Origin: Oscillibacter sp.
Lineage (GTDB): Bacteria > Bacillota > Clostridia > Oscillospirales > Oscillospiraceae
NCBI GenBank assembly: GCA_017547085.1
Contig: JAFYQM010000055.1
Coordinates: 1 to 51,644 of the forward strand
Reading direction: 5' to 3'
DNA: 51,644 nucleotides
Part shown: positions 1 to 51,644 of the stretch, piece by piece
How positions within the stretch are numbered: the stretch's first letter is position 1
Layout of the letters: each line of letters begins with the position of its first letter
Program-made: the position numbers and the translations under genes
The notes under the pieces: model-generated
Seen by the model: only the letters and a program-made list of their open reading frames with translations
Databases searched by the model: none
Told to the model about the DNA's origin: nothing

Positions 1-506
<506 letters not shown>

Positions 507-512
507 TTAATA

Positions 513-2321
513 TCAGGCCTCTGAAAGAGTTTTTCTCAAAACCCTGCCTGTTAGGGCGTGTGTCAGAACGCCTTCTTCTAATGCTGGGATTCCGTTTACC
601 CAAACATAGCGAATACCATCAGGGGGAAGTGTGGGCTTATTAAAGTCAATAGTATATCCAAGCTTTTCCCAATCCAATAGCACCAGATCAGCATACATAC
701 CTTTCTCGATACGGCCGCGGTCTTTCAGCTTCACAACCTCCGCAGGCAGAGAGGTAACTTTCCGAATAGCCTCTTCCATGCTGATGCATCCGCCATCACG
801 GCTAACATCCACCAGATACCGCACGAATGCCGTAAACGCCAAAGGATAAGTACCATTATTAATGCCATTTCCGATCCACTTGTCCTCGGTAATTGCAAAG
901 GATCCGGAGTCTGTCATCGGCATGCAGCGAGGATGGCTGGCAAGCTTACGGACAGCCTGATATTCACGCTTATCGCGAGTCATGGCCCATGCCAAACCGG
1001 AATCGTCCAGAATCATCTCGAACATGACATCGTAGCAATTTTCGTAAAGCACCTGATCATAGTAACCAGGTTTGCGCTCTTTGGTCACTTCCAGCAGGGT
1101 CTTGCCGAGAACCGTCTTGTCCTTCGCCTCCACGAAGGTGAAGCAATCACACCAATAAGCATCCACCGCAGGGGACAGCATACCAATTTTGACGCGTCCG
1201 CTCTTCAGGAACTTCTTAAATTCTTCACGGAAAGCACTATCTTTTAACTTTTCCAGCAATGCCTCCACATTGGCAAAATCCTGATACTTCGCTTCGTACA
1301 CCATACTACGGGTCAGATTCTCGGCAACATTCTGGATAGCGCCAACACTGTGTTCGTGGGGAATAATGTTGAAATAGACCGGATAGCCTTCTGCTGCCGG
1401 TTCATCCACGAAGATCCGCAGGGTGTCCTCCAGCATTGCATCTTCCATTGCCTGACTGTGAGGCATCGGCGCCACAAAAGCATTGGTCAGATGAGAATAA
1501 CAGGCGGTCAGCTTCGGAGCGCACTTGAACTGCTCCATAAACTCCAGCAGGCCATGGTAACGGCCGCAGTTTACATCCGACTTTTCCCCCACAAATACAC
1601 CGTAGAAATGGCGGCCATCTTCACTGGGCCACTGGCTCTGATGATGACGGGTGTGAGAACTCACATAAGAATCCCGCTCTTCCAAACGCTTGAACAGCTG
1701 CTCTATTTCTGCACGATCTGCAAAGTGTCCGGGAACACCGGGATCCATGGAAATGGTCATACCAAAGGCACCGGCATCCAGTGCTTCATCCAACAATTCT
1801 ACTAGCTTTGCCCGCTCTTCTTCCGTGGCAACACGGGAATAATCCATGCCCATCACGCTACCACGAAGCTCATTCAATCCTACCACCGGCACATAGTTGG
1901 TTCCCTGTGGGATCTTTCCTGCAAACTCCAGCCACTCATCAAAGGTCTTCCAGGAAATTTCCTTGTGATTCGGCCAATACTTCGGCCAGCGAGGCTTAAT
2001 AAAACCTTCAACATACTCAGCATTATGGGCGGGTGCGACACTGACACCGCAGTTGCCGCTGACATGAGTGGTCACGCCCTGCACGATCATGTTGTCACCT
2101 GTGGCATCATGCAGCAAAGTGCAGTCTGCGTGGCTGTGAATATCAATAAAACCTGGGGTCAACAAACTGCCTTTTGCATCGATAATCTTCTTTGCCTCAG
2201 GCAATTCGCCCTCCGTGATGATGGTGGCAATACGGTCATCCTCCACGCCCACGCTGGCAGTATAGGCAGCCTTGCCTGTACCATCCACGACTGTCGCATT
2301 TTTAATCAGATAATCTAACAT
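513..2321 (-). CDS. D-aminoacylase / N-acyl-D-amino-acid deacylase family amidohydrolase
   Basis: A 602-residue metal-dependent amidohydrolase of the D-aminoacylase/dihydroorotase-like type. Visible hallmarks are the N-terminal beta-sandwich start with an FIDIHSHAD metal-binding HxH motif near residue 65, SGNCG with the cysteine typical of D-aminoacylases, SSHTRHH and CYSHL metal or substrate histidines, and MPMTDSGS carrying the late catalytic aspartate. The C-terminal ADLVLLD returns to the sandwich domain. Known relatives hydrolyse N-acyl-D-amino acids or cyclic amides; the real substrate here is unknown. The start follows a GGAGCG ribosome site. It sits 35 bp after the aminotransferase gene and 39 bp before gdhA, which suggests a route that frees an amino acid and moves its nitrogen to glutamate (inference). 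Confidence 0.85.
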   Translation of the reverse strand: MLDYLIKNATVVDGTGKAAYTASVGVEDDRIATIITEGELPEAKKIIDAKGSLLTPGFIDIHSHADCTLLHDATGDNMIVQGVTTHVSGNCGVSVAPAHNAEYVEGFIKPRWPKYWPNHKEISWKTFDEWLEFAGKIPQGTNYVPVVGLNELRGSVMGMDYSRVATEEERAKLVELLDEALDAGAFGMTISMDPGVPGHFADRAEIEQLFKRLEERDSYVSSHTRHHQSQWPSEDGRHFYGVFVGEKSDVNCGRYHGLLEFMEQFKCAPKLTACYSHLTNAFVAPMPHSQAMEDAMLEDTLRIFVDEPAAEGYPVYFNIIPHEHSVGAIQNVAENLTRSMVYEAKYQDFANVEALLEKLKDSAFREEFKKFLKSGRVKIGMLSPAVDAYWCDCFTFVEAKDKTVLGKTLLEVTKERKPGYYDQVLYENCYDVMFEMILDDSGLAWAMTRDKREYQAVRKLASHPRCMPMTDSGSFAITEDKWIGNGINNGTYPLAFTAFVRYLVDVSRDGGCISMEEAIRKVTSLPAEVVKLKDRGRIEKGMYADLVLLDWEKLGYTIDFNKPTLPPDGIRYVWVNGIPALEEGVLTHALTGRVLRKTLSEA

Positions 2322-2356
2322 AAACGCTCCTCCGCAGTTTTACAGCGTTACCGCGC

Positions 2357-3643
2357 TTACTTTTTCATTTCCTTCAGGGTATCCTCTGCCACCTGGAACA
2401 GGCCGTCGATGTCTTCCTTCGTGTGAGAATACATCAGGCACAGGCGCTTGACATCGGCAGGGACAAGATAGTAGCCGCGCTTGACAAGACCCTTTCTGAA
2501 TTCTACAGCCATCTTCATGTCGGCCTCATGCAGGTCGTCCTGGCAGTGGAAGGGGCCCTTGCCGAACACAGGGATGCTGATGGAGCCGTAACCGGTCATC
2601 TCTGCCTCGATGCCCTGACGCTGGAAGATCTCGTTCATGCCGTTACGCAGATAATCGCCCAGATCGAACAGGTACTGGTGGACGTTGTCGCGCTCCAGGA
2701 TTTCCATGGTCTTCAGGCAGGCGGTCATCACGAAGGCATCGCCGTTGAAGGTACCGCCGTAGGCAACCGTGCCGCCGGGAGCAGTGTTGAACATATCCAT
2801 GTACTTGGCCTTACCGGCCACCACAGCGATGGGATAGGTGTTGCCGATGGCCTTGCCAATGGTACACAGGTCGGGGGTGACGCCGCAGATGCCCTGATAG
2901 CCGTGCATACCCACGCGCAGGCCGGTGATGACTTCGTCAAAGATCAGCAGGATGCCATGCTCGTCACACAGCTTCCGCAGGCCCTGCAGGAACTCCGTCT
3001 CCAGCCGCACGCAGCCCAGGTTATAAGCCACTGGCTCCGTGATGATGGCAGCGATCTCGCCGGGATTGGCCTTGATCTTGGCCTCCACATCCTCCAGATC
3101 GTTGAAGCGGCAGATCAGGGTCTCGTCCACTGCGGAGTCCAGCATACCCTTGGAACCCAGGTCGCGGGTATACATGGTTTCCTTCTTGTTGTAAGTATTT
3201 CTTAGCACATAGTCATGCCAGCCGTGATAACCGCCCTGGAACTTGATGATCTTTTTGCGGCCGGTAGCAGCACGGGACAGACGGATGGCGTGATAAGTAG
3301 CCTCAGAGCCGCAGGTGGAGAACAGGCAGCGCTCTGCGCAGGGGATATTCTCCACGATCTTCTCAGCCAGTGCCACCTCATAAGGGGTAGTACCCAGACC
3401 GACCAGATCGCACTCGCGAATAGTCTCGATAACAGCCTCGTCCAGCTCATCATAGCGGTGACCGAGGATGCAGGCAGCCCATGCGGCGTTCAGGTCCACA
3501 TACTTATTGCCGTCCATGTCCCAGATGTATGCGCCCTTCGCGGTCTTCCAGCCCAGGCAGGGCTCGATCTTACGAACGGAAGAGTTCACTCCGCCGGGGA
3601 TCACTTTTCTGGCTCTTTCAACGAGATCTACACTTAAAGACAT
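2357..3643 (-). CDS. Class III PLP aminotransferase, glutamate-1-semialdehyde-aminomutase-like
   Basis: A 428-residue fold-type I, class III aminotransferase that most resembles HemL-type aminomutases (opening RARKVIPGGVNSSVRK). It has a GSEATYHAIRLSRAATGRKK cofactor region, IFDEVITGLR with the PLP-contacting aspartate, and TIGKAIGNTYPIAVVAGK with the Schiff-base lysine. An upstream ATG six bases earlier is only two bases from the GATGAGG ribosome site, so MSLSVDLVERA at 3643 is the better start (spacing about 8). No heme genes are nearby, so a catabolic omega- or beta-amino acid transaminase is more likely than heme synthesis. Neighbours are an amidohydrolase and glutamate dehydrogenase. A strong hairpin at 3709-3745 separates it from the ABC importer genes, so it may have its own promoter. 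Confidence 0.85.
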   Translation of the reverse strand: MSLSVDLVERARKVIPGGVNSSVRKIEPCLGWKTAKGAYIWDMDGNKYVDLNAAWAACILGHRYDELDEAVIETIRECDLVGLGTTPYEVALAEKIVENIPCAERCLFSTCGSEATYHAIRLSRAATGRKKIIKFQGGYHGWHDYVLRNTYNKKETMYTRDLGSKGMLDSAVDETLICRFNDLEDVEAKIKANPGEIAAIITEPVAYNLGCVRLETEFLQGLRKLCDEHGILLIFDEVITGLRVGMHGYQGICGVTPDLCTIGKAIGNTYPIAVVAGKAKYMDMFNTAPGGTVAYGGTFNGDAFVMTACLKTMEILERDNVHQYLFDLGDYLRNGMNEIFQRQGIEAEMTGYGSISIPVFGKGPFHCQDDLHEADMKMAVEFRKGLVKRGYYLVPADVKRLCLMYSHTKEDIDGLFQVAEDTLKEMKK

Positions 3644-3708
3644 AATCATTACCTCATCTTTTGTTGTAATTTACTTAAGAAAGCATTGATGTGAAAAGAA
3701 TAAAAGGA

Positions 3709-3745
3709 GAAGCTCCTGCTGTACCTAAATGGCAGCAGGAGCTTC
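3709..3745 (-). terminator. Hairpin terminator between ABC importer operon and aminotransferase
   Basis: A perfect 13-bp stem (GAAGCTCCTGCTG with its complement) and an 11-nt loop. Read on the minus strand it is followed by a T-rich tract (TCCTTTTATTCTTTTC). It lies 144 bp after the binding-protein stop codon and would end or attenuate the importer transcript before the aminotransferase gene. Confidence 0.75.
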
Positions 3746-3888
3746 GTCCCATTTAAAAAGCGGACTTGCCTGTGGTCATGCACAGCGTAAAAACTTTACA
3801 TTAAGTTCTATTAAGTCAAAAGTACACAGCACACAAGCAGTCTGTAGCCGAATAACAAATATTAGCTACAAATTCTTCTTTTACAAAC

Positions 3889-4956
3889 TTAGTTCTTTGC
3901 AGTAACTTCGAAGGTGTAGGTTGCACCCAGGAAGTCGTCAACATTGCTTGCATCAACACGAACCATGGAAGCTTCAGCGAAAGCAGGCAGGGGATTCAGA
4001 CCCAGCTCACGATAACCGGGAACCAGTGCCAGCTTGTCATTTACATACTGATGCAGCCACATAGTTGCAGTATAGGCCTGAATGAAAGAGGTCTGAACCC
4101 AAGTAGACTCAATCTCTCCATTCTTAATAGCGTCCAGTGTTGCCTGGTCACGGTCACGGCAAATAACCTTCACCTGATCTTCCAAGCCAGCTTCGCGAAT
4201 AGCAGCAGCAGCACCAACACCAGTGGGGGCCTGAGTGCCAATTACCAGGGCAGCATTGGGATTGGCCTGTAAGGCAGCACCAACAACAGCAGCTGCCTGC
4301 TGAGACTGGCACTTGTCATGGAGTTCAGAAACAATCTTAATGTCAGGATACTCGGTCGCAAAAATCTCCTTAATCTTGTCAACCGTACGGTTATTGGAAG
4401 GCTGCGTAGTATCACCAGAAATAATGACTTCACCCTTGCCGCCCAGAACCTCGGCTGCATCATGAGCCATGTAAACGCCCAGCTGCTCAGGGCTGGTACC
4501 AATGAAAGACAAACGGTCAGTGCCAATATCAGTATCAATATTAATTACGGGAACACCCGCTTCCATGGCAGTTGTGATTGCATCAGCAGTATCGTCATAC
4601 TGTCCATGGAGAATGATACCCGTTGCGCCCATAGCAATTGCCTGCTCAATAGCATCAGAAATCTCGGAAGAAGGTGCGCCAGACTCAGATGCTCCGCCCA
4701 CAAACCAAGTTGCGCCCAGCTCGCTACTTGCTGCGTAAACACCAGCCTTTGCTGCGTTAAAGAATTCGATACCATGTGCGTTTGCGATGAAACAGTACAC
4801 TTCACCTTCGCCGGGCTTTGCTGCTACAGTGCCTTCTGCTGCGGGAGTATTTGCTGCGGGAGTCTTCTCTTCCTGTTTGCCGCCGCAACCAGTCAGAATG
4901 CTCAGGGACATGATCAGGGACAGTACGAGTGCTGCGATGCGCTTGGATCTTTTCAT
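3889..4956 (-). CDS. Sugar-type ABC transporter substrate-binding lipoprotein
   Basis: A 355-residue periplasmic-binding-protein family member of the ribose/LacI-like type. The first 24 residues form a lipoprotein signal (basic MKRSKR, hydrophobic stretch, lipobox LTGC with Cys24), so the mature protein is anchored outside the membrane. An Ala/Pro/Glu-rich linker follows, then the two-lobed domain with GATGIILHGQYDDT and VINIDTDIG. It is the last gene of the set SMP-30, permease, ATPase, binding protein, with 31 bp to the ATPase. A good GGAGG site precedes the ATG. The ligand cannot be read directly; the family binds pentoses, hexoses, polyols or autoinducers. The lactonase in the operon suggests a sugar or sugar acid (inference). 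Confidence 0.9.
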   Translation of the reverse strand: MKRSKRIAALVLSLIMSLSILTGCGGKQEEKTPAANTPAAEGTVAAKPGEGEVYCFIANAHGIEFFNAAKAGVYAASSELGATWFVGGASESGAPSSEISDAIEQAIAMGATGIILHGQYDDTADAITTAMEAGVPVINIDTDIGTDRLSFIGTSPEQLGVYMAHDAAEVLGGKGEVIISGDTTQPSNNRTVDKIKEIFATEYPDIKIVSELHDKCQSQQAAAVVGAALQANPNAALVIGTQAPTGVGAAAAIREAGLEDQVKVICRDRDQATLDAIKNGEIESTWVQTSFIQAYTATMWLHQYVNDKLALVPGYRELGLNPLPAFAEASMVRVDASNVDDFLGATYTFEVTAKN

Positions 4957-4987
4957 AACAATACCTCCAGATTTTTTATTAAATTAA

Positions 4988-6499
4988 TCATCCTACTTGC
5001 TGCATATTGCTGTAAGCAAGACTCATAATTTTCTCTTCAGAATACTCACCCAGTTTCAATTCACCCTTAAGTTTGCCTTCATGCATCACCAAAATGCGGT
5101 CACAGGAAGCCATCAACTCGGGCATTTCAGACGAAATCAGGACAACACCTTTCCCTTGTTTGACTGCTTCACGGATCAACACATGGATTTCTCGTTTAGC
5201 ACCGACATCAACGCCACGAGTAGGTTCATCAATCAGCAAAACATCCGGCTCATTGCTCAGCCACATACCCAGCAAAACTTTCTGCTGATTACCACCGGAC
5301 AGATTCATCACACGCTGGGCCAACCCAGAAATCTTAATGGACATCTTGTCTACAAAAACATTTGCGTTTTTAATTCTGTCAGAATATTGCACAATGCCCT
5401 TCTTCGACAAGCGTTCTGTTGCCGCCGCAGAAATATTCTCCTGGACAGACATGGAGAGGAACAGGCCTAAATGTTTACGCTCTTTTGTCATGTATCCGAT
5501 CTTGCAACGGGAGGCATCCGTTGTATTGCGGATCTCGCAGACTTTTCCATTCATTTTTACCGTTCCGGATGTCTTCTTTTTCCACCCGACAATGCATTCA
5601 AACAATTCCGTTCTTCCAGAGCCTTCCAGTCCTGAAATGCCAATTACTTCTCCACGATGTAACTTAAAGCTAAAATCTTGAACCGTTTTGCCTCCGTAGC
5701 ACATATTTTCCACTTCCATCAATACCTCACCAGCCTCACTGGTTCCAGCTTGATAGTCATAGGCCACATCGCGCCCCACCATATAACGGATCATCTGGCT
5801 CTCTGTAAGTTCTTCTGTATTCTCTACAGTAACAACATGCTGTCCATCCTTCAAAACCGTAACATCATCTGCTAAGTATTTCACCTCATCCAACTTATGG
5901 GAAATAAACAGAACCGTCACGCCTTTTTCTTTAAGGGTACTTATTAACTCAAACAGCCGCTCCACTTCGACACTTGTCAGCGCAGAAGTCGGTTCGTCAA
6001 GAATTACGATTCTTGCCTCTCGAATCAAGAGCTTGGCTATCTCAATCATCTGTTGTGCACCTAAACTAAGTGACACCATCATATCAGTCGGAGAAACATG
6101 AGTCAGTCCAAACTCGTCAAGAACCTTGCGGGTGTCGGCATGCAGCTTTTTCCAATCAAGCATGCCATGTTTAATAGGCAACATTCCGCAATACATATTA
6201 TGAGCCACATCAAGTTGCTGATAGTTAGAGAGTTCTTGGTACACCGTACCAACACCAAATTCAAGTGCTTCAGCGGGATTATGAAATACCACAGTTTCTC
6301 CATCTACCACAATATTACCCGAAGTTGCTGTTTGAACGCCGGATAATATTTTCATTAAGGTCGACTTACCTGCACCATTTTCGCCAATGATGCAATGCGT
6401 TGTACCTCTTCGAATCTTGAAGCTGACACCCTTCAGTGCCTGCACGCCCGGAAAACTCTTGGCTACATTTTCTACGCTAATAATCACATTGTTTTCCAT
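4988..6499 (-). CDS. Sugar-type ABC transporter ATPase, RbsA-like tandem domains
   Basis: A 503-residue fused ATPase with two nucleotide-binding domains, as in RbsA/MglA. Domain 1 has Walker A GENGAGKST (residues 39-47), signature LSLGAQQ and Walker B IVILDEPTS. Domain 2 has the degenerate P-loop GLEGSGRTEL usual in this family, signature LSGGNQQ and Walker B VLLIDEPTRG. A GTG two codons upstream overlaps the GAGG ribosome site, so ATG at 6499 (MENNVIISVEN) is the better start. It powers import with the permease (26 bp upstream) and the binding protein (31 bp downstream) at the inner face of the membrane. Confidence 0.94.
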   Translation of the reverse strand: MENNVIISVENVAKSFPGVQALKGVSFKIRRGTTHCIIGENGAGKSTLMKILSGVQTATSGNIVVDGETVVFHNPAEALEFGVGTVYQELSNYQQLDVAHNMYCGMLPIKHGMLDWKKLHADTRKVLDEFGLTHVSPTDMMVSLSLGAQQMIEIAKLLIREARIVILDEPTSALTSVEVERLFELISTLKEKGVTVLFISHKLDEVKYLADDVTVLKDGQHVVTVENTEELTESQMIRYMVGRDVAYDYQAGTSEAGEVLMEVENMCYGGKTVQDFSFKLHRGEVIGISGLEGSGRTELFECIVGWKKKTSGTVKMNGKVCEIRNTTDASRCKIGYMTKERKHLGLFLSMSVQENISAAATERLSKKGIVQYSDRIKNANVFVDKMSIKISGLAQRVMNLSGGNQQKVLLGMWLSNEPDVLLIDEPTRGVDVGAKREIHVLIREAVKQGKGVVLISSEMPELMASCDRILVMHEGKLKGELKLGEYSEEKIMSLAYSNMQQVG

Positions 6500-6525
6500 A
6501 TACACACCTCGTCTTCACTCTTGAG

Positions 6526-7527
6526 TTAGGTGTGAACCTTAGCCCGGTAATCACTCACGAACTGATCCAGTGCCACAGCCAGAATCAAAATTGCACCAAT
6601 AAAGATCTGGTTGTAGTTGGGGTCGATATAAAGCATAACCAGCGCGTTATCGAGCATCTGCATAAACAGGATTCCCAGCATGCCACCAATAAGGGAACCA
6701 GTACCACCATGGTTGCTAACACCACCGACCATCAGGCCAACAATATTCTTAAAGTGCAGATCAGTTGCTGTATTAACACTAACGCTACCCACACGGGCGC
6801 ACAGAACCAAGCCAGCAACACCACAGAACAGTCCGGTCAGCGTAAAAGCCACAGAAAGATACTTTTTCGAGTTGATACCAGCCAACGTGGCAGAGCTTAC
6901 ATTGGAACCAATGTAATAGGCATTATGGAAAAAGTTCACATACTTCAGAACAAAATGGCCAATAATAATCATAATCGCAGCATAAATAATGGGGGCGCGA
7001 ATGCCTGCAATTGTAAAACGTCCAAGATTCAAAAAGGAACGTTCAAAGCCAGTGATAGAAGTTGCTCCACACAACACCATTGCAATGCCACGGTAAGCAT
7101 ACATACCACCTAAAGTTGCAACAAAGGTAGGAACCTTATGATTAACAGCAAATCCCATAATATAGCCCAAAATTGCACCGCACGCCAAACCAATCAGAAT
7201 TCCAACGATGGGAGATGCGCCAGCGTTCATGGCCATACCGGCAAGAATAGAACTCAGACAAACGTTAGAACCAACGGAGAAATCCGAGTGTCCAGCAATC
7301 ATACAAAACGCCATAGGAACTGCCACAATAATATCTGTACCAATGGCATTGAGCATAACACTGAAGTTTGCCGCACTCAGAAAATTCGGAGACACCCATG
7401 TTAAAAATGCACCTAATGCGAGGATCAAAATTACCAATGTGACCTCTCGGCGATCAATTGCAAACATAACAAGTCGCATCATTCGGCTCTGCTTCTTCTC
7501 GATTCCATTTTTTTCTTTCAATTGCAT
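6526..7527 (-). CDS. Sugar-type ABC transporter permease, RbsC-like
   Basis: A 333-residue integral membrane permease with about 8-10 hydrophobic segments, the RbsC/MglC architecture. The family motif region GHSDFSVGSNVCLSS matches the 'DLSVGS' loop of sugar permeases, with His-Ser-Asp-Phe replacing the more usual Gly-Ile-Asp-Leu. The C-terminal half carries VGGVSNHGGTGSLIGGMLGI, the coupling region. A single permease gene implies a homodimer, as in ribose importers. The start follows GAGGAGAAAAGAAG. It lies 36 bp from the SMP-30 gene and 26 bp from the ATPase, so the three are co-transcribed. Confidence 0.92.
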   Translation of the reverse strand: MQLKEKNGIEKKQSRMMRLVMFAIDRREVTLVILILALGAFLTWVSPNFLSAANFSVMLNAIGTDIIVAVPMAFCMIAGHSDFSVGSNVCLSSILAGMAMNAGASPIVGILIGLACGAILGYIMGFAVNHKVPTFVATLGGMYAYRGIAMVLCGATSITGFERSFLNLGRFTIAGIRAPIIYAAIMIIIGHFVLKYVNFFHNAYYIGSNVSSATLAGINSKKYLSVAFTLTGLFCGVAGLVLCARVGSVSVNTATDLHFKNIVGLMVGGVSNHGGTGSLIGGMLGILFMQMLDNALVMLYIDPNYNQIFIGAILILAVALDQFVSDYRAKVHT

Positions 7528-7563
7528 CTTCTTTTCTCCTCTTTCCTTTATAAACTTAACTTC

Positions 7564-8451
7564 TTATTGGTGGGCTGTGTTCTCATAATATTTAACTGCT
7601 GGAAAGCCTGAAACATCCAGTTGGGCCATAAACAATGCACCTGCATAATTTCCTTTTCCAGCCGCAGTGGTAATATACAGTGTCCTATAATCTTTACCAC
7701 CAAACACACAACTTGAAACCTTTTCTACCGGAACAGAAACATGACCAATTTTTTCACCTGTATGAGGATTCCAACAACCAATGCCGTATCCTCCCCATTC
7801 TGCAATCCAAATATTTCCGTTGCAGTCAATATCCATTCCGTCAGCCAAAATGCCTTTTTGGGCCAAAGGAGTATAGTCAATGATCTCACGGCGATTAGTT
7901 GCTTGCCCTGTCACCAAGTCATAATCAAACGCATAGATGCGACTGGGTGTCTTTCCCAGTGTATCCACATGATACATAGTCCTTCCATCTTGCGTCCACG
8001 CAAGTCCGTTAGAGCATCCAATGCCATCAGAAATCACATGGTAGCTTTCGTTAGCACTGACAGAAAACAAATGTCCAAGTCCCTTCTCATTGGGTTCCGC
8101 CTGCGTACCAACCACAAACCGGCCTGCCGGGTCACATTTTCCGTCATTAAATCTGGCATACGAAGGTTCACTTTCTGGCATCAGGCAATAGGGTGCATAC
8201 TGTAATCCGTCGATCAGATACACGCCGTTATCCATACCGGCCAGAAATTTACCGCGATCCGTTTGCACGATGGAACCAATTTGCCGATCCAGCTGGTTGT
8301 ACATACACTGCCCTGTATTAAAGTCCAGAAAGTAAATCCGGTTTTTCGTAATATCCAGCCAGTAAAGTCCCTCTCTGACATCATCGTAAATAGGGTCTTC
8401 ACCCAAAACACATTTGGCATCATACAAGAGTTCTGCCTGATATTCTTTCAC
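7564..8451 (-). CDS. SMP-30/gluconolactonase/LRE family lactonase
   Basis: A 295-residue six-bladed beta-propeller of the SMP-30/gluconolactonase family, which uses a divalent metal to open sugar-acid lactones. Visible family positions are CVLGEDPIYDD (metal Glu near residue 18), ARFNDGKCDPAGRFVVGT, GCSNGLAWTQDGRTMYHVDT with the metal Asn, and ILADGMDIDCNGNIWIAEWGG with the metal Asp. The start is a GTG at 8451: an ATG two bases upstream is followed at once by a stop, and GAGGTGG sits just before. It lies between the AOR-family oxidoreductase and the ABC importer, consistent with oxidising an imported aldose-like sugar to a lactone and hydrolysing it (inference). Confidence 0.9.
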   Translation of the reverse strand: MKEYQAELLYDAKCVLGEDPIYDDVREGLYWLDITKNRIYFLDFNTGQCMYNQLDRQIGSIVQTDRGKFLAGMDNGVYLIDGLQYAPYCLMPESEPSYARFNDGKCDPAGRFVVGTQAEPNEKGLGHLFSVSANESYHVISDGIGCSNGLAWTQDGRTMYHVDTLGKTPSRIYAFDYDLVTGQATNRREIIDYTPLAQKGILADGMDIDCNGNIWIAEWGGYGIGCWNPHTGEKIGHVSVPVEKVSSCVFGGKDYRTLYITTAAGKGNYAGALFMAQLDVSGFPAVKYYENTAHQ

Positions 8452-8514
8452 ATTGCCACCTCGTTACAGAAACATCTGTTCGCGACATTCGCCTCAATCT
8501 ATCAAAAAGAACTC

Positions 8515-10620
8515 TCATCTATCAAAGGGATTGGGCTTTCTCACATAGTTAGAGTTCTCTGCGGGGAGCTTGCCTTCCTTTTCGAAAAACTCGGCGATAT
8601 CGTTCAGCTCCACTTCTTCCCAAGCCTCTCTGGTAGGCCAGCCGGTTTCCAGATCCCACTTGCGGTCCGTGTAGAACATATCTACAAAGTCGTTCCACTC
8701 GTCCCAAGTCACGGTATCCCCCCAGGGATCAGGGAAGGTCATCCACGGATAGACCTGAACGATCTCCATATCGCGGGTTCTCCCGTGATCACGCATGAAG
8801 ATAGCACGTTCAATGATCTTGCCTCTGTCGGCCAGATGGTCAATGTCCTCCATGGTCGCATGTTTTGCGCCCGTGGCGGCTTTGTACATATCCAGTTCCA
8901 TATTGGGACGACCGGGATCGGGATCCTTGAACTCGCACAGCAGCAAGGAGTCCTTCATCTCGTTTCTTCTGATATTATACACAGTGGCATCTACCATCAG
9001 AGGATGATGACAGGGATCATCCTTATACTGAAGATAATTCTCATAATGATCGTGAGAGTGTGCACCGTTTGCCTCGTCACGGGAGCCAATCATGTGCAGG
9101 ATGTTCATGGACACCCAAACATTCTTCTCACATCCCTGCCATCCTCTGCCCTGCCAGTGAGAGCAGCCACCCCAGCTGGTTTCCCAGCTGACGGGAACAA
9201 AGCGTTCTTCACCATCTCGGTTATAGATGCCGTGGCAGATGGTATCGCCAAACTTTTCCTTGCCCAGCGCACGGATCATTCTGCCCATGCCTTCTGCCAA
9301 CAGTTCACCTATGGGTCCCTGACGGTAAGTCATGCAGTCCAGAATGTACTTCGCAAACTGCGGATCACTAAAGTCGATCTTCCGGCCGAAGTCGATGCCC
9401 GCCTCATCAAAGAGACCTTCCTTCTGGCACTGGAAAAGCCAGGTGAACAGCCAGAAATTGATATCCCACTTATCGAGACCGTACTGATTGCAGCACCACA
9501 TCATCATCTTGCCAAACTCGAAATCTGGTCCCCACAGATGCAGTAAATTGCCCGGATAGCAACGCAGATATTCATCCTTTAACGGATCATCCTCATCGCA
9601 GAGAATGGGTACCTGCCACAGGTATTTTCCGGGCTCGGATTGCCTAGGAAAATCAATGTAGGAGCCCAAAGGATAGGGGTTATCGCGCCGCATTGAATAA
9701 GCGCACCCATCCATGCACTTTCCAACCATGGAAACTGCTTCACCAGCGGGATTCAGAGGATTGGGCAGATTATTTCTGGTACACATGCAGATATGGTTAC
9801 AACCCGGATTGCAGGAATTGAACGTCTGATAGAAGCCATTTGCATAAATTGGGAACTCATCACTTCCGAATTTTTCCATATATTCGGGCGGATAGGGCTT
9901 ACCTTTTTCAGGGGTATCGCGCCATGCATGGATCTCCAGCGTCTTCTCGATATCCATGGGAGCGATGGTGCCCGTGCCTCTGGCAACAATAGCCTTCAGG
10001 TTTTTATACCCCCAAACAGCACCGAAACCGGGCATTGCAAATGCACTGTCGGCATGGGTGACAATGGATGCGTGACGACACTGGTTTTCACCGGCAGGAC
10101 CGATTACAAGGGAGGAAGACTTTCTTCCGTAAATGCCAAACAGCTTTTCCTGTGTATCAGTCACAAACATTCCCTTGAGTTCACTTGCATCCTCGAAGGA
10201 AATCTTGTCATCATCAATCACGACATAAGTAAAGGAATCTGCTTTTCCAGTGAGGATAAATCCATCGTAGCCTGCCCACTTGAGCACAGCGCCGAAATAA
10301 CCTCCGCAACAGGTATGTGCATACTGTTCGGGAATCGTCTTCGGAGAAATGCCGGTCATGATGGAACGGCCCGCATAAGGAAGACCGGTACCGGCCAGAG
10401 GACCAGTCATGTAGATTAGGGTATTCTCCGCGGAAAGTGCGGGAACACCGCCCTTGGCCTCATCCCAGTACACCCTGTTTGCCATAGCGCGGCCACCAAC
10501 GTAGTCATTGGCATACTTTTCCGTGGGGATGATAGAGGTAGTCTTGCTCGTCAAGTCAATCTTTAGGATTTTGCCCGCATAGCAGGAGGGCAGCTGGTCA
10601 AAAAACACCTTCTTTGCCAT
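8515..10620 (-). CDS. AOR-family tungstopterin aldehyde ferredoxin oxidoreductase
   Basis: A 701-residue member of the aldehyde:ferredoxin oxidoreductase family, which oxidises aldehydes to acids with a tungsto-bispterin and one [4Fe-4S] cluster. The N-terminal pterin-binding domain has GGRAMANRVYWDEA, MTGPLAGTGLPYAGR and CCGGYFGAVLKWAGYDGFI. Cluster cysteines are C270, C274, C278 (plus C280) and C562 in LLCEF. The first pair is CX3C instead of the CX2C of the classical enzyme, a possible subclade mark. Its start overlaps the ferredoxin stop by one base (TAATG), which implies tight coupling. With the polyferredoxin it resembles two-subunit AorAB-type enzymes. The substrate is unknown; the neighbouring lactonase and importer point to a sugar-derived aldehyde (inference). 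Confidence 0.9.
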   Translation of the reverse strand: MAKKVFFDQLPSCYAGKILKIDLTSKTTSIIPTEKYANDYVGGRAMANRVYWDEAKGGVPALSAENTLIYMTGPLAGTGLPYAGRSIMTGISPKTIPEQYAHTCCGGYFGAVLKWAGYDGFILTGKADSFTYVVIDDDKISFEDASELKGMFVTDTQEKLFGIYGRKSSSLVIGPAGENQCRHASIVTHADSAFAMPGFGAVWGYKNLKAIVARGTGTIAPMDIEKTLEIHAWRDTPEKGKPYPPEYMEKFGSDEFPIYANGFYQTFNSCNPGCNHICMCTRNNLPNPLNPAGEAVSMVGKCMDGCAYSMRRDNPYPLGSYIDFPRQSEPGKYLWQVPILCDEDDPLKDEYLRCYPGNLLHLWGPDFEFGKMMMWCCNQYGLDKWDINFWLFTWLFQCQKEGLFDEAGIDFGRKIDFSDPQFAKYILDCMTYRQGPIGELLAEGMGRMIRALGKEKFGDTICHGIYNRDGEERFVPVSWETSWGGCSHWQGRGWQGCEKNVWVSMNILHMIGSRDEANGAHSHDHYENYLQYKDDPCHHPLMVDATVYNIRRNEMKDSLLLCEFKDPDPGRPNMELDMYKAATGAKHATMEDIDHLADRGKIIERAIFMRDHGRTRDMEIVQVYPWMTFPDPWGDTVTWDEWNDFVDMFYTDRKWDLETGWPTREAWEEVELNDIAEFFEKEGKLPAENSNYVRKPNPFDR

Positions 10621-11102
10621 TACTTGTTACCTCCTAACTTCTCGGGAACATAGGGCAGGGGATCGGAAGCCAGACCCAGGCACACCACAGGACATTCCTT
10701 GATGCACTGGGGACCGCCTTCACGGGTGCGGCATAGGTCGCACTTGTGGGCCTTGCGGTTCTTCTTGTCCATGGTGATGCGGGAAGGAGTGAACTTACAG
10801 TTCTTAGCACACAGGCCGCAGCCGATACACTCTTCCTCGTTGATGTAAACGATGCCGTTTTCATCGACGCACATGGCCTTGTCCTTCTTGGGACACTTTT
10901 CGTAGCAGGGATGATCCTCGCAGTGTTCGCAGACATAGACCTTGTGCTTGAGCTGGTCCAGCCGCCCCAGCTCAACCTTGATGCCGCCGTGGCAGGGGCC
11001 GGTCACGCCGTCGTGAACGAGGGCGCAGAACAGCTCGCAGCTGGAGCAGCCGATGCAGTGGCTGTAGGCATCAGGATACTGAACAATATGGTCATTTTTC
11101 AT
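10620..11102 (-). CDS. Polyferredoxin electron-transfer subunit with four [4Fe-4S] motifs
   Basis: A 160-residue 4Fe-4S dicluster-type protein (HycB/CooF/AorA-like). Sixteen cysteines fall in four groups: CIGCSSCELFC, CEHCEDHPCYEKCP, CIGCGLCAKNC and CDLCX9CIKECP, enough for four [4Fe-4S] clusters. It presumably takes electrons from the AOR-family subunit encoded directly downstream (stop and start overlap by one base) and passes them to ferredoxin or another acceptor. A TTG one codon upstream is possible, but the ATG at 11102 (MKNDHIVQYP) with GGAGG nine bases before it is preferred. It is the first gene of the operon, under the promoter at 11246-11273 and the phased operator at 11203-11232. 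Confidence 0.9.
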   Translation of the reverse strand: MKNDHIVQYPDAYSHCIGCSSCELFCALVHDGVTGPCHGGIKVELGRLDQLKHKVYVCEHCEDHPCYEKCPKKDKAMCVDENGIVYINEEECIGCGLCAKNCKFTPSRITMDKKNRKAHKCDLCRTREGGPQCIKECPVVCLGLASDPLPYVPEKLGGNK

Positions 11103-11202
11103 CAATTAGTGCCTCCTTTTGAACCGCATGTTCAGATTAGGCTTTCATTTTCCCATTACACGCGCGTTACATCAGTCTTATAACTTAAAACTCACAAATA
11201 GA

Positions 11203-11232
11203 TGCGCACGCATTTGCGCATCCGCATGCGCA
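11203..11232. promoter_or_regulatory. Operator O1: three TGCGCA palindromes at exact 12-bp pitch
   Basis: TGCGCA occurs at 11203, 11215 and 11227, each 12 bp from the next. The last two are embedded in TTGCGCAT-N4-ATGCGCAT, and the outer pair forms GATGCGCA...TGCGCATC. The cluster lies from about +7 to +36 of the minus-strand promoter at 11246-11273, the classic place for a repressor roadblock. A second site with the same architecture lies at 11375-11392. The LacI-family protein encoded at 11537 is the obvious candidate to bind it (inference). Confidence 0.75.
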
Positions 11233-11245
11233 TCTTTTTTTGTAA

Positions 11246-11273
11246 ATTATACATCATTCACGCCAAATGTCAA
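11246..11273 (-). promoter_or_regulatory. Sigma-A promoter of the ferredoxin/AOR/lactonase/ABC operon
   Basis: On the minus strand a perfect TTGACA (11273-11268), a 16-bp spacer and a perfect TATAAT (11251-11246). Transcription would start near 11239 and run through operator O1 into the polyferredoxin gene. Confidence 0.8.
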
Positions 11274-11374
11274 CACCACTTGTAATAATCTCTATAATCC
11301 ACGGAATATTACCTTATTTTTCGTCATTTTATATAGCCATAACTTTACAAAAAAACTTGTGCAGCTCTTTGTTT

Positions 11375-11392
11375 TGCGCATTCAGATGCGCA
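11375..11392. promoter_or_regulatory. Operator O2: two TGCGCA palindromes at 12-bp pitch
   Basis: TTGCGCAT-N4-ATGCGCAA (11374-11393) has the same half-site and spacer layout as O1. Its TGCGCA copies start at 11375 and 11387. It lies upstream of both divergent transcription units, about 145 bp from the start of the LacI-family gene. The last hexamer of O1 and the first of O2 start 148 bp apart, close to 14 helical turns, so the two sites could be bridged by one tetramer (inference). Confidence 0.7.
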
Positions 11393-11536
11393 ATTATTGG
11401 CAAAAAATTATAGCACCTGCCCAAATAGCAGCGCATCCAGCTCGTCAAATTATTTCTTTTATATATTGAAAATATTTTTTCTTTGGTTATAATTGGTATA
11501 ATAATGCTATAAAATGCTTGTACGGGAGTCTATCTT

Positions 11537-12634
11537 ATGGAAAAAGTAACTAAGGTAACTATTGAAGACATTAGCAAGGCTTTGAATCTTTCAAAAGGCA
11601 CGATATACCGATCCTTGCATAATACCGGCCGCGTTAGCGAAAAAACCAAACAGCGCGTAAAAGAATATGCCAAGCAAATAGGCTATCAACCCAATATAAG
11701 CGCCCAAGGAATCGCTCGGCAAAAAAAGTACAAGTTAGCCTGTTTATATCCTATCGCAAGAAAAGAAATTGCCGATTGGTGGATTCCTGTTCGCGAAGGA
11801 ACAGAAAAAGCTGCACAAGAACTATCGGATTTTGGCTCCGAAGTAACTTTTTTCTACTATATTTCCGATAATCTTATTGATCCTTCCTCACACACCGATC
11901 CCAGCATTCTTCTTAATAAAATTGAAAACGATGAGGTTGACGCCTTATTGCTGGTTCCATCAATCCAGCACGATGTGATGTCTATACTAAACGCCGCCAA
12001 CCAGAAAAACATCCCCGTCGTATGCATTAACGCAGATTCCCCGCTTTCTTCTCAAAGATTATTCTATTATGGTCCAGACGAAGAACGCGCAGGGCAACTG
12101 GCTGGCGAACTGCTCGGAAAATTTATGAACGCGCAAGGACACATGGCATTAGTTGGCGCTGATGGCACCGACTTTTATCGAATAGCCTTTAGAAAAAAAG
12201 GAGTTTTTAATCAACTTTGCCAATATTTCCCAAAAATTAAAGTTACTCAGTACACATTCCCCAGAAACGATTTTCGCCAATATCTCCGAAATATGTTACG
12301 CGATTCCCCCGACACATTTTCTGCACTATATGTTCCCGAAGCAGCCTTTCTTTTCGATTCCGCGCAAATCATTAAGGAACTTAATTTAACAAATATTGTT
12401 GTTGTTGGCCACGAATGTATCGGCGATTGCAAACAGCTATTGGAAGAAGGTTGGATTCATGCATGTATATGCCAAGAAACCTTCTCCCAAGGATATTACC
12501 CCGTCAAATTATTATACAGAGCGCTCCTCAATGGAGAAACTTTAAAACACACATACCACAGCAACGTTAATGTTGTATTTCGCTGCAATAGCATACAGCT
12601 TTGCGAAAACGAAGAAGGTTGCGGTTTCAGATGA
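11537..12634 (+). CDS. LacI-family transcriptional regulator
   Basis: A 365-residue LacI/GalR regulator. Residues 6-60 form the HTH and hinge (VTIEDISKALNLSKGTIYRSL, then RVKEYAKQIGYQPNISAQGIAR). The remainder is a periplasmic-binding-protein-like ligand domain, with VDALLLVPSIQ and IPVVCINADSP resembling sugar-binding members. The ribosome site is weak (GGGAG before the ATG), as is common for regulators, and codon use is more AT-rich than in the flanking metabolic genes. It is divergent from the ferredoxin/AOR/lactonase/ABC operon, with phased TGCGCA palindromes between them, so local repression relieved by the imported sugar or its product is likely (inference). A bidirectional terminator follows at 12721. 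Confidence 0.92.
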   Translation: MEKVTKVTIEDISKALNLSKGTIYRSLHNTGRVSEKTKQRVKEYAKQIGYQPNISAQGIARQKKYKLACLYPIARKEIADWWIPVREGTEKAAQELSDFGSEVTFFYYISDNLIDPSSHTDPSILLNKIENDEVDALLLVPSIQHDVMSILNAANQKNIPVVCINADSPLSSQRLFYYGPDEERAGQLAGELLGKFMNAQGHMALVGADGTDFYRIAFRKKGVFNQLCQYFPKIKVTQYTFPRNDFRQYLRNMLRDSPDTFSALYVPEAAFLFDSAQIIKELNLTNIVVVGHECIGDCKQLLEEGWIHACICQETFSQGYYPVKLLYRALLNGETLKHTYHSNVNVVFRCNSIQLCENEEGCGFR

Positions 12635-12720
12635 CCAATCAATGTAAATCATTACAATCCATATGAACCGCATACAGCTTTCCCGTTTTGGCACATTACA
12701 CCGATACTAAGTATATAAAA

Positions 12721-12761
12721 AACTGAGAGCAGCCGCCTTCCAAGGCCGCCCTCAGTTTTTT
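12721..12761. terminator. Bidirectional terminator between lacI-family and CoA-transferase genes
   Basis: The hairpin is based on AACTGAG...CTCAGTT with an inner GCCTT/AAGGC stem. TTTTTT follows on the plus strand, and a matching A-run (T-run on the minus strand) precedes it. It lies between the convergent ends of two genes. Confidence 0.8.
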
Positions 12762-12776
12762 ATGTTATTAGCTCCC

Positions 12777-13970
12777 TTAGATGTCTCCGGCATCTTTTAA
12801 ATGCTGGATTTCTTCTTCACTCAGACCCAGCAGGCCTCCATAGACCTCTTCATTGTGTTCGCCTAAATCCGGCGCGGGAGTAAACTGTAATTCCTCATCC
12901 GAAAAATGCAGCGGAGTTCCAGGAAATGTTACTAGACCCAGGCCCGGGACTTCAAGTTTAACGGTGGCATTTCTTGCATAAGTAGCTGGTGAACGCATGA
13001 CATCTCCCAAATCCTTGATTTTTCCACCCGGCACACCGATTTGATCAAATATTTCATCCCATTCGTCACCGGTCTTTTTTTGAATCTCACGCTCCACAGC
13101 TGCGTTGATAAGATCATAATACTCAGGCATCAAACGAGTATCATGATCTTTAAATTTCGGATCATGCAAAAACGGATCATCCATGACAGTTAACAGTCTG
13201 TTAAACAAACCATCCTGTCCAGCCAAGCAAATCACTAAACCATCCTTGCTTTTGAAAAGGCCAGCAGGACAATCATATGCATTTTTGGTAGAATTGCGCG
13301 TAATAATGCCTGACTGGTCAAAGAACGGGATAAATGTATTCAAACTGAACAGGCAGCTGTCATACATCGCGGTATCAATATATTGCCCCTTACCACTGGT
13401 ATCTCTCCTGCGCAGCGCAGCTAATACCGCAATGGTTGTCCACATACCAGCCATGATATCAATAAACCAAATACCGCCTGTAATGCGAGGACCTGCCTCA
13501 GAACGATTGATATCCATAATGCCAGAAGATGCTGCCATAATAGAATCAAACCCCGGCCGCAGATAGTAGGGACTCCCTTCCCCATATCCATTGATAGATG
13601 CCATGATAAGTTGCGGGTTGATCCGATGTACTTCTTCCCAGCCAAAGCCCATTTTTTCCATGGTGCCGGGGCGGAAATTCTCAATCAACACATCAGATGT
13701 TTCAATTAATTTCCGGAGCAGTTCTTTGCCTGCTTCACTGCGGAAATTAATTGTGACGCTTTTTTTGTTGCGATTTTCTGTAGGATAATACAGATTGACC
13801 CCATTTACATGCTCACCGCTGTGACGCGTGTCATCGCCCCAGCCGGTCTTCTCGACCTTGATCACTTCTGCACCCAAGTCACCCAAGGTCATACCGCAGG
13901 TAGGGCAGGAAATATGGCGGCCAAGATCAAGCACACGAATCCCTGCAAGAGGACCGATATTTGCGCTCAT
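12777..13970 (-). CDS. Family III CoA-transferase (CaiB/BaiF type)
   Basis: A 397-residue family III acyl-CoA transferase, which moves CoA between carboxylic acids through an aspartyl-CoA anhydride. Hallmarks are LAGIRVLDLGR at the N-terminus, GDLGAEVIKVE, the VLIENFRPGTMEKMGFG region, and Asp171 in WFIDIMAG at the place of the catalytic Asp169 of formyl-CoA transferase. It is 24 bp downstream of a beta-aminoacyl-CoA ammonia-lyase-like gene, so it probably activates a beta-amino acid or unloads the enoyl product (inference). A good AAAGGAG site precedes the ATG. The true acids are not readable from sequence. Confidence 0.9.
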   Translation of the reverse strand: MSANIGPLAGIRVLDLGRHISCPTCGMTLGDLGAEVIKVEKTGWGDDTRHSGEHVNGVNLYYPTENRNKKSVTINFRSEAGKELLRKLIETSDVLIENFRPGTMEKMGFGWEEVHRINPQLIMASINGYGEGSPYYLRPGFDSIMAASSGIMDINRSEAGPRITGGIWFIDIMAGMWTTIAVLAALRRRDTSGKGQYIDTAMYDSCLFSLNTFIPFFDQSGIITRNSTKNAYDCPAGLFKSKDGLVICLAGQDGLFNRLLTVMDDPFLHDPKFKDHDTRLMPEYYDLINAAVEREIQKKTGDEWDEIFDQIGVPGGKIKDLGDVMRSPATYARNATVKLEVPGLGLVTFPGTPLHFSDEELQFTPAPDLGEHNEEVYGGLLGLSEEEIQHLKDAGDI

Positions 13971-13994
13971 TATTTGTGTCTCCTTTCCAATTTG

Positions 13995-14372
13995 TCAGTG
14001 GGGTTTTACCACCAGCACTACCGTGCCATCCGCTGCCAAAATTGGTTCTTCCAAAATCGTAGCCGTATAGGACCCATCGTTTGCATACTCAATGGTCTTC
14101 ATAATCGTAAAGGAATATATACGAGACGTATTTCCTTCCTTTTCCAGTTTTAGTGTAATATGCAGCTCGTCCATAGCATGTACTTCTGCCCGGAAATTAG
14201 CATTCATGTTGGCAATTAATCCACCCGTTCCTTCTCTGGCGCTGCTCAAACAAGCAATGCAATCTCCTACATATTGCAGTAACCGTGCACCAGCCACCAG
14301 ATACCCGCGATAATGGCAATCATCCGCACCAGGTCTAACAATGTGTTCCCATTCCGTAATATTTTTGTTCAT
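13995..14372 (-). CDS. Hotdog-fold beta-aminoacyl-CoA ammonia-lyase-like protein (Kal/Acl family)
   Basis: A 125-residue single-domain hotdog protein. From memory of the family, three stretches line up with 3-aminobutyryl-CoA ammonia-lyase of lysine fermentation and with beta-alanyl-CoA ammonia-lyase: DCHYRGYLVAGARLLQYVGD (18-37, the 'AHYGGNLVDGARxL' signature), GNTSR (80-84) and LEEPI (107-111). The family eliminates ammonia from a beta-aminoacyl-CoA to give an enoyl-CoA. The Gly-Asn-Leu-Val-Asp part of the signature reads Gly-Tyr-Leu-Val-Ala here, so the acid residue is changed and the substrate may differ. It is followed at 24 bp by a CoA-transferase. The start has GGAGG at good spacing. 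A plain thioesterase is the main alternative. Confidence 0.7.
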   Translation of the reverse strand: MNKNITEWEHIVRPGADDCHYRGYLVAGARLLQYVGDCIACLSSAREGTGGLIANMNANFRAEVHAMDELHITLKLEKEGNTSRIYSFTIMKTIEYANDGSYTATILEEPILAADGTVVLVVKPH

Positions 14373-14939
14373 GTATGTTTCCTCCTTATGTAATATATGG
14401 CCTATCAGGCCTTACCTCAATAATTCCCTCTATCCACTACATATGACAATTTTGTTCCCTTCAAATCCGCCAAATAGCGAGGCCGCCAAACGCCAGCAAA
14501 TTCCGATATCCAACTCTACCCCTTCAACATCTCCTCTTTTCTATTGATCAAAATCTAAACTATTTACAAATTTTCTATATGCTGATATATTACTTGCACC
14601 ACCCCCATGAGTACAGTTCATGTTTTTCATTGTCCCGTGCAAAAAAACCGAACATACATTTTCCGGGACAATAACTACAAAAATTCTCCTCATGCATAAT
14701 TACTCTCCATATGGAAGCACCTTCCTAAGGCATTCCTTTGTCCAAATGTTTTCCCCTCTGCGGCAACAACAGCCGGTTTGCATTTTGCGAAGCAGGTATC
14801 GTTCAAAATTGTCTTAATTGGACTTTTATCTTGGATTCGCAAATAGTTTTTTGGTCCAAAACAGCAAAAAGTAGCTTGTCTGTTTTCACAGTAGTAACGT
14901 GGCTTTAGCAAGGTTTAATATCTCTTTAGGATAGATAAA

Positions 14940-14972
14940 AGAGCAAGTTTTCTTGAAAAGAAAACTTGCTCT
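14940..14972 (-). terminator. Perfect 15-bp hairpin with minus-strand T-run
   Basis: AGAGCAAGTTTTCTT pairs with AAGAAAACTTGCTCT around a GAA loop. A short T-run (TTTTATC) follows only on the minus strand. No minus-strand gene ends here, so it may insulate the ammonia-lyase gene from antisense transcription, or be a relic of a lost gene. Confidence 0.5.
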
Positions 14973-15024
14973 CTTGAAAAACAATGTCAATTTTTATCCA
15001 TACTATTGGGGAGCATATAATGGC

Positions 15025-15046
15025 GACCCACAATTTATTGTGGGTC
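15025..15046. promoter_or_regulatory. 22-bp palindrome, likely LysR-type operator
   Basis: GACCCACAAT-TT-ATTGTGGGTC is a perfect 10-bp inverted repeat centred 92 bp before the LysR-type start codon and just upstream of a plausible -10 element (TAAAAT near 15060). Position and symmetry fit an autoregulatory site of the LysR-type protein; binding is inferred. Confidence 0.5.
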
Positions 15047-15127
15047 ACAAATTTTTAGTGTAAAATATTTTTATCGGTTTTTACAATGCACTCTTAAAAC
15101 AGTCGAGCTTCAGGAGGTAGAATCTTC

Positions 15128-16003
15128 ATGAACATTGAAGAACTAATCACATTTGTTACTCTGGCAAACACGAAAAATTTCAGGCTCACCAGCGAACAAC
15201 TATTTTGCTCTCCCTCGACTATCAGCGCTCGAATTCAGACACTGGAACAAGAGCTGGGAGAAAAGCTGTTCGAACGCAACAACAAGTCTGTTCGGATTAC
15301 AGATAGCGGCAGCATCTTTTATCCATATGCAAAAGAAATGCTTGTTTTGTGGAATAAAGGCAAAGAAAACATTAGTACAGGAAGCCAGTTTCGCAAACAC
15401 ATTACAATCAGCGCCCCAGCTTCTATCTGGACCAGCGAAACCCTTTCCATTGTACAAACACTGATGGAAGCAAATCGTTCCACAGCCTACCACTTAGTTG
15501 CCTATCATTCCATTGAAGTTTTAGAAAGATTAGCAAACAACACAATTGATTTCGGTTTAACTTTGCAAAAATCGTGGCACCCCGATTTAGAATGTGTAGA
15601 ATTAAGATCCAGCAGTTCACTCTTTCTTGTAGCCAGCCCGTCAATTTCTTTGCCCACGGATTTCCTTTTAACGCCAGATACAATCCAGCATGTCCCTTTT
15701 TGTTTTGTTAAACAGAACAAGCTTGTTGATTTCTGGTTTGAAAACAATTACAAATGCAACTCCTATTATCTATCAGCAGAAAACATGCCAATTTTCATCC
15801 AGTTGCTATTAAATGGACTCGGTATCGGCTTTCTCCCAGAGCGCTGTGCACTTCCGTATCTTAAATCTGGCCAGCTGGTTTCTTATCCATATATGTTTTC
15901 TGACACGTTACCCCAAGAAACTATTTACGGTGTTTATCACAAAGGAAATCTCTCCAAAATAGCAGATATTCTGCAAGCATTTAATTGTATAAAAAATAAT
16001 TAA
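15128..16003 (+). CDS. LysR-family transcriptional regulator
   Basis: A 291-residue LysR-type regulator. The winged HTH is at residues 1-60 (MNIEELITFVTLANTKNFRL, then SPSTISARIQTLEQELGEKLFER), followed by a two-lobed effector domain ending in GIGFLPERCALPYLKSGQL. It has a strong CAGGAGG ribosome site. It faces away from the ammonia-lyase/CoA-transferase pair across a 755-bp gap with a palindrome near its own promoter, so it may control that pair as well as itself (inference). Codon use is AT-rich, like the LacI-family gene. Confidence 0.92.
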   Translation: MNIEELITFVTLANTKNFRLTSEQLFCSPSTISARIQTLEQELGEKLFERNNKSVRITDSGSIFYPYAKEMLVLWNKGKENISTGSQFRKHITISAPASIWTSETLSIVQTLMEANRSTAYHLVAYHSIEVLERLANNTIDFGLTLQKSWHPDLECVELRSSSSLFLVASPSISLPTDFLLTPDTIQHVPFCFVKQNKLVDFWFENNYKCNSYYLSAENMPIFIQLLLNGLGIGFLPERCALPYLKSGQLVSYPYMFSDTLPQETIYGVYHKGNLSKIADILQAFNCIKNN

Positions 16004-16091
16004 CTATCTAATATCACAGGTTTCCAAAGTGCAGCAATACTATAATGGCCATGGTGTGTTTTGATCTATCACTAATTCAGTTGTAAAACTG

Positions 16092-16560
16092 TTAATGCTT
16101 TTTCAACATTTTCTCAACTATATAAAATAATTTCCCAGCAAAAAGAGTCTCTGCTTTCTTGGGAAGTCTGACGCTCCCCGGAACAATATCCATTATGCTA
16201 TCGCAGCTAAACCGAGCAAACCCATCATGGTCATTGACATAGCGAAATCCATCTATCCAATCTCTTCTTATTGTTTTGAGAACTACTCCCGGTTTTTTAC
16301 CTGTGAACTGCAATTTTCTGGTAAAGGCATCTTTGAAATTTGAAAACATCAATAATTCTGCAAAACACAAATTTATATTTCCGATGCTATGGTTGTTAGT
16401 ATCATATTCAGCGCTTCGCATCAACTTTGCCAGAAACACACGCTAAGTTCTGACATTGGCTTTTTGATGAGGATAGTTTATTGGCTACACAATAGAAGTC
16501 TCCGATTTCTTCCTTAAATGCATTGTGGAGCAGTCCTTTAAAATAATTGCACTTTTACAA
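16092..16560 (-). pseudogene. Degenerate fic copy (frameshifted, catalytic motif lost)
   Basis: Translating 16560-16440 on the minus strand gives KCNYFKGLLHNAFKEE and GDFYCVANKL, aligned to ECDYFKGLPRDEF and VDFYCVTNEL of the intact Fic protein at 16869-17456. After a frame change the copy continues as RT-stop-RVFLAKLMRSAEYD against RTQRAFLTQLIRNAGYD. The catalytic HPFREGNG segment is replaced by unrelated residues. Similarity fades near 16330. The open frame 16092-16439 continues into about 75 residues I do not recognise. This is therefore a dead paralog of the neighbouring toxin, probably from an old tandem duplication. Confidence 0.75.
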
Positions 16561-16827
16561 GCATCAAAAAAACGCTTGCCGACTACTGTTTGACTACTAT
16601 TGAGGAAAATGCCCAACATCATAACCACCAGCACTAAGCCGGTGGTATTCCCTAACAATAACCGGGAGCCGTTGCGCTGCAGCGACTTCCGGTTTGGTTG
16701 TATTCTCTGCCCTAATTTCTACAGAATCGCTAAAATGACTGCGCCGCAACAGCTTCCCGTTCGACCGCCTGATAACTCCGACGTCATTCCTTATATTCTG
16801 TTGAGAACTTCCTCCATAAAAGAAAAG
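16561..16827. other. Gene-free remnant DNA between dead and live fic copies
   Basis: No gene is supported here. The stretch includes an imperfect ACCACC...GGTGGT inverted repeat near 16621-16643 and appears to be eroded sequence. I could not assign it to a known element. Confidence 0.4.
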
Positions 16828-16856
16828 CTCTCCACCATTACCTGTTCGGTGGAGAG
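16828..16856. terminator. Terminator after the fic toxin gene
   Basis: A 9-bp stem CTCTCCACC/GGTGGAGAG with an 11-nt loop. A T-run follows on the plus strand (GTTTTTAC) and a T-rich tract on the minus strand (CTTTTCTTTTA). It lies 12 bp beyond the fic stop codon. Confidence 0.8.
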
Positions 16857-16868
16857 TTTTTACTCAGC

Positions 16869-17456
16869 TTATACAATGTTTTCACTAAATACTTGTTTCA
16901 ACAAATCCGTTATACCTTGTGCCGACTGGATCGTAGCAATCATCAGAAGTTCAGTATCCATATCAGCAAAGTTAATGTCATATCCTGCATTGCGGATCAG
17001 TTGCGTCAGGAAGGCACGTTGGGTTCTGCCATTGCCTTCTCGGAACGGATGCAACTCATTGGTCACACAGTAGAAATCCACAACCTCATCTACGAATTCA
17101 TCGCGCGGTAAACCTTTGAAGTAGTCGCACTCTTTCAGCCGCTTAAAAATCAATTCGGCCTGACGCTCAAAGTTCTCTGCAAGGGTAAACCGTGTTCCCT
17201 TTTTACTGATATTCACCGTGCGAACCTGTCCGGCCCAGTCATATAAATCAGAGAAGAGAAAATGATGGATGGCTTTGTAGTGAGCAAAGTCAAAGGTCTC
17301 TTTCTTCGGTTCGCTCAACCATTCTGCATTACGGGCAGAGACCAATACGCTCTCTACTTCATTCAGCTTCGCTTCGTCCCGAATATCAAACTTATTGATC
17401 AACACAGAGGTTCCCGGATAACAGTTATCCGAAATAGGATCGATGCTGTATCCCAT
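16869..17456 (-). CDS. Fic-family AMPylating toxin
   Basis: A 195-residue Fic-domain protein. The core motif HPFREGNGRTQR starts at His136 and contains the catalytic histidine, acidic residue and anion-hole GNGR of HxFx(D/E)GNGRxxR. An upstream flap region (RTVNISKKGTRFTLAENF) and a DLYDWAGQVR segment are also typical. Class I Fic toxins transfer AMP to targets such as gyrase and topoisomerase IV; here that is inferred. The gene starts one base after the stop of a VbhA-type antitoxin, the usual order. It has no N-terminal inhibitory helix of its own, in agreement with a separate antitoxin. A dead copy lies just downstream. Confidence 0.9.
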   Translation of the reverse strand: MGYSIDPISDNCYPGTSVLINKFDIRDEAKLNEVESVLVSARNAEWLSEPKKETFDFAHYKAIHHFLFSDLYDWAGQVRTVNISKKGTRFTLAENFERQAELIFKRLKECDYFKGLPRDEFVDEVVDFYCVTNELHPFREGNGRTQRAFLTQLIRNAGYDINFADMDTELLMIATIQSAQGITDLLKQVFSENIV

Positions 17457-17457
17457 A

Positions 17458-17628
17458 TTACACCGCCTTTGCCGGACGACTTACAATCTCCTTCACCAAG
17501 TCCGCAACAGAAATATCTCCTGACAGAAGCCGGATACAATCCTTCTCTGTCTGCGCTGTTACTTCAAAGCCTTCCATACGGGTGGATGCCAGTGCGCTGC
17601 GCAGTGCACGATATTCCTTTTCACTCAT
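17458..17628 (-). CDS. VbhA-type antitoxin of the Fic toxin
   Basis: A 56-residue small helical protein. Residues 15-20 read STRMEG and fit the class I Fic inhibitory motif (S/T)xxxE(G/N), whose glutamate blocks productive ATP binding in the partner. The rest (TEKDCIRLLSGDISVADLVKEI) matches the antitoxin VbhA domain layout. The frame stays open 12 codons further upstream, but GGAGG nine bases before ATG 17628 (MSEKEYRAL) marks the real start. It ends one base before the fic start, so the two are translated together. Confidence 0.85.
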   Translation of the reverse strand: MSEKEYRALRSALASTRMEGFEVTAQTEKDCIRLLSGDISVADLVKEIVSRPAKAV

Positions 17629-17655
17629 CAGCAAACACCTCCAAAAATCAAAAAA

Positions 17656-17677
17656 CTCCGTCACTTTCGCGACGGAG
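17656..17677 (-). terminator. Terminator of tRNA-Thr
   Basis: A CTCCGTC/GACGGAG stem with an 8-nt loop, followed on the minus strand by TTTTTTGATTTTT. It lies a few bases after the tRNA CCA end and just before the antitoxin ribosome site. Confidence 0.8.
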
Positions 17678-17681
17678 AAAT

Positions 17682-17757
17682 TGGAGCTGGTAACGGGACT
17701 TGAACCTGCGACCTGCTGATTACGAATCAGCTGCTCTACCGACTGAGCTATACCAGC
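17682..17757 (-). tRNA. tRNA-Thr (anticodon CGU), CCA encoded
   Basis: The 76-nt cloverleaf has acceptor GCTGGTA/TACCAGC, a D-arm with AGCTCAGTCGGTAGAGC, an anticodon stem CTGAT/ATCAG around TTCGTAA (anticodon CGT), and a T-arm containing GGTTCAAGTCC. The discriminator is T and the 3' CCA is encoded (17684-17682). A terminator follows at once. Confidence 0.95.
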
Positions 17758-17844
17758 ATACCTTGTGAGAACCGGCTCCCCGCCTCGTTCTATTTGTTAG
17801 TTTACCACATTCCGTGGCTCTTGAAAAGAAATTCCTTACGAACA

Positions 17845-17898
<54 letters not shown>

Positions 17899-18400
17899 GC
17901 AATGTTTCAGACTTAAGAATGATACCATACTTTTTATACACCGTCAATACCTAAAGTAGACTCTTTCCTTTGTCGACAGCGAGATTACTATTTGTATATA
18001 TGCAATTTCTCTGTCATTTTAAGTTTGGATATTTTGCCACCTTGACACGTAAACGCCCCCTCGCATCTTTTCTTATTCAAAAATTTCGCCTCCCTTTTTT
18101 CTTGAAATTTCTTATTCTTTTACAGCCACACAAAAAATTCGCCGTTTTTTCCGACATTTCAAAACTTTTTTACATTTACATAACTTTAATAATAACATGC
18201 TTTTACGAAGAGTTATTCACATTTTCCACAGACTTTTCAACACCCATTTTCTCTTTTATTTTCAACGTCTTTAATAAATAATTCCAAATTATCCGATTCC
18301 TTCATCTTCACTTTTTTATATCTCCCAAAAAGCCCATCTATTTTACATAATATTTTTAGAAGAAAATTTTCTACATTATTTCAGCTTTCTCATAGCAAGA
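17899..18400. other. AT-rich, G-poor gap with DnaA-box-like 9-mers
   Basis: About 500 bp without a supportable gene; a 103-codon frame here is low-complexity Phe/Ser/Leu and lacks a ribosome site. The plus strand is pyrimidine-rich with very few G: only about 4 G in 18241-18360. It contains a cluster of DnaA-box-like 9-mers at 18213-18242. Confidence 0.6.
18213..18242 (+). promoter_or_regulatory. Cluster of DnaA-box-like 9-mers
   Basis: TTATTCACA (18213-18221, fits TTATNCACA) abuts TTTTCCACA (18222-18230), and TTTTCAACA follows at 18234-18242. A further TTTTCAACG lies at 18259-18267. All have the same orientation in an AT-rich setting. The arrangement resembles DnaA-binding clusters, but no dnaA or dnaN gene is near. 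Confidence 0.4.
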
Positions 18401-18429
18401 AAAGCGTGCGCTGGTATAGCGCACGCTTT
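18401..18429 (-). terminator. Terminator after the chromate transporter genes
   Basis: A 12-bp perfect stem AAAGCGTGCGCT/AGCGCACGCTTT with a 5-nt loop, and TTCTTGC following on the minus strand. It lies 27 bp after the second chrA-type stop. Confidence 0.75.
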
Positions 18430-18455
18430 CAGAAAAACCACATCTTTACTTTTCA

Positions 18456-19061
18456 TCATACACCAGCAAAGCAGAAAAGCATTCCTACCACTGCCGATAG
18501 ACCGATAAATACAATAGGATGAAGGTTCCGCGTCACCTTCACGCGATTTGTCAGCGCCAGCAGCACCGCCGCCAGCGCCAAACCCTTCCAGTTCAACAAG
18601 CTGACCGCCGGATCTATTGTCAGCACATTCACAGCCCCCGCAGAGGCAGTCCGAACACCGGTCAGCACCTGCAAAGCAACGCCAACACAAGCCGCGCTGA
18701 TCAGTCCGGCAGACGCAGGCCGCAGGCCGTAAAACACCTTTCCCACCAGCGGATGATCTTTAAAGCTCTGCAATACTGCCGCAATCAGGAGAATCACAAT
18801 GATCGAGGGTGTCACCTCACCGATGGTGGCAATCACCGCTCCCGGCACACCACCTATCGTATACCCCACATAGGTGGCCATGTTGATGCCGATGGGGCCG
18901 GGTGTAGACTCGGACACCGCCAACATATTCATCAGGTCAGCATCGGTAAACCATCCATTGCCCTCACCCATTGCTTTTAGGAACGGCAGGGTCGCCATAC
19001 CTCCGCCAACAGCAAATAATCCGGTCTTAAAGAACTCCCAGAACAGCTTCAGGTAAATCAT
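18456..19061 (-). CDS. chrA: Chromate transporter family protein, second half-size subunit
   Basis: A 201-residue short-chain CHR-family membrane protein with about six hydrophobic segments. The family signature is clear: FFKTGLFAVGGGMATLPFL at the N-terminus, then SESTPGPIGINMATYVGY and the GEVTPSIIVI helix. Two short CHR proteins normally act as an antiparallel pair, equivalent to a full-length ChrA. The frame is open 21 codons further upstream, but ATG 19061 overlaps the stop of the first subunit (ATGA) and follows GGGAGGTGAAGGG. Chromate export is the named function; in gut anaerobes the natural anion is not known. Confidence 0.9.
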   Translation of the reverse strand: MIYLKLFWEFFKTGLFAVGGGMATLPFLKAMGEGNGWFTDADLMNMLAVSESTPGPIGINMATYVGYTIGGVPGAVIATIGEVTPSIIVILLIAAVLQSFKDHPLVGKVFYGLRPASAGLISAACVGVALQVLTGVRTASAGAVNVLTIDPAVSLLNWKGLALAAVLLALTNRVKVTRNLHPIVFIGLSAVVGMLFCFAGV

Positions 19062-19600
19062 TTTCCCTTCACCTCCCGGTTCTTCAGCAATACGCCAGCC
19101 AAGCCGGACAGCAACACAAACCAAATAGGGGAAATCCTCAAAAAGACGCTGCCCAGCAGCACCAGTATATAGATCACAGTCGTCGGCTTATCAATGACCG
19201 CCTTCTTCTTCAGTTTCATGACGGCATCAAAAATCAGTACGCAAAGACACACCTGAATGCCTGCAAAAGCATTCTCCACCACCGGCAAATGGGAAAACCG
19301 GCGAATGATCTCCGCAAGCAGCGTAATGATGATCAGGGACGGCGTCACCACGCCCAAGGTTGCCAGAATACCACCAATCGCGCCTTTGCGCTTATGGCCG
19401 ATAAACGTCGCGGTATTGACCGCAATAATACCAGGGGTGCACTGCGCAATGGCATAATAATCCATCAATTCCGCTTCCGTGGCCCATCCTTTATGGTCCA
19501 CTACTTCCCGCTGTAAAATCGGCAGCATGGTAATACCCCCGCCAAAGGTCATCACACCGATTTTGGCATAGGTAATATATAAATCCCACAGCTCCTTCAT
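19058..19600 (-). CDS. chrA: Chromate transporter family protein, first half-size subunit
   Basis: A 180-residue short-chain CHR-family protein: MTFGGGITMLPILQREVV, then AQCTPGIIAVNTATFIGHK and GVVTPSLIIITLLAEII, the same repeat pattern as the next gene. It overlaps that gene by four bases (ATGA), so the two are translationally coupled and likely form a heterodimer in the membrane. It starts 12 bp after the birA stop. Confidence 0.9.
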   Translation of the reverse strand: MKELWDLYITYAKIGVMTFGGGITMLPILQREVVDHKGWATEAELMDYYAIAQCTPGIIAVNTATFIGHKRKGAIGGILATLGVVTPSLIIITLLAEIIRRFSHLPVVENAFAGIQVCLCVLIFDAVMKLKKKAVIDKPTTVIYILVLLGSVFLRISPIWFVLLSGLAGVLLKNREVKGK

Positions 19601-19612
19601 GCGCTCACTTCC

Positions 19613-20416
19613 TCACTCAAGATATCCGTAAAGTCCACGGACAGAAACCTCGCCTGCGCGAACAGTCCGCAGTTCTCCATTCTCCCCTCGCACCACAAGT
19701 CCAAAGGCTTCATCTACATCCACCGCCTCAGCTCTTTCCCAGCTTCCATCAGCACCGATCAGCTGTACGGTTTTTCCCAAATTGACACAATCCCGGCGGT
19801 AGGCTGTAAGATATGCCATCAAGTCATCTGCCAGCAGTGCCGCATACAACCGGTCAAGTTCCTCCAGCAACGCCGCTATCAGTGCCGGCCTGGAAACTCT
19901 GCGCCCCAGCGCCATAAACAGCGACGCAGCGAGGTTTGATACCTCCGGTGAGAAATCCTCCGCCGTCTGAGAAACGTTGATACCGATACCCAGAATCACA
20001 TTGGGACGTCCTTTTTCATCCAGCACCATTTCTGTCAGGATCCCGCAAACCTTCCGTTTCCCCAGCACAGGATCGTTGGGCCATTTCAATCCCGGCCGCA
20101 CGCCACACACGCGTTCCACCGCATCGCACACCGCCACACCGGCCAGAGCCGTGACGGGCAGCAGCTTCTCCGGAGGCAGTTGCGGACGTAGCAGCACAGA
20201 AAGATAAATTCCCTTTCCTTCCGGTGACTCAAAGGAACGGGTCATTCTTCCACGCCCTGCCGTCTGGTGCTCTGAAATGACAACCGTGCCATCTGCCGCA
20301 CCTTCCAGAGCAACCTTTTTCAAATAGGTATTGGTGGAATCGATGACATCGAAGCAGCGAAGCTCGCTGCCAACCACCGTGGTCTTCCCCAGATAACGGC
20401 GAATCTCCTGCTCCAA
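19613..20416 (-). CDS. birA: Biotin--[acetyl-CoA-carboxylase] ligase (no DNA-binding domain)
   Basis: A 267-residue monofunctional biotin protein ligase that makes biotinyl-AMP and loads biotin onto carboxylase carrier proteins. Motifs are DSTNTYLKK, the biotinyl-AMP loop GRGRMTRSF, KWPNDPVL and GILTEM, with GIGINVSQ and the C-terminal SH3-like domain. No N-terminal winged helix is present, so it is not the biotin repressor type. The start is probably TTG at 20416, eight bases after GAGG; the GTG at 20425 overlaps the ribosome site. It is co-oriented with the chrA pair downstream. Confidence 0.93.
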   Translation of the reverse strand: MEQEIRRYLGKTTVVGSELRCFDVIDSTNTYLKKVALEGAADGTVVISEHQTAGRGRMTRSFESPEGKGIYLSVLLRPQLPPEKLLPVTALAGVAVCDAVERVCGVRPGLKWPNDPVLGKRKVCGILTEMVLDEKGRPNVILGIGINVSQTAEDFSPEVSNLAASLFMALGRRVSRPALIAALLEELDRLYAALLADDLMAYLTAYRRDCVNLGKTVQLIGADGSWERAEAVDVDEAFGLVVRGENGELRTVRAGEVSVRGLYGYLE

Positions 20417-20478
20417 TGATATCACCTCACTTCGTTTTCTATCACTTCTGTTACCATATCACTTCCTGTGCAAAAAGT

Positions 20479-20510
20479 AAACCGCCCGATTCCTGAGAAT
20501 CGGGCGGTTT
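20479..20510 (-). terminator. Terminator after the lysine-riboswitch transporter gene
   Basis: A 14-bp perfect stem AAACCGCCCGATTC/GAATCGGGCGGTTT with a 4-nt loop; the minus strand continues ACTTTTTG. It lies 13 bp beyond the transporter stop. Confidence 0.8.
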
Positions 20511-20522
20511 CGAAAACAGAAC

Positions 20523-22166
20523 TTACTTGTTTGCAGTAGCCTTCTTGATACCGAACAGAACGGCAACGGTCAGCACAATGCCAACAGGCAGCATAATGAT
20601 GGCGGGAATGTTCATCAGAGAGAACACACCGGTCAGCAGGTAGCAAACCAGAGAAATGCCTGCCACCAGAATGGCGTAGGGCAGCTGGGTGGAAACATGG
20701 CCCACGTGGTCGCACTGTGCACCGGCAGAAGCCATGATGGTGGTATCGGAAATAGGAGAGCAGTGGTCGCCGCAGACAGCGCCAGCCATGCAGGCAGAAA
20801 TGGAAACGACCATCAGGGTATTGTCCATGTTGCCGCCGAAGACGGAAACAACGATGGGGATCAGGATACCGAAGGTGCCCCAGGAAGTACCGGTAGCAAA
20901 TGCCAGGAAGCAGCCAACCAGGAACACGATAGCAGGCAGCAGAACGATCAGGTTGCCGGCGGAGGACTCCACGATACCGGCCACATAGTCAGCAGCACCC
21001 AGAGAGTCGGTCATTGCCTTCAGAGTCCATGCGAAGGTCAGGATCAGGATGGCGGGAACCATGGACTTGAAACCTTCAGGAATCGCGGTCATGCACTCAC
21101 GGAAGCTGAGTACGCGGGTAACCAGATAATAGATGATGGTGATAACCAGTGCCACCACAGAGCCGAACACCAAACCCACGGAAGCGTCGGAGCCTGCGAA
21201 AGCATCGATAAAGCTGGCACCTTCAAAGAAGCCGCCGGTGTAGATCATACCCACAACGCAGCAGGCGATCAGCACGATGATAGGCAGAACCAGATGTGCC
21301 ACAGTACCCTTGGCGCTGATCTTATCCTCGGGAGCGGGATCGGCGCCGGTCAGGCTGGCATAAACTTCCTTCTCGCTCTCTTCAGCGGTGTTGGAAGCGG
21401 CCTCGGCCTTCTTCATGGGGCCAAAGTCAAAGTTCAGAACAGCCAAGGCCAGAACCATAACGATAGTCAGCAGTGCATAGAAGTTGTAGGGAATAGACTT
21501 GATGAACAGAGTCAGGCCATCCGTGCCATCCACGAAACCGGACACGGCAGCAGCCCAGGAAGAAATGGGAGCGATGATGCAGACAGGAGCTGCGGTGGCG
21601 TCGATCAGATAAGCCAGCTTTGCGCGGGAAATGTTGTGCTTATCGGTCAGAGGACGCATCACGCTGCCCACGGTCAGGCAGTTGAAATAGTCGTCGATGA
21701 AGATCAGGCAGCCCAGAGCCACAGTAGCCAGCTGTGCACCTACGCGGGTCTTGATGTGATCGGCAGCCCAGCGACCGAATGCGGCAGAGCCGCCGGCACG
21801 GTTCATCAGGATGACCATGGCGCCCAGAATGACCAGGAAAATCAGGATGCCCACGTTCCAACTGTCAGACAGCTGAGCGATCATGCCGTCCACGAACACA
21901 TGGTTGATGGTACCCTCAAAGCTGAAGCCGGAATACATCAGGCCGCCGGCCAGAATACCGACAAACAGAGAAGAGTACACTTCCTTGGTAATCAGGGCCA
22001 GAGCGATTGCCACCACGGGAGGCAGCAGAGACCAGATGGTCTGGTAGAAGGGGATAACAACTTCAGCTTCTTCGCCAGTGGCGAAAGCAGTGGCAGTCAT
22101 CATGCACAGGGCCAGAACCATCAAAATGGCTGTGCCGAACCGCCGGGAAATACGACGAGTCTTCAT
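20523..22166 (-). CDS. NhaC-superfamily transporter, probable lysine transporter
   Basis: A 547-residue NhaC-family membrane protein with about 12 hydrophobic segments. Family landmarks include FIDDYFNCLTVGSVMRPLTD, DATAAPVCIIAPISSWAAAV and CGDHCSPISDTTIMASAGAQ. The family as a whole exchanges Na+ or H+ with small molecules. The first 30 residues (MKTRR..., hydrophobic, AFATG) look like a cleavable signal peptide placed before the first membrane helix. The gene sits directly behind a lysine riboswitch with its own terminator, and riboswitch-linked NhaC proteins have been proposed as lysine transporters (named LysW in comparative work). Uptake of lysine coupled to Na+ or H+ is therefore a better guess than Na+/H+ antiport. 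Confidence 0.88.
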   Translation of the reverse strand: MKTRRISRRFGTAILMVLALCMMTATAFATGEEAEVVIPFYQTIWSLLPPVVAIALALITKEVYSSLFVGILAGGLMYSGFSFEGTINHVFVDGMIAQLSDSWNVGILIFLVILGAMVILMNRAGGSAAFGRWAADHIKTRVGAQLATVALGCLIFIDDYFNCLTVGSVMRPLTDKHNISRAKLAYLIDATAAPVCIIAPISSWAAAVSGFVDGTDGLTLFIKSIPYNFYALLTIVMVLALAVLNFDFGPMKKAEAASNTAEESEKEVYASLTGADPAPEDKISAKGTVAHLVLPIIVLIACCVVGMIYTGGFFEGASFIDAFAGSDASVGLVFGSVVALVITIIYYLVTRVLSFRECMTAIPEGFKSMVPAILILTFAWTLKAMTDSLGAADYVAGIVESSAGNLIVLLPAIVFLVGCFLAFATGTSWGTFGILIPIVVSVFGGNMDNTLMVVSISACMAGAVCGDHCSPISDTTIMASAGAQCDHVGHVSTQLPYAILVAGISLVCYLLTGVFSLMNIPAIIMLPVGIVLTVAVLFGIKKATANK

Positions 22167-22192
22167 TACAGGGATTCCTCCTTAAAATAAAT

Positions 22193-22217
22193 GAAGTCAT
22201 GATCCCATCATGACTTC
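22193..22217 (-). terminator. Riboswitch expression-platform terminator
   Basis: GAAGTCATGA/TCATGACTTC stem with a 5-nt loop, then ATTTATTTTAAGG on the minus strand. It lies between the lysine aptamer and the transporter ribosome site, as expected for lysine-dependent termination. Confidence 0.8.
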
Positions 22218-22237
22218 ACACACTGACTTGTATGTAA

Positions 22238-22404
22238 CCATGACAGCTCTCCACCCGAAGGTGACAGTCCGCAGGATGTTCTCCTGCGTCCCGGTACCGG
22301 CACCGGCAGGCATCGATGCAAGCCCTCGGCGGCAGCCCCTTTCTCCTTCGGAATACCTGTCCTTTGCTGAAGGATACTCTTGACAACCGCACCTCTATCA
22401 TAAC
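22238..22404 (-). ncRNA. Lysine riboswitch (L box) aptamer
   Basis: The minus strand carries the L-box core in order: ATGATAGAGGTGCGG, TCAAGAGTATCC, GGAGAAAGGGGC, GCCGCCGAGGG, GGACTGTCA, and GGAGAGCTGTCATGG. ATGATAG and CTGTCAT close the P1 stem. The order and the invariant purine-rich internal loops match the B. subtilis lysC leader class. A transcription terminator follows (22217-22193), so high lysine should turn the downstream NhaC-family transporter off. Confidence 0.93.
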
Positions 22405-22420
22405 TTTTCAGTTGCAATCA

Positions 22421-22448
22421 ATTATAGGCTCTTTCCTATAATTGTCAA
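22421..22448 (-). promoter_or_regulatory. Sigma-A promoter of the lysine riboswitch leader
   Basis: Perfect TTGACA (22448-22443), a 16-bp spacer and perfect TATAAT (22426-22421) on the minus strand, ending about 16 bp before the aptamer. Confidence 0.8.
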
Positions 22449-22473
22449 GGCAATTTTTGAACTATCATTGAAC

Positions 22474-22520
22474 AAGCAGTCGTTTTCTTTCCATTTTTGT
22501 AAGGAAACGACTGCTTTTTT
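22474..22520 (+). terminator. Plus-strand oriented hairpin with T-run
   Basis: AAGCAGTCGTTT and AAACGACTGCTT pair around an 18-nt loop, followed by TTTT on the plus strand. No plus-strand gene ends here; it may stop antisense transcription leaving the riboswitch region. Confidence 0.5.
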
Positions 22521-22540
22521 GATCTTTTTAAAGAAAAAAT

Positions 22541-22566
22541 AAAGGAGCCGGAAATCCGGCTCCTTT
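22541..22566. terminator. Bidirectional terminator after uraA
   Basis: A 12-bp stem AAAGGAGCCGGA/TCCGGCTCCTTT with a 2-nt apparent loop. T-runs follow on both strands. It lies 16 bp beyond the uraA stop. Confidence 0.85.
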
Positions 22567-22581
22567 TTTAGAAAAATCTCA

Positions 22582-23940
22582 TTAATACTGGCCCAGATTG
22601 CCTGCGTTGTCGGAGTGCTCGGTCTTGCCGAACTCATAGTCGTTGCCGGGCAGGATGGCGTTGAGAACGATACCTGCGATGGCAGCAATGGCCAGAGAGG
22701 TCAGGGTGATGGAAGCGCTGCCCACCTGGAAGGTGAGGCCGCCAGAGAAGCCCAGGCCACAAACCAGAATGACAGCAGCAATGATCAGATTGCGGCTGTT
22801 GGTGAAGTCCACGCGGTTTTCCACCACGTTGCGCACACCGATGGCGGAGATCATGCCATACAGGATGAAACTGACGCCACCAATGATGGCTGCGGGCACG
22901 GTGTTGACCAGAACGGCGAACTTGGGACTGAAGGACAGGATGATCGCATAGATGGCAGCCAGACGGACCACACGGGGATCATACACGCGGGACAGAACCA
23001 GAACACCGGTGTTCTCACCGTAAGTGGTGTTGGCAGGGCCGCCGAACATGGCGGACAGAGAGGTGGCAATACCGTCACCGATCAGAGTGCGGTGCAGGCC
23101 GGGATTCTCAATGAAGTTATCGCCTACAGTGGCGGAAATAGCGGACATATCACCAATGTGCTCCATCATGGAAGCAATCGCGATAGGAGCCATCACCAGA
23201 ATAGCAGAGATATCAAACTTGGCAATGCTGCCGCTCATATTGGTCACGAAAGGCTGGAAGCCCAGGAAAGCGGCATCCTTGGCGGCAGAGAAATCAACAA
23301 CGCCAACCACAGCAGCCACCACATAAGGAACCACAACGCCCAACAGAATGGGAACGATCTTGATCATGCCCTTGCCCCAAATATTGGCCACCACGATGAC
23401 GGCAATGGACAGGATAGCCAGCCACCAGCAGGTGGATGCATTGGACACGGCGGAAGGAGCCAGATTCAGACCGATCAGGATAATGATGGGACCGGTGACC
23501 ACGGGAGGCAGGAAGCGCATGACCTTATGCACGCCCACCAGTTTGATGATAGCAGCCAGAACCACATACAGCAGGCCTGCCACCACGATACCGCCGCAGG
23601 CATACTGCAGCTTCACCGCAGGATCCATACCGGCATAGATGCCGCTGTCCATTGCACCCATGGCGGCAAAACCACCCAGAAATGCAAAGGAGGAGCCGAG
23701 GAAGGCAGGTACCTTCATCTTGGCGCAGACATGGAAGAACAGGGTGCCGATACCGGCGAAGAACAGGGTGGTCTGAATATTCAGGGGCAGGCCGTAGCCC
23801 TGCACCAGAATGGGAACCAGCACGGTGGCGCCGAACATGGCAAACATGTGCTGCAGGCCCAGAATCAGCATTCTGGGTACGCCCAGCTTCCGGGCGTCCC
23901 GAATGGGCTCCTGACCGATGGTGGATTTTTTCTCGTTCAT
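22582..23940 (-). CDS. uraA: Uracil permease (NCS2 family)
   Basis: A 452-residue nucleobase:cation symporter-2 with about 14 hydrophobic segments. Hallmarks are GLQHMFAMFGATVLVPIL, the QYACGG region, GLNLAPSA, and GGPANTTYGENTGVLVLSRV, the NCS2 substrate-site region with conserved Glu. The PANTTYGEN form is typical of uracil rather than xanthine carriers. The frame is open upstream to 23994, but AGGAGAAAACAA places the start at 23940 (MNEKKSTIGQ). Its leader carries a short translatable ORF ending at an intrinsic terminator (24004-24069), so it is probably regulated by pyrimidine level through attenuation. Confidence 0.93.
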   Translation of the reverse strand: MNEKKSTIGQEPIRDARKLGVPRMLILGLQHMFAMFGATVLVPILVQGYGLPLNIQTTLFFAGIGTLFFHVCAKMKVPAFLGSSFAFLGGFAAMGAMDSGIYAGMDPAVKLQYACGGIVVAGLLYVVLAAIIKLVGVHKVMRFLPPVVTGPIIILIGLNLAPSAVSNASTCWWLAILSIAVIVVANIWGKGMIKIVPILLGVVVPYVVAAVVGVVDFSAAKDAAFLGFQPFVTNMSGSIAKFDISAILVMAPIAIASMMEHIGDMSAISATVGDNFIENPGLHRTLIGDGIATSLSAMFGGPANTTYGENTGVLVLSRVYDPRVVRLAAIYAIILSFSPKFAVLVNTVPAAIIGGVSFILYGMISAIGVRNVVENRVDFTNSRNLIIAAVILVCGLGFSGGLTFQVGSASITLTSLAIAAIAGIVLNAILPGNDYEFGKTEHSDNAGNLGQY

Positions 23941-23978
23941 TTGTTTTCTCCTCTCAATATATTCACAAACTTGCGCGC

Positions 23979-24004
23979 AAAAAAATACCGGCACTCATGC
24001 CGGT
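23979..24004 (-). terminator. Intrinsic terminator (attenuator) in the uraA leader
   Basis: A 7-bp stem ACCGGCA/TGCCGGT with a 4-nt loop (24004-23987 on the minus strand), then TATTTTTTTG. It sits 39 bp before the uraA start codon, so it must be read through for expression. The first base of the stem is the last base of the leader-peptide stop codon. Confidence 0.85.
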
Positions 24005-24069
24005 CAAACAAAAGAAAAAGGAGAAAAAGACCCCGCTGCCATACATGCAGAATGCATCGAATACAGCAT
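24004..24069 (-). CDS. Putative 21-residue leader peptide of uraA
   Basis: A small frame with its own strong ribosome site (AGGAGG, 8 bases before ATG 24069). It encodes MLYSMHSACMAAGSF followed by SPFSFV and stops at TGA 24006-24004. The last 27 nt are U-rich in the transcript (19 of 27) and run directly into the attenuator, which overlaps the stop codon by one base. A ribosome that reaches the stop would cover the 5' arm of the terminator. The layout copies the logic of the E. coli pyrBI leader, in which RNA polymerase pausing at U-runs under low UTP lets the ribosome catch up. Translation and UTP sensing are inferred. Confidence 0.6.
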   Translation of the reverse strand: MLYSMHSACMAAGSFSPFSFV

Positions 24070-24102
24070 ACGATTGTCCTCCTCTCGATCTTTTCCTGCA
24101 TC

Positions 24103-24131
24103 ATTATACAGAAAGAACCGTCCTTTTTCAA
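24103..24131 (-). promoter_or_regulatory. Sigma-A promoter of the uraA leader
   Basis: TTGAAA (24131-24126), a 17-bp spacer and perfect TATAAT (24108-24103) on the minus strand. Transcription would start near 24096, giving a leader of about 155 nt before uraA. Confidence 0.8.
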
Positions 24132-24180
24132 GTTTTCATTTTTATGACGCTCAGACAAAAAAGGGGGCGAAAATTGTCAA

Positions 24181-24210
24181 AAATGACAGCGGGTTTTCCC
24201 GCTGTCATTT
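24181..24210 (-). terminator. Terminator overlapping the DUF523 gene stop codon
   Basis: A 13-bp perfect stem AAATGACAGCGGG/CCCGCTGTCATTT with a TTTT loop; the minus strand continues TTGACAATTTTC. The stop codon of the DUF523 gene (24207-24205) lies inside the stem. Confidence 0.85.
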
Positions 24211-24636
24211 GAGCAGTTCTTCGATCTGAGACTCGCCAAACACCGCAATCCCCTGTGCCGTCAGTAATTCCGCCGTCACGCCGTCTCTCGCCGTCAGGGT
24301 TGCAGAAAAGGTCCCATCGTAGATACTCCCCTTACCGCAAGAAGGGCTGCGTTCCTTCAGCACCGCAGCCTCGCAGCCAAACAGCCTGCAAAGCCGCAAT
24401 GCTTCCTCCGCTCCCCGGCGGTACTGCGCCGTCACGTCCGCGCCAGTATTTGCCACCACACGGTCTCCCTGCCGTTCCGAGGGCGGACGGGGCGTGGACA
24501 GACCGCCCAGCTGTTCCGGACACACCGGTACCAGTGTGTGCCGCCGCGCCAGTTCTTCGATACCGGAATAGGGTTTGCTCACCCCGTCATAGCGGCAGCG
24601 CACACCCAACAGGCAGGCCGAGATCAAAATCTTCAT
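24205..24636 (-). CDS. DUF523 family protein
   Basis: A 143-residue protein of the widespread DUF523 family. It starts MKILISACLLGVRCRYDG, then LVPVCPEQLGGLSTPRPPSE, and later LKERSPSCGKGSIYDG. The conserved cysteines in SACLLG, PVCPE and SPSCG suggest a metal or thiol site, but the function is not established. The frame is open upstream to 24702, yet GAGGCGGG and the family start place the ATG at 24636. It begins 7 bp after the DUF3783 gene. Confidence 0.85.
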   Translation of the reverse strand: MKILISACLLGVRCRYDGVSKPYSGIEELARRHTLVPVCPEQLGGLSTPRPPSERQGDRVVANTGADVTAQYRRGAEEALRLCRLFGCEAAVLKERSPSCGKGSIYDGTFSATLTARDGVTAELLTAQGIAVFGESQIEELLK

Positions 24637-24643
24637 GCCCGCC

Positions 24644-25000
24644 TCACTTTCCGCGGAAGCTCTCCCGCTCCCGCTGCAATTCACCATACAACTGCACTGC
24701 ACTCCACTTGCGGTTATGGGCAGTCAAAATAGCCTTCAGGCAATCCGACCCACCCCCTGCTGCCCGCAGGGCGTCCAGCGCCGTATCCCGCTGTGCAATG
24801 TCACACAACACCGCCATGCGCCCGCCCAACGGACCGCCGGCATACGCGCCATGCTCTCCGACCAGCAACTTTTCCAGCGTCACCAGATAGTCCCTCCGCG
24901 GTACCGCCACCACTTCTACGCCAAGCTTCGCCATGGCTCCGTGCACCGGCAGAAGTTCCGGCAGCGTATCAAATCCAAATAACAGCAGCGTTTCTTTCAT
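24644..25000 (-). CDS. DUF3783-type small protein
   Basis: A 118-residue cytoplasmic protein, starting MKETLLLFGFDTLPELLPVH with TAHNRKWSAVQLYGELQRER at the C-terminus. This layout fits the DUF3783 family of Clostridia, whose function is unknown. The start at 25000 follows TGAGGAGCAAACT. It is between NUDIX (10 bp) and DUF523 (7 bp) genes in one tight operon. It has no membrane segment or cysteine-rich motif. Confidence 0.65.
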   Translation of the reverse strand: MKETLLLFGFDTLPELLPVHGAMAKLGVEVVAVPRRDYLVTLEKLLVGEHGAYAGGPLGGRMAVLCDIAQRDTALDALRAAGGGSDCLKAILTAHNRKWSAVQLYGELQRERESFRGK

Positions 25001-25010
25001 AGTTTGCTCC

Positions 25011-25478
25011 TCATACGATCTTCTGTCCGTCCAGCACTGCCAGAACCAGTGTTTCGCCCTCATACTGCAGCTTCAGGGAGAAAAAGGGACGGTCTTCATC
25101 CAACAGCCGCAGGAAGATCTTATCTCCCTCCCACATGGGCAGCGAAAGCAGTTCCTCCTTTTTGATCCACGCCAATTCCCCCTCGTCACACTCGTGAGGG
25201 TCTCCCGTCCATTCCGTCGCCGTGAACAGGTGCATATACTCCGTGGGGTATTCGTCGGACACAAAGGTTACCAGCCCCCGATAGCGGTAATCCGTCAAGG
25301 TCAAGCCAGTCTCCTCCCGACACTCCCGCAGCAGGCAGTCCTCAGGGCTTTCCTTGTCCTCAAACTTGCCGCCGATGCCCAGCCACTTATCGTGATTCAT
25401 GTCGTTCTTCTTTTTCACCCGGTGGAGCATCAGGTATTCGTCTCCCCGTTCCATATAACACAATGTGGATTGAATCAT
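25011..25478 (-). CDS. NUDIX hydrolase, MutT/8-oxo-dGTPase-like
   Basis: A 155-residue NUDIX enzyme. The box runs GGKFEDKESPEDCLLRECRE-ETGL and has all GX5EX7REUXEEXGU positions that bind the metal and diphosphate. The N-terminus (STLCYMERGDEYLMLHR) and WLGIGGKFE are typical of MutT/YmfB-like enzymes that hydrolyse oxidised nucleotides. The start at 25478 follows GGGGGGAGGCAT; the longer frame upstream has no ribosome site. It is 59 bp after a DUF2812 gene. Confidence 0.9.
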   Translation of the reverse strand: MIQSTLCYMERGDEYLMLHRVKKKNDMNHDKWLGIGGKFEDKESPEDCLLRECREETGLTLTDYRYRGLVTFVSDEYPTEYMHLFTATEWTGDPHECDEGELAWIKKEELLSLPMWEGDKIFLRLLDEDRPFFSLKLQYEGETLVLAVLDGQKIV

Positions 25479-25537
25479 ATGCCTCCCCCCTTTGGGATGT
25501 ATTATATCCTTTGCACGATAAAATGAAAAGTCCCGTT

Positions 25538-26614
25538 TCACTCTGACGCCAGCGCGGCGTAGTCGGCCAGATAGTCGATGATGGAGTCCTCTTCGCTGTA
25601 TGTCACTTCCACGACCCGCTTATCTTCCCAGACCACCAGAACCTCGTAACCATACTGCTCACTGACCATCCACCACGTACCGTCGATGTCCGCACCTGCC
25701 AGCGGCTCCATGTCATAGTATTTTACCAGATCATGCGCCATGCGCTCGGCCTGCGCACGAAAGCGGAAATCATAGCAGCGGCTCTCCGTCATGTCATAAT
25801 TGTTGACACCCTGCAAGACCCACCATTGCTCTACCGTGTGCCAGTTTTTCCAGTGAAGGGCCTCTACAATTTCTCCTTCGTTCAGTTCCACATGTGGCAC
25901 CGGCCGGTCGAAGCTCTCTTCCGGTTCAAAATGCCGGCTGTTAGGCTCAAACAAAGCCACGGTACGGGACACCCAAAAGGCGATATAAACAACCAGCGCA
26001 ATGGTTGCCAGTACACAGCTTTTCTGATACGGCCGCCGGTGAGGCATCTCAATCCCCGCTTTCAGTGTCCTAAGGAAGTTCCCCAGTGACCGCCACCAGT
26101 AAATCATCTGCCAGACGGCAAACAGGATGGTTGTCCATACAACGGCGCCCTCCCACATGGGCTTTGAATCGCGCACCATTTTCACGCCGTAATCCTCTGT
26201 CAGCAGCGTGAAAATCAGTACCAGAACCAGCGGCAGCGCCAGAATTGCACAGCAAATCGAAGTTCCGATCTTCAACTGCCGCCACAGCCATTCATAGGCT
26301 GCGGCCTGCACCTGCGGGTCGGTATTCAGCTCCGGTGCGTCCGGGTCTTCACAGCACCAGACATGGAAGTTGGCGTTGCTGGTGATATGTTTCCATCCAA
26401 GAGAGCCATAGACCTCCCGTTTTTCAAGGTCCGGAACCTCCTTACCCTTGCGCATCTTCGGCTCCATGCGGTAGCGGACGGTTTTGGGTTCCCCTTTTTT
26501 GAAATTCGCATAAAATCCGTTATGCTCCAGCAGGATATTTCCTTTCGCCGCTTCATCCTCCAGCCACGCCTGATGGGCGGCTACATCATAATTGGAGATC
26601 GGTGCGATCTTCAT
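25538..26614 (-). CDS. DUF2812 membrane protein (first of two paralogs)
   Basis: A 358-residue protein with an N-terminal DUF2812-like soluble region (QAWLEDEAAKGNILLEHNGFYANFKKGEP) and three or four hydrophobic segments between about residues 115 and 235, then a C-terminal domain ending EVLVVWEDKRVVEVTYSEE. It lies 15 bp after a paralog and is under the same PadR gene. PadR/DUF2812 sets are common in Firmicutes; an envelope-stress or transport-related role has been guessed but not shown. Cytoplasmic-membrane location is likely. Confidence 0.75.
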   Translation of the reverse strand: MKIAPISNYDVAAHQAWLEDEAAKGNILLEHNGFYANFKKGEPKTVRYRMEPKMRKGKEVPDLEKREVYGSLGWKHITSNANFHVWCCEDPDAPELNTDPQVQAAAYEWLWRQLKIGTSICCAILALPLVLVLIFTLLTEDYGVKMVRDSKPMWEGAVVWTTILFAVWQMIYWWRSLGNFLRTLKAGIEMPHRRPYQKSCVLATIALVVYIAFWVSRTVALFEPNSRHFEPEESFDRPVPHVELNEGEIVEALHWKNWHTVEQWWVLQGVNNYDMTESRCYDFRFRAQAERMAHDLVKYYDMEPLAGADIDGTWWMVSEQYGYEVLVVWEDKRVVEVTYSEEDSIIDYLADYAALASE

Positions 26615-26629
26615 GTCTGTCCCCCCTTT

Positions 26630-27751
26630 TTATGCCAGTTCCGCGGCGATTTCATCCACATGAGCCAGCAGGTCTGCCGGGAAATCCACTTGCAGGAAAT
26701 AGACCACTTCCCCGCTGCGTACCAGCAGCATCTGTTCCTTTTCCCCACGCAGCAGCATAGCTTCGTCAAAGGCCGTGTGTTCCACCGTCTGTTTCTCTGC
26801 CGCAGAATGCTCCTTCAAAAACTCCCGCTTTGTTTCCTGATACAGGGCCTTTGCCAGCCACTCGAACCGCAGGCGGCTGCGGGCATTCATGACGCTCATC
26901 TCTCCCTGATACGCAAACCGCCGCTCATCCGACCGAACCGGACGCAGCGGCTTGCACTGCCGCCGGTAGGCGGAGAAATCCGGTTCCCAGTTCTCCGTTC
27001 CCTCCGCCAGCTGTTCTGTGGATACATAGGGCAATCCGGAGGTATCCGGTCCCTGTTCGACGGCCATCCAGAAAATATCCGCCATCCATGCTCCGAGCCA
27101 GAAAGCCAGCACAATTACGACAGAAACGCGCCATCGGCTGCGGCTGCGCCGCCAGTTGTCTCCTGTGGTGTGCCTGATACCGGCAGCCAACTTTTTACGG
27201 GCTTGATAGATCTGCCGTAGCCGCCATACCGTCAGCACAGTAAACACCGGCATGATAACCAACAGCAAAAACAGCATACGGAACTCCGCTTCTAACAGAT
27301 ATTCCAGCAGCGTTTCCCCCACAATGAGCATCGACACCAGTACGATCAGCACCACCGCCAGCATCGCCGCCAGCAGCATCCATCCGTATCTCCAGCTCTT
27401 GCGCAGCGGCTCCTGCCACGCCATGGCAAATACCTCCGGATCGGTGTCCAACTCCGGAATGGTGGGATCGTCACAGTAATAGACCTCAAAATCCATTCCC
27501 AGCGCCACTGCAAACTGCCAGCCCATCTCTTCATAAACTGCAATGCGCTCCTGCCAGGCCTCTTTGGCTTCCGGATCGCAGGGATAGACGCGCATACGGC
27601 ATTCCTGCGGCTCCACCCGTTTGAATTTAGCAAACCAACCGCTGCAATCCGTGATGCGCCAGCCGCGCCGTGCTTCCTCCTCCAGCCACTGCTCAATGGC
27701 GGCAGGGTCCCACATCTCCTGCGGTGCAATGGTCCGTTTCTTCTGCCTCAT
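26630..27751 (-). CDS. DUF2812 membrane protein (second paralog, next to PadR)
   Basis: A 373-residue paralog of the next gene: IEQWLEEEARRGWRITDCSG and FAKFKRVEPQECRMRVYP give the DUF2812 start, TDPEVFAMAWQEPLRKSWRY matches the paralog's TDPQVQAAAYEWLWRQ, and three hydrophobic segments follow. ATG 27751 (MRQKKRTIAP) overlaps the padR stop by four bases (ATGA) and has GAGGAGG upstream; the 12 extra upstream codons are not needed. The coupling to PadR suggests that this protein is the main target of its repression. Confidence 0.8.
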   Translation of the reverse strand: MRQKKRTIAPQEMWDPAAIEQWLEEEARRGWRITDCSGWFAKFKRVEPQECRMRVYPCDPEAKEAWQERIAVYEEMGWQFAVALGMDFEVYYCDDPTIPELDTDPEVFAMAWQEPLRKSWRYGWMLLAAMLAVVLIVLVSMLIVGETLLEYLLEAEFRMLFLLLVIMPVFTVLTVWRLRQIYQARKKLAAGIRHTTGDNWRRSRSRWRVSVVIVLAFWLGAWMADIFWMAVEQGPDTSGLPYVSTEQLAEGTENWEPDFSAYRRQCKPLRPVRSDERRFAYQGEMSVMNARSRLRFEWLAKALYQETKREFLKEHSAAEKQTVEHTAFDEAMLLRGEKEQMLLVRSGEVVYFLQVDFPADLLAHVDEIAAELA

Positions 27752-28065
27752 GTCTGCGCCTCCTCTCTGTCTCCGTCGGCAACACACAATTTCAGGCGGC
27801 TTAGCTCCTGCCGGAACAGGGCACTGCCCCGCTCCGTGATGGCATAGGTACGCTTGCGCCCGTCCACGGCAGTCTCCCGAATCAATCCTTCTTCCTGAAA
27901 TTTAGCCAGAATGGTATACAGCGTGCCCGGGCCCAGAGGCACCCGCCCTGCCGTGCGTTCATCCACAAACTGCACGATCTCCGTGCCGCACCGCTCCTGC
28001 CGCAGCAGACTGAGCAGCACATAAAACATACTCTCTGTCAGTACTTTCAACGGCTCTTTTGCCAT
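27748..28065 (-). CDS. PadR-family transcriptional repressor
   Basis: A 105-residue PadR regulator with a winged HTH (LTESMFYVLLSLLRQERCGTEIV, then GPGTLYTILAKFQEEGLI and GRKRTYAITERG) and a short C-terminal dimerisation helix. Two copies of AATATCG-N5-CGATATT lie immediately upstream, the first touching its GGAGG ribosome site, so it very likely represses its own operon. The stop codon overlaps the DUF2812 start. Confidence 0.93.
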   Translation of the reverse strand: MAKEPLKVLTESMFYVLLSLLRQERCGTEIVQFVDERTAGRVPLGPGTLYTILAKFQEEGLIRETAVDGRKRTYAITERGSALFRQELSRLKLCVADGDREEAQT

Positions 28066-28077
28066 ACGCCCACCTCC

Positions 28078-28096
28078 AATATCGAAAGGCGATATT
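28078..28096. promoter_or_regulatory. PadR operator, proximal
   Basis: AATATCG-AAAGG-CGATATT, a perfect 7-bp inverted repeat directly upstream of the padR ribosome site. It forms a pair with the site at 28112-28130, centre to centre 34 bp. Confidence 0.7.
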
Positions 28097-28111
28097 ATCT
28101 GATTTCAGAAT

Positions 28112-28130
28112 AATATCGTCTTTCGATATT
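28112..28130. promoter_or_regulatory. PadR operator, distal
   Basis: AATATCG-TCTTT-CGATATT, the same palindrome as the proximal site. Read together the two sites form one large inverted repeat because the spacers are nearly complementary (AAAGG and TCTTT). Confidence 0.7.
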
Positions 28131-28270
28131 GTCAATAAAGTTTTTCAAAAATTACATACATTTGCCATCTTTGCAGATTTCAGGAACTTCTGTAAGGTTT
28201 TGATGGTTGCTTCCACCCTCTGGTGTCCTGTATCATTTTTTGCAGAAACGCCACAGAAAGGAAGAATATT

Positions 28271-29107
28271 ATGCTACGAACCCGTATGCCGTCCTTCGGC
28301 AGCTTCTGTAAGGCCCTTCCCCGCCGCCTCCATACAGCACTGTGCGGCCTGACGGCAGCAGCGCTGTTGTCCACCCCCTCTCTGGCCGCCCGCAGTGTGC
28401 AGGTACAGGTGGACGGTGAACTGCTCTCCACTCGCGCCTATGTGGAACAGGGTGTTACATACGTCCCCCTCCGCAGCCTGCTGGACGCCTTTGGCGGCTG
28501 GGAGATCGGCTGGGATGCCGAAGCCGCCAAAGCGGTTGCCACCTCTGCCTCTGCCCGTCTGGCGGCAGATCCTGCGGAAAACACCATTACGCTGGACGAA
28601 ACGGAATATGCCGCCCGCGTGACGGTGGAAAACGGACGCACCTATGTGCCCCTGCGGCTTGTGACGGAAATGCTGGGCGGCCGCGCGAAATGGGACGCTT
28701 ATCTGGACGGTGCCGCCGTCACCTCTCCGGATGCAGACTACGATGCCTCCGATCTCTACTGGCTCTCTCGCATCATCAGCGCCGAGAGCGGCGCGGAACC
28801 CATGGAAGGGCAGATCGCCGTAGGCAATGTTGTGATGAACCGTGTCACCAGCAGCGAGTTTCCCAACACCATTCCGGGCGTGATCTTCGACCGGGTGGAT
28901 GCCGTACAGTTTGAGCCGGTGGAAAACGGCACAGTGTACCGTTCTCCCTCTGCCCGCTCCATGGAAGCCGCCAAACGGGTTCTGGACGGCGAAAACACCA
29001 TCGGCAGCGCCATGTATTTTTATGCTCCTGCGCTTTCTCAGGGCATCTGGATCAACGCCAACCGCATGTATTACAGAACCATCGGCTGTCACAGATTCTA
29101 CCTGTAA
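28271..29107 (+). CDS. Secreted cell-wall hydrolase (SleB-like) with copper-amine-oxidase N-terminal-type domain
   Basis: A 278-residue exported protein. Residues 1-41 form a signal peptide (basic MLRTRMPSFG and KALPRRLHT, hydrophobic core, SLAAR). A stalk domain of the copper amine oxidase-N type follows, with two repeats seen as VTYVPLRSLLDAFG and RTYVPLRLVTEMLGG. The C-terminal hydrolase-2/SleB domain has ISAESGAEPMEGQIAVGNVV with the catalytic Glu and VMNRV, typical of spore cortex-lytic or cell-wall lytic enzymes. The ATG at 28271 follows GAAAGGAAG; the upstream frame lacks a signal peptide. It is divergent from the PadR operon. Confidence 0.88.
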   Translation: MLRTRMPSFGSFCKALPRRLHTALCGLTAAALLSTPSLAARSVQVQVDGELLSTRAYVEQGVTYVPLRSLLDAFGGWEIGWDAEAAKAVATSASARLAADPAENTITLDETEYAARVTVENGRTYVPLRLVTEMLGGRAKWDAYLDGAAVTSPDADYDASDLYWLSRIISAESGAEPMEGQIAVGNVVMNRVTSSEFPNTIPGVIFDRVDAVQFEPVENGTVYRSPSARSMEAAKRVLDGENTIGSAMYFYAPALSQGIWINANRMYYRTIGCHRFYL

Positions 29108-29177
29108 GCCGCTGCATTGACTTTTGGAAACGGGAAGATTACAATAAAAATAATACGATTGCAAAGGAGCATGGAGC

Positions 29178-31516
<2,339 letters not shown>

Positions 31517-31521
31517 ACTCA

Positions 31522-31557
31522 AAAACCGCGGCTTCAAACAAACGAAGCCGCGGTTTT
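31522..31557 (+). terminator. Terminator of gdhA
   Basis: A 14-bp stem AAAACCGCGGCTTC/GAAGCCGCGGTTTT with an 8-nt loop and more T after it. Confidence 0.9.
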
Positions 31558-31567
31558 TTATCAACTG

Positions 31568-31599
31568 AAAGAACGCATCGGCCAACCGATGCGTTCTTT
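31568..31599. terminator. Terminator of the nicotinamidase-like gene
   Basis: A 14-bp stem AAAGAACGCATCGG/CCGATGCGTTCTTT with a CCAA loop, seven bases before the stop of the convergent minus-strand gene. T-runs on both sides. Confidence 0.85.
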
Positions 31600-31606
31600 T
31601 TTCTTC

Positions 31607-32140
31607 TCATGCATTCTCCACGCTGATCTGGCACATTTTCATAGCTTCCAGCGCATTTTTATGGCTCTGCGGCGTCACACCGGCGCAGCATTTTGCATCC
31701 ACTGCCACTTCCACCTCCGGCATGAAAGCCTTGATGAGCAGTGCGTTGGAAATGACGCAGATATCGGTGCAAAGGCCAATCAGGGTCACCTTTTCAATGG
31801 GCAGCCGCTGAGAGACAATGCGCAATGCCTCGCACAGATCCACACTGCCGAAGGTGGGCTTATCGATGGGCTGGGTGGTCTTTGTATATTCCTGCAGCTG
31901 GCCGATGATCTCCCAGCCTTCCGTTCCGCGGATACAATGGGGAACCGGCAGTCTTTTCCCCTCCTGCGTGTCCATGTAGTTTTCTTCGTGGGTATCCCGG
32001 GTGAAAAGGACGGTCTCTCCCCGGTTCAGGCCATCCACCACGCGTCCCACCACATAGGGCACGATCTCCACCGCTTCCTTGGTCCCCAGCGCACCGCTGA
32101 CAAAGTCATTCTGCATGTCCACAACGACCAGAATTTCCAT
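31607..32140 (-). CDS. Isochorismatase-fold cysteine hydrolase, nicotinamidase-like
   Basis: A 177-residue isochorismatase-fold enzyme. The catalytic triad reads Asp8 (VVVDMQNDF), Lys94 (DKPTFGS) and Cys128 (CTDICV). A nicotinamidase-type metal set is present: Asp49 and His51 in TRDTHEENY, and His68. Converting nicotinamide to nicotinate for NAD salvage is the best guess; other amidases share the fold. The start at 32140 (MEILVVVD) follows TGGAGGCAGCT. It is convergent with gdhA and 97 bp downstream of the HTH-desulfoferrodoxin gene. Confidence 0.85.
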   Translation of the reverse strand: MEILVVVDMQNDFVSGALGTKEAVEIVPYVVGRVVDGLNRGETVLFTRDTHEENYMDTQEGKRLPVPHCIRGTEGWEIIGQLQEYTKTTQPIDKPTFGSVDLCEALRIVSQRLPIEKVTLIGLCTDICVISNALLIKAFMPEVEVAVDAKCCAGVTPQSHKNALEAMKMCQISVENA

Positions 32141-32249
32141 AGCTGCCTCCATTCCGCCGCCTGCTCAACTCCTGTGCGGGCGGTTCTCTGTTGATAGAGG
32201 TATCATACCATATCTCACGCACCCTGTCAGGCACTTTCATCAATTCTTC

Positions 32250-32831
32250 TCAGCACTGAAACAATCCATGGCGACTGCAGCAAAGGTACAGCTTTCCTCC
32301 ACCGCGAATTTGCGGAATACGGAACTCGCCTCCCTGCTCGGGATACAGCCGCACCAACAGCATCCGGTCCACCGTCACATAGGCTGCGAATCGGAAAAAG
32401 TGGTCCTTTTCCATAGGATGGGAGAACGTCACATACCAATCCTCCTCCATCTCCTGTACGGAAACCGTATGCTCCGCATCCGCTTTCCGCACCTTCAGCG
32501 GTTCCAGCCGCCGGCCACAGCAATGCAGCTCACCGCCGCCTGTGGCTGTCAGGACATTTCCACAGTCCGGGCAGACGTAAAATTTGACTCGTTTCATATT
32601 GCCTCCATCTTTTCGTTCCGGCACAAGGGCCCCGTGCAGCAGCCGCTCTGCCGCCACGCCATAAAGGGCGGAAAGTTCCGGCAGCAAAGAGACATCGGGA
32701 TAGCCGATCCCCCGTTCCCAGCGGCTCACCGCCTGTGGGCTGATATACAGAATTTCCGCCACCTGCCGTTGCGTCATCTGTTTTTCTCTTCGCAGCTGAT
32801 ATAGCAACTTCCCCATCTCTGTACTTTCCAT
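32250..32831 (-). CDS. XRE-type HTH fused to a complete desulfoferrodoxin (superoxide reductase) module
   Basis: A 193-residue fusion. Residues 6-65 form an XRE HTH (LRREKQMTQRQVAEILYISP, QAVSRWERG). Residues 82-112 form a desulforedoxin-type site: C87-X2-C90 and C104-C105, the CX2C...CC rubredoxin-like iron ligands. Residues 118-193 match the superoxide-reductase domain, with candidate iron ligands His121, His138 (SHPM), His144 and C185-X2-H188 (CSRHG), and Glu120 just before His121. The catalytic Lys of the EKH motif is replaced by Ala (AEH). I read it as a DNA-binding redox or superoxide sensor, or a reductase with a regulatory domain. The start at 32831 has GGAGG at 8 bases. Confidence 0.85.
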   Translation of the reverse strand: MESTEMGKLLYQLRREKQMTQRQVAEILYISPQAVSRWERGIGYPDVSLLPELSALYGVAAERLLHGALVPERKDGGNMKRVKFYVCPDCGNVLTATGGGELHCCGRRLEPLKVRKADAEHTVSVQEMEEDWYVTFSHPMEKDHFFRFAAYVTVDRMLLVRLYPEQGGEFRIPQIRGGGKLYLCCSRHGLFQC

Positions 32832-33117
32832 CGCTCTCACCTCCCTTACAGCATACCGCAGGCTGCCCCGGATTGCAATCAATGCATCGTTGAGAAAGTA
32901 ACATCCACCAATATGCAAGTAGTATTGAATAAAGTTTCATATGTTCTTTAAAAATCGCTGTGAAACCCGTATAAAATCCCCTCTTTCTTGTTCACTCCAC
33001 CAAAAATGCAAGATGTACCGTCTTTTCCACCATTCCCGCTTTCCAAGGATTTGAATTTGTGGTATATTGATAGGCAGAAAAATTTCGGCTTCTTTTGCCG
33101 AAGCAGGAGGGATCTCC

Positions 33118-35361
33118 ATGATCACTTTACATGATAACGGCGTCTTTCTGGTTGGCGGCGCACCCTGTGCCGCAGCATCTGTCTCTCCCGAGGAGGGGCG
33201 GCAGCGCACCATGGCCTGGAACATTCTCCAGTGCCACAACACCAGTGGTGACACCGAAAACCTGAAGATTCGCTTTGATGCCATGCTGTCTCACGACATC
33301 ACCTATGTGGGCATCATTCAGCAGGCCCGTGCCTCCGGCATGAAGGAATTTCCCATCCCCTACGCCCTGACCAACTGCCACAACAGCCTGTGTGCCGTGG
33401 GCGGCACCATCAACGAGGATGACCATGTCTTTGGCCTCTCTGCCGCAAAGAAGTACGGCGGTATTTATGTGCCTGCGAACCAGAGCGTCATCCACTCCTA
33501 TGGCCGCGAGCAGATGGCAAAGTGCGGCGCCATGATCCTCGGCTCCGACTCCCACACCCGCTATGGCGCATTGGGCACCATGGCCGTGGGCGAGGGCGGT
33601 CCCGAGCTGGCCAAGCAGCTACTGAAAAACACCTGGGATGTGAAGTTCCCCAAGGTGGTTCTGGTGTATCTCACCGGTACCCCCAGACAGGGCATCGGCC
33701 CCCACGACGTGGCCATCGCACTGGTGAAGGCCACCTTCGCCTCCGGCTTTGTGAACAACTGCGTGCTGGAATTCTGCGGCCCCGGCATCAAGGACCTTCC
33801 CATCGACTTCCGCAACGGCATTGATGTGATGACCACGGAAACCACCTGTCTGTCCTCTATCTGGGAAACGGACGATGTGACCCGCAGCTTCTACGAGGCA
33901 CACCAGCGCGGCGGAGACTACCAGCCCCTCCATCCCGCCGACGGCGCTTACTATGATAAGTACATCGAGATCGACCTCTCCAAGGTCGAATCCATGATCG
34001 CCCTGCCCTTCCACCCCTCCAACGCATGGACTATCCATGAATTTTTGGAAAACGCAGAAACCATTCTGGCCGATCTGGAAGCCGACGCGCAGAAGCGTTT
34101 CCCGAAGGCCAAAGTCAGCCTGATGAACAAGATTCACGCCGACGGCAGCGTCTGGGCTGATCAGGGCGTTATTGCCGGTTGTGCCGGCGGCCTCTTCGAC
34201 AACATCGATGAAGCTGCCGCCATTTTAAAGGATGGCAGCTGCGGCAACGGCTATTTCACACTGGATGTCTATCCCACCAGCGTTCCCGTCAGTCTGGAAC
34301 TGACCCAAACCGGCGCTACTGCCGCGCTGCTGCAGTCCGGCGCCGTCATCAAGCCCAGTTTCTGCGGCCCCTGCTTTGGTGCGGGCGATGTCCCCTCCCA
34401 CAACGGCCTGTCCCTCCGCCACACCACCCGCAACTTCCCCAACCGCGAGGGCTCCAAGCCCGGCGAGGGTCAGTTTGCAGGCGTCTGCCTGATGGATGCC
34501 CGCTCCATCGCCGCTACGGCCCTGAACGGCGGTAAGATCACCGCTGCCACGGATATTGCCTACGATTATGTTCCCCACGAGTATCATTTCGATAAGAGCG
34601 TCTATGACCGCCGGCTGTATTACGGCTTCGGCAAGGCCGACCCCAGCGTGGAACTGATCATGGGCCCCAACATCACCGACTGGCCGAAGATGCAGCCTCT
34701 GGCCGAAAACCTACTGGTGGAACTGGCCGCCGTGCTGCGTGACCCTGTTACCACCACGGACGAACTGATCCCCTCTGGCGAGACCTCCTCCTACCGCTCC
34801 AACCCGCTGCGTCTGGCGGAGTTCACTCTCTCCCGCCGGGAGCCCGCCTATGTGGGCCGCGCCAAGGCGGCGGCAGAAGTGGAAGCCGCCCGCATCGCAG
34901 GCAACGCTCCTACGGCTTTGAAAGCGATTCTGGACAGGGTGGGCGACGGCTCCGCTCTGATGAACACCACCCAGTTCGGCTCCTGTGTCTTCGCCAACAA
35001 GCCCGGCGACGGCTCCGCCCGTGAGCAGGCAGCTTCCTGTCAGAAGGTACTTGGTGGTTTTGCCAACATCTGCTATGAATTTGCCACCAAGCGCTACCGC
35101 TCCAACTGCATCAACTGGGGCATCCTGCCCTTTACGCTGGATCAAGGCACCACCTTTGATTACGATAACGGCGATTGTGTCTTCGTCCCCGGCATCCGCA
35201 ATGCCATTGAAACCGGTGTCGAGGATATTCCCGCCAAGGTCATCCGCAAGGACGGCCGCGTGGAAGATATTTTGCTGCATGTCAAGGGTCTGACTGCCGA
35301 CGAAAAGGAAATCATTCTGGACGGCTGTCTGATGAATTATTACGCCAACCGCGCCGAGTAA
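33118..35361 (+). CDS. Aconitase-family hydratase
   Basis: A 747-residue aconitase-superfamily hydratase with an iron-sulfur site. It shows MILGSDSHTRYGALGTMAVGEGG (shown here only as a landmark, residues about 140-163), PSFCGPCFGAGDVPSHNGLS with two cluster cysteines, and the C-terminal swivel domain around GSCVFANKPGDGS and RYRSNCINWGILPF. It belongs to the YbhJ/AcnX-unlike 'hydratase' branch rather than classical AcnA. The isocitrate dehydrogenase gene follows 11 bp later, so citrate-to-isocitrate isomerisation is the likely role. ATG 33118 follows GCAGGAGGGATCTCC. No citrate synthase is in the window. Confidence 0.88.
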   Translation: MITLHDNGVFLVGGAPCAAASVSPEEGRQRTMAWNILQCHNTSGDTENLKIRFDAMLSHDITYVGIIQQARASGMKEFPIPYALTNCHNSLCAVGGTINEDDHVFGLSAAKKYGGIYVPANQSVIHSYGREQMAKCGAMILGSDSHTRYGALGTMAVGEGGPELAKQLLKNTWDVKFPKVVLVYLTGTPRQGIGPHDVAIALVKATFASGFVNNCVLEFCGPGIKDLPIDFRNGIDVMTTETTCLSSIWETDDVTRSFYEAHQRGGDYQPLHPADGAYYDKYIEIDLSKVESMIALPFHPSNAWTIHEFLENAETILADLEADAQKRFPKAKVSLMNKIHADGSVWADQGVIAGCAGGLFDNIDEAAAILKDGSCGNGYFTLDVYPTSVPVSLELTQTGATAALLQSGAVIKPSFCGPCFGAGDVPSHNGLSLRHTTRNFPNREGSKPGEGQFAGVCLMDARSIAATALNGGKITAATDIAYDYVPHEYHFDKSVYDRRLYYGFGKADPSVELIMGPNITDWPKMQPLAENLLVELAAVLRDPVTTTDELIPSGETSSYRSNPLRLAEFTLSRREPAYVGRAKAAAEVEAARIAGNAPTALKAILDRVGDGSALMNTTQFGSCVFANKPGDGSAREQAASCQKVLGGFANICYEFATKRYRSNCINWGILPFTLDQGTTFDYDNGDCVFVPGIRNAIETGVEDIPAKVIRKDGRVEDILLHVKGLTADEKEIILDGCLMNYYANRAE

Positions 35362-35372
35362 GGGAGGTTTTT

Positions 35373-36587
35373 ATGGAAAAAATCAAGATGACCACCCCCC
35401 TCGTGGAGATGGATGGCGACGAAATGACCCGCATTTTGTGGGCCATGATCAAGGAAAAGCTGATCCTTCCTTTTGTGGATCTGAAGACTGAGTACTACGA
35501 TCTGGGTCTGCTGCACCGCAACGAAACGAAGGATCAGGTAACAGTGGATTCCGCACTGGCCACCAAAAAATACGGCGTAGCCGTCAAGTGCGCCACCATC
35601 ACCCCCAACCGCCAGCGCATGGAGGAATACCCCCAGCTGACAGAGATGTGGAAATCTCCCAACGGCACCATCCGCTCCATTCTGGACGGCACCGTGTTCC
35701 GCGCCCCCATCTGTATCGACGCAGTGAAGCCGGTGGTGAAGAACTGGAAGAAGCCCATCACCATTGCCCGCCATGCCTACGGTGATGTTTACAAGGCTGT
35801 GGACATGGAGACCACGGAACCCGGCACCGCCACTCTGACCTTCACCGGAGAGAGCGGCGAAACGAAAACCATCACCGTACAGAAGGTGGATGGTCCCGCC
35901 GTGTGGCAGGGTGCCCACAACAAGGAAAGCTCCATCCGCTCCTTTGCAAAGGCCTGCTTCCAGTACGCGATCGATACGAAGCAGGACCTGTGGTTCTCCA
36001 CCAAGGATACCATTGCCAAGGTCTACGACGGTGCGTTCAAACGCATCTTCGAGGAAGAATACGAAACCTACAAGGCCAAGTTTGAAGAACTGGGCATCAC
36101 CTATTTCTACACGCTGATCGATGACGCTGTAGCCCGTGTCATCCGCTCCGAGGGCGGCTACATCTGGGCCTGCAAGAATTACGACGGCGACGTGATGAGC
36201 GACATGGTGTCCACTGCGTTTGGCTCTCTCGCCATGATGACCTCCGTGCTGGTGGCTCCCGACGGCACCACGGAGTACGAAGCCGCTCACGGCACCGTCA
36301 CCCGCCACTACTACAAGTACCTCAAGGGCGAGCAGACCTCCACTAACCCCATGGCTACCATCTTTGCATGGTCCGGCGCGCTGAAAAAGCGCGGTCAGCT
36401 GGATGGCCTTGCCGATCTGGTGAATTTCGGTGAAAAGCTGGAGGAAGCCTGTTTCGATACCCTCAACGAAGGTATTATGACCCGCGACCTTGTTGGGCTG
36501 GTAGAGCCCGGCTTCACCGCCACCGCCGTTACCAGTGCAGAATTCTTAGATGCCATCGCAGAGCGTCTGGCCAAAAAACTTACATGA
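35373..36587 (+). CDS. icd: NADP-dependent isocitrate dehydrogenase (eukaryote-like type)
   Basis: A 404-residue homodimeric isocitrate dehydrogenase of the IDP type: TPLVEMDGDEMTRILW at the N-terminus, ATITPNRQRMEEY, GTIRSILDGTVFRAPI with substrate residues, DGDVMSDMVSTAFGSL and EAAHGTVTRHY with NADP-binding positions. It oxidises isocitrate to 2-oxoglutarate and CO2. It is co-transcribed with the aconitase-like gene (11-bp gap, GGGAGG site) and ends in a strong terminator. With the two glutamate dehydrogenases it supplies the 2-oxoglutarate/glutamate node. Confidence 0.95.
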   Translation: MEKIKMTTPLVEMDGDEMTRILWAMIKEKLILPFVDLKTEYYDLGLLHRNETKDQVTVDSALATKKYGVAVKCATITPNRQRMEEYPQLTEMWKSPNGTIRSILDGTVFRAPICIDAVKPVVKNWKKPITIARHAYGDVYKAVDMETTEPGTATLTFTGESGETKTITVQKVDGPAVWQGAHNKESSIRSFAKACFQYAIDTKQDLWFSTKDTIAKVYDGAFKRIFEEEYETYKAKFEELGITYFYTLIDDAVARVIRSEGGYIWACKNYDGDVMSDMVSTAFGSLAMMTSVLVAPDGTTEYEAAHGTVTRHYYKYLKGEQTSTNPMATIFAWSGALKKRGQLDGLADLVNFGEKLEEACFDTLNEGIMTRDLVGLVEPGFTATAVTSAEFLDAIAERLAKKLT

Positions 36588-36589
36588 TA

Positions 36590-36626
36590 AAACAGACCCG
36601 CACAAATATGTGCGGGTCTGTTTTTT
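36590..36626. terminator. Bidirectional terminator between icd and the P-type ATPase
   Basis: A 14-bp stem AAACAGACCCGCAC/GTGCGGGTCTGTTT with a 6-nt loop. T-runs follow on both strands; the plus T-run overlaps the stop codon of the convergent ATPase gene (36627-36625). Confidence 0.9.
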
Positions 36627-39195
36627 ATACGCTTCGCAGTGCTTTCATCAACTGCACAGCCACCAACGAAGCGGCTGCCAGCAGTGCGACCGCACCGAGC
36701 TGTACTCCGCTCAGCGCCGCCACATAGAACAGGCCATGGAGCGCCGGAGCCAGCAGGACTGCCGTCAGCAGCACGGTTCCCACAGCGACAGCAAGCAACA
36801 GGACCGGATTATTCCACAGCCGTTTGGAAAACAGCACCGGCCGCTGGGCCTTGCAGCTAAAACCGTGGAGCAAACGGCTGAAGCACAGCGTGGCAAAGGC
36901 CATGGTGCTGCCTGTCAGCGCGTCTGTGCGCAGTCCGATATAGAAAGCCGCCACGGTAGCCGCCGCGATCAAAAGGCCTTCCACCGCCACAGCGATAAGA
37001 AACGGACGGGTCAGGATGCCCTCGTCGCGGGGGCGGGGTTTCTCCCGCATCACAGCCCCCGTATGCGGTTCCACGCCCAGTGCAATGGCAGGCAGAGAAT
37101 CCGTCAGCAGATTGATAAACAGCAGATGCACCGCCGCAAAAGGAACCGGCAGCCCCATCAGCGAAGCGTACAACACGGTCAGGATGCCCGCTGTGTTGCC
37201 GGAGAGCAGAAACTGAATGGCGCGGATAATATTGGCATACACGTTTCGGCCGTTTTCCACCGCCTTGACGATGGTTGCAAAGTTGTCGTCCGTCAGCACC
37301 ATACCGGCGGCATCCTTTGCCACCTCTGTGCCGGTAATGCCCATGGCCACACCAATATCCGCCTGTTTCAGCGCAGGCGCGTCATTGACGCCGTCGCCGG
37401 TCATGGCTACCAGATTCCCAAGACTCTGCCATGCCCGCACGATGCGGATCTTGTGTTCCGGCGATACCCGGGCGTAAACACTGACGGAAGAGACGGTTTT
37501 TCGCAGTTCCTCATCACTCATATGTTGGATATCCGCACCCTCCAGAGCCACCGTACCGGGAGTCAAAATACCGATTTCCTTGGCAATGGCCGAAGCAGTT
37601 ACCTTGTGATCGCCGGTAATCATAATGGGGCGAATGCCTGCGGCGATGCACTGGCTGACAGCAGTCTTTGCCTCCTCTCTGGGGGGATCCATCATAGCGA
37701 TCAGCCCCAAAAAGGTCAGTTCCCGCTCCATGTCCAGCGAAAGAGACTGGTCGGGCAGTCTGCGGCAGGCAAAGGCCAGCACGCGCAGTCCCTCACCGGA
37801 AAATTGCCGGTTAACCTCCTCGATCTCTTCCCTTTCCAGCGGCCCGATCATGCTGCGGTCCAGCAACACATCCACCGCGCCCTTGGTCAACAAAATCCGA
37901 CCACCTGCCGCATCATGGACGGTAGACATCAGCTTCCGGTCGGAATCGAAGGGCAGTTCCGCCAAACGGGGATACTTTCTGCGCATATCCTCCTCGTCAA
38001 TCCCATGGGCCTCTCCCAGACGCACCAGCGCCGTTTCCGTGGGATCTCCTACCTCTCCTGCCTCCGTTACTGTGGCATCGCTGCACAGCAGCGCCGTCCG
38101 CAGCAGCGGTTCCTGCACGGGGTTGGAGAAGTCCGCCTCCCCTGCTGTCAGAACCTTCCCTGCCACATAGAGTTTCTTCACGGTCATCCGGTTCTGAGTC
38201 AGGGTGCCGGTCTTGTCAGAGCAGATTACGGACACGCTGCCAAGGCCCTCCACGGCCTGCAGCTTTCGGATGATGGCATGTTCCCGGGCCATTTTCTGAG
38301 TGCCGAAGGACAGCACGATCGTCACAATGGAGCTGAGGGCTTCCGGAATGGCAGCCACCGCCAACGCCACAGCAAAAAGAAAGGCCTGCATGACATTCTC
38401 CTGCCGCACGAACACGCTGACCGCAAACAGCACCGCACACAGCGCCAGAATGATCCCACTCAGCTTTTTACCGAACCGGTCAAGACTGACCTGCAGCGGC
38501 GTCTTTTTCTCCTCTGTGCTCTTCAGTAGTGCGGCAATGGTGCCCATTTCCGTATGCATACCGGTGGCAGTTACCAAAAACCGCCCCCGCCCGTAGGTCA
38601 CAAAGCTTCCAGAAAACACCATATTCTTCCGGTCGCCCAAGGGCACCTCTCCTGCAATGGCGGCAGTGTCCTTTTCCACCGGCAGGCTCTCGCCTGTCAA
38701 AGCGCTCTCCGCACATTTCAGGCTGGCAGCTTCCAGCAGCCGTCCATCGGCGCAAACCGCGTCGCCAGCCTCTAACACCACGATATCTCCCGGTACGACT
38801 TCCCGTCCCGCGATCTGCACCACACCGCCGTCCCGCACCACCTTGGCCGTGGGCGCGGACATCTGCTTCAGACTGTCTAGCGAAGCCGCGGCTCTCACCG
38901 TCTGGATGGTGCCCAGCACAGCGTTCAGCAAAATGACCGCAAGTATGACCAGCGCGCTCTCCCAGTCACCGAGTACCGCTGAGATACCTGCGGCCGCCAG
39001 CAGAATGATCACAAGCACATCCTTGAACTGCTCCAAAAAAATCTGCAGCGTGCTTTTCCTCACCCCTGCCTGCAGTTCATTGGGGCCATACTGCTCCAGC
39101 CGTTTTTGTGCTTCCTGCGGGGAAAGACCTGCTTCGCCGCATTGCAGCTGCTCAAACAGTTCCCCGCGTTCTTTCTGCCAGATTCTTTTTTCCAT
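36625..39195 (-). CDS. P-type cation ATPase (type II), probable Mn2+ exporter
   Basis: An 856-residue P-type ATPase of the Ca2+/Mn2+ (type IIA) class. Landmarks in order are an N-terminal cation ATPase domain (LSPQEAQKRLEQYGPNEL), actuator loop TGES (167-170), M4 motif AAIPEALSS (281-289), phosphorylated Asp327 in CSDKTGTLT, and hinge MTGDGVNDAPALK. About 10 membrane segments. Calcium pumps share these motifs, but the leader holds a Mn2+ (yybP-ykoY) riboswitch, and related riboswitch-linked pumps such as YoaB of Lactococcus export Mn2+. I therefore favour Mn2+ detoxification. AAAGGAG places the start at 39195. Confidence 0.92.
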   Translation of the reverse strand: MEKRIWQKERGELFEQLQCGEAGLSPQEAQKRLEQYGPNELQAGVRKSTLQIFLEQFKDVLVIILLAAAGISAVLGDWESALVILAVILLNAVLGTIQTVRAAASLDSLKQMSAPTAKVVRDGGVVQIAGREVVPGDIVVLEAGDAVCADGRLLEAASLKCAESALTGESLPVEKDTAAIAGEVPLGDRKNMVFSGSFVTYGRGRFLVTATGMHTEMGTIAALLKSTEEKKTPLQVSLDRFGKKLSGIILALCAVLFAVSVFVRQENVMQAFLFAVALAVAAIPEALSSIVTIVLSFGTQKMAREHAIIRKLQAVEGLGSVSVICSDKTGTLTQNRMTVKKLYVAGKVLTAGEADFSNPVQEPLLRTALLCSDATVTEAGEVGDPTETALVRLGEAHGIDEEDMRRKYPRLAELPFDSDRKLMSTVHDAAGGRILLTKGAVDVLLDRSMIGPLEREEIEEVNRQFSGEGLRVLAFACRRLPDQSLSLDMERELTFLGLIAMMDPPREEAKTAVSQCIAAGIRPIMITGDHKVTASAIAKEIGILTPGTVALEGADIQHMSDEELRKTVSSVSVYARVSPEHKIRIVRAWQSLGNLVAMTGDGVNDAPALKQADIGVAMGITGTEVAKDAAGMVLTDDNFATIVKAVENGRNVYANIIRAIQFLLSGNTAGILTVLYASLMGLPVPFAAVHLLFINLLTDSLPAIALGVEPHTGAVMREKPRPRDEGILTRPFLIAVAVEGLLIAAATVAAFYIGLRTDALTGSTMAFATLCFSRLLHGFSCKAQRPVLFSKRLWNNPVLLLAVAVGTVLLTAVLLAPALHGLFYVAALSGVQLGAVALLAAASLVAVQLMKALRSV

Positions 39196-39225
39196 AGGTC
39201 GACTCCTTTCGGCAAGACGCAAAAA

Positions 39226-39272
39226 AGCGAGACCTTTGCGTCAATGCCCTGCATTGATACAAAAGTCTCGCT
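39226..39272 (-). terminator. Riboswitch expression-platform terminator before the P-type ATPase
   Basis: A long hairpin: AGCGAGAC/GTCTCGCT at the base, then a nearly continuous arm with CAATGC/GCATTG at the tip. TTTTTTGCG follows on the minus strand. It ends about 30 bp before the ATPase start codon. Mn2+-bound aptamer should prevent it forming. Confidence 0.85.
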
Positions 39273-39275
39273 ATT

Positions 39276-39358
39276 TCAATCTACAGCGGAGGTCTCCCCC
39301 GTCATGACGCTGTCAGATACACATCAGAAGGATGTGCAAGCTACTCCCTTTTCGGTTG
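39276..39358 (-). ncRNA. Mn2+ riboswitch (yybP-ykoY motif)
   Basis: The minus strand reads AAAAGGGAGTAGC at the 5' side (39352-39340), a P2 hairpin (GCACATCC/GATGTGT), CTGACAGCGTCATGAC, then GGGGGAGACCTCCGC (about 39301-39285). The two conserved loops GGGAGUA and GGGGAGACC, which together bind Mn2+, are both present in the right order. The downstream gene is a P-type ATPase. I identify it by motif memory; a covariance search would confirm it. Confidence 0.85.
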
Positions 39359-39364
39359 GGCTTG

Positions 39365-39393
39365 ATAGTACTATATCTTACCCAAACAGTCAA
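39365..39393 (-). promoter_or_regulatory. Promoter of the Mn2+ riboswitch leader
   Basis: TTGACT (39393-39388), a 17-bp spacer and TACTAT (39370-39365) on the minus strand. The transcript would start about at the aptamer's 5' edge. Confidence 0.7.
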
Positions 39394-39415
39394 GGAGTAT
39401 ACCCTTCAGATTTCG

Positions 39416-40765
39416 TTAATTCTTGGTAGGCTTGCGATAGAACAGGTTGCCGATGACCATGATCACAGCAAACACCACCAGATAGAACAGGACGGTCTTG
39501 CCATAAGCAGCGAACGCAGCATACACCATGAACACGCAGCCACACAGTCCCAGAATGGGCATCACAAAACGCTTGAAGCCGTTCAGTTCATTGCTCTTGC
39601 GAATGAACATGATAAACATGGGAATATACATGCCGTACAGGGTCACGATGGGCAGCTCGGAGGAGTCGAAGCTGAAGGGACCGAACCAGGGAGCCGTCAG
39701 ATTGGCGCCATAGAAGTACAGCAGCCAGAAGGCATCAACCGCCAGGCTGAAGACGGCGGAGTTGCTGGGCATATTGGTAACGGGATCCACCTGCTTGAAC
39801 AGCTCAGGCTTGGGACCCTGACCACGGGCAGCAAGAGCATACATACCGCGGCAGCAAGCGAGCATCAGGCCGTTGAGGGTGCCCAGGCAGGAGATCACGA
39901 TCAGTACGAACACCAGTGTGCCGGCAGCCTGACCGAACACATTCTGGAATGCCATCTTGGCAGCAGCCTGACCGCTGGCCATCAGTTCCTCGGTAGTCAC
40001 GGCACCGTTCAGGCCGATGTAGTACAGAATATAGGTCGCAACCACGATGAATGCGCCCAGAACCAGTGCGATGGGCAGGTTCTTCTTGGCGTCCTTCAAC
40101 TCAGCGTTGATGGAGGTAGCCAGAACCCAGCCCTCATAAGCGAAGGCCACAGCTACGGAAGCGCCCATCAGGCCAGTACCGACGGGAACAGTAGAAGTCA
40201 CATTGGTGAAGTTTGCAGTCATGCTGCCGTTGCTCAGGCCAACGATGGTACCAACCACGGCCATCAGTGCCAAGGGGATCATCTTGATGACAGTGGTAGA
40301 AACCTGAAACTTGCCTGCCACTCTGGGAGCCAAAGCATTCATGGCATAGTCCATGCACAGGAAGAACGCGGAGATCGCCAGGCAGGAGCCGCCGGTAATA
40401 TCCCAGTCCAGCAGCACGCAGACATAACGGGCACTGACCCATGCCAAGACAGACGTCAGGCAGGGAGTATAAATGGTCGCCATGAACCAGCCAATATTAT
40501 AAGCATACCGGTCGCCCATGGTAGCTTCCGCATAGTCCACAAGGCCGTTGACCTTCTCATACTTAGTTGCCATCGTTGCAAACACATAGGAGCAGATAAT
40601 CATGATCGCGCCAACGATCAGCCATGCCAGAATGCCCAGAGGCATATTACCGCCGGTCTTGTTCAGAACGGCCTCTGCCTTGAAAAACACACCGGAACCG
40701 ATAACCACGCCAACGACCATGCAGATCGCAGTCGGAAGACCGTATTTCTTCTCTAACTTTTCCAT
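39416..40765 (-). CDS. APC-superfamily amino acid permease
   Basis: A 449-residue amino acid/polyamine permease with 12 hydrophobic segments. The N-terminus AICMVVGVVIGSGVFFKAEAVL carries the GSGxF substrate loop of the L-type (LAT/SteT-like) branch, and AFAYEGWVLATSINAELKDA is the matching TM6 region. The substrate is unknown; LAT-like carriers exchange neutral amino acids. ATG 40765 (MEKLEKKYGL) is favoured over a GTG four codons upstream that overlaps AAAGG. It ends 23 bp before the promoter of the Mn2+ riboswitch, so the two units are separate. Confidence 0.9.
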   Translation of the reverse strand: MEKLEKKYGLPTAICMVVGVVIGSGVFFKAEAVLNKTGGNMPLGILAWLIVGAIMIICSYVFATMATKYEKVNGLVDYAEATMGDRYAYNIGWFMATIYTPCLTSVLAWVSARYVCVLLDWDITGGSCLAISAFFLCMDYAMNALAPRVAGKFQVSTTVIKMIPLALMAVVGTIVGLSNGSMTANFTNVTSTVPVGTGLMGASVAVAFAYEGWVLATSINAELKDAKKNLPIALVLGAFIVVATYILYYIGLNGAVTTEELMASGQAAAKMAFQNVFGQAAGTLVFVLIVISCLGTLNGLMLACCRGMYALAARGQGPKPELFKQVDPVTNMPSNSAVFSLAVDAFWLLYFYGANLTAPWFGPFSFDSSELPIVTLYGMYIPMFIMFIRKSNELNGFKRFVMPILGLCGCVFMVYAAFAAYGKTVLFYLVVFAVIMVIGNLFYRKPTKN

Positions 40766-40916
40766 AAGTCCTCTCACCTTTCAGATTTCACCGCTTTACT
40801 GCGGAATATTATTTAAGATATCACCTTTTTAGCAAAAATGCAATCCATTTCCTTGATATTGTCTAAAAGTAACATGAATTATTTTCTCATCTATCCGAAT
40901 AAATTTACATCCCTGC

Positions 40917-41369
40917 TTATTCTCCCATTACCTGAAAGACAATATCCCGCTGCCGGTCGCGGGTATCACACTCGATCAGTGTCAAATTCTGCCACGGGCC
41001 GACCATCAGCTTTCCGTTCACAAAGGGCACCGTGATAAAGGGCGACAGCAGAGCTGCCTTGATATGAGAGGACCCGTTATCGTCATGCCAGGTATCGTGA
41101 TGGCGGTAATGAATGACCCGCCCGTTCTCATCCCGATAGGGCGAAAAAACGTCCAGCGCCTCCTTCAGATCGTGATGCACGATGCCCGGTTCAAACTCCA
41201 GCGTCGTTAGCCCTGCCACACCACCGGTGGTAAATCCTGTAATGGTTCCGTTAGAAATCCCGTGCTGTCGGCAAGCGTTGGTGATTGCCTGCTGAAAATC
41301 CTCCGTCACATCGATCATGCCCATGTGGGCACGGGTGCGGTATGTTTTGATTTCCGTATAAACTGCCAT
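40917..41369 (-). CDS. YjbQ/UPF0047 family protein (secondary thiamine-phosphate synthase-like)
   Basis: A 150-residue YjbQ-family protein. It has GFTTGGVAGLTTLEFEPGIV, NGSSHIKAALLSPFITVPF and GPWQNLTLIECDTRDRQRDI, the conserved histidine- and glutamate-containing core. The family has weak thiamine-phosphate synthase activity in E. coli; the physiological role is unsettled. The start at 41369 (MAVYTEIKTY) has GGAGGCGC upstream; the longer frame does not. It is divergent from the Smr-like gene. Confidence 0.88.
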   Translation of the reverse strand: MAVYTEIKTYRTRAHMGMIDVTEDFQQAITNACRQHGISNGTITGFTTGGVAGLTTLEFEPGIVHHDLKEALDVFSPYRDENGRVIHYRHHDTWHDDNGSSHIKAALLSPFITVPFVNGKLMVGPWQNLTLIECDTRDRQRDIVFQVMGE

Positions 41370-41449
41370 AAAAGCGCCTCCACTTTTTTGTTTTCTGCAT
41401 TGTAACACATTTTCTCTCATGGTACAATCGTCCCAAAGGAGGCGATCGC

Positions 41450-41695
41450 ATGGTATCCGGTGTGATTACCGTAGATTTACATGGAAAAAACAGCTATCAG
41501 GCCAAAGTGACGGTGGATGCCCTGCTGCGCCGTGCTTCACCGGGCACCTACCGTCTGCGGCTCATCCACGGCTGCCATGGCGGCACCGCCCTGCGGGAAC
41601 TGCTCCGCACGGAGTATGCGCATCATCCCCAAGTCAAGCGGATGATCCTCTCCTCAGACGGGGGCGCCACGGAACTGGTCCTCCGTGAATACTGA
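41450..41695 (+). CDS. Smr-domain small protein
   Basis: An 81-residue stand-alone Smr-type domain. VITVDLHGKNSYQAKVTVDA matches the LDLHG start, RLRLIHGCHGGTALRELLRT the central HGxGxG-like loop (HGCHGG here) and VKRMILSSDGGATELVL the end. Smr domains bind or nick nucleic acids, often in mismatch or ribosome-collision contexts. AAAGGAGGCGATCGC precedes the ATG. It is the first gene of a three-gene plus-strand operon with the nitrilase-like and MGMT-like genes. Confidence 0.8.
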   Translation: MVSGVITVDLHGKNSYQAKVTVDALLRRASPGTYRLRLIHGCHGGTALRELLRTEYAHHPQVKRMILSSDGGATELVLREY

Positions 41696-41710
41696 TACAA
41701 GGAGATCTGT

Positions 41711-42526
41711 ATGCGTATTGCAATGATCCAGATGGCTGTCACTGATGACAAGCAGCATAATATCCAGACCGCCTGTGAAAAAATCCACGCCGCGGCTGCA
41801 AATGGCACGGATATCGCGGTTCTTCCAGAGATGTTTTGCTGTCCTTACCGGAACGACTGCTTTGCAGTCTACGGTGAACCGGACGGCGGTGAAGCACAGA
41901 CAGCACTCTCCCGTCTGGCCGCGGAACTGCAGATCTACATCGTGGGCGGTTCTATTCCCGAACTGACAGAAGGAAAAATTTACAACACCAGCTATGTCTA
42001 CGACCGGCAGGGAAAACAGATTGCAAAACACCGCAAAGCCCACCTCTTTGACATTGATGTTGTCGGCGGACAGCGCTTCAAAGAATCCGACACGCTTTCC
42101 CCGGGAAATGCTATCACCACATTTGAGACAGAGTTTGGCACCATGGGGCTTTGCATCTGCTTCGATTTACGATTTGAAGAACTGGCCCGCTGTATGTGTC
42201 TGCAGGGCGCAAAGGTAATTTTCGTGCCCGCAGCTTTCAACATGACCACCGGTCCCGCACACTGGGAACTGCTGTTCCGACAACGTGCTGTGGATAACCA
42301 GTGTTTTACGGTGGGTGTTTCTCCCGCCCGTAATGAAAGCAGCAGCTATGTGGCTTACGGGAACTCCATCGCTGTGGACCCGTGGGGCAGCGTGATCTGC
42401 CGTGCAGATCACAGCGAGGTCACGCTGTACGCTGATCTGACACTGGGCCAAATCGACTCCATCCGGCAGCAGCTGCCGATTCTCTCTGCCCGCAGAACGG
42501 ATCTTTATGAGGTCGCGGCACGATGA
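41711..42526 (+). CDS. Carbon-nitrogen hydrolase, omega-amidase (Nit2-like)
   Basis: A 271-residue nitrilase-superfamily amidase. The catalytic triad is Glu40 (LPEMF), Lys109 (KHRKAHLFDID) and Cys150 (CICFDLRFEE). KAHLFDID and the CFDLRFPE-like motif match omega-amidases (Nit2/YafV), which convert 2-oxoglutaramate or 2-oxosuccinamate to 2-oxoglutarate or oxaloacetate. It starts 15 bp after the Smr gene and overlaps the MGMT-like gene by four bases. A role in metabolite repair of glutamine transamination products is likely. Confidence 0.88.
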   Translation: MRIAMIQMAVTDDKQHNIQTACEKIHAAAANGTDIAVLPEMFCCPYRNDCFAVYGEPDGGEAQTALSRLAAELQIYIVGGSIPELTEGKIYNTSYVYDRQGKQIAKHRKAHLFDIDVVGGQRFKESDTLSPGNAITTFETEFGTMGLCICFDLRFEELARCMCLQGAKVIFVPAAFNMTTGPAHWELLFRQRAVDNQCFTVGVSPARNESSSYVAYGNSIAVDPWGSVICRADHSEVTLYADLTLGQIDSIRQQLPILSARRTDLYEVAAR

Positions 42527-42837
42527 GCGGCTGGGTCTTTTCCGCGTTTTACGATGTTATGCGGCGTATCCCCGCAGGCAAGGTTGCAACCTACGGCCAG
42601 ATTGCGAGGTTAGCGGGTATGCCCCGCTGTGCCCGCACGGTAGGCTATGCCATGTCCGGCTGTAAGGATACCTCCGTTCCCTGCCACCGGGTCGTAGACC
42701 GTTTCGGTGGCACCAAAACAGCGTTTGACACATATGCTCCCGGTACCCAGCGTGCTCTTCTGGAGGCAGAAGGCGTTCTCTTTCGCCCGGACGGTACCGT
42801 TGATCTGGAATGCTGCCTGTGGCAGCCTGAAGAATAA
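42523..42837 (+). CDS. Short MGMT/alkyltransferase-like protein with PCHR cysteine
   Basis: A 104-residue protein equal to the DNA-binding and active-site domain of O6-alkylguanine-DNA alkyltransferases. It shows IPAGKVATYGQIARLAG, the HTH region, and SVPCHRVV with Cys54. ATL proteins replace this Cys with Trp; here the Cys is kept, so methyl transfer is possible despite the missing N-terminal domain. It overlaps the omega-amidase stop (ATGA) and ends at a terminator. Confidence 0.88.
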   Translation: MSGWVFSAFYDVMRRIPAGKVATYGQIARLAGMPRCARTVGYAMSGCKDTSVPCHRVVDRFGGTKTAFDTYAPGTQRALLEAEGVLFRPDGTVDLECCLWQPEE

Positions 42838-42865
42838 AAAGCAGGAGGCAATGCCTCCTGCTTTT
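42836..42865. terminator. Bidirectional terminator between MGMT-like and VanY-type genes
   Basis: AAAAAGCAGGAGGC pairs with GCCTCCTGCTTTTT around an AAT loop. It serves the plus-strand operon and the convergent minus-strand gene, whose stop is at 42871. Confidence 0.9.
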
Positions 42866-42870
42866 TATTT

Positions 42871-43692
42871 TCACTTTTTCATAGTAGTAACTGGTGCGGG
42901 TGCCACCGGAACCGGCTGTGCTGTCTCCAGTTCCTCCACCAACGCTGTCTCCCGCTCTGCAGCCTTCAGCGTTTCCAGATATTCCTCCAGGCACAGCCCG
43001 CTCTCCTGCATGGCCTTAGCCGCAGCTCGTCCCACATAACGGTAGTGCCACGGCTCATAACCAATTCCTGTGATTTCCGTCTTGTCCTCAGGATAACGCA
43101 GGACAAAACCGTAATCCCAGCAATGCTCCATCAGCCACTTCTGCTCCGGCGTATTCTCCTGCTGCTTGTTCAGCAACTGATACTGGTAGGAAACAATATC
43201 CAATGCCATACCAGTCTGGTGCTCGCTGGTTCCGGGAGGCGCCACCCATCGGGCCGCCTCCTTCCTTGCCGACGTCCAGCCATAGCCCGCCGCGCGCAGA
43301 CGGGCAATCTTGTTGTTGTAAAGCCGCTGCTGCGTAACATTGGTTCGATAAGCGGAACAAACCACAGGATGTAATCCTGCCGCCCAGCAATCTATCAGCA
43401 TAGCATTCAGATCGTCGTAGATTCGTGCATCGACCAGCAGGCCGTTGGCCAATTTTCGTTTTTCAATCGCATACTTCTGCGGCAAGGAATTCCACGGGTT
43501 TACCAGAAGCAAATTCCAGTCTGCCGAATGCGGCACTTCCTCTATGTCTTCCCCTGCAGCATCCTCTGCCGCAATATTTCCCAGTTCTTCAACATGGCAG
43601 CTTGCAGCTGCCGCAGGTTCTGCCGCCTGTGCAAATACAGTTGCAGTCATAAGTACAGCCATAATAGCGGCAATGAAACGTATTTTGTTCAA
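42871..43692 (-). CDS. Secreted D,D- or L,D-carboxypeptidase of the VanY/LAS family
   Basis: A 273-residue exported metallopeptidase. Residues 1-30 form a signal peptide (MNKIRF, hydrophobic, AQAAEPAAAA). The VanY domain shows CSAYRTNVTQQRLYNNKI, TSEHQTGMALDIV (SxHxxGxAxD zinc motif) and EPWHYRYVG (second zinc histidine). It trims the terminal D-alanine of peptidoglycan stems. There is no van gene cluster around it, so housekeeping cell-wall maturation is more likely than glycopeptide resistance. The C-terminal 50 residues are Ala/Glu/Pro-rich. Confidence 0.92.
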   Translation of the reverse strand: MNKIRFIAAIMAVLMTATVFAQAAEPAAAASCHVEELGNIAAEDAAGEDIEEVPHSADWNLLLVNPWNSLPQKYAIEKRKLANGLLVDARIYDDLNAMLIDCWAAGLHPVVCSAYRTNVTQQRLYNNKIARLRAAGYGWTSARKEAARWVAPPGTSEHQTGMALDIVSYQYQLLNKQQENTPEQKWLMEHCWDYGFVLRYPEDKTEITGIGYEPWHYRYVGRAAAKAMQESGLCLEEYLETLKAAERETALVEELETAQPVPVAPAPVTTMKK

Positions 43693-43802
43693 GGCGCTTC
43701 TCCTCTCGTGTTTCTACCTGTATGGTACAACCCTTTTTGTAAAAAAGAAAGACTTTTTTGTAAACATTTTCAAGGAGCATTTACGGTGTGCTCTGACCAG
43801 AA

Positions 43803-43834
43803 AAAACAACCGGCTCTTTCGAGCCGGTTGTTTT
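43803..43834 (-). terminator. Terminator of the inositol-type ABC operon
   Basis: A 14-bp stem AAAACAACCGGCTC/GAGCCGGTTGTTTT with a TTTC loop and T after it on the minus strand, 13 bp after the permease stop. Confidence 0.9.
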
Positions 43835-43846
43835 ACACAGATGAAA

Positions 43847-44869
43847 TTACTGAGCAGCCATCTTACGAGCCTTGGCTTCCATCTTGTTACGAACAACGTC
43901 GATGGTAACAGCCAGGATGATAACGGCGCCGATGACGATGTACTGAACGTCGTTGGAAGCGCCCATCAGGTTCAGGCCGTTACGGATAACAGCCATGATC
44001 ATGGCACCGATCAGGGTGCCCCAGATGGTACCCTTACCACCGGTGAAGGAAGCGCCACCGACGATACAGGCAGCGATTGCATCGTTATCGTAGGTCTGAC
44101 CGGCGTTACCGTTGGCAGAAGCCAGACGGCCAACGGAAACCACACCTGCCATACCAGCCATGAAGCCGGACAGAGCATACACGAAGGTCAGCACGTTCTT
44201 GGAGGGAATACCAGACAGACGGGCTGCCTCGGGGTTACCACCGCAGCAGTAGATCTGACGGCCCAGAGCGGACTTGGTCAGGAACACATGGAAGATGCAG
44301 AACACGATGATAACCAGAATGAAGCTGAAGGGGATGCCGGGGAAGGTGACCTTACCGGCAGCATCACGGACAACGCCAACAGAGCCGCCGCCGACCCACA
44401 TCAAGCCGTCGATACCGGTGTTGGTGAAGCCGATGGACTTGGAACCAGTGATAACCAGTGCCAGACCCCACAGCACGTTCTTCATACCCATGGTGGAAAC
44501 AAAGGGATGGGGCAGATCCAGACGGGTCAGCAGCAGGCCGTTGATGATACCGGCGCAGGTGGAGACCAGCAGGCCGCCCAGAACCAAAATCACAGGATTG
44601 GTGATACCGTTCTGGACCAGAACGCCGATAAAGCAGGTGCACAGCACGCAGTTGGAACCGACAGACAGGTCGATACCGGCGGTGATCAGAGCACACAGCA
44701 TACCGGAAGCAATCAGGCAGTTAATGGATGCCTGCTTCAGGATGTTCATGATGTTGGTGATCTTCGGGAACTTATCGGGCATCGTAATGCAGAAAATAGC
44801 GCACAGAATGATCAGTGCTGCCAGAGTGCCGAGCTTCTGCAGGAGCTCCTTTGCTTTCTTCGTATTCAT
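43847..44869 (-). CDS. Sugar-type ABC permease, probable myo-inositol importer
   Basis: A 340-residue RbsC-type permease: ASGMLCALITAGIDLSVGSN holds the classical GIDLSVGS motif, and VGGASFTGGKGTIWGTLIGA the coupling region. About nine hydrophobic segments. It overlaps the ATPase stop by one base (TAATG) and is last in the operon binding protein, ATPase, permease. The operon is divergent from iolE-iolD-iolG, so inositol or a related polyol is the best ligand guess. Confidence 0.92.
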   Translation of the reverse strand: MNTKKAKELLQKLGTLAALIILCAIFCITMPDKFPKITNIMNILKQASINCLIASGMLCALITAGIDLSVGSNCVLCTCFIGVLVQNGITNPVILVLGGLLVSTCAGIINGLLLTRLDLPHPFVSTMGMKNVLWGLALVITGSKSIGFTNTGIDGLMWVGGGSVGVVRDAAGKVTFPGIPFSFILVIIVFCIFHVFLTKSALGRQIYCCGGNPEAARLSGIPSKNVLTFVYALSGFMAGMAGVVSVGRLASANGNAGQTYDNDAIAACIVGGASFTGGKGTIWGTLIGAMIMAVIRNGLNLMGASNDVQYIVIGAVIILAVTIDVVRNKMEAKARKMAAQ

Positions 44870-46371
44870 TAGTCTAACTCTCCTCCCCAGGCCGCTTTCA
44901 TGATGTCTTCAGAATTAAAGTGCTTGCTGTCGCGCTCAATATCGGCCATCACTCGGCCACCGCGCATAACCACAACGTGGTCGCTCATTGCCAGGATCTC
45001 GGGCAATTCGGAAGAAACCATGATAACGCACTTGCCGGCCTTGACCAGATCATTCATCACACGATAAACTTCGATCTTAGCGCCAACGTCGATACCACGG
45101 GTAGGTTCATCGAAGATGAAGATATCTGCATCGATGTTGACCCACTTGCCGATAACCACCTTCTGCTGGTTACCGCCGGACAGCTGACCGACGACTTCAT
45201 CCAGAGAAGGCGTCTTGATCTTCAGTGCCTTCACGTTCTCCTGACCGGTCTCCTCAATACGGGCCTTGTTCAGGAAGGGGCCGTCACTGAAGCCCTTCAT
45301 GTTTGCCAGAATCAGGTTGGTTCGCACGTCCAGAGACAGCACCAGACCCTGACCCTTACGGTCTTCCGTCAGGAATGCGATCTTACGCTTGATTGCATCC
45401 TGAGGCTTCTTTATGGTAACTTTTTCACCCTTGACATAGACTTCACCGCTGTCGATCTTGTCAGCACCGAAAATGGCACGCATTGCCTCGGTACGACCAG
45501 CACCGACCAGACCGGCAAAACCGGTCACCTGACCTGCATAGCACTTGAAGGAAACATCATGCAGCACACCGGCTTCGTTGATATTCTTGGCTTCCAGCCA
45601 CACTTCGCCCTTTTCGCCGAACTCCTTGGGATACAAGTTATCCAGAGTACGGCCAACCATGGCGTTGATCAGGGAATCCTCGGTCATGTTCTCGATGTCT
45701 TCCGTTACGATATGCTCGCCGTCGCGCATAACGGTGACACGGTCACAGAGTTCAAAGAGTTCTTCCAACTTATGAGAAACGAACAGGATGGCCACGCCCT
45801 TGGCCTTCAGGCCGCGAACGACTTCCATCAGCTGAGCAATTTCTTCCTTGCCCAGAGAGGAGGTGGGCTCATCCATGATGATGAGTTTTGCGTCCAAAGA
45901 GACTGCCTTGGCAATCTCAACCATCTGCTGCAGGCCGGTACCCAGCTTGCCAGCTTCCATTTTTACATCGATTTCGGGATGACCCAGAGTCTTCAGTGCT
46001 TCCTCAGACTCCTTGTGCATTTTGGGATAATCCAACAGGAGACCCTTTTTCACGGCACGTCCCATGAAAACATTATCTGTGACAGAGAGCTGCTTAACAA
46101 TGTTCAGCTCCTGATACACGCAGGCAATACCAGCTTCCCGGGACTGGACGGGATTGCGGAAGACCTTCTTCACGCCATCCACAAAGATCTCGCCCTCCTC
46201 AGGGTTATGTACGCCGGTCAGTACCTTGATCAAGGTGGACTTACCTGCGCCATTTTCACCGATCAGGCCATGGATCTCACCGGGCTTGATGCCAATGGAC
46301 ATGTTTTTCAATGCAACGACACCAGGAAAACGTTTGGTAACATTTTTTAACTCGACGACATATTCGCTCAT
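44869..46371 (-). CDS. Sugar-type ABC ATPase, probable myo-inositol importer
   Basis: A 500-residue tandem ATPase. Domain 1 has GENGAGKST, the degenerate LGTGLQQ signature and IIMDEPTSS. Domain 2 has the altered P-loop GLVGAGRTEA, LSGGNQQKV and IFIFDEPTRG. This is the MglA/RbsA pattern. It is a paralog of the ATPase at 4988-6499 but belongs to a separate locus. A hairpin (46439-46469) lies between it and the binding-protein gene. Confidence 0.94.
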   Translation of the reverse strand: MSEYVVELKNVTKRFPGVVALKNMSIGIKPGEIHGLIGENGAGKSTLIKVLTGVHNPEEGEIFVDGVKKVFRNPVQSREAGIACVYQELNIVKQLSVTDNVFMGRAVKKGLLLDYPKMHKESEEALKTLGHPEIDVKMEAGKLGTGLQQMVEIAKAVSLDAKLIIMDEPTSSLGKEEIAQLMEVVRGLKAKGVAILFVSHKLEELFELCDRVTVMRDGEHIVTEDIENMTEDSLINAMVGRTLDNLYPKEFGEKGEVWLEAKNINEAGVLHDVSFKCYAGQVTGFAGLVGAGRTEAMRAIFGADKIDSGEVYVKGEKVTIKKPQDAIKRKIAFLTEDRKGQGLVLSLDVRTNLILANMKGFSDGPFLNKARIEETGQENVKALKIKTPSLDEVVGQLSGGNQQKVVIGKWVNIDADIFIFDEPTRGIDVGAKIEVYRVMNDLVKAGKCVIMVSSELPEILAMSDHVVVMRGGRVMADIERDSKHFNSEDIMKAAWGGELD

Positions 46372-46438
46372 GGAATTACCTCGTTTCTTTCCTGATTCTT
46401 TAGATCACGGATGTCGTATCCGCGAAGTAGGGAATTGG

Positions 46439-46469
46439 AAATTTGGCGACAGAGTATCTGTCGCCAAAT
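46439..46469 (-). terminator. Intercistronic hairpin after the binding-protein gene
   Basis: A 13-bp stem AATTTGGCGACAG/CTGTCGCCAAATT with a 5-nt loop and no T-run on either side. Such hairpins stabilise the upstream message and give higher levels of the binding protein than of the ATPase and permease (inference). Confidence 0.65.
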
Positions 46470-46520
46470 TCCAGTTCCACTAAGTCACTTAAGTACTAAG
46501 TCGATTATAAATCCTTGGGA

Positions 46521-47513
46521 TTAGCCCAGGCTTGCCAGGTACTCCTCAGCGTTCTCAGCGTTGACAACCTTGACGGGAGCGCTGATGACAGCGTCCACAG
46601 CCTCGCCGTTGATGGCAGCGTAAGCAGCCTTCACGACCTCGTAACCCATAGCGGTGGGCTGCTGGGCAACGGTAGCCTTCACGGTCTCGCCAGCGATGAT
46701 CAGCTCAACAGCAGACTTGTTGCCGTCGAAGCCAACGATGGTGATGTCGGTGATACCAGCGGACTTGCAAGCGTTCATGGCGCCGATAGCGGTGTCGTCG
46801 TTGTGGCAGAAGACAACGTCGATAGCATCGCCGTGAGCGGAGATCATGTCTTCCATGGTCTTGGTAGCGCCGTCGGTGGTGTTCTGGCCGGACAGAGCTG
46901 CCAGGACCTCAACGCCCTTCTCCTCGCAGGCCTTCTCATAGCCAGCGCGACGCATGTTGGAGGTGTTATCGCCTTCCTGACCATAGATCACGACGGCCTT
47001 GATGTCGGTGCCCAGAGTGTCGATGGCCCAGATGCCGCCCTGATATGCAGCCTCGTCGTTCATGGTGCCAACGAAAGAGGTCTGGCCTTCGATACCAACG
47101 TTGGTGTCAACAGCCAGGACGGGGATGCCCTGATCCAGAGCAGCCTGCAGAGCGTTGCCAGCAGCGCCAGCATCGTTGGGAGCGCAGACGATGGCATCAA
47201 CGCCAGCGCCGATCTGCTGCTCGATCATGGAAACCTGACCCTCGATGTCGGACTCAGCGCCGGGGCCAACAACGGTAACCTTGATGCCCAGCTCTTCAGC
47301 AGCCTGGTCACAGCCGTTCTTCACATAGCCCCAGTACTCGGAGGCCAGGGTCTTCAGGACAACAGCGATCTCAATGTCGTCAGCGGGAGCTTCAGCTTCC
47401 TGCTCGGCCTTGGGGGCCTCTTCCTTCTCGGGGGCGGGTTCTTCCTTAGCGCCGCAAGCGACCAGGGACAGAGCCATGATCAGGGCCAGGAACAGTGCAA
47501 AAAACTTCTTCAT
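46521..47513 (-). CDS. Sugar-type ABC binding lipoprotein, probable myo-inositol binding
   Basis: A 330-residue ribose-binding-type protein. The signal is MKKFFALFLALIMALSLVAC with lipidated Cys20, followed by an acidic Pro/Glu/Ala linker. The two-lobed domain shows IGAGVDAIVCAPND, IPVLAVDTNVG and DDTAIGAMNACKSAG. It is the first gene of the importer operon, divergent from iolE across 546 bp. Its strong codon bias fits high expression. It is clearly different from the binding protein at 3889-4956. Confidence 0.92.
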   Translation of the reverse strand: MKKFFALFLALIMALSLVACGAKEEPAPEKEEAPKAEQEAEAPADDIEIAVVLKTLASEYWGYVKNGCDQAAEELGIKVTVVGPGAESDIEGQVSMIEQQIGAGVDAIVCAPNDAGAAGNALQAALDQGIPVLAVDTNVGIEGQTSFVGTMNDEAAYQGGIWAIDTLGTDIKAVVIYGQEGDNTSNMRRAGYEKACEEKGVEVLAALSGQNTTDGATKTMEDMISAHGDAIDVVFCHNDDTAIGAMNACKSAGITDITIVGFDGNKSAVELIIAGETVKATVAQQPTAMGYEVVKAAYAAINGEAVDAVISAPVKVVNAENAEEYLASLG

Positions 47514-47604
47514 GCTTCTTTTTCTCCTTACAAAATTTTTCCGGGAACATCAGTTTTCCGCAAAAACGATTAAACCAATGCTATTACCCGGTGAATGCTG
47601 AATA

Positions 47605-47634
47605 ATTCTAACATAAAGTTCGCAACTCCGTCAA
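47605..47634 (-). promoter_or_regulatory. Candidate promoter of the inositol-type ABC operon
   Basis: TTGACG (47634-47629), an 18-bp spacer and TAGAAT (47610-47605) on the minus strand, about 90 bp before the binding-protein start. Confidence 0.55.
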
Positions 47635-47896
47635 TAGACCATTCAAATTCTGTTCATTTTTTAGCAAAAGGAATATATTTTTTTATGCAACTTGTCATTT
47701 TTCACTAATTTGATAAGAATTTTTTCTTTTTTCCCCCCTTCGTTTTTTGCAAAATGCTTATGTTTCCATCTTTTTCCTCTTTTTTGTAGTTTTGATTCGT
47801 CTTTTCCCCGCTCCAATCCCGCAAAATTTTGGCTGTCATAACTATAAAATTTAAATAGGTATTTTTAGCGAAATGCGAAAATTTTTGGAAGGCGTT

Positions 47897-47937
47897 TGAA
47901 AACCACGCTGAAAACCTTGATTTTTTCTCATTATAAT
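47897..47937 (+). promoter_or_regulatory. iolE promoter region with TGAAAACC direct repeats
   Basis: TGAAAACC occurs at 47897-47904 and 47909-47916, exactly 12 bp apart, just upstream of a perfect TATAAT (47932-47937). The second repeat sits at the -35 position, which otherwise lacks a consensus hexamer, so a regulator bound to the repeats may control the promoter. Confidence 0.5.
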
Positions 47938-48059
47938 GATAAATTTTTTAGGTGGCAAACGGTTTCTCTGTGCCGTTTCAGCGTTCCTGTAGACCTGCAC
48001 GCCGTCTGCCGTGTCAACAAGTTCTGAAATTGTCAATAAATTTAAGGAGGACATTTCTT

Positions 48060-48962
48060 ATGTTTGATCCCAAGCGCGTTTCCCTCGGCATCGCCCCTAT
48101 TGGCTGGTGCAATGACGACATGCCCGAGTTGGGTGGCGAGAACACCTTCCAGCAGATCGTCAGCGAAATGGCTCTGGCCGGCTTCACCGGCTGCGAGATC
48201 GGCAACAAGTATCCTACGGATCCCGCTGAGCTGAAGAAGGCTCTGGATCTGCGCGGCATGCGCATCGCCAGCCGCTGGTACTCCTCTTTCATTCTGACCC
48301 GTCCCATCGAGGAAGAGATCGCTGACTTCACCGCCAACCTGGACTTTCTGGAAGCTGTCGGCGCCAACCGCATCAACGTCAGCGAGCAGAGCTACTCCAT
48401 TCAGGGCCAGATGGACACTCCCGTTCTGACCGGCGGCAACAAGCACGTCATGAACGACGAAGAGTGGGATCGTTTCTGCGCAGGCCTGAACACTCTGGGC
48501 AAGATCGCCACCGAGCGCGGCTTCAAGCTGTGCTTCCATCATCACATGGGCACCGTGGTGCAGACCAGCGAGGAAACCGACCGCATGATGAGCAACACTG
48601 ATCCCCGCTATGTGTTCCTGTGCTTCGACACCGGTCACTTTACCTTCGCCGGCGAAGATCCTCTGGTCATGCTGAAGAAGTATGTGGACCGCGTGGGCCA
48701 CGTCCATCTGAAGGACATGCGTCTGCCCGTTGTCGATGAAGTCCGCAAGAACAACTGGAGCTTCCTGCAGGCTGTCCGCAACGGTTCCTTCACCGTTCCC
48801 GGTGACGGCGGCGTGGACTTCGATCCCGTGTTCAAGGTTCTGTCTGAGGCCAACTACGAAGGCTGGCTGCTGGTGGAAGCTGAGCAGGATCCTGCTAAGG
48901 CCAATCCTCTGGAGTACGCTATGAAGGGCCGCAAGTACATCGCCGAGCACACCGGCCTGTAA
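48060..48962 (+). CDS. iolE: Inosose dehydratase
   Basis: A 300-residue TIM-barrel of the xylose-isomerase-like family, matching IolE, which dehydrates scyllo-inosose (2-keto-myo-inositol) to the diketone. It opens SLGIAPIGWCNDDMPELGG, a strong IolE signature; later GCEIGNKYP, CFHHHMGTVVQT and CFDTGHFTFAGEDP carry metal and substrate residues. The frame is open upstream to 47952, but AAGGAGGACATTTCTT sets the start at 48060. It is followed by iolD at 42 bp. Confidence 0.95.
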   Translation: MFDPKRVSLGIAPIGWCNDDMPELGGENTFQQIVSEMALAGFTGCEIGNKYPTDPAELKKALDLRGMRIASRWYSSFILTRPIEEEIADFTANLDFLEAVGANRINVSEQSYSIQGQMDTPVLTGGNKHVMNDEEWDRFCAGLNTLGKIATERGFKLCFHHHMGTVVQTSEETDRMMSNTDPRYVFLCFDTGHFTFAGEDPLVMLKKYVDRVGHVHLKDMRLPVVDEVRKNNWSFLQAVRNGSFTVPGDGGVDFDPVFKVLSEANYEGWLLVEAEQDPAKANPLEYAMKGRKYIAEHTGL

Positions 48963-49004
48963 TTGTCCCTTTTACTATTCATCATTAACAGGAGGTAACT
49001 TCCT

Positions 49005-50933
49005 ATGAAAACCATTCGTTTGACCATGGCTCAGGCTCTGGTCCGGTTCCTGGAGAATCAGTATATCGAAGTGGACGGCGTTCAGAACCGTTTTGTCCGC
49101 GGCGTGTTCATCATCCCCGGCCACGGCAACGTTGTCGGCTTCGGTCAGGCTCTGACTCAGGAAGCCAAGCACCTGGAGATCTGGCACGGCCAGAACGAGC
49201 AGGGCATGGCTCAGGCCGCTGTTGCTTTCGCCGCTCAGACCAAGCGTAAGCAGATCTGCGTGGCCACTTCTTCTGTCGGCCCCGGCGCTGCCAACATGGT
49301 CACCGCCTGCGGCACCGCTACCGCCAACAACCTGCCTCTGCTGGTCCTGCCCGGCGACACCTATGCCTGCCGCCAGCCCGACCCCGTTCTGCAGCAGGTG
49401 GAGCAGACCCACAACCTGTCCATCACCACCAACGACGCTTTCAAGGCCGTCTGCCGTTACTGGGACCGCATTGTCCGTCCCGAGCAGCTGATGAGCGCCA
49501 TGCTGTCCGCTTTCCGCGTGCTGACCGATCCCGCCAACACCGGTGCCGTCTGCATTGCCATGCCTCAGGACGTCGAGGGTGAAGCTTATGACTATCCCGA
49601 GACCTTCTTCAAGAAGCGCGTGTGGCGTCTGGAGCGCCGTCCCGCTACCGAGATCGCTCTGGCTGACGCCGTGGCTGCCATCAAGAAGGCCAAGCGTCCC
49701 CTGCTGATCTGCGGCGGTGGTGTTCGCTACTCCGAGGCTCACGAGGAGTTCCGCGCATTCGCAGAAGCCACCGGCATCCCCTTCGGTGAGACCCAGTCCG
49801 GCAAGGGCGCTATCGAGTGGACCCATCCCCTGAACATGGGCGGTCTGGGTGTCACCGGCTGCTCCGCTGCCAACGACATTGCCAAGAAGGCTGACCTGGT
49901 CATCGGTGTCGGCACCCGCTACACCGACTTCACCACCGCTTCCAAGTGGCTGTTCAAGGAAAACTGCAAGTTTGTCAACATCAACGTGTCTGAGTTCCAG
50001 GCTATCAAGATGGAAGCCGTCCCCGTTGTGGCCGACGCCAAGGACACCCTGCCCCGCCTGCTGGCTAAGCTGGACGGCTACAAGGCTCCTTACACCACCG
50101 AAGTCACCACCGCTAAGGAAAAGTGGGTCAAGGAACTGGCCCGTCTCGACAACATGGTCTTTGAGGACAAGAAGAGCTGGAAGCCCATCATCAACGATGC
50201 CAACGCTGACTCCGCCAAGCGCTTCGCCAAGGACCTGAACGCTCAGCTGTGCCAGACCACCGCTCTGGGCGCCATCAACGCCATGATGAGCGAGGGTGAC
50301 GTGGCTGTCGGCGCTGCCGGCTCTCTGCCCGGCGATATGCAGCGCATGTGGCGTCCCACCGGCGTTGATACCTACAACATGGAATACGGCTATTCCACCA
50401 TGGGTTACGAGATCGCCGGCGCTCTGGGCGCCAAGCTGGCCGTGGGTGACAAGCACGAAGTCTACGCATTCTGCGGCGACGGCAGCTTCCACATGATGCA
50501 CGGTGAGATCATCACCGCTCTCATGGAGCGCAAGAAGATCAATGTCTGCCTGTTCGATAACGCCTCCTACGGTTGCATCAACAATCTGCAGGTCGGCCAC
50601 GGCAACAAGACCCTGTGCACTGAGCTGCGCTACCGCAATAAGGACGGCCTGTTCGGTGACTTCCTGAACATCGACTACGCCAAGGTCGCCGAAGGTTACG
50701 GCTGCAAGGCCTACACCATCCGCACCATGGAAGAGCTGGTCGCCGCATTCGAGGACGCCAAGAAGGTCAAGAACGTTCCCGTTCTGTTCGATATCAAGGT
50801 TCTGCCCAAGACCATGACCGACGGTTACGGTTCCTGGTGGCGCGTGGGTGACACGGAAGTGTCCGAGCGTCAGGAGAATCTGGACGCCTATGCTAACCAT
50901 CTGGAGCATGTGAAGGACGCCCGCAAATATTAA
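49005..50933 (+). CDS. iolD: Trihydroxycyclohexane-1,2-dione acylhydrolase
   Basis: A 642-residue thiamine-diphosphate enzyme that opens the ring of the inositol-derived diketone to 5-deoxy-glucuronate. It has the three-domain ThDP layout: an N-terminal domain with HGQNEQGMAQAAVAFAAQ (catalytic Glu), a central domain, and the ThDP/Mg motif FCGDGSFHMMHGEIITALME with NASYGC. It lies in the order E-D-G with iolE and iolG. GGAGGTAACTTCCT precedes the ATG. Codon use is highly biased, with few rare codons. Confidence 0.96.
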   Translation: MKTIRLTMAQALVRFLENQYIEVDGVQNRFVRGVFIIPGHGNVVGFGQALTQEAKHLEIWHGQNEQGMAQAAVAFAAQTKRKQICVATSSVGPGAANMVTACGTATANNLPLLVLPGDTYACRQPDPVLQQVEQTHNLSITTNDAFKAVCRYWDRIVRPEQLMSAMLSAFRVLTDPANTGAVCIAMPQDVEGEAYDYPETFFKKRVWRLERRPATEIALADAVAAIKKAKRPLLICGGGVRYSEAHEEFRAFAEATGIPFGETQSGKGAIEWTHPLNMGGLGVTGCSAANDIAKKADLVIGVGTRYTDFTTASKWLFKENCKFVNINVSEFQAIKMEAVPVVADAKDTLPRLLAKLDGYKAPYTTEVTTAKEKWVKELARLDNMVFEDKKSWKPIINDANADSAKRFAKDLNAQLCQTTALGAINAMMSEGDVAVGAAGSLPGDMQRMWRPTGVDTYNMEYGYSTMGYEIAGALGAKLAVGDKHEVYAFCGDGSFHMMHGEIITALMERKKINVCLFDNASYGCINNLQVGHGNKTLCTELRYRNKDGLFGDFLNIDYAKVAEGYGCKAYTIRTMEELVAAFEDAKKVKNVPVLFDIKVLPKTMTDGYGSWWRVGDTEVSERQENLDAYANHLEHVKDARKY

Positions 50934-51010
50934 TGTCTCCTCTGTGGGGGAGTTTCTCCCCCACATCTTTCAAAACCCCTTACACTATTAAATAAAAGGA
51001 AGGTAAAAAC

Positions 51011-51644
51011 ATGGATAAGGTTCTGAAGATTGGTATCATCGGCTGCGGCGCTATCGGCCGCGATCACTGCCGCCGCATCATCGACTCCGTCCCCGGCGCT
51101 ACCGTCGTGGCTGTCTCCGACTATGTCGCCGCTGCTGCTGACGACACCGCAGCAAAGTACGGCATCAAGTCCTACGGCAACGACTGTGACGGCATGATCA
51201 AGGATCCCGAGGTCGAGGCTGTTGTTATCACCTCTATCGACCCCACCCATTATGACTATGTCATGAAGACTCTGGCCGAGAAGAAGTGGTGCTTCTGCGA
51301 GAAGCCTCTGGCTCTGACCGGCAAGGAGTGCGAGGACATCATCAACAAGGAGCTGGAAATTGGCAAGCGTCTGGTTCAGGTCGGCTTCATGCGTCGTTAT
51401 GACCGCGGCTACGCTGAGATGAAGCGCATCATCGAGTCCGGCGAGATCGGCGCTCCCCTGCTGATCAAGGCTTGCCATCGTAACGTGGCTCAGGGCCCGG
51501 GCTTCAAGACTGAGAACGGTGTCACCAACGTTGCCATCCACGAGCTGGACATCTGCCGCTGGCTGCTGGGCGACGAGTACGAAGACGCTCAGTGCGTGAA
51601 GGTTCGCCAGAGCGCCAACTCCAACAAGGGTTATGACAATCCCC
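51011..51644 (+). CDS. iolG: Inositol 2-dehydrogenase, N-terminal part (runs off the window)
   Basis: The first 211 residues of a Gfo/Idh/MocA-family NAD(P)-dependent dehydrogenase. IGIIGCGAIGRDHCRRI is the Rossmann GXGXXG start, WCFCEKPLALTGKECE contains the EKP catalytic lysine region, and FMRRYDRGYAEMK and TNVAIHELDICRWLLG match myo-inositol 2-dehydrogenases. GGAAGGTAAAAAC precedes the ATG. It performs the first step, myo-inositol to scyllo-inosose, upstream of IolE. The gene is cut by the window end. Confidence 0.92.
   Translation, partial: MDKVLKIGIIGCGAIGRDHCRRIIDSVPGATVVAVSDYVAAAADDTAAKYGIKSYGNDCDGMIKDPEVEAVVITSIDPTHYDYVMKTLAEKKWCFCEKPLALTGKECEDIINKELEIGKRLVQVGFMRRYDRGYAEMKRIIESGEIGAPLLIKACHRNVAQGPGFKTENGVTNVAIHELDICRWLLGDEYEDAQCVKVRQSANSNKGYDNP

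Follow-up and report, generated by a model that had tools for sequence, protein, structure and literature searches.

A conserved leader before uraA in Oscillibacter: a candidate translation-coupled attenuator resembling that of pyrBI

The uracil permease gene uraA of an Oscillibacter sp. genome is preceded by a short leader ORF that ends on an intrinsic terminator, and the U-rich tail of this ORF is predicted to pair with the leader's own ribosome-binding site. The gene lies in a stretch of 51,644 nucleotides (contig JAFYQM010000055.1), here called the window. The ORF, the placement of the terminator and the hairpin are evident from sequence and conservation, and as judged by these means the arrangement is genuine and conserved, and within the scanned loci it is specific. 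Four points are inferred, namely translation of the leader, blocking of the terminator by the translating ribosome, a clock function of the hairpin, and UTP as the signal. Translation-coupled attenuation of uraA is very probable, and UTP is reasonably likely to be the signal of the attenuator. The full statement, i.e., a translation-coupled transcription attenuator of uraA that works like the one of E. coli pyrBI and responds to UTP, has in our estimate a little better than an even chance. The arrangement probably lets the cell make more of its uracil importer when uracil nucleotides are low.

The components of the locus are presented in Table 1. Several had been named in a sequence-only reading of the same DNA and were confirmed here, including the near-consensus promoter, the AGGAGG and 21-codon leader ORF, the 19 U residues in its last 27 nt (recounted with the TGA included), the single base shared by the TGA and the terminator stem (the A at 24004, first of the stem) and the downstream uraA ribosome site. 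A promoter scan of the window, which has a G+C content of 52%, yields one match as opposed to 0.4 ± 0.7 in shuffles, and none of 200 shuffles folds as well as the 164-nt leader (z -3.47). Taken by itself, the terminator scan does not exceed chance in the window (one found versus 1.2 expected); the decision therefore lies with the relatives, and conservation provides the stronger case. As for the protein, uracil permeases are its best matches among solved structures (E 1e-60 to 6e-62), and in a profile search the uracil permease model PRK10720.1 ranks second, below its cut-off. The motifs MEHIGDM and GENTGV presumably retain the two uracil-binding glutamates of UraA. The EHVGH segment of the solved permease 8omz aligns with EHIGD of the window protein, and the resulting exchange of histidine for aspartate affects what we take to be a position of the transport site.

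Table 1 Features of the uraA locus and its surroundings (positions in the window)
Feature	Position	Strand	Description
Na+/H+ antiporter-family gene	20523-22166		PF03553
Lysine riboswitch RF00168	22236-22405	-	87.6 bits; between uraA and the antiporter-family gene
uraA, NCS2 uracil permease, 452 aa	22582-23940	-	ATG at 23940; TIGR00801 over cut-off, PF00860
AGGAG, uraA ribosome-binding site	23948-23952	-	Identified by sequence
Intrinsic terminator	23979-24004	-	Stem ACCGGC-ATGAGT-GCCGGT (24004-23987), then A and seven T; found by RNAalifold in relatives
U-rich tail of leader ORF	24004-24030	-	19 U in 27 nt including TGA; proposed UTP-sensitive slow zone
Leader hairpin, 3' arm	24014-24036	-	Formed by the U-rich ORF tail
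Leader ORF	24004-24069	-	21 codons and TGA (24006-24004); peptide MLYSMHSACMAAGSFSPFSFV
AGGAGG, leader ORF Shine-Dalgarno	24078-24083	-	8 nt before the ATG; paired within the hairpin
Leader hairpin, 5' arm	24070-24096	-	Paired blocks 24096-24090, 24086-24076 and 24073-24070; runs roughly from the presumed start of transcription across the ribosome-binding site of the leader
Sigma-70-type promoter TTGAAA-17-TATAAT	24103-24131	-	-35 at 24131-24126, 17-nt spacer, -10 at 24108-24103; 11 of 12 consensus matches
TudS, 2-thiouracil desulfurase gene	24205-24636	-	PF04463; directly upstream of uraA
Two adjacent similar-looking genes	25538-26614, 26630-27787	-	DUF2812 for the first only; likeness by eye
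PadR-like regulator ORF	27748-28065		Beside the similar-looking gene pair; resemblance by eye

The uraA upstream regions were assembled from 137 loci, 131 of them distinct. Two draws from the genus (L001-L030 and L111-L137, less three duplicates) account for 54 distinct loci, and the loci of named genomes (L031-L110) are the best 80. Within the genus, a uraA match occurs in 77 of 86 genomes, distant paralogues counted in. Leaders were picked by four elements, irrespective of reading frame: the -10 box (TATAAT-like, ahead of the leader ORF), the ribosome site, the start codon and the terminator. The picker accepts 66 of the 131 distinct regions, namely 52 of the 54 genus draws and 14 of the 77 others, and two of these 14 (L034 and L044) are twins of genus loci. 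Nearly half (30) of the 63 other regions that were not accepted are labelled Lachnospiraceae. The two misses in the genus are L128 and L136, the latter having an equivalent terminator at a more upstream position, past a stretch rich in AT. Among the carriers of the layout is a cultured relative, Pseudoflavonifractor capillosus (L041). The picker also missed leaders visible by eye (L038, L043, L101 and L103), its choice of start may differ from that in the first ORF listing (L035, L039 and L120), and the terminator of L117 was corrected by hand after picking.

In all 66 picked leaders the ORF is open to the terminator, compared to 41.6 expected from dinucleotide shuffles. The excess persists when the set is thinned at 70% leader identity (35/35 versus 18.3 expected from single-base shuffles) and when it is reduced to 11 clusters by a looser identity measure (11/11 versus 7.4, dinucleotide shuffles). 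A point against the case is that only seven leaders are left at 60% identity (7/7 versus 4.0). The stop codon lies 6 to 1 nt before the start of the stem in 45 leaders and in or beyond the hairpin in the other 21; in four of the latter (L035, L044, L120 and L122) the picked ORF has no stop at all before uraA. Most ORFs span 14 to about 30 codons, their lengths differ among relatives, and the distances from start to stem occupy all three classes modulo 3. It is quite improbable that the arrangement is non-regulatory, consisting of a terminator that lowers uraA output and an ORF that is silent or due to chance. U-rich sequence does tend to be open in any frame (the +2 frame is open to the terminator in 49 of the 66 leaders; for the +1 frame the count is 20), but such an origin sits poorly with 66 open ORFs despite varying distances and peptides, with the stop codon at the stem in 45 leaders, and with the hairpin pairing described below. 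Sensing through a conserved nascent peptide was considered and rejected, as the peptides are dissimilar beyond close relatives when compared by eye. In L027, L035, L044, L120 and L122 the picked ORF reads through the entire terminator, like pyrL of E. coli.

The sequence-only reading had likened the leader to pyrBI, a view that finds partial support. The anatomy, the conservation of the ORF in 66 of 66 leaders, the lack of any sign of an antiterminator, the nucleotide-level U-richness and the failure to find PyrR all fit that logic, but the reading overlooked a second hairpin, which changes the likely mechanism. In this hairpin the leader ribosome-binding site, located in the 5' arm, faces the U-rich tail of the ORF, which makes up the 3' arm. 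RNAalifold, applied to groups of 7 and 13 leaders chosen from the 66, returns the same two hairpins in both cases, the ribosome-site hairpin followed by the terminator. Because purine-rich and pyrimidine-rich strands always pair to some extent, the arms were swapped between leaders as a control. True arms average -20.5 kcal/mol and swapped arms -17.5 kcal/mol, and 58 of the 66 leaders beat their swapped mean (p 1.5e-9). The advantage of the true arms remains after thinning at 70% (31/35, p 6e-6), among the 11 clusters of the looser measure (9/11, p 0.005) and at 60% identity (6/7, p 0.03). It is also seen in leaders from other genera and families, where the native arms outperform their swapped mean in 12 of 13 (p 0.0005); these are 13 of the 17 order-sample leaders presented below, L272 not having been located and L255, L260 and L267 having been left out.

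The pairing signal of the hairpin, as read from these sequences, is one of averages. By per-leader rank, only about one tenth of the 66 reach the top 5% of swaps and 30% the top 10%, and the rank of the window leader itself is 0.108. In 63 of the 66 folds, 70% or more of the ribosome site is paired. Strict covariation is thin, since changes on both sides are found in 2 of 20 and 3 of 17 pairs, one of the former two being a terminator pair, and some sequences of the two RNAalifold groups are unable to form several of the hairpin pairs. In the sublineage L119-L125 the leaders are short, and RNAalifold finds the ribosome-site hairpin there.

Leader ORF, hairpins and terminator are also the constituents of trp-, his- and phe-type leader peptides, and the distance from the hairpin end to the terminator stem (median 9 nt, quartiles 4 and 15) resembles the spacing of hairpin-dependent pauses. 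The hairpin might accordingly be a classical pause hairpin as in trp and his leaders, which would stall the polymerase some 10 nt further on, immediately ahead of the terminator, until it is opened by the leader ribosome. We regard this as unlikely: unlike the trp, his and phe types, the uraA leader has no codon excess beyond its nucleotide content and no sign of an antiterminator, since no stretch of it competes for the terminator's 5' arm (mean z of such pairing +0.24, below -2 in only 2 of the 66 leaders). A pause of this kind is, moreover, compatible with the translation-coupled attenuator rather than exclusive of it.

The last 27 nt of the picked ORFs contain 54% U and 80% pyrimidine, compared to 25% U in the rest of the ORF. 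Phe (151 of 660) and Ser (118 of 660) are the commonest residues of the tail, and Ser is somewhat above its shuffled value (1.79 versus 1.47 per 10 tail codons, by plain comparison of the values). Both facts would suit amino-acid attenuation through Phe or Ser codons. The Phe count, however, is what nucleotide content predicts (2.29 per 10 tail codons, shuffles 2.11, p 0.15), and the other two frames would encode even more of it (3.06 and 2.44 per 10 codons), so that the constraint appears to act on nucleotides. Since the tail is devoid of Phe in six of the 66 leaders, no antiterminator is indicated and the gene belongs to a family of uracil importers, attenuation by an amino acid is highly improbable.

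A more serious alternative concerns the signal. The same translation-coupled attenuator could respond to something other than UTP (the ease of leader initiation, CTP or growth rate), the tail being mainly an anti-Shine-Dalgarno arm; we consider this possible, if rather less likely than not to be the case. Pairing with the purine-rich ribosome-binding site alone demands pyrimidines, and the pyrimidine content of the tail is partly due to it; the hairpin thus explains part of the U-richness on which the pyrBI comparison had drawn. In addition, ORF and hairpin are kept in leaders with little U excess, as in the sublineage L119-L125 and in other families. The U count over the last 27 nt is 7 to 14 in the six scored leaders of L119-L125, which nevertheless retain ORF, hairpin and terminator, and the tails listed from outside the window's family have 8 to 13 U in 27. 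In L250, L251 and L253, which belong to the same family as the window, there are 2 to 8 U before a long stem, with the U-run inside the stem. Comparison with relatives, which the sequence-only reading had proposed as a check, upholds the open ORF in all 66 picked leaders, but the U-rich tail is weaker in L119-L125 and outside the family. The weakly U-rich tails of L119-L125 call for caution, as they weigh against the UTP claim.

On the other side, U is found opposite G in 219 of 556 cases in the hairpin as opposed to 35 of 364 in terminator stems, i.e., U is kept where C would pair better, and to a far greater extent than in terminator stems. The stretch between hairpin and terminator is also 53% U, though U is unneeded there for pairing. 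These two features hint, at the level of sequence, that U itself is selected. The layout, furthermore, marks the uracil importer among the loci scanned, with a single off-target hit. These three observations argue against a signal other than UTP.

Under the reading with UTP, transcription would start about 27 nt upstream of the leader ORF, at the position inferred from the promoter. A ribosome close behind the RNA polymerase would cover the 5' arm of the terminator and the polymerase would continue into uraA; on a leader without a close ribosome, transcription would terminate before the gene. The hairpin would serve as a clock: once the polymerase has passed the U-rich tail, the leader ribosome-binding site would be closed, so that only a ribosome loaded earlier could rescue transcription. 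When UTP is plentiful, the polymerase would cross the U-rich arm quickly, the site would close, the terminator would form and uraA expression would be low. When UTP is scarce, the polymerase would linger, a ribosome would load and catch up, and uraA would be made. A leader this short should need a delay of the polymerase, given what is reported in PMC4824070; the U-rich arm would be the delay zone and the hairpin would set the deadline for ribosome loading. The most specific form of the proposal is that UTP is gauged as a race, in which the polymerase on the U-rich arm builds the very RNA that shuts the leader's ribosome site, and that this gauge replaces PyrR in a large lineage of gut Clostridia for which searches turned up no PyrR. 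We advance it tentatively, at somewhat less than an even chance.

In E. coli, low UTP slows the polymerase across pyrL, the leader ORF of pyrBI, and the ribosome keeps up; UTP-sensitive, ribosome-dependent attenuation of this kind is a textbook case from enteric bacteria. Abundant UTP leads to fast transcription and termination, as described in PMC10135430, and, according to PMC5021804, close coupling across the leader keeps the terminator from forming. Like the uraA leader, pyrBI (pyrL; L285 in our set) has a short ORF over an intrinsic terminator before a pyrimidine gene and a U-run within the ORF upstream of the terminator. The uraA leader would work by analogy with pyrBI. The two differ in gene (here a uracil importer) and in phylum, and they are likened by layout, not by sequence. 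Whereas pyrL has 44 codons and ends past the terminator next to pyrB, uraA leaders are mostly shorter (14 to about 30 codons) and 45 of the 66 stop on the stem. The ribosome-site arm of pyrL pairs with its ORF no better than shuffles do (-18.7 versus -22.1, in a whole-ORF test that is not identical to the arm swap used for uraA), whereas in the uraA leaders that pairing is conserved.

The phylum was already known to have leader peptides, since those of the His type precede hisS and hisZ in bacilli and represent leader-peptide attenuators in Firmicutes (PMC2965389). Those leaders carry a run of His codons, according to the same source, unlike the uraA leader, and the main text of PMC2965389 is without the words pyrBI, uracil, pyrimidine, UTP and uraA. 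In a literature search of titles and abstracts, mainly of the open literature, we found no description of such an attenuator before uraA or in the order, nor, within the same scope, of a UTP gauge that operates by a race for the ribosome site. The RNA polymerase of B. subtilis outruns ribosomes, as reported in PMC9226507, and close coupling is therefore not a given in the phylum. If our proposal is true, it would represent a second way of gauging pyrimidines in Firmicutes, in genomes where PyrR was not found; a switch based on coupling would test here the closeness of polymerase and ribosome that has been doubted from B. subtilis; and the hairpin clock would be a simple and portable scheme for protein-free nucleotide sensing.

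PyrR-controlled pyr leaders of Bacillus are the familiar attenuators of pyrimidine genes in the same phylum. The sequence-only reading had seen no convincing PyrR antiterminator; it had also put forward PyrR-dependent control through a GAUCGAGAGG element near 24087 as the contrary case. The GAUCGAGAGG string (24090-24081) is part of the leader ribosome-binding region, and the Rfam search yields no PyrR element at this string even at E ≤ 10. PyrR is a usual regulator of pyrimidine genes in Gram-positive bacteria, as stated in PMC13328217, which favours such control in principle. However, no PyrR RNA element (RF00515) is found in the window or in 86 genus genomes, and none of these 86 genomes has a PyrR protein over the cut-off, in contrast to the pyr leaders of Bacillus. 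The weak matches to the PyrR model in 82 of the 86 genomes (the best at 36.6 bits as opposed to a cut-off of 138) are taken for other phosphoribosyltransferases. The best match in the window's own genome, an assembly that is 83% complete, reaches 20.7 bits against the same cut-off of 138. The searches detected their positive controls, B. subtilis and Lactococcus. The negatives are limited by the quality of the genus genomes, of which 42 of 86 reach 90% completeness or more with contamination of 5% or less; attenuation by PyrR is thus refuted as far as the genomes are complete.

No Rfam family reaches its gathering score over the uraA leader in the window or in 20 relatives, and weak matches to rseX, freshwater-2 and RyhB were rejected as being below their cut-offs. 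Reiteration at the start site, as in E. coli upp or codBA, was likewise rejected, as there is no T-run at the expected transcription start.

Across the order, a close uraA is found in 35 of 245 genomes, the window genome included. By scan and inspection, the leader layout is present in 17 of 35 uraA upstream regions from the 34 other genomes (a count that includes L255). Eight of the 17 belong to the window's family and nine to five others, including one family represented solely by L267, a weak member whose ribosome site is poor. Other weak members are L250 and L251, which start with TTG, L264, which starts with GTG, and L281, which has no -10 box by pattern. A PyrR protein occurs in four of the 35 order genomes and a PyrR RNA over the cut-off in one (with weak matches in four more), and none of these has the layout, which also argues against PyrR as the regulator of the leaders described here. 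Two order genomes (L271/G104 and L273/G281) have a pyrR gene a short way upstream of uraA and show no leader switch, as if one regulator had been exchanged for the other.

The layout is largely confined to uraA among the pyrimidine genes scanned. It was detected 29 times in 30 uraA loci, in none of 30 loci each of pyrB, carA and upp, and in one of 22 pyrG loci, the latter being an off-target hit. The loci over their family cut-offs number 30 of 30 for pyrB, 27 of 30 for carA, 25 of 30 for upp and 20 of 22 for pyrG. The scan covered the fetched flanks only, and a promoter further upstream in an operon would escape it. In the window genome, pyrG was not found and pyrB lies at a contig end.

The genes around uraA were also surveyed (Table 1). 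A TudS-like gene stands beside uraA in 25 of the 30 genus loci L001-L030, and this neighbour hints that the uraA locus serves uracil salvage. TudS acts on 2- and 4-thiouracil, as described in PMC10611767. In the window the TudS gene ends in a hairpin and a short T-run, which are recognized by sequence and were not called by the terminator scan. On the other side of uraA, the lysine riboswitch that separates it from the antiporter-family gene recurs near uraA in 7 of the 20 relatives scanned, and the antiporter may therefore move lysine.
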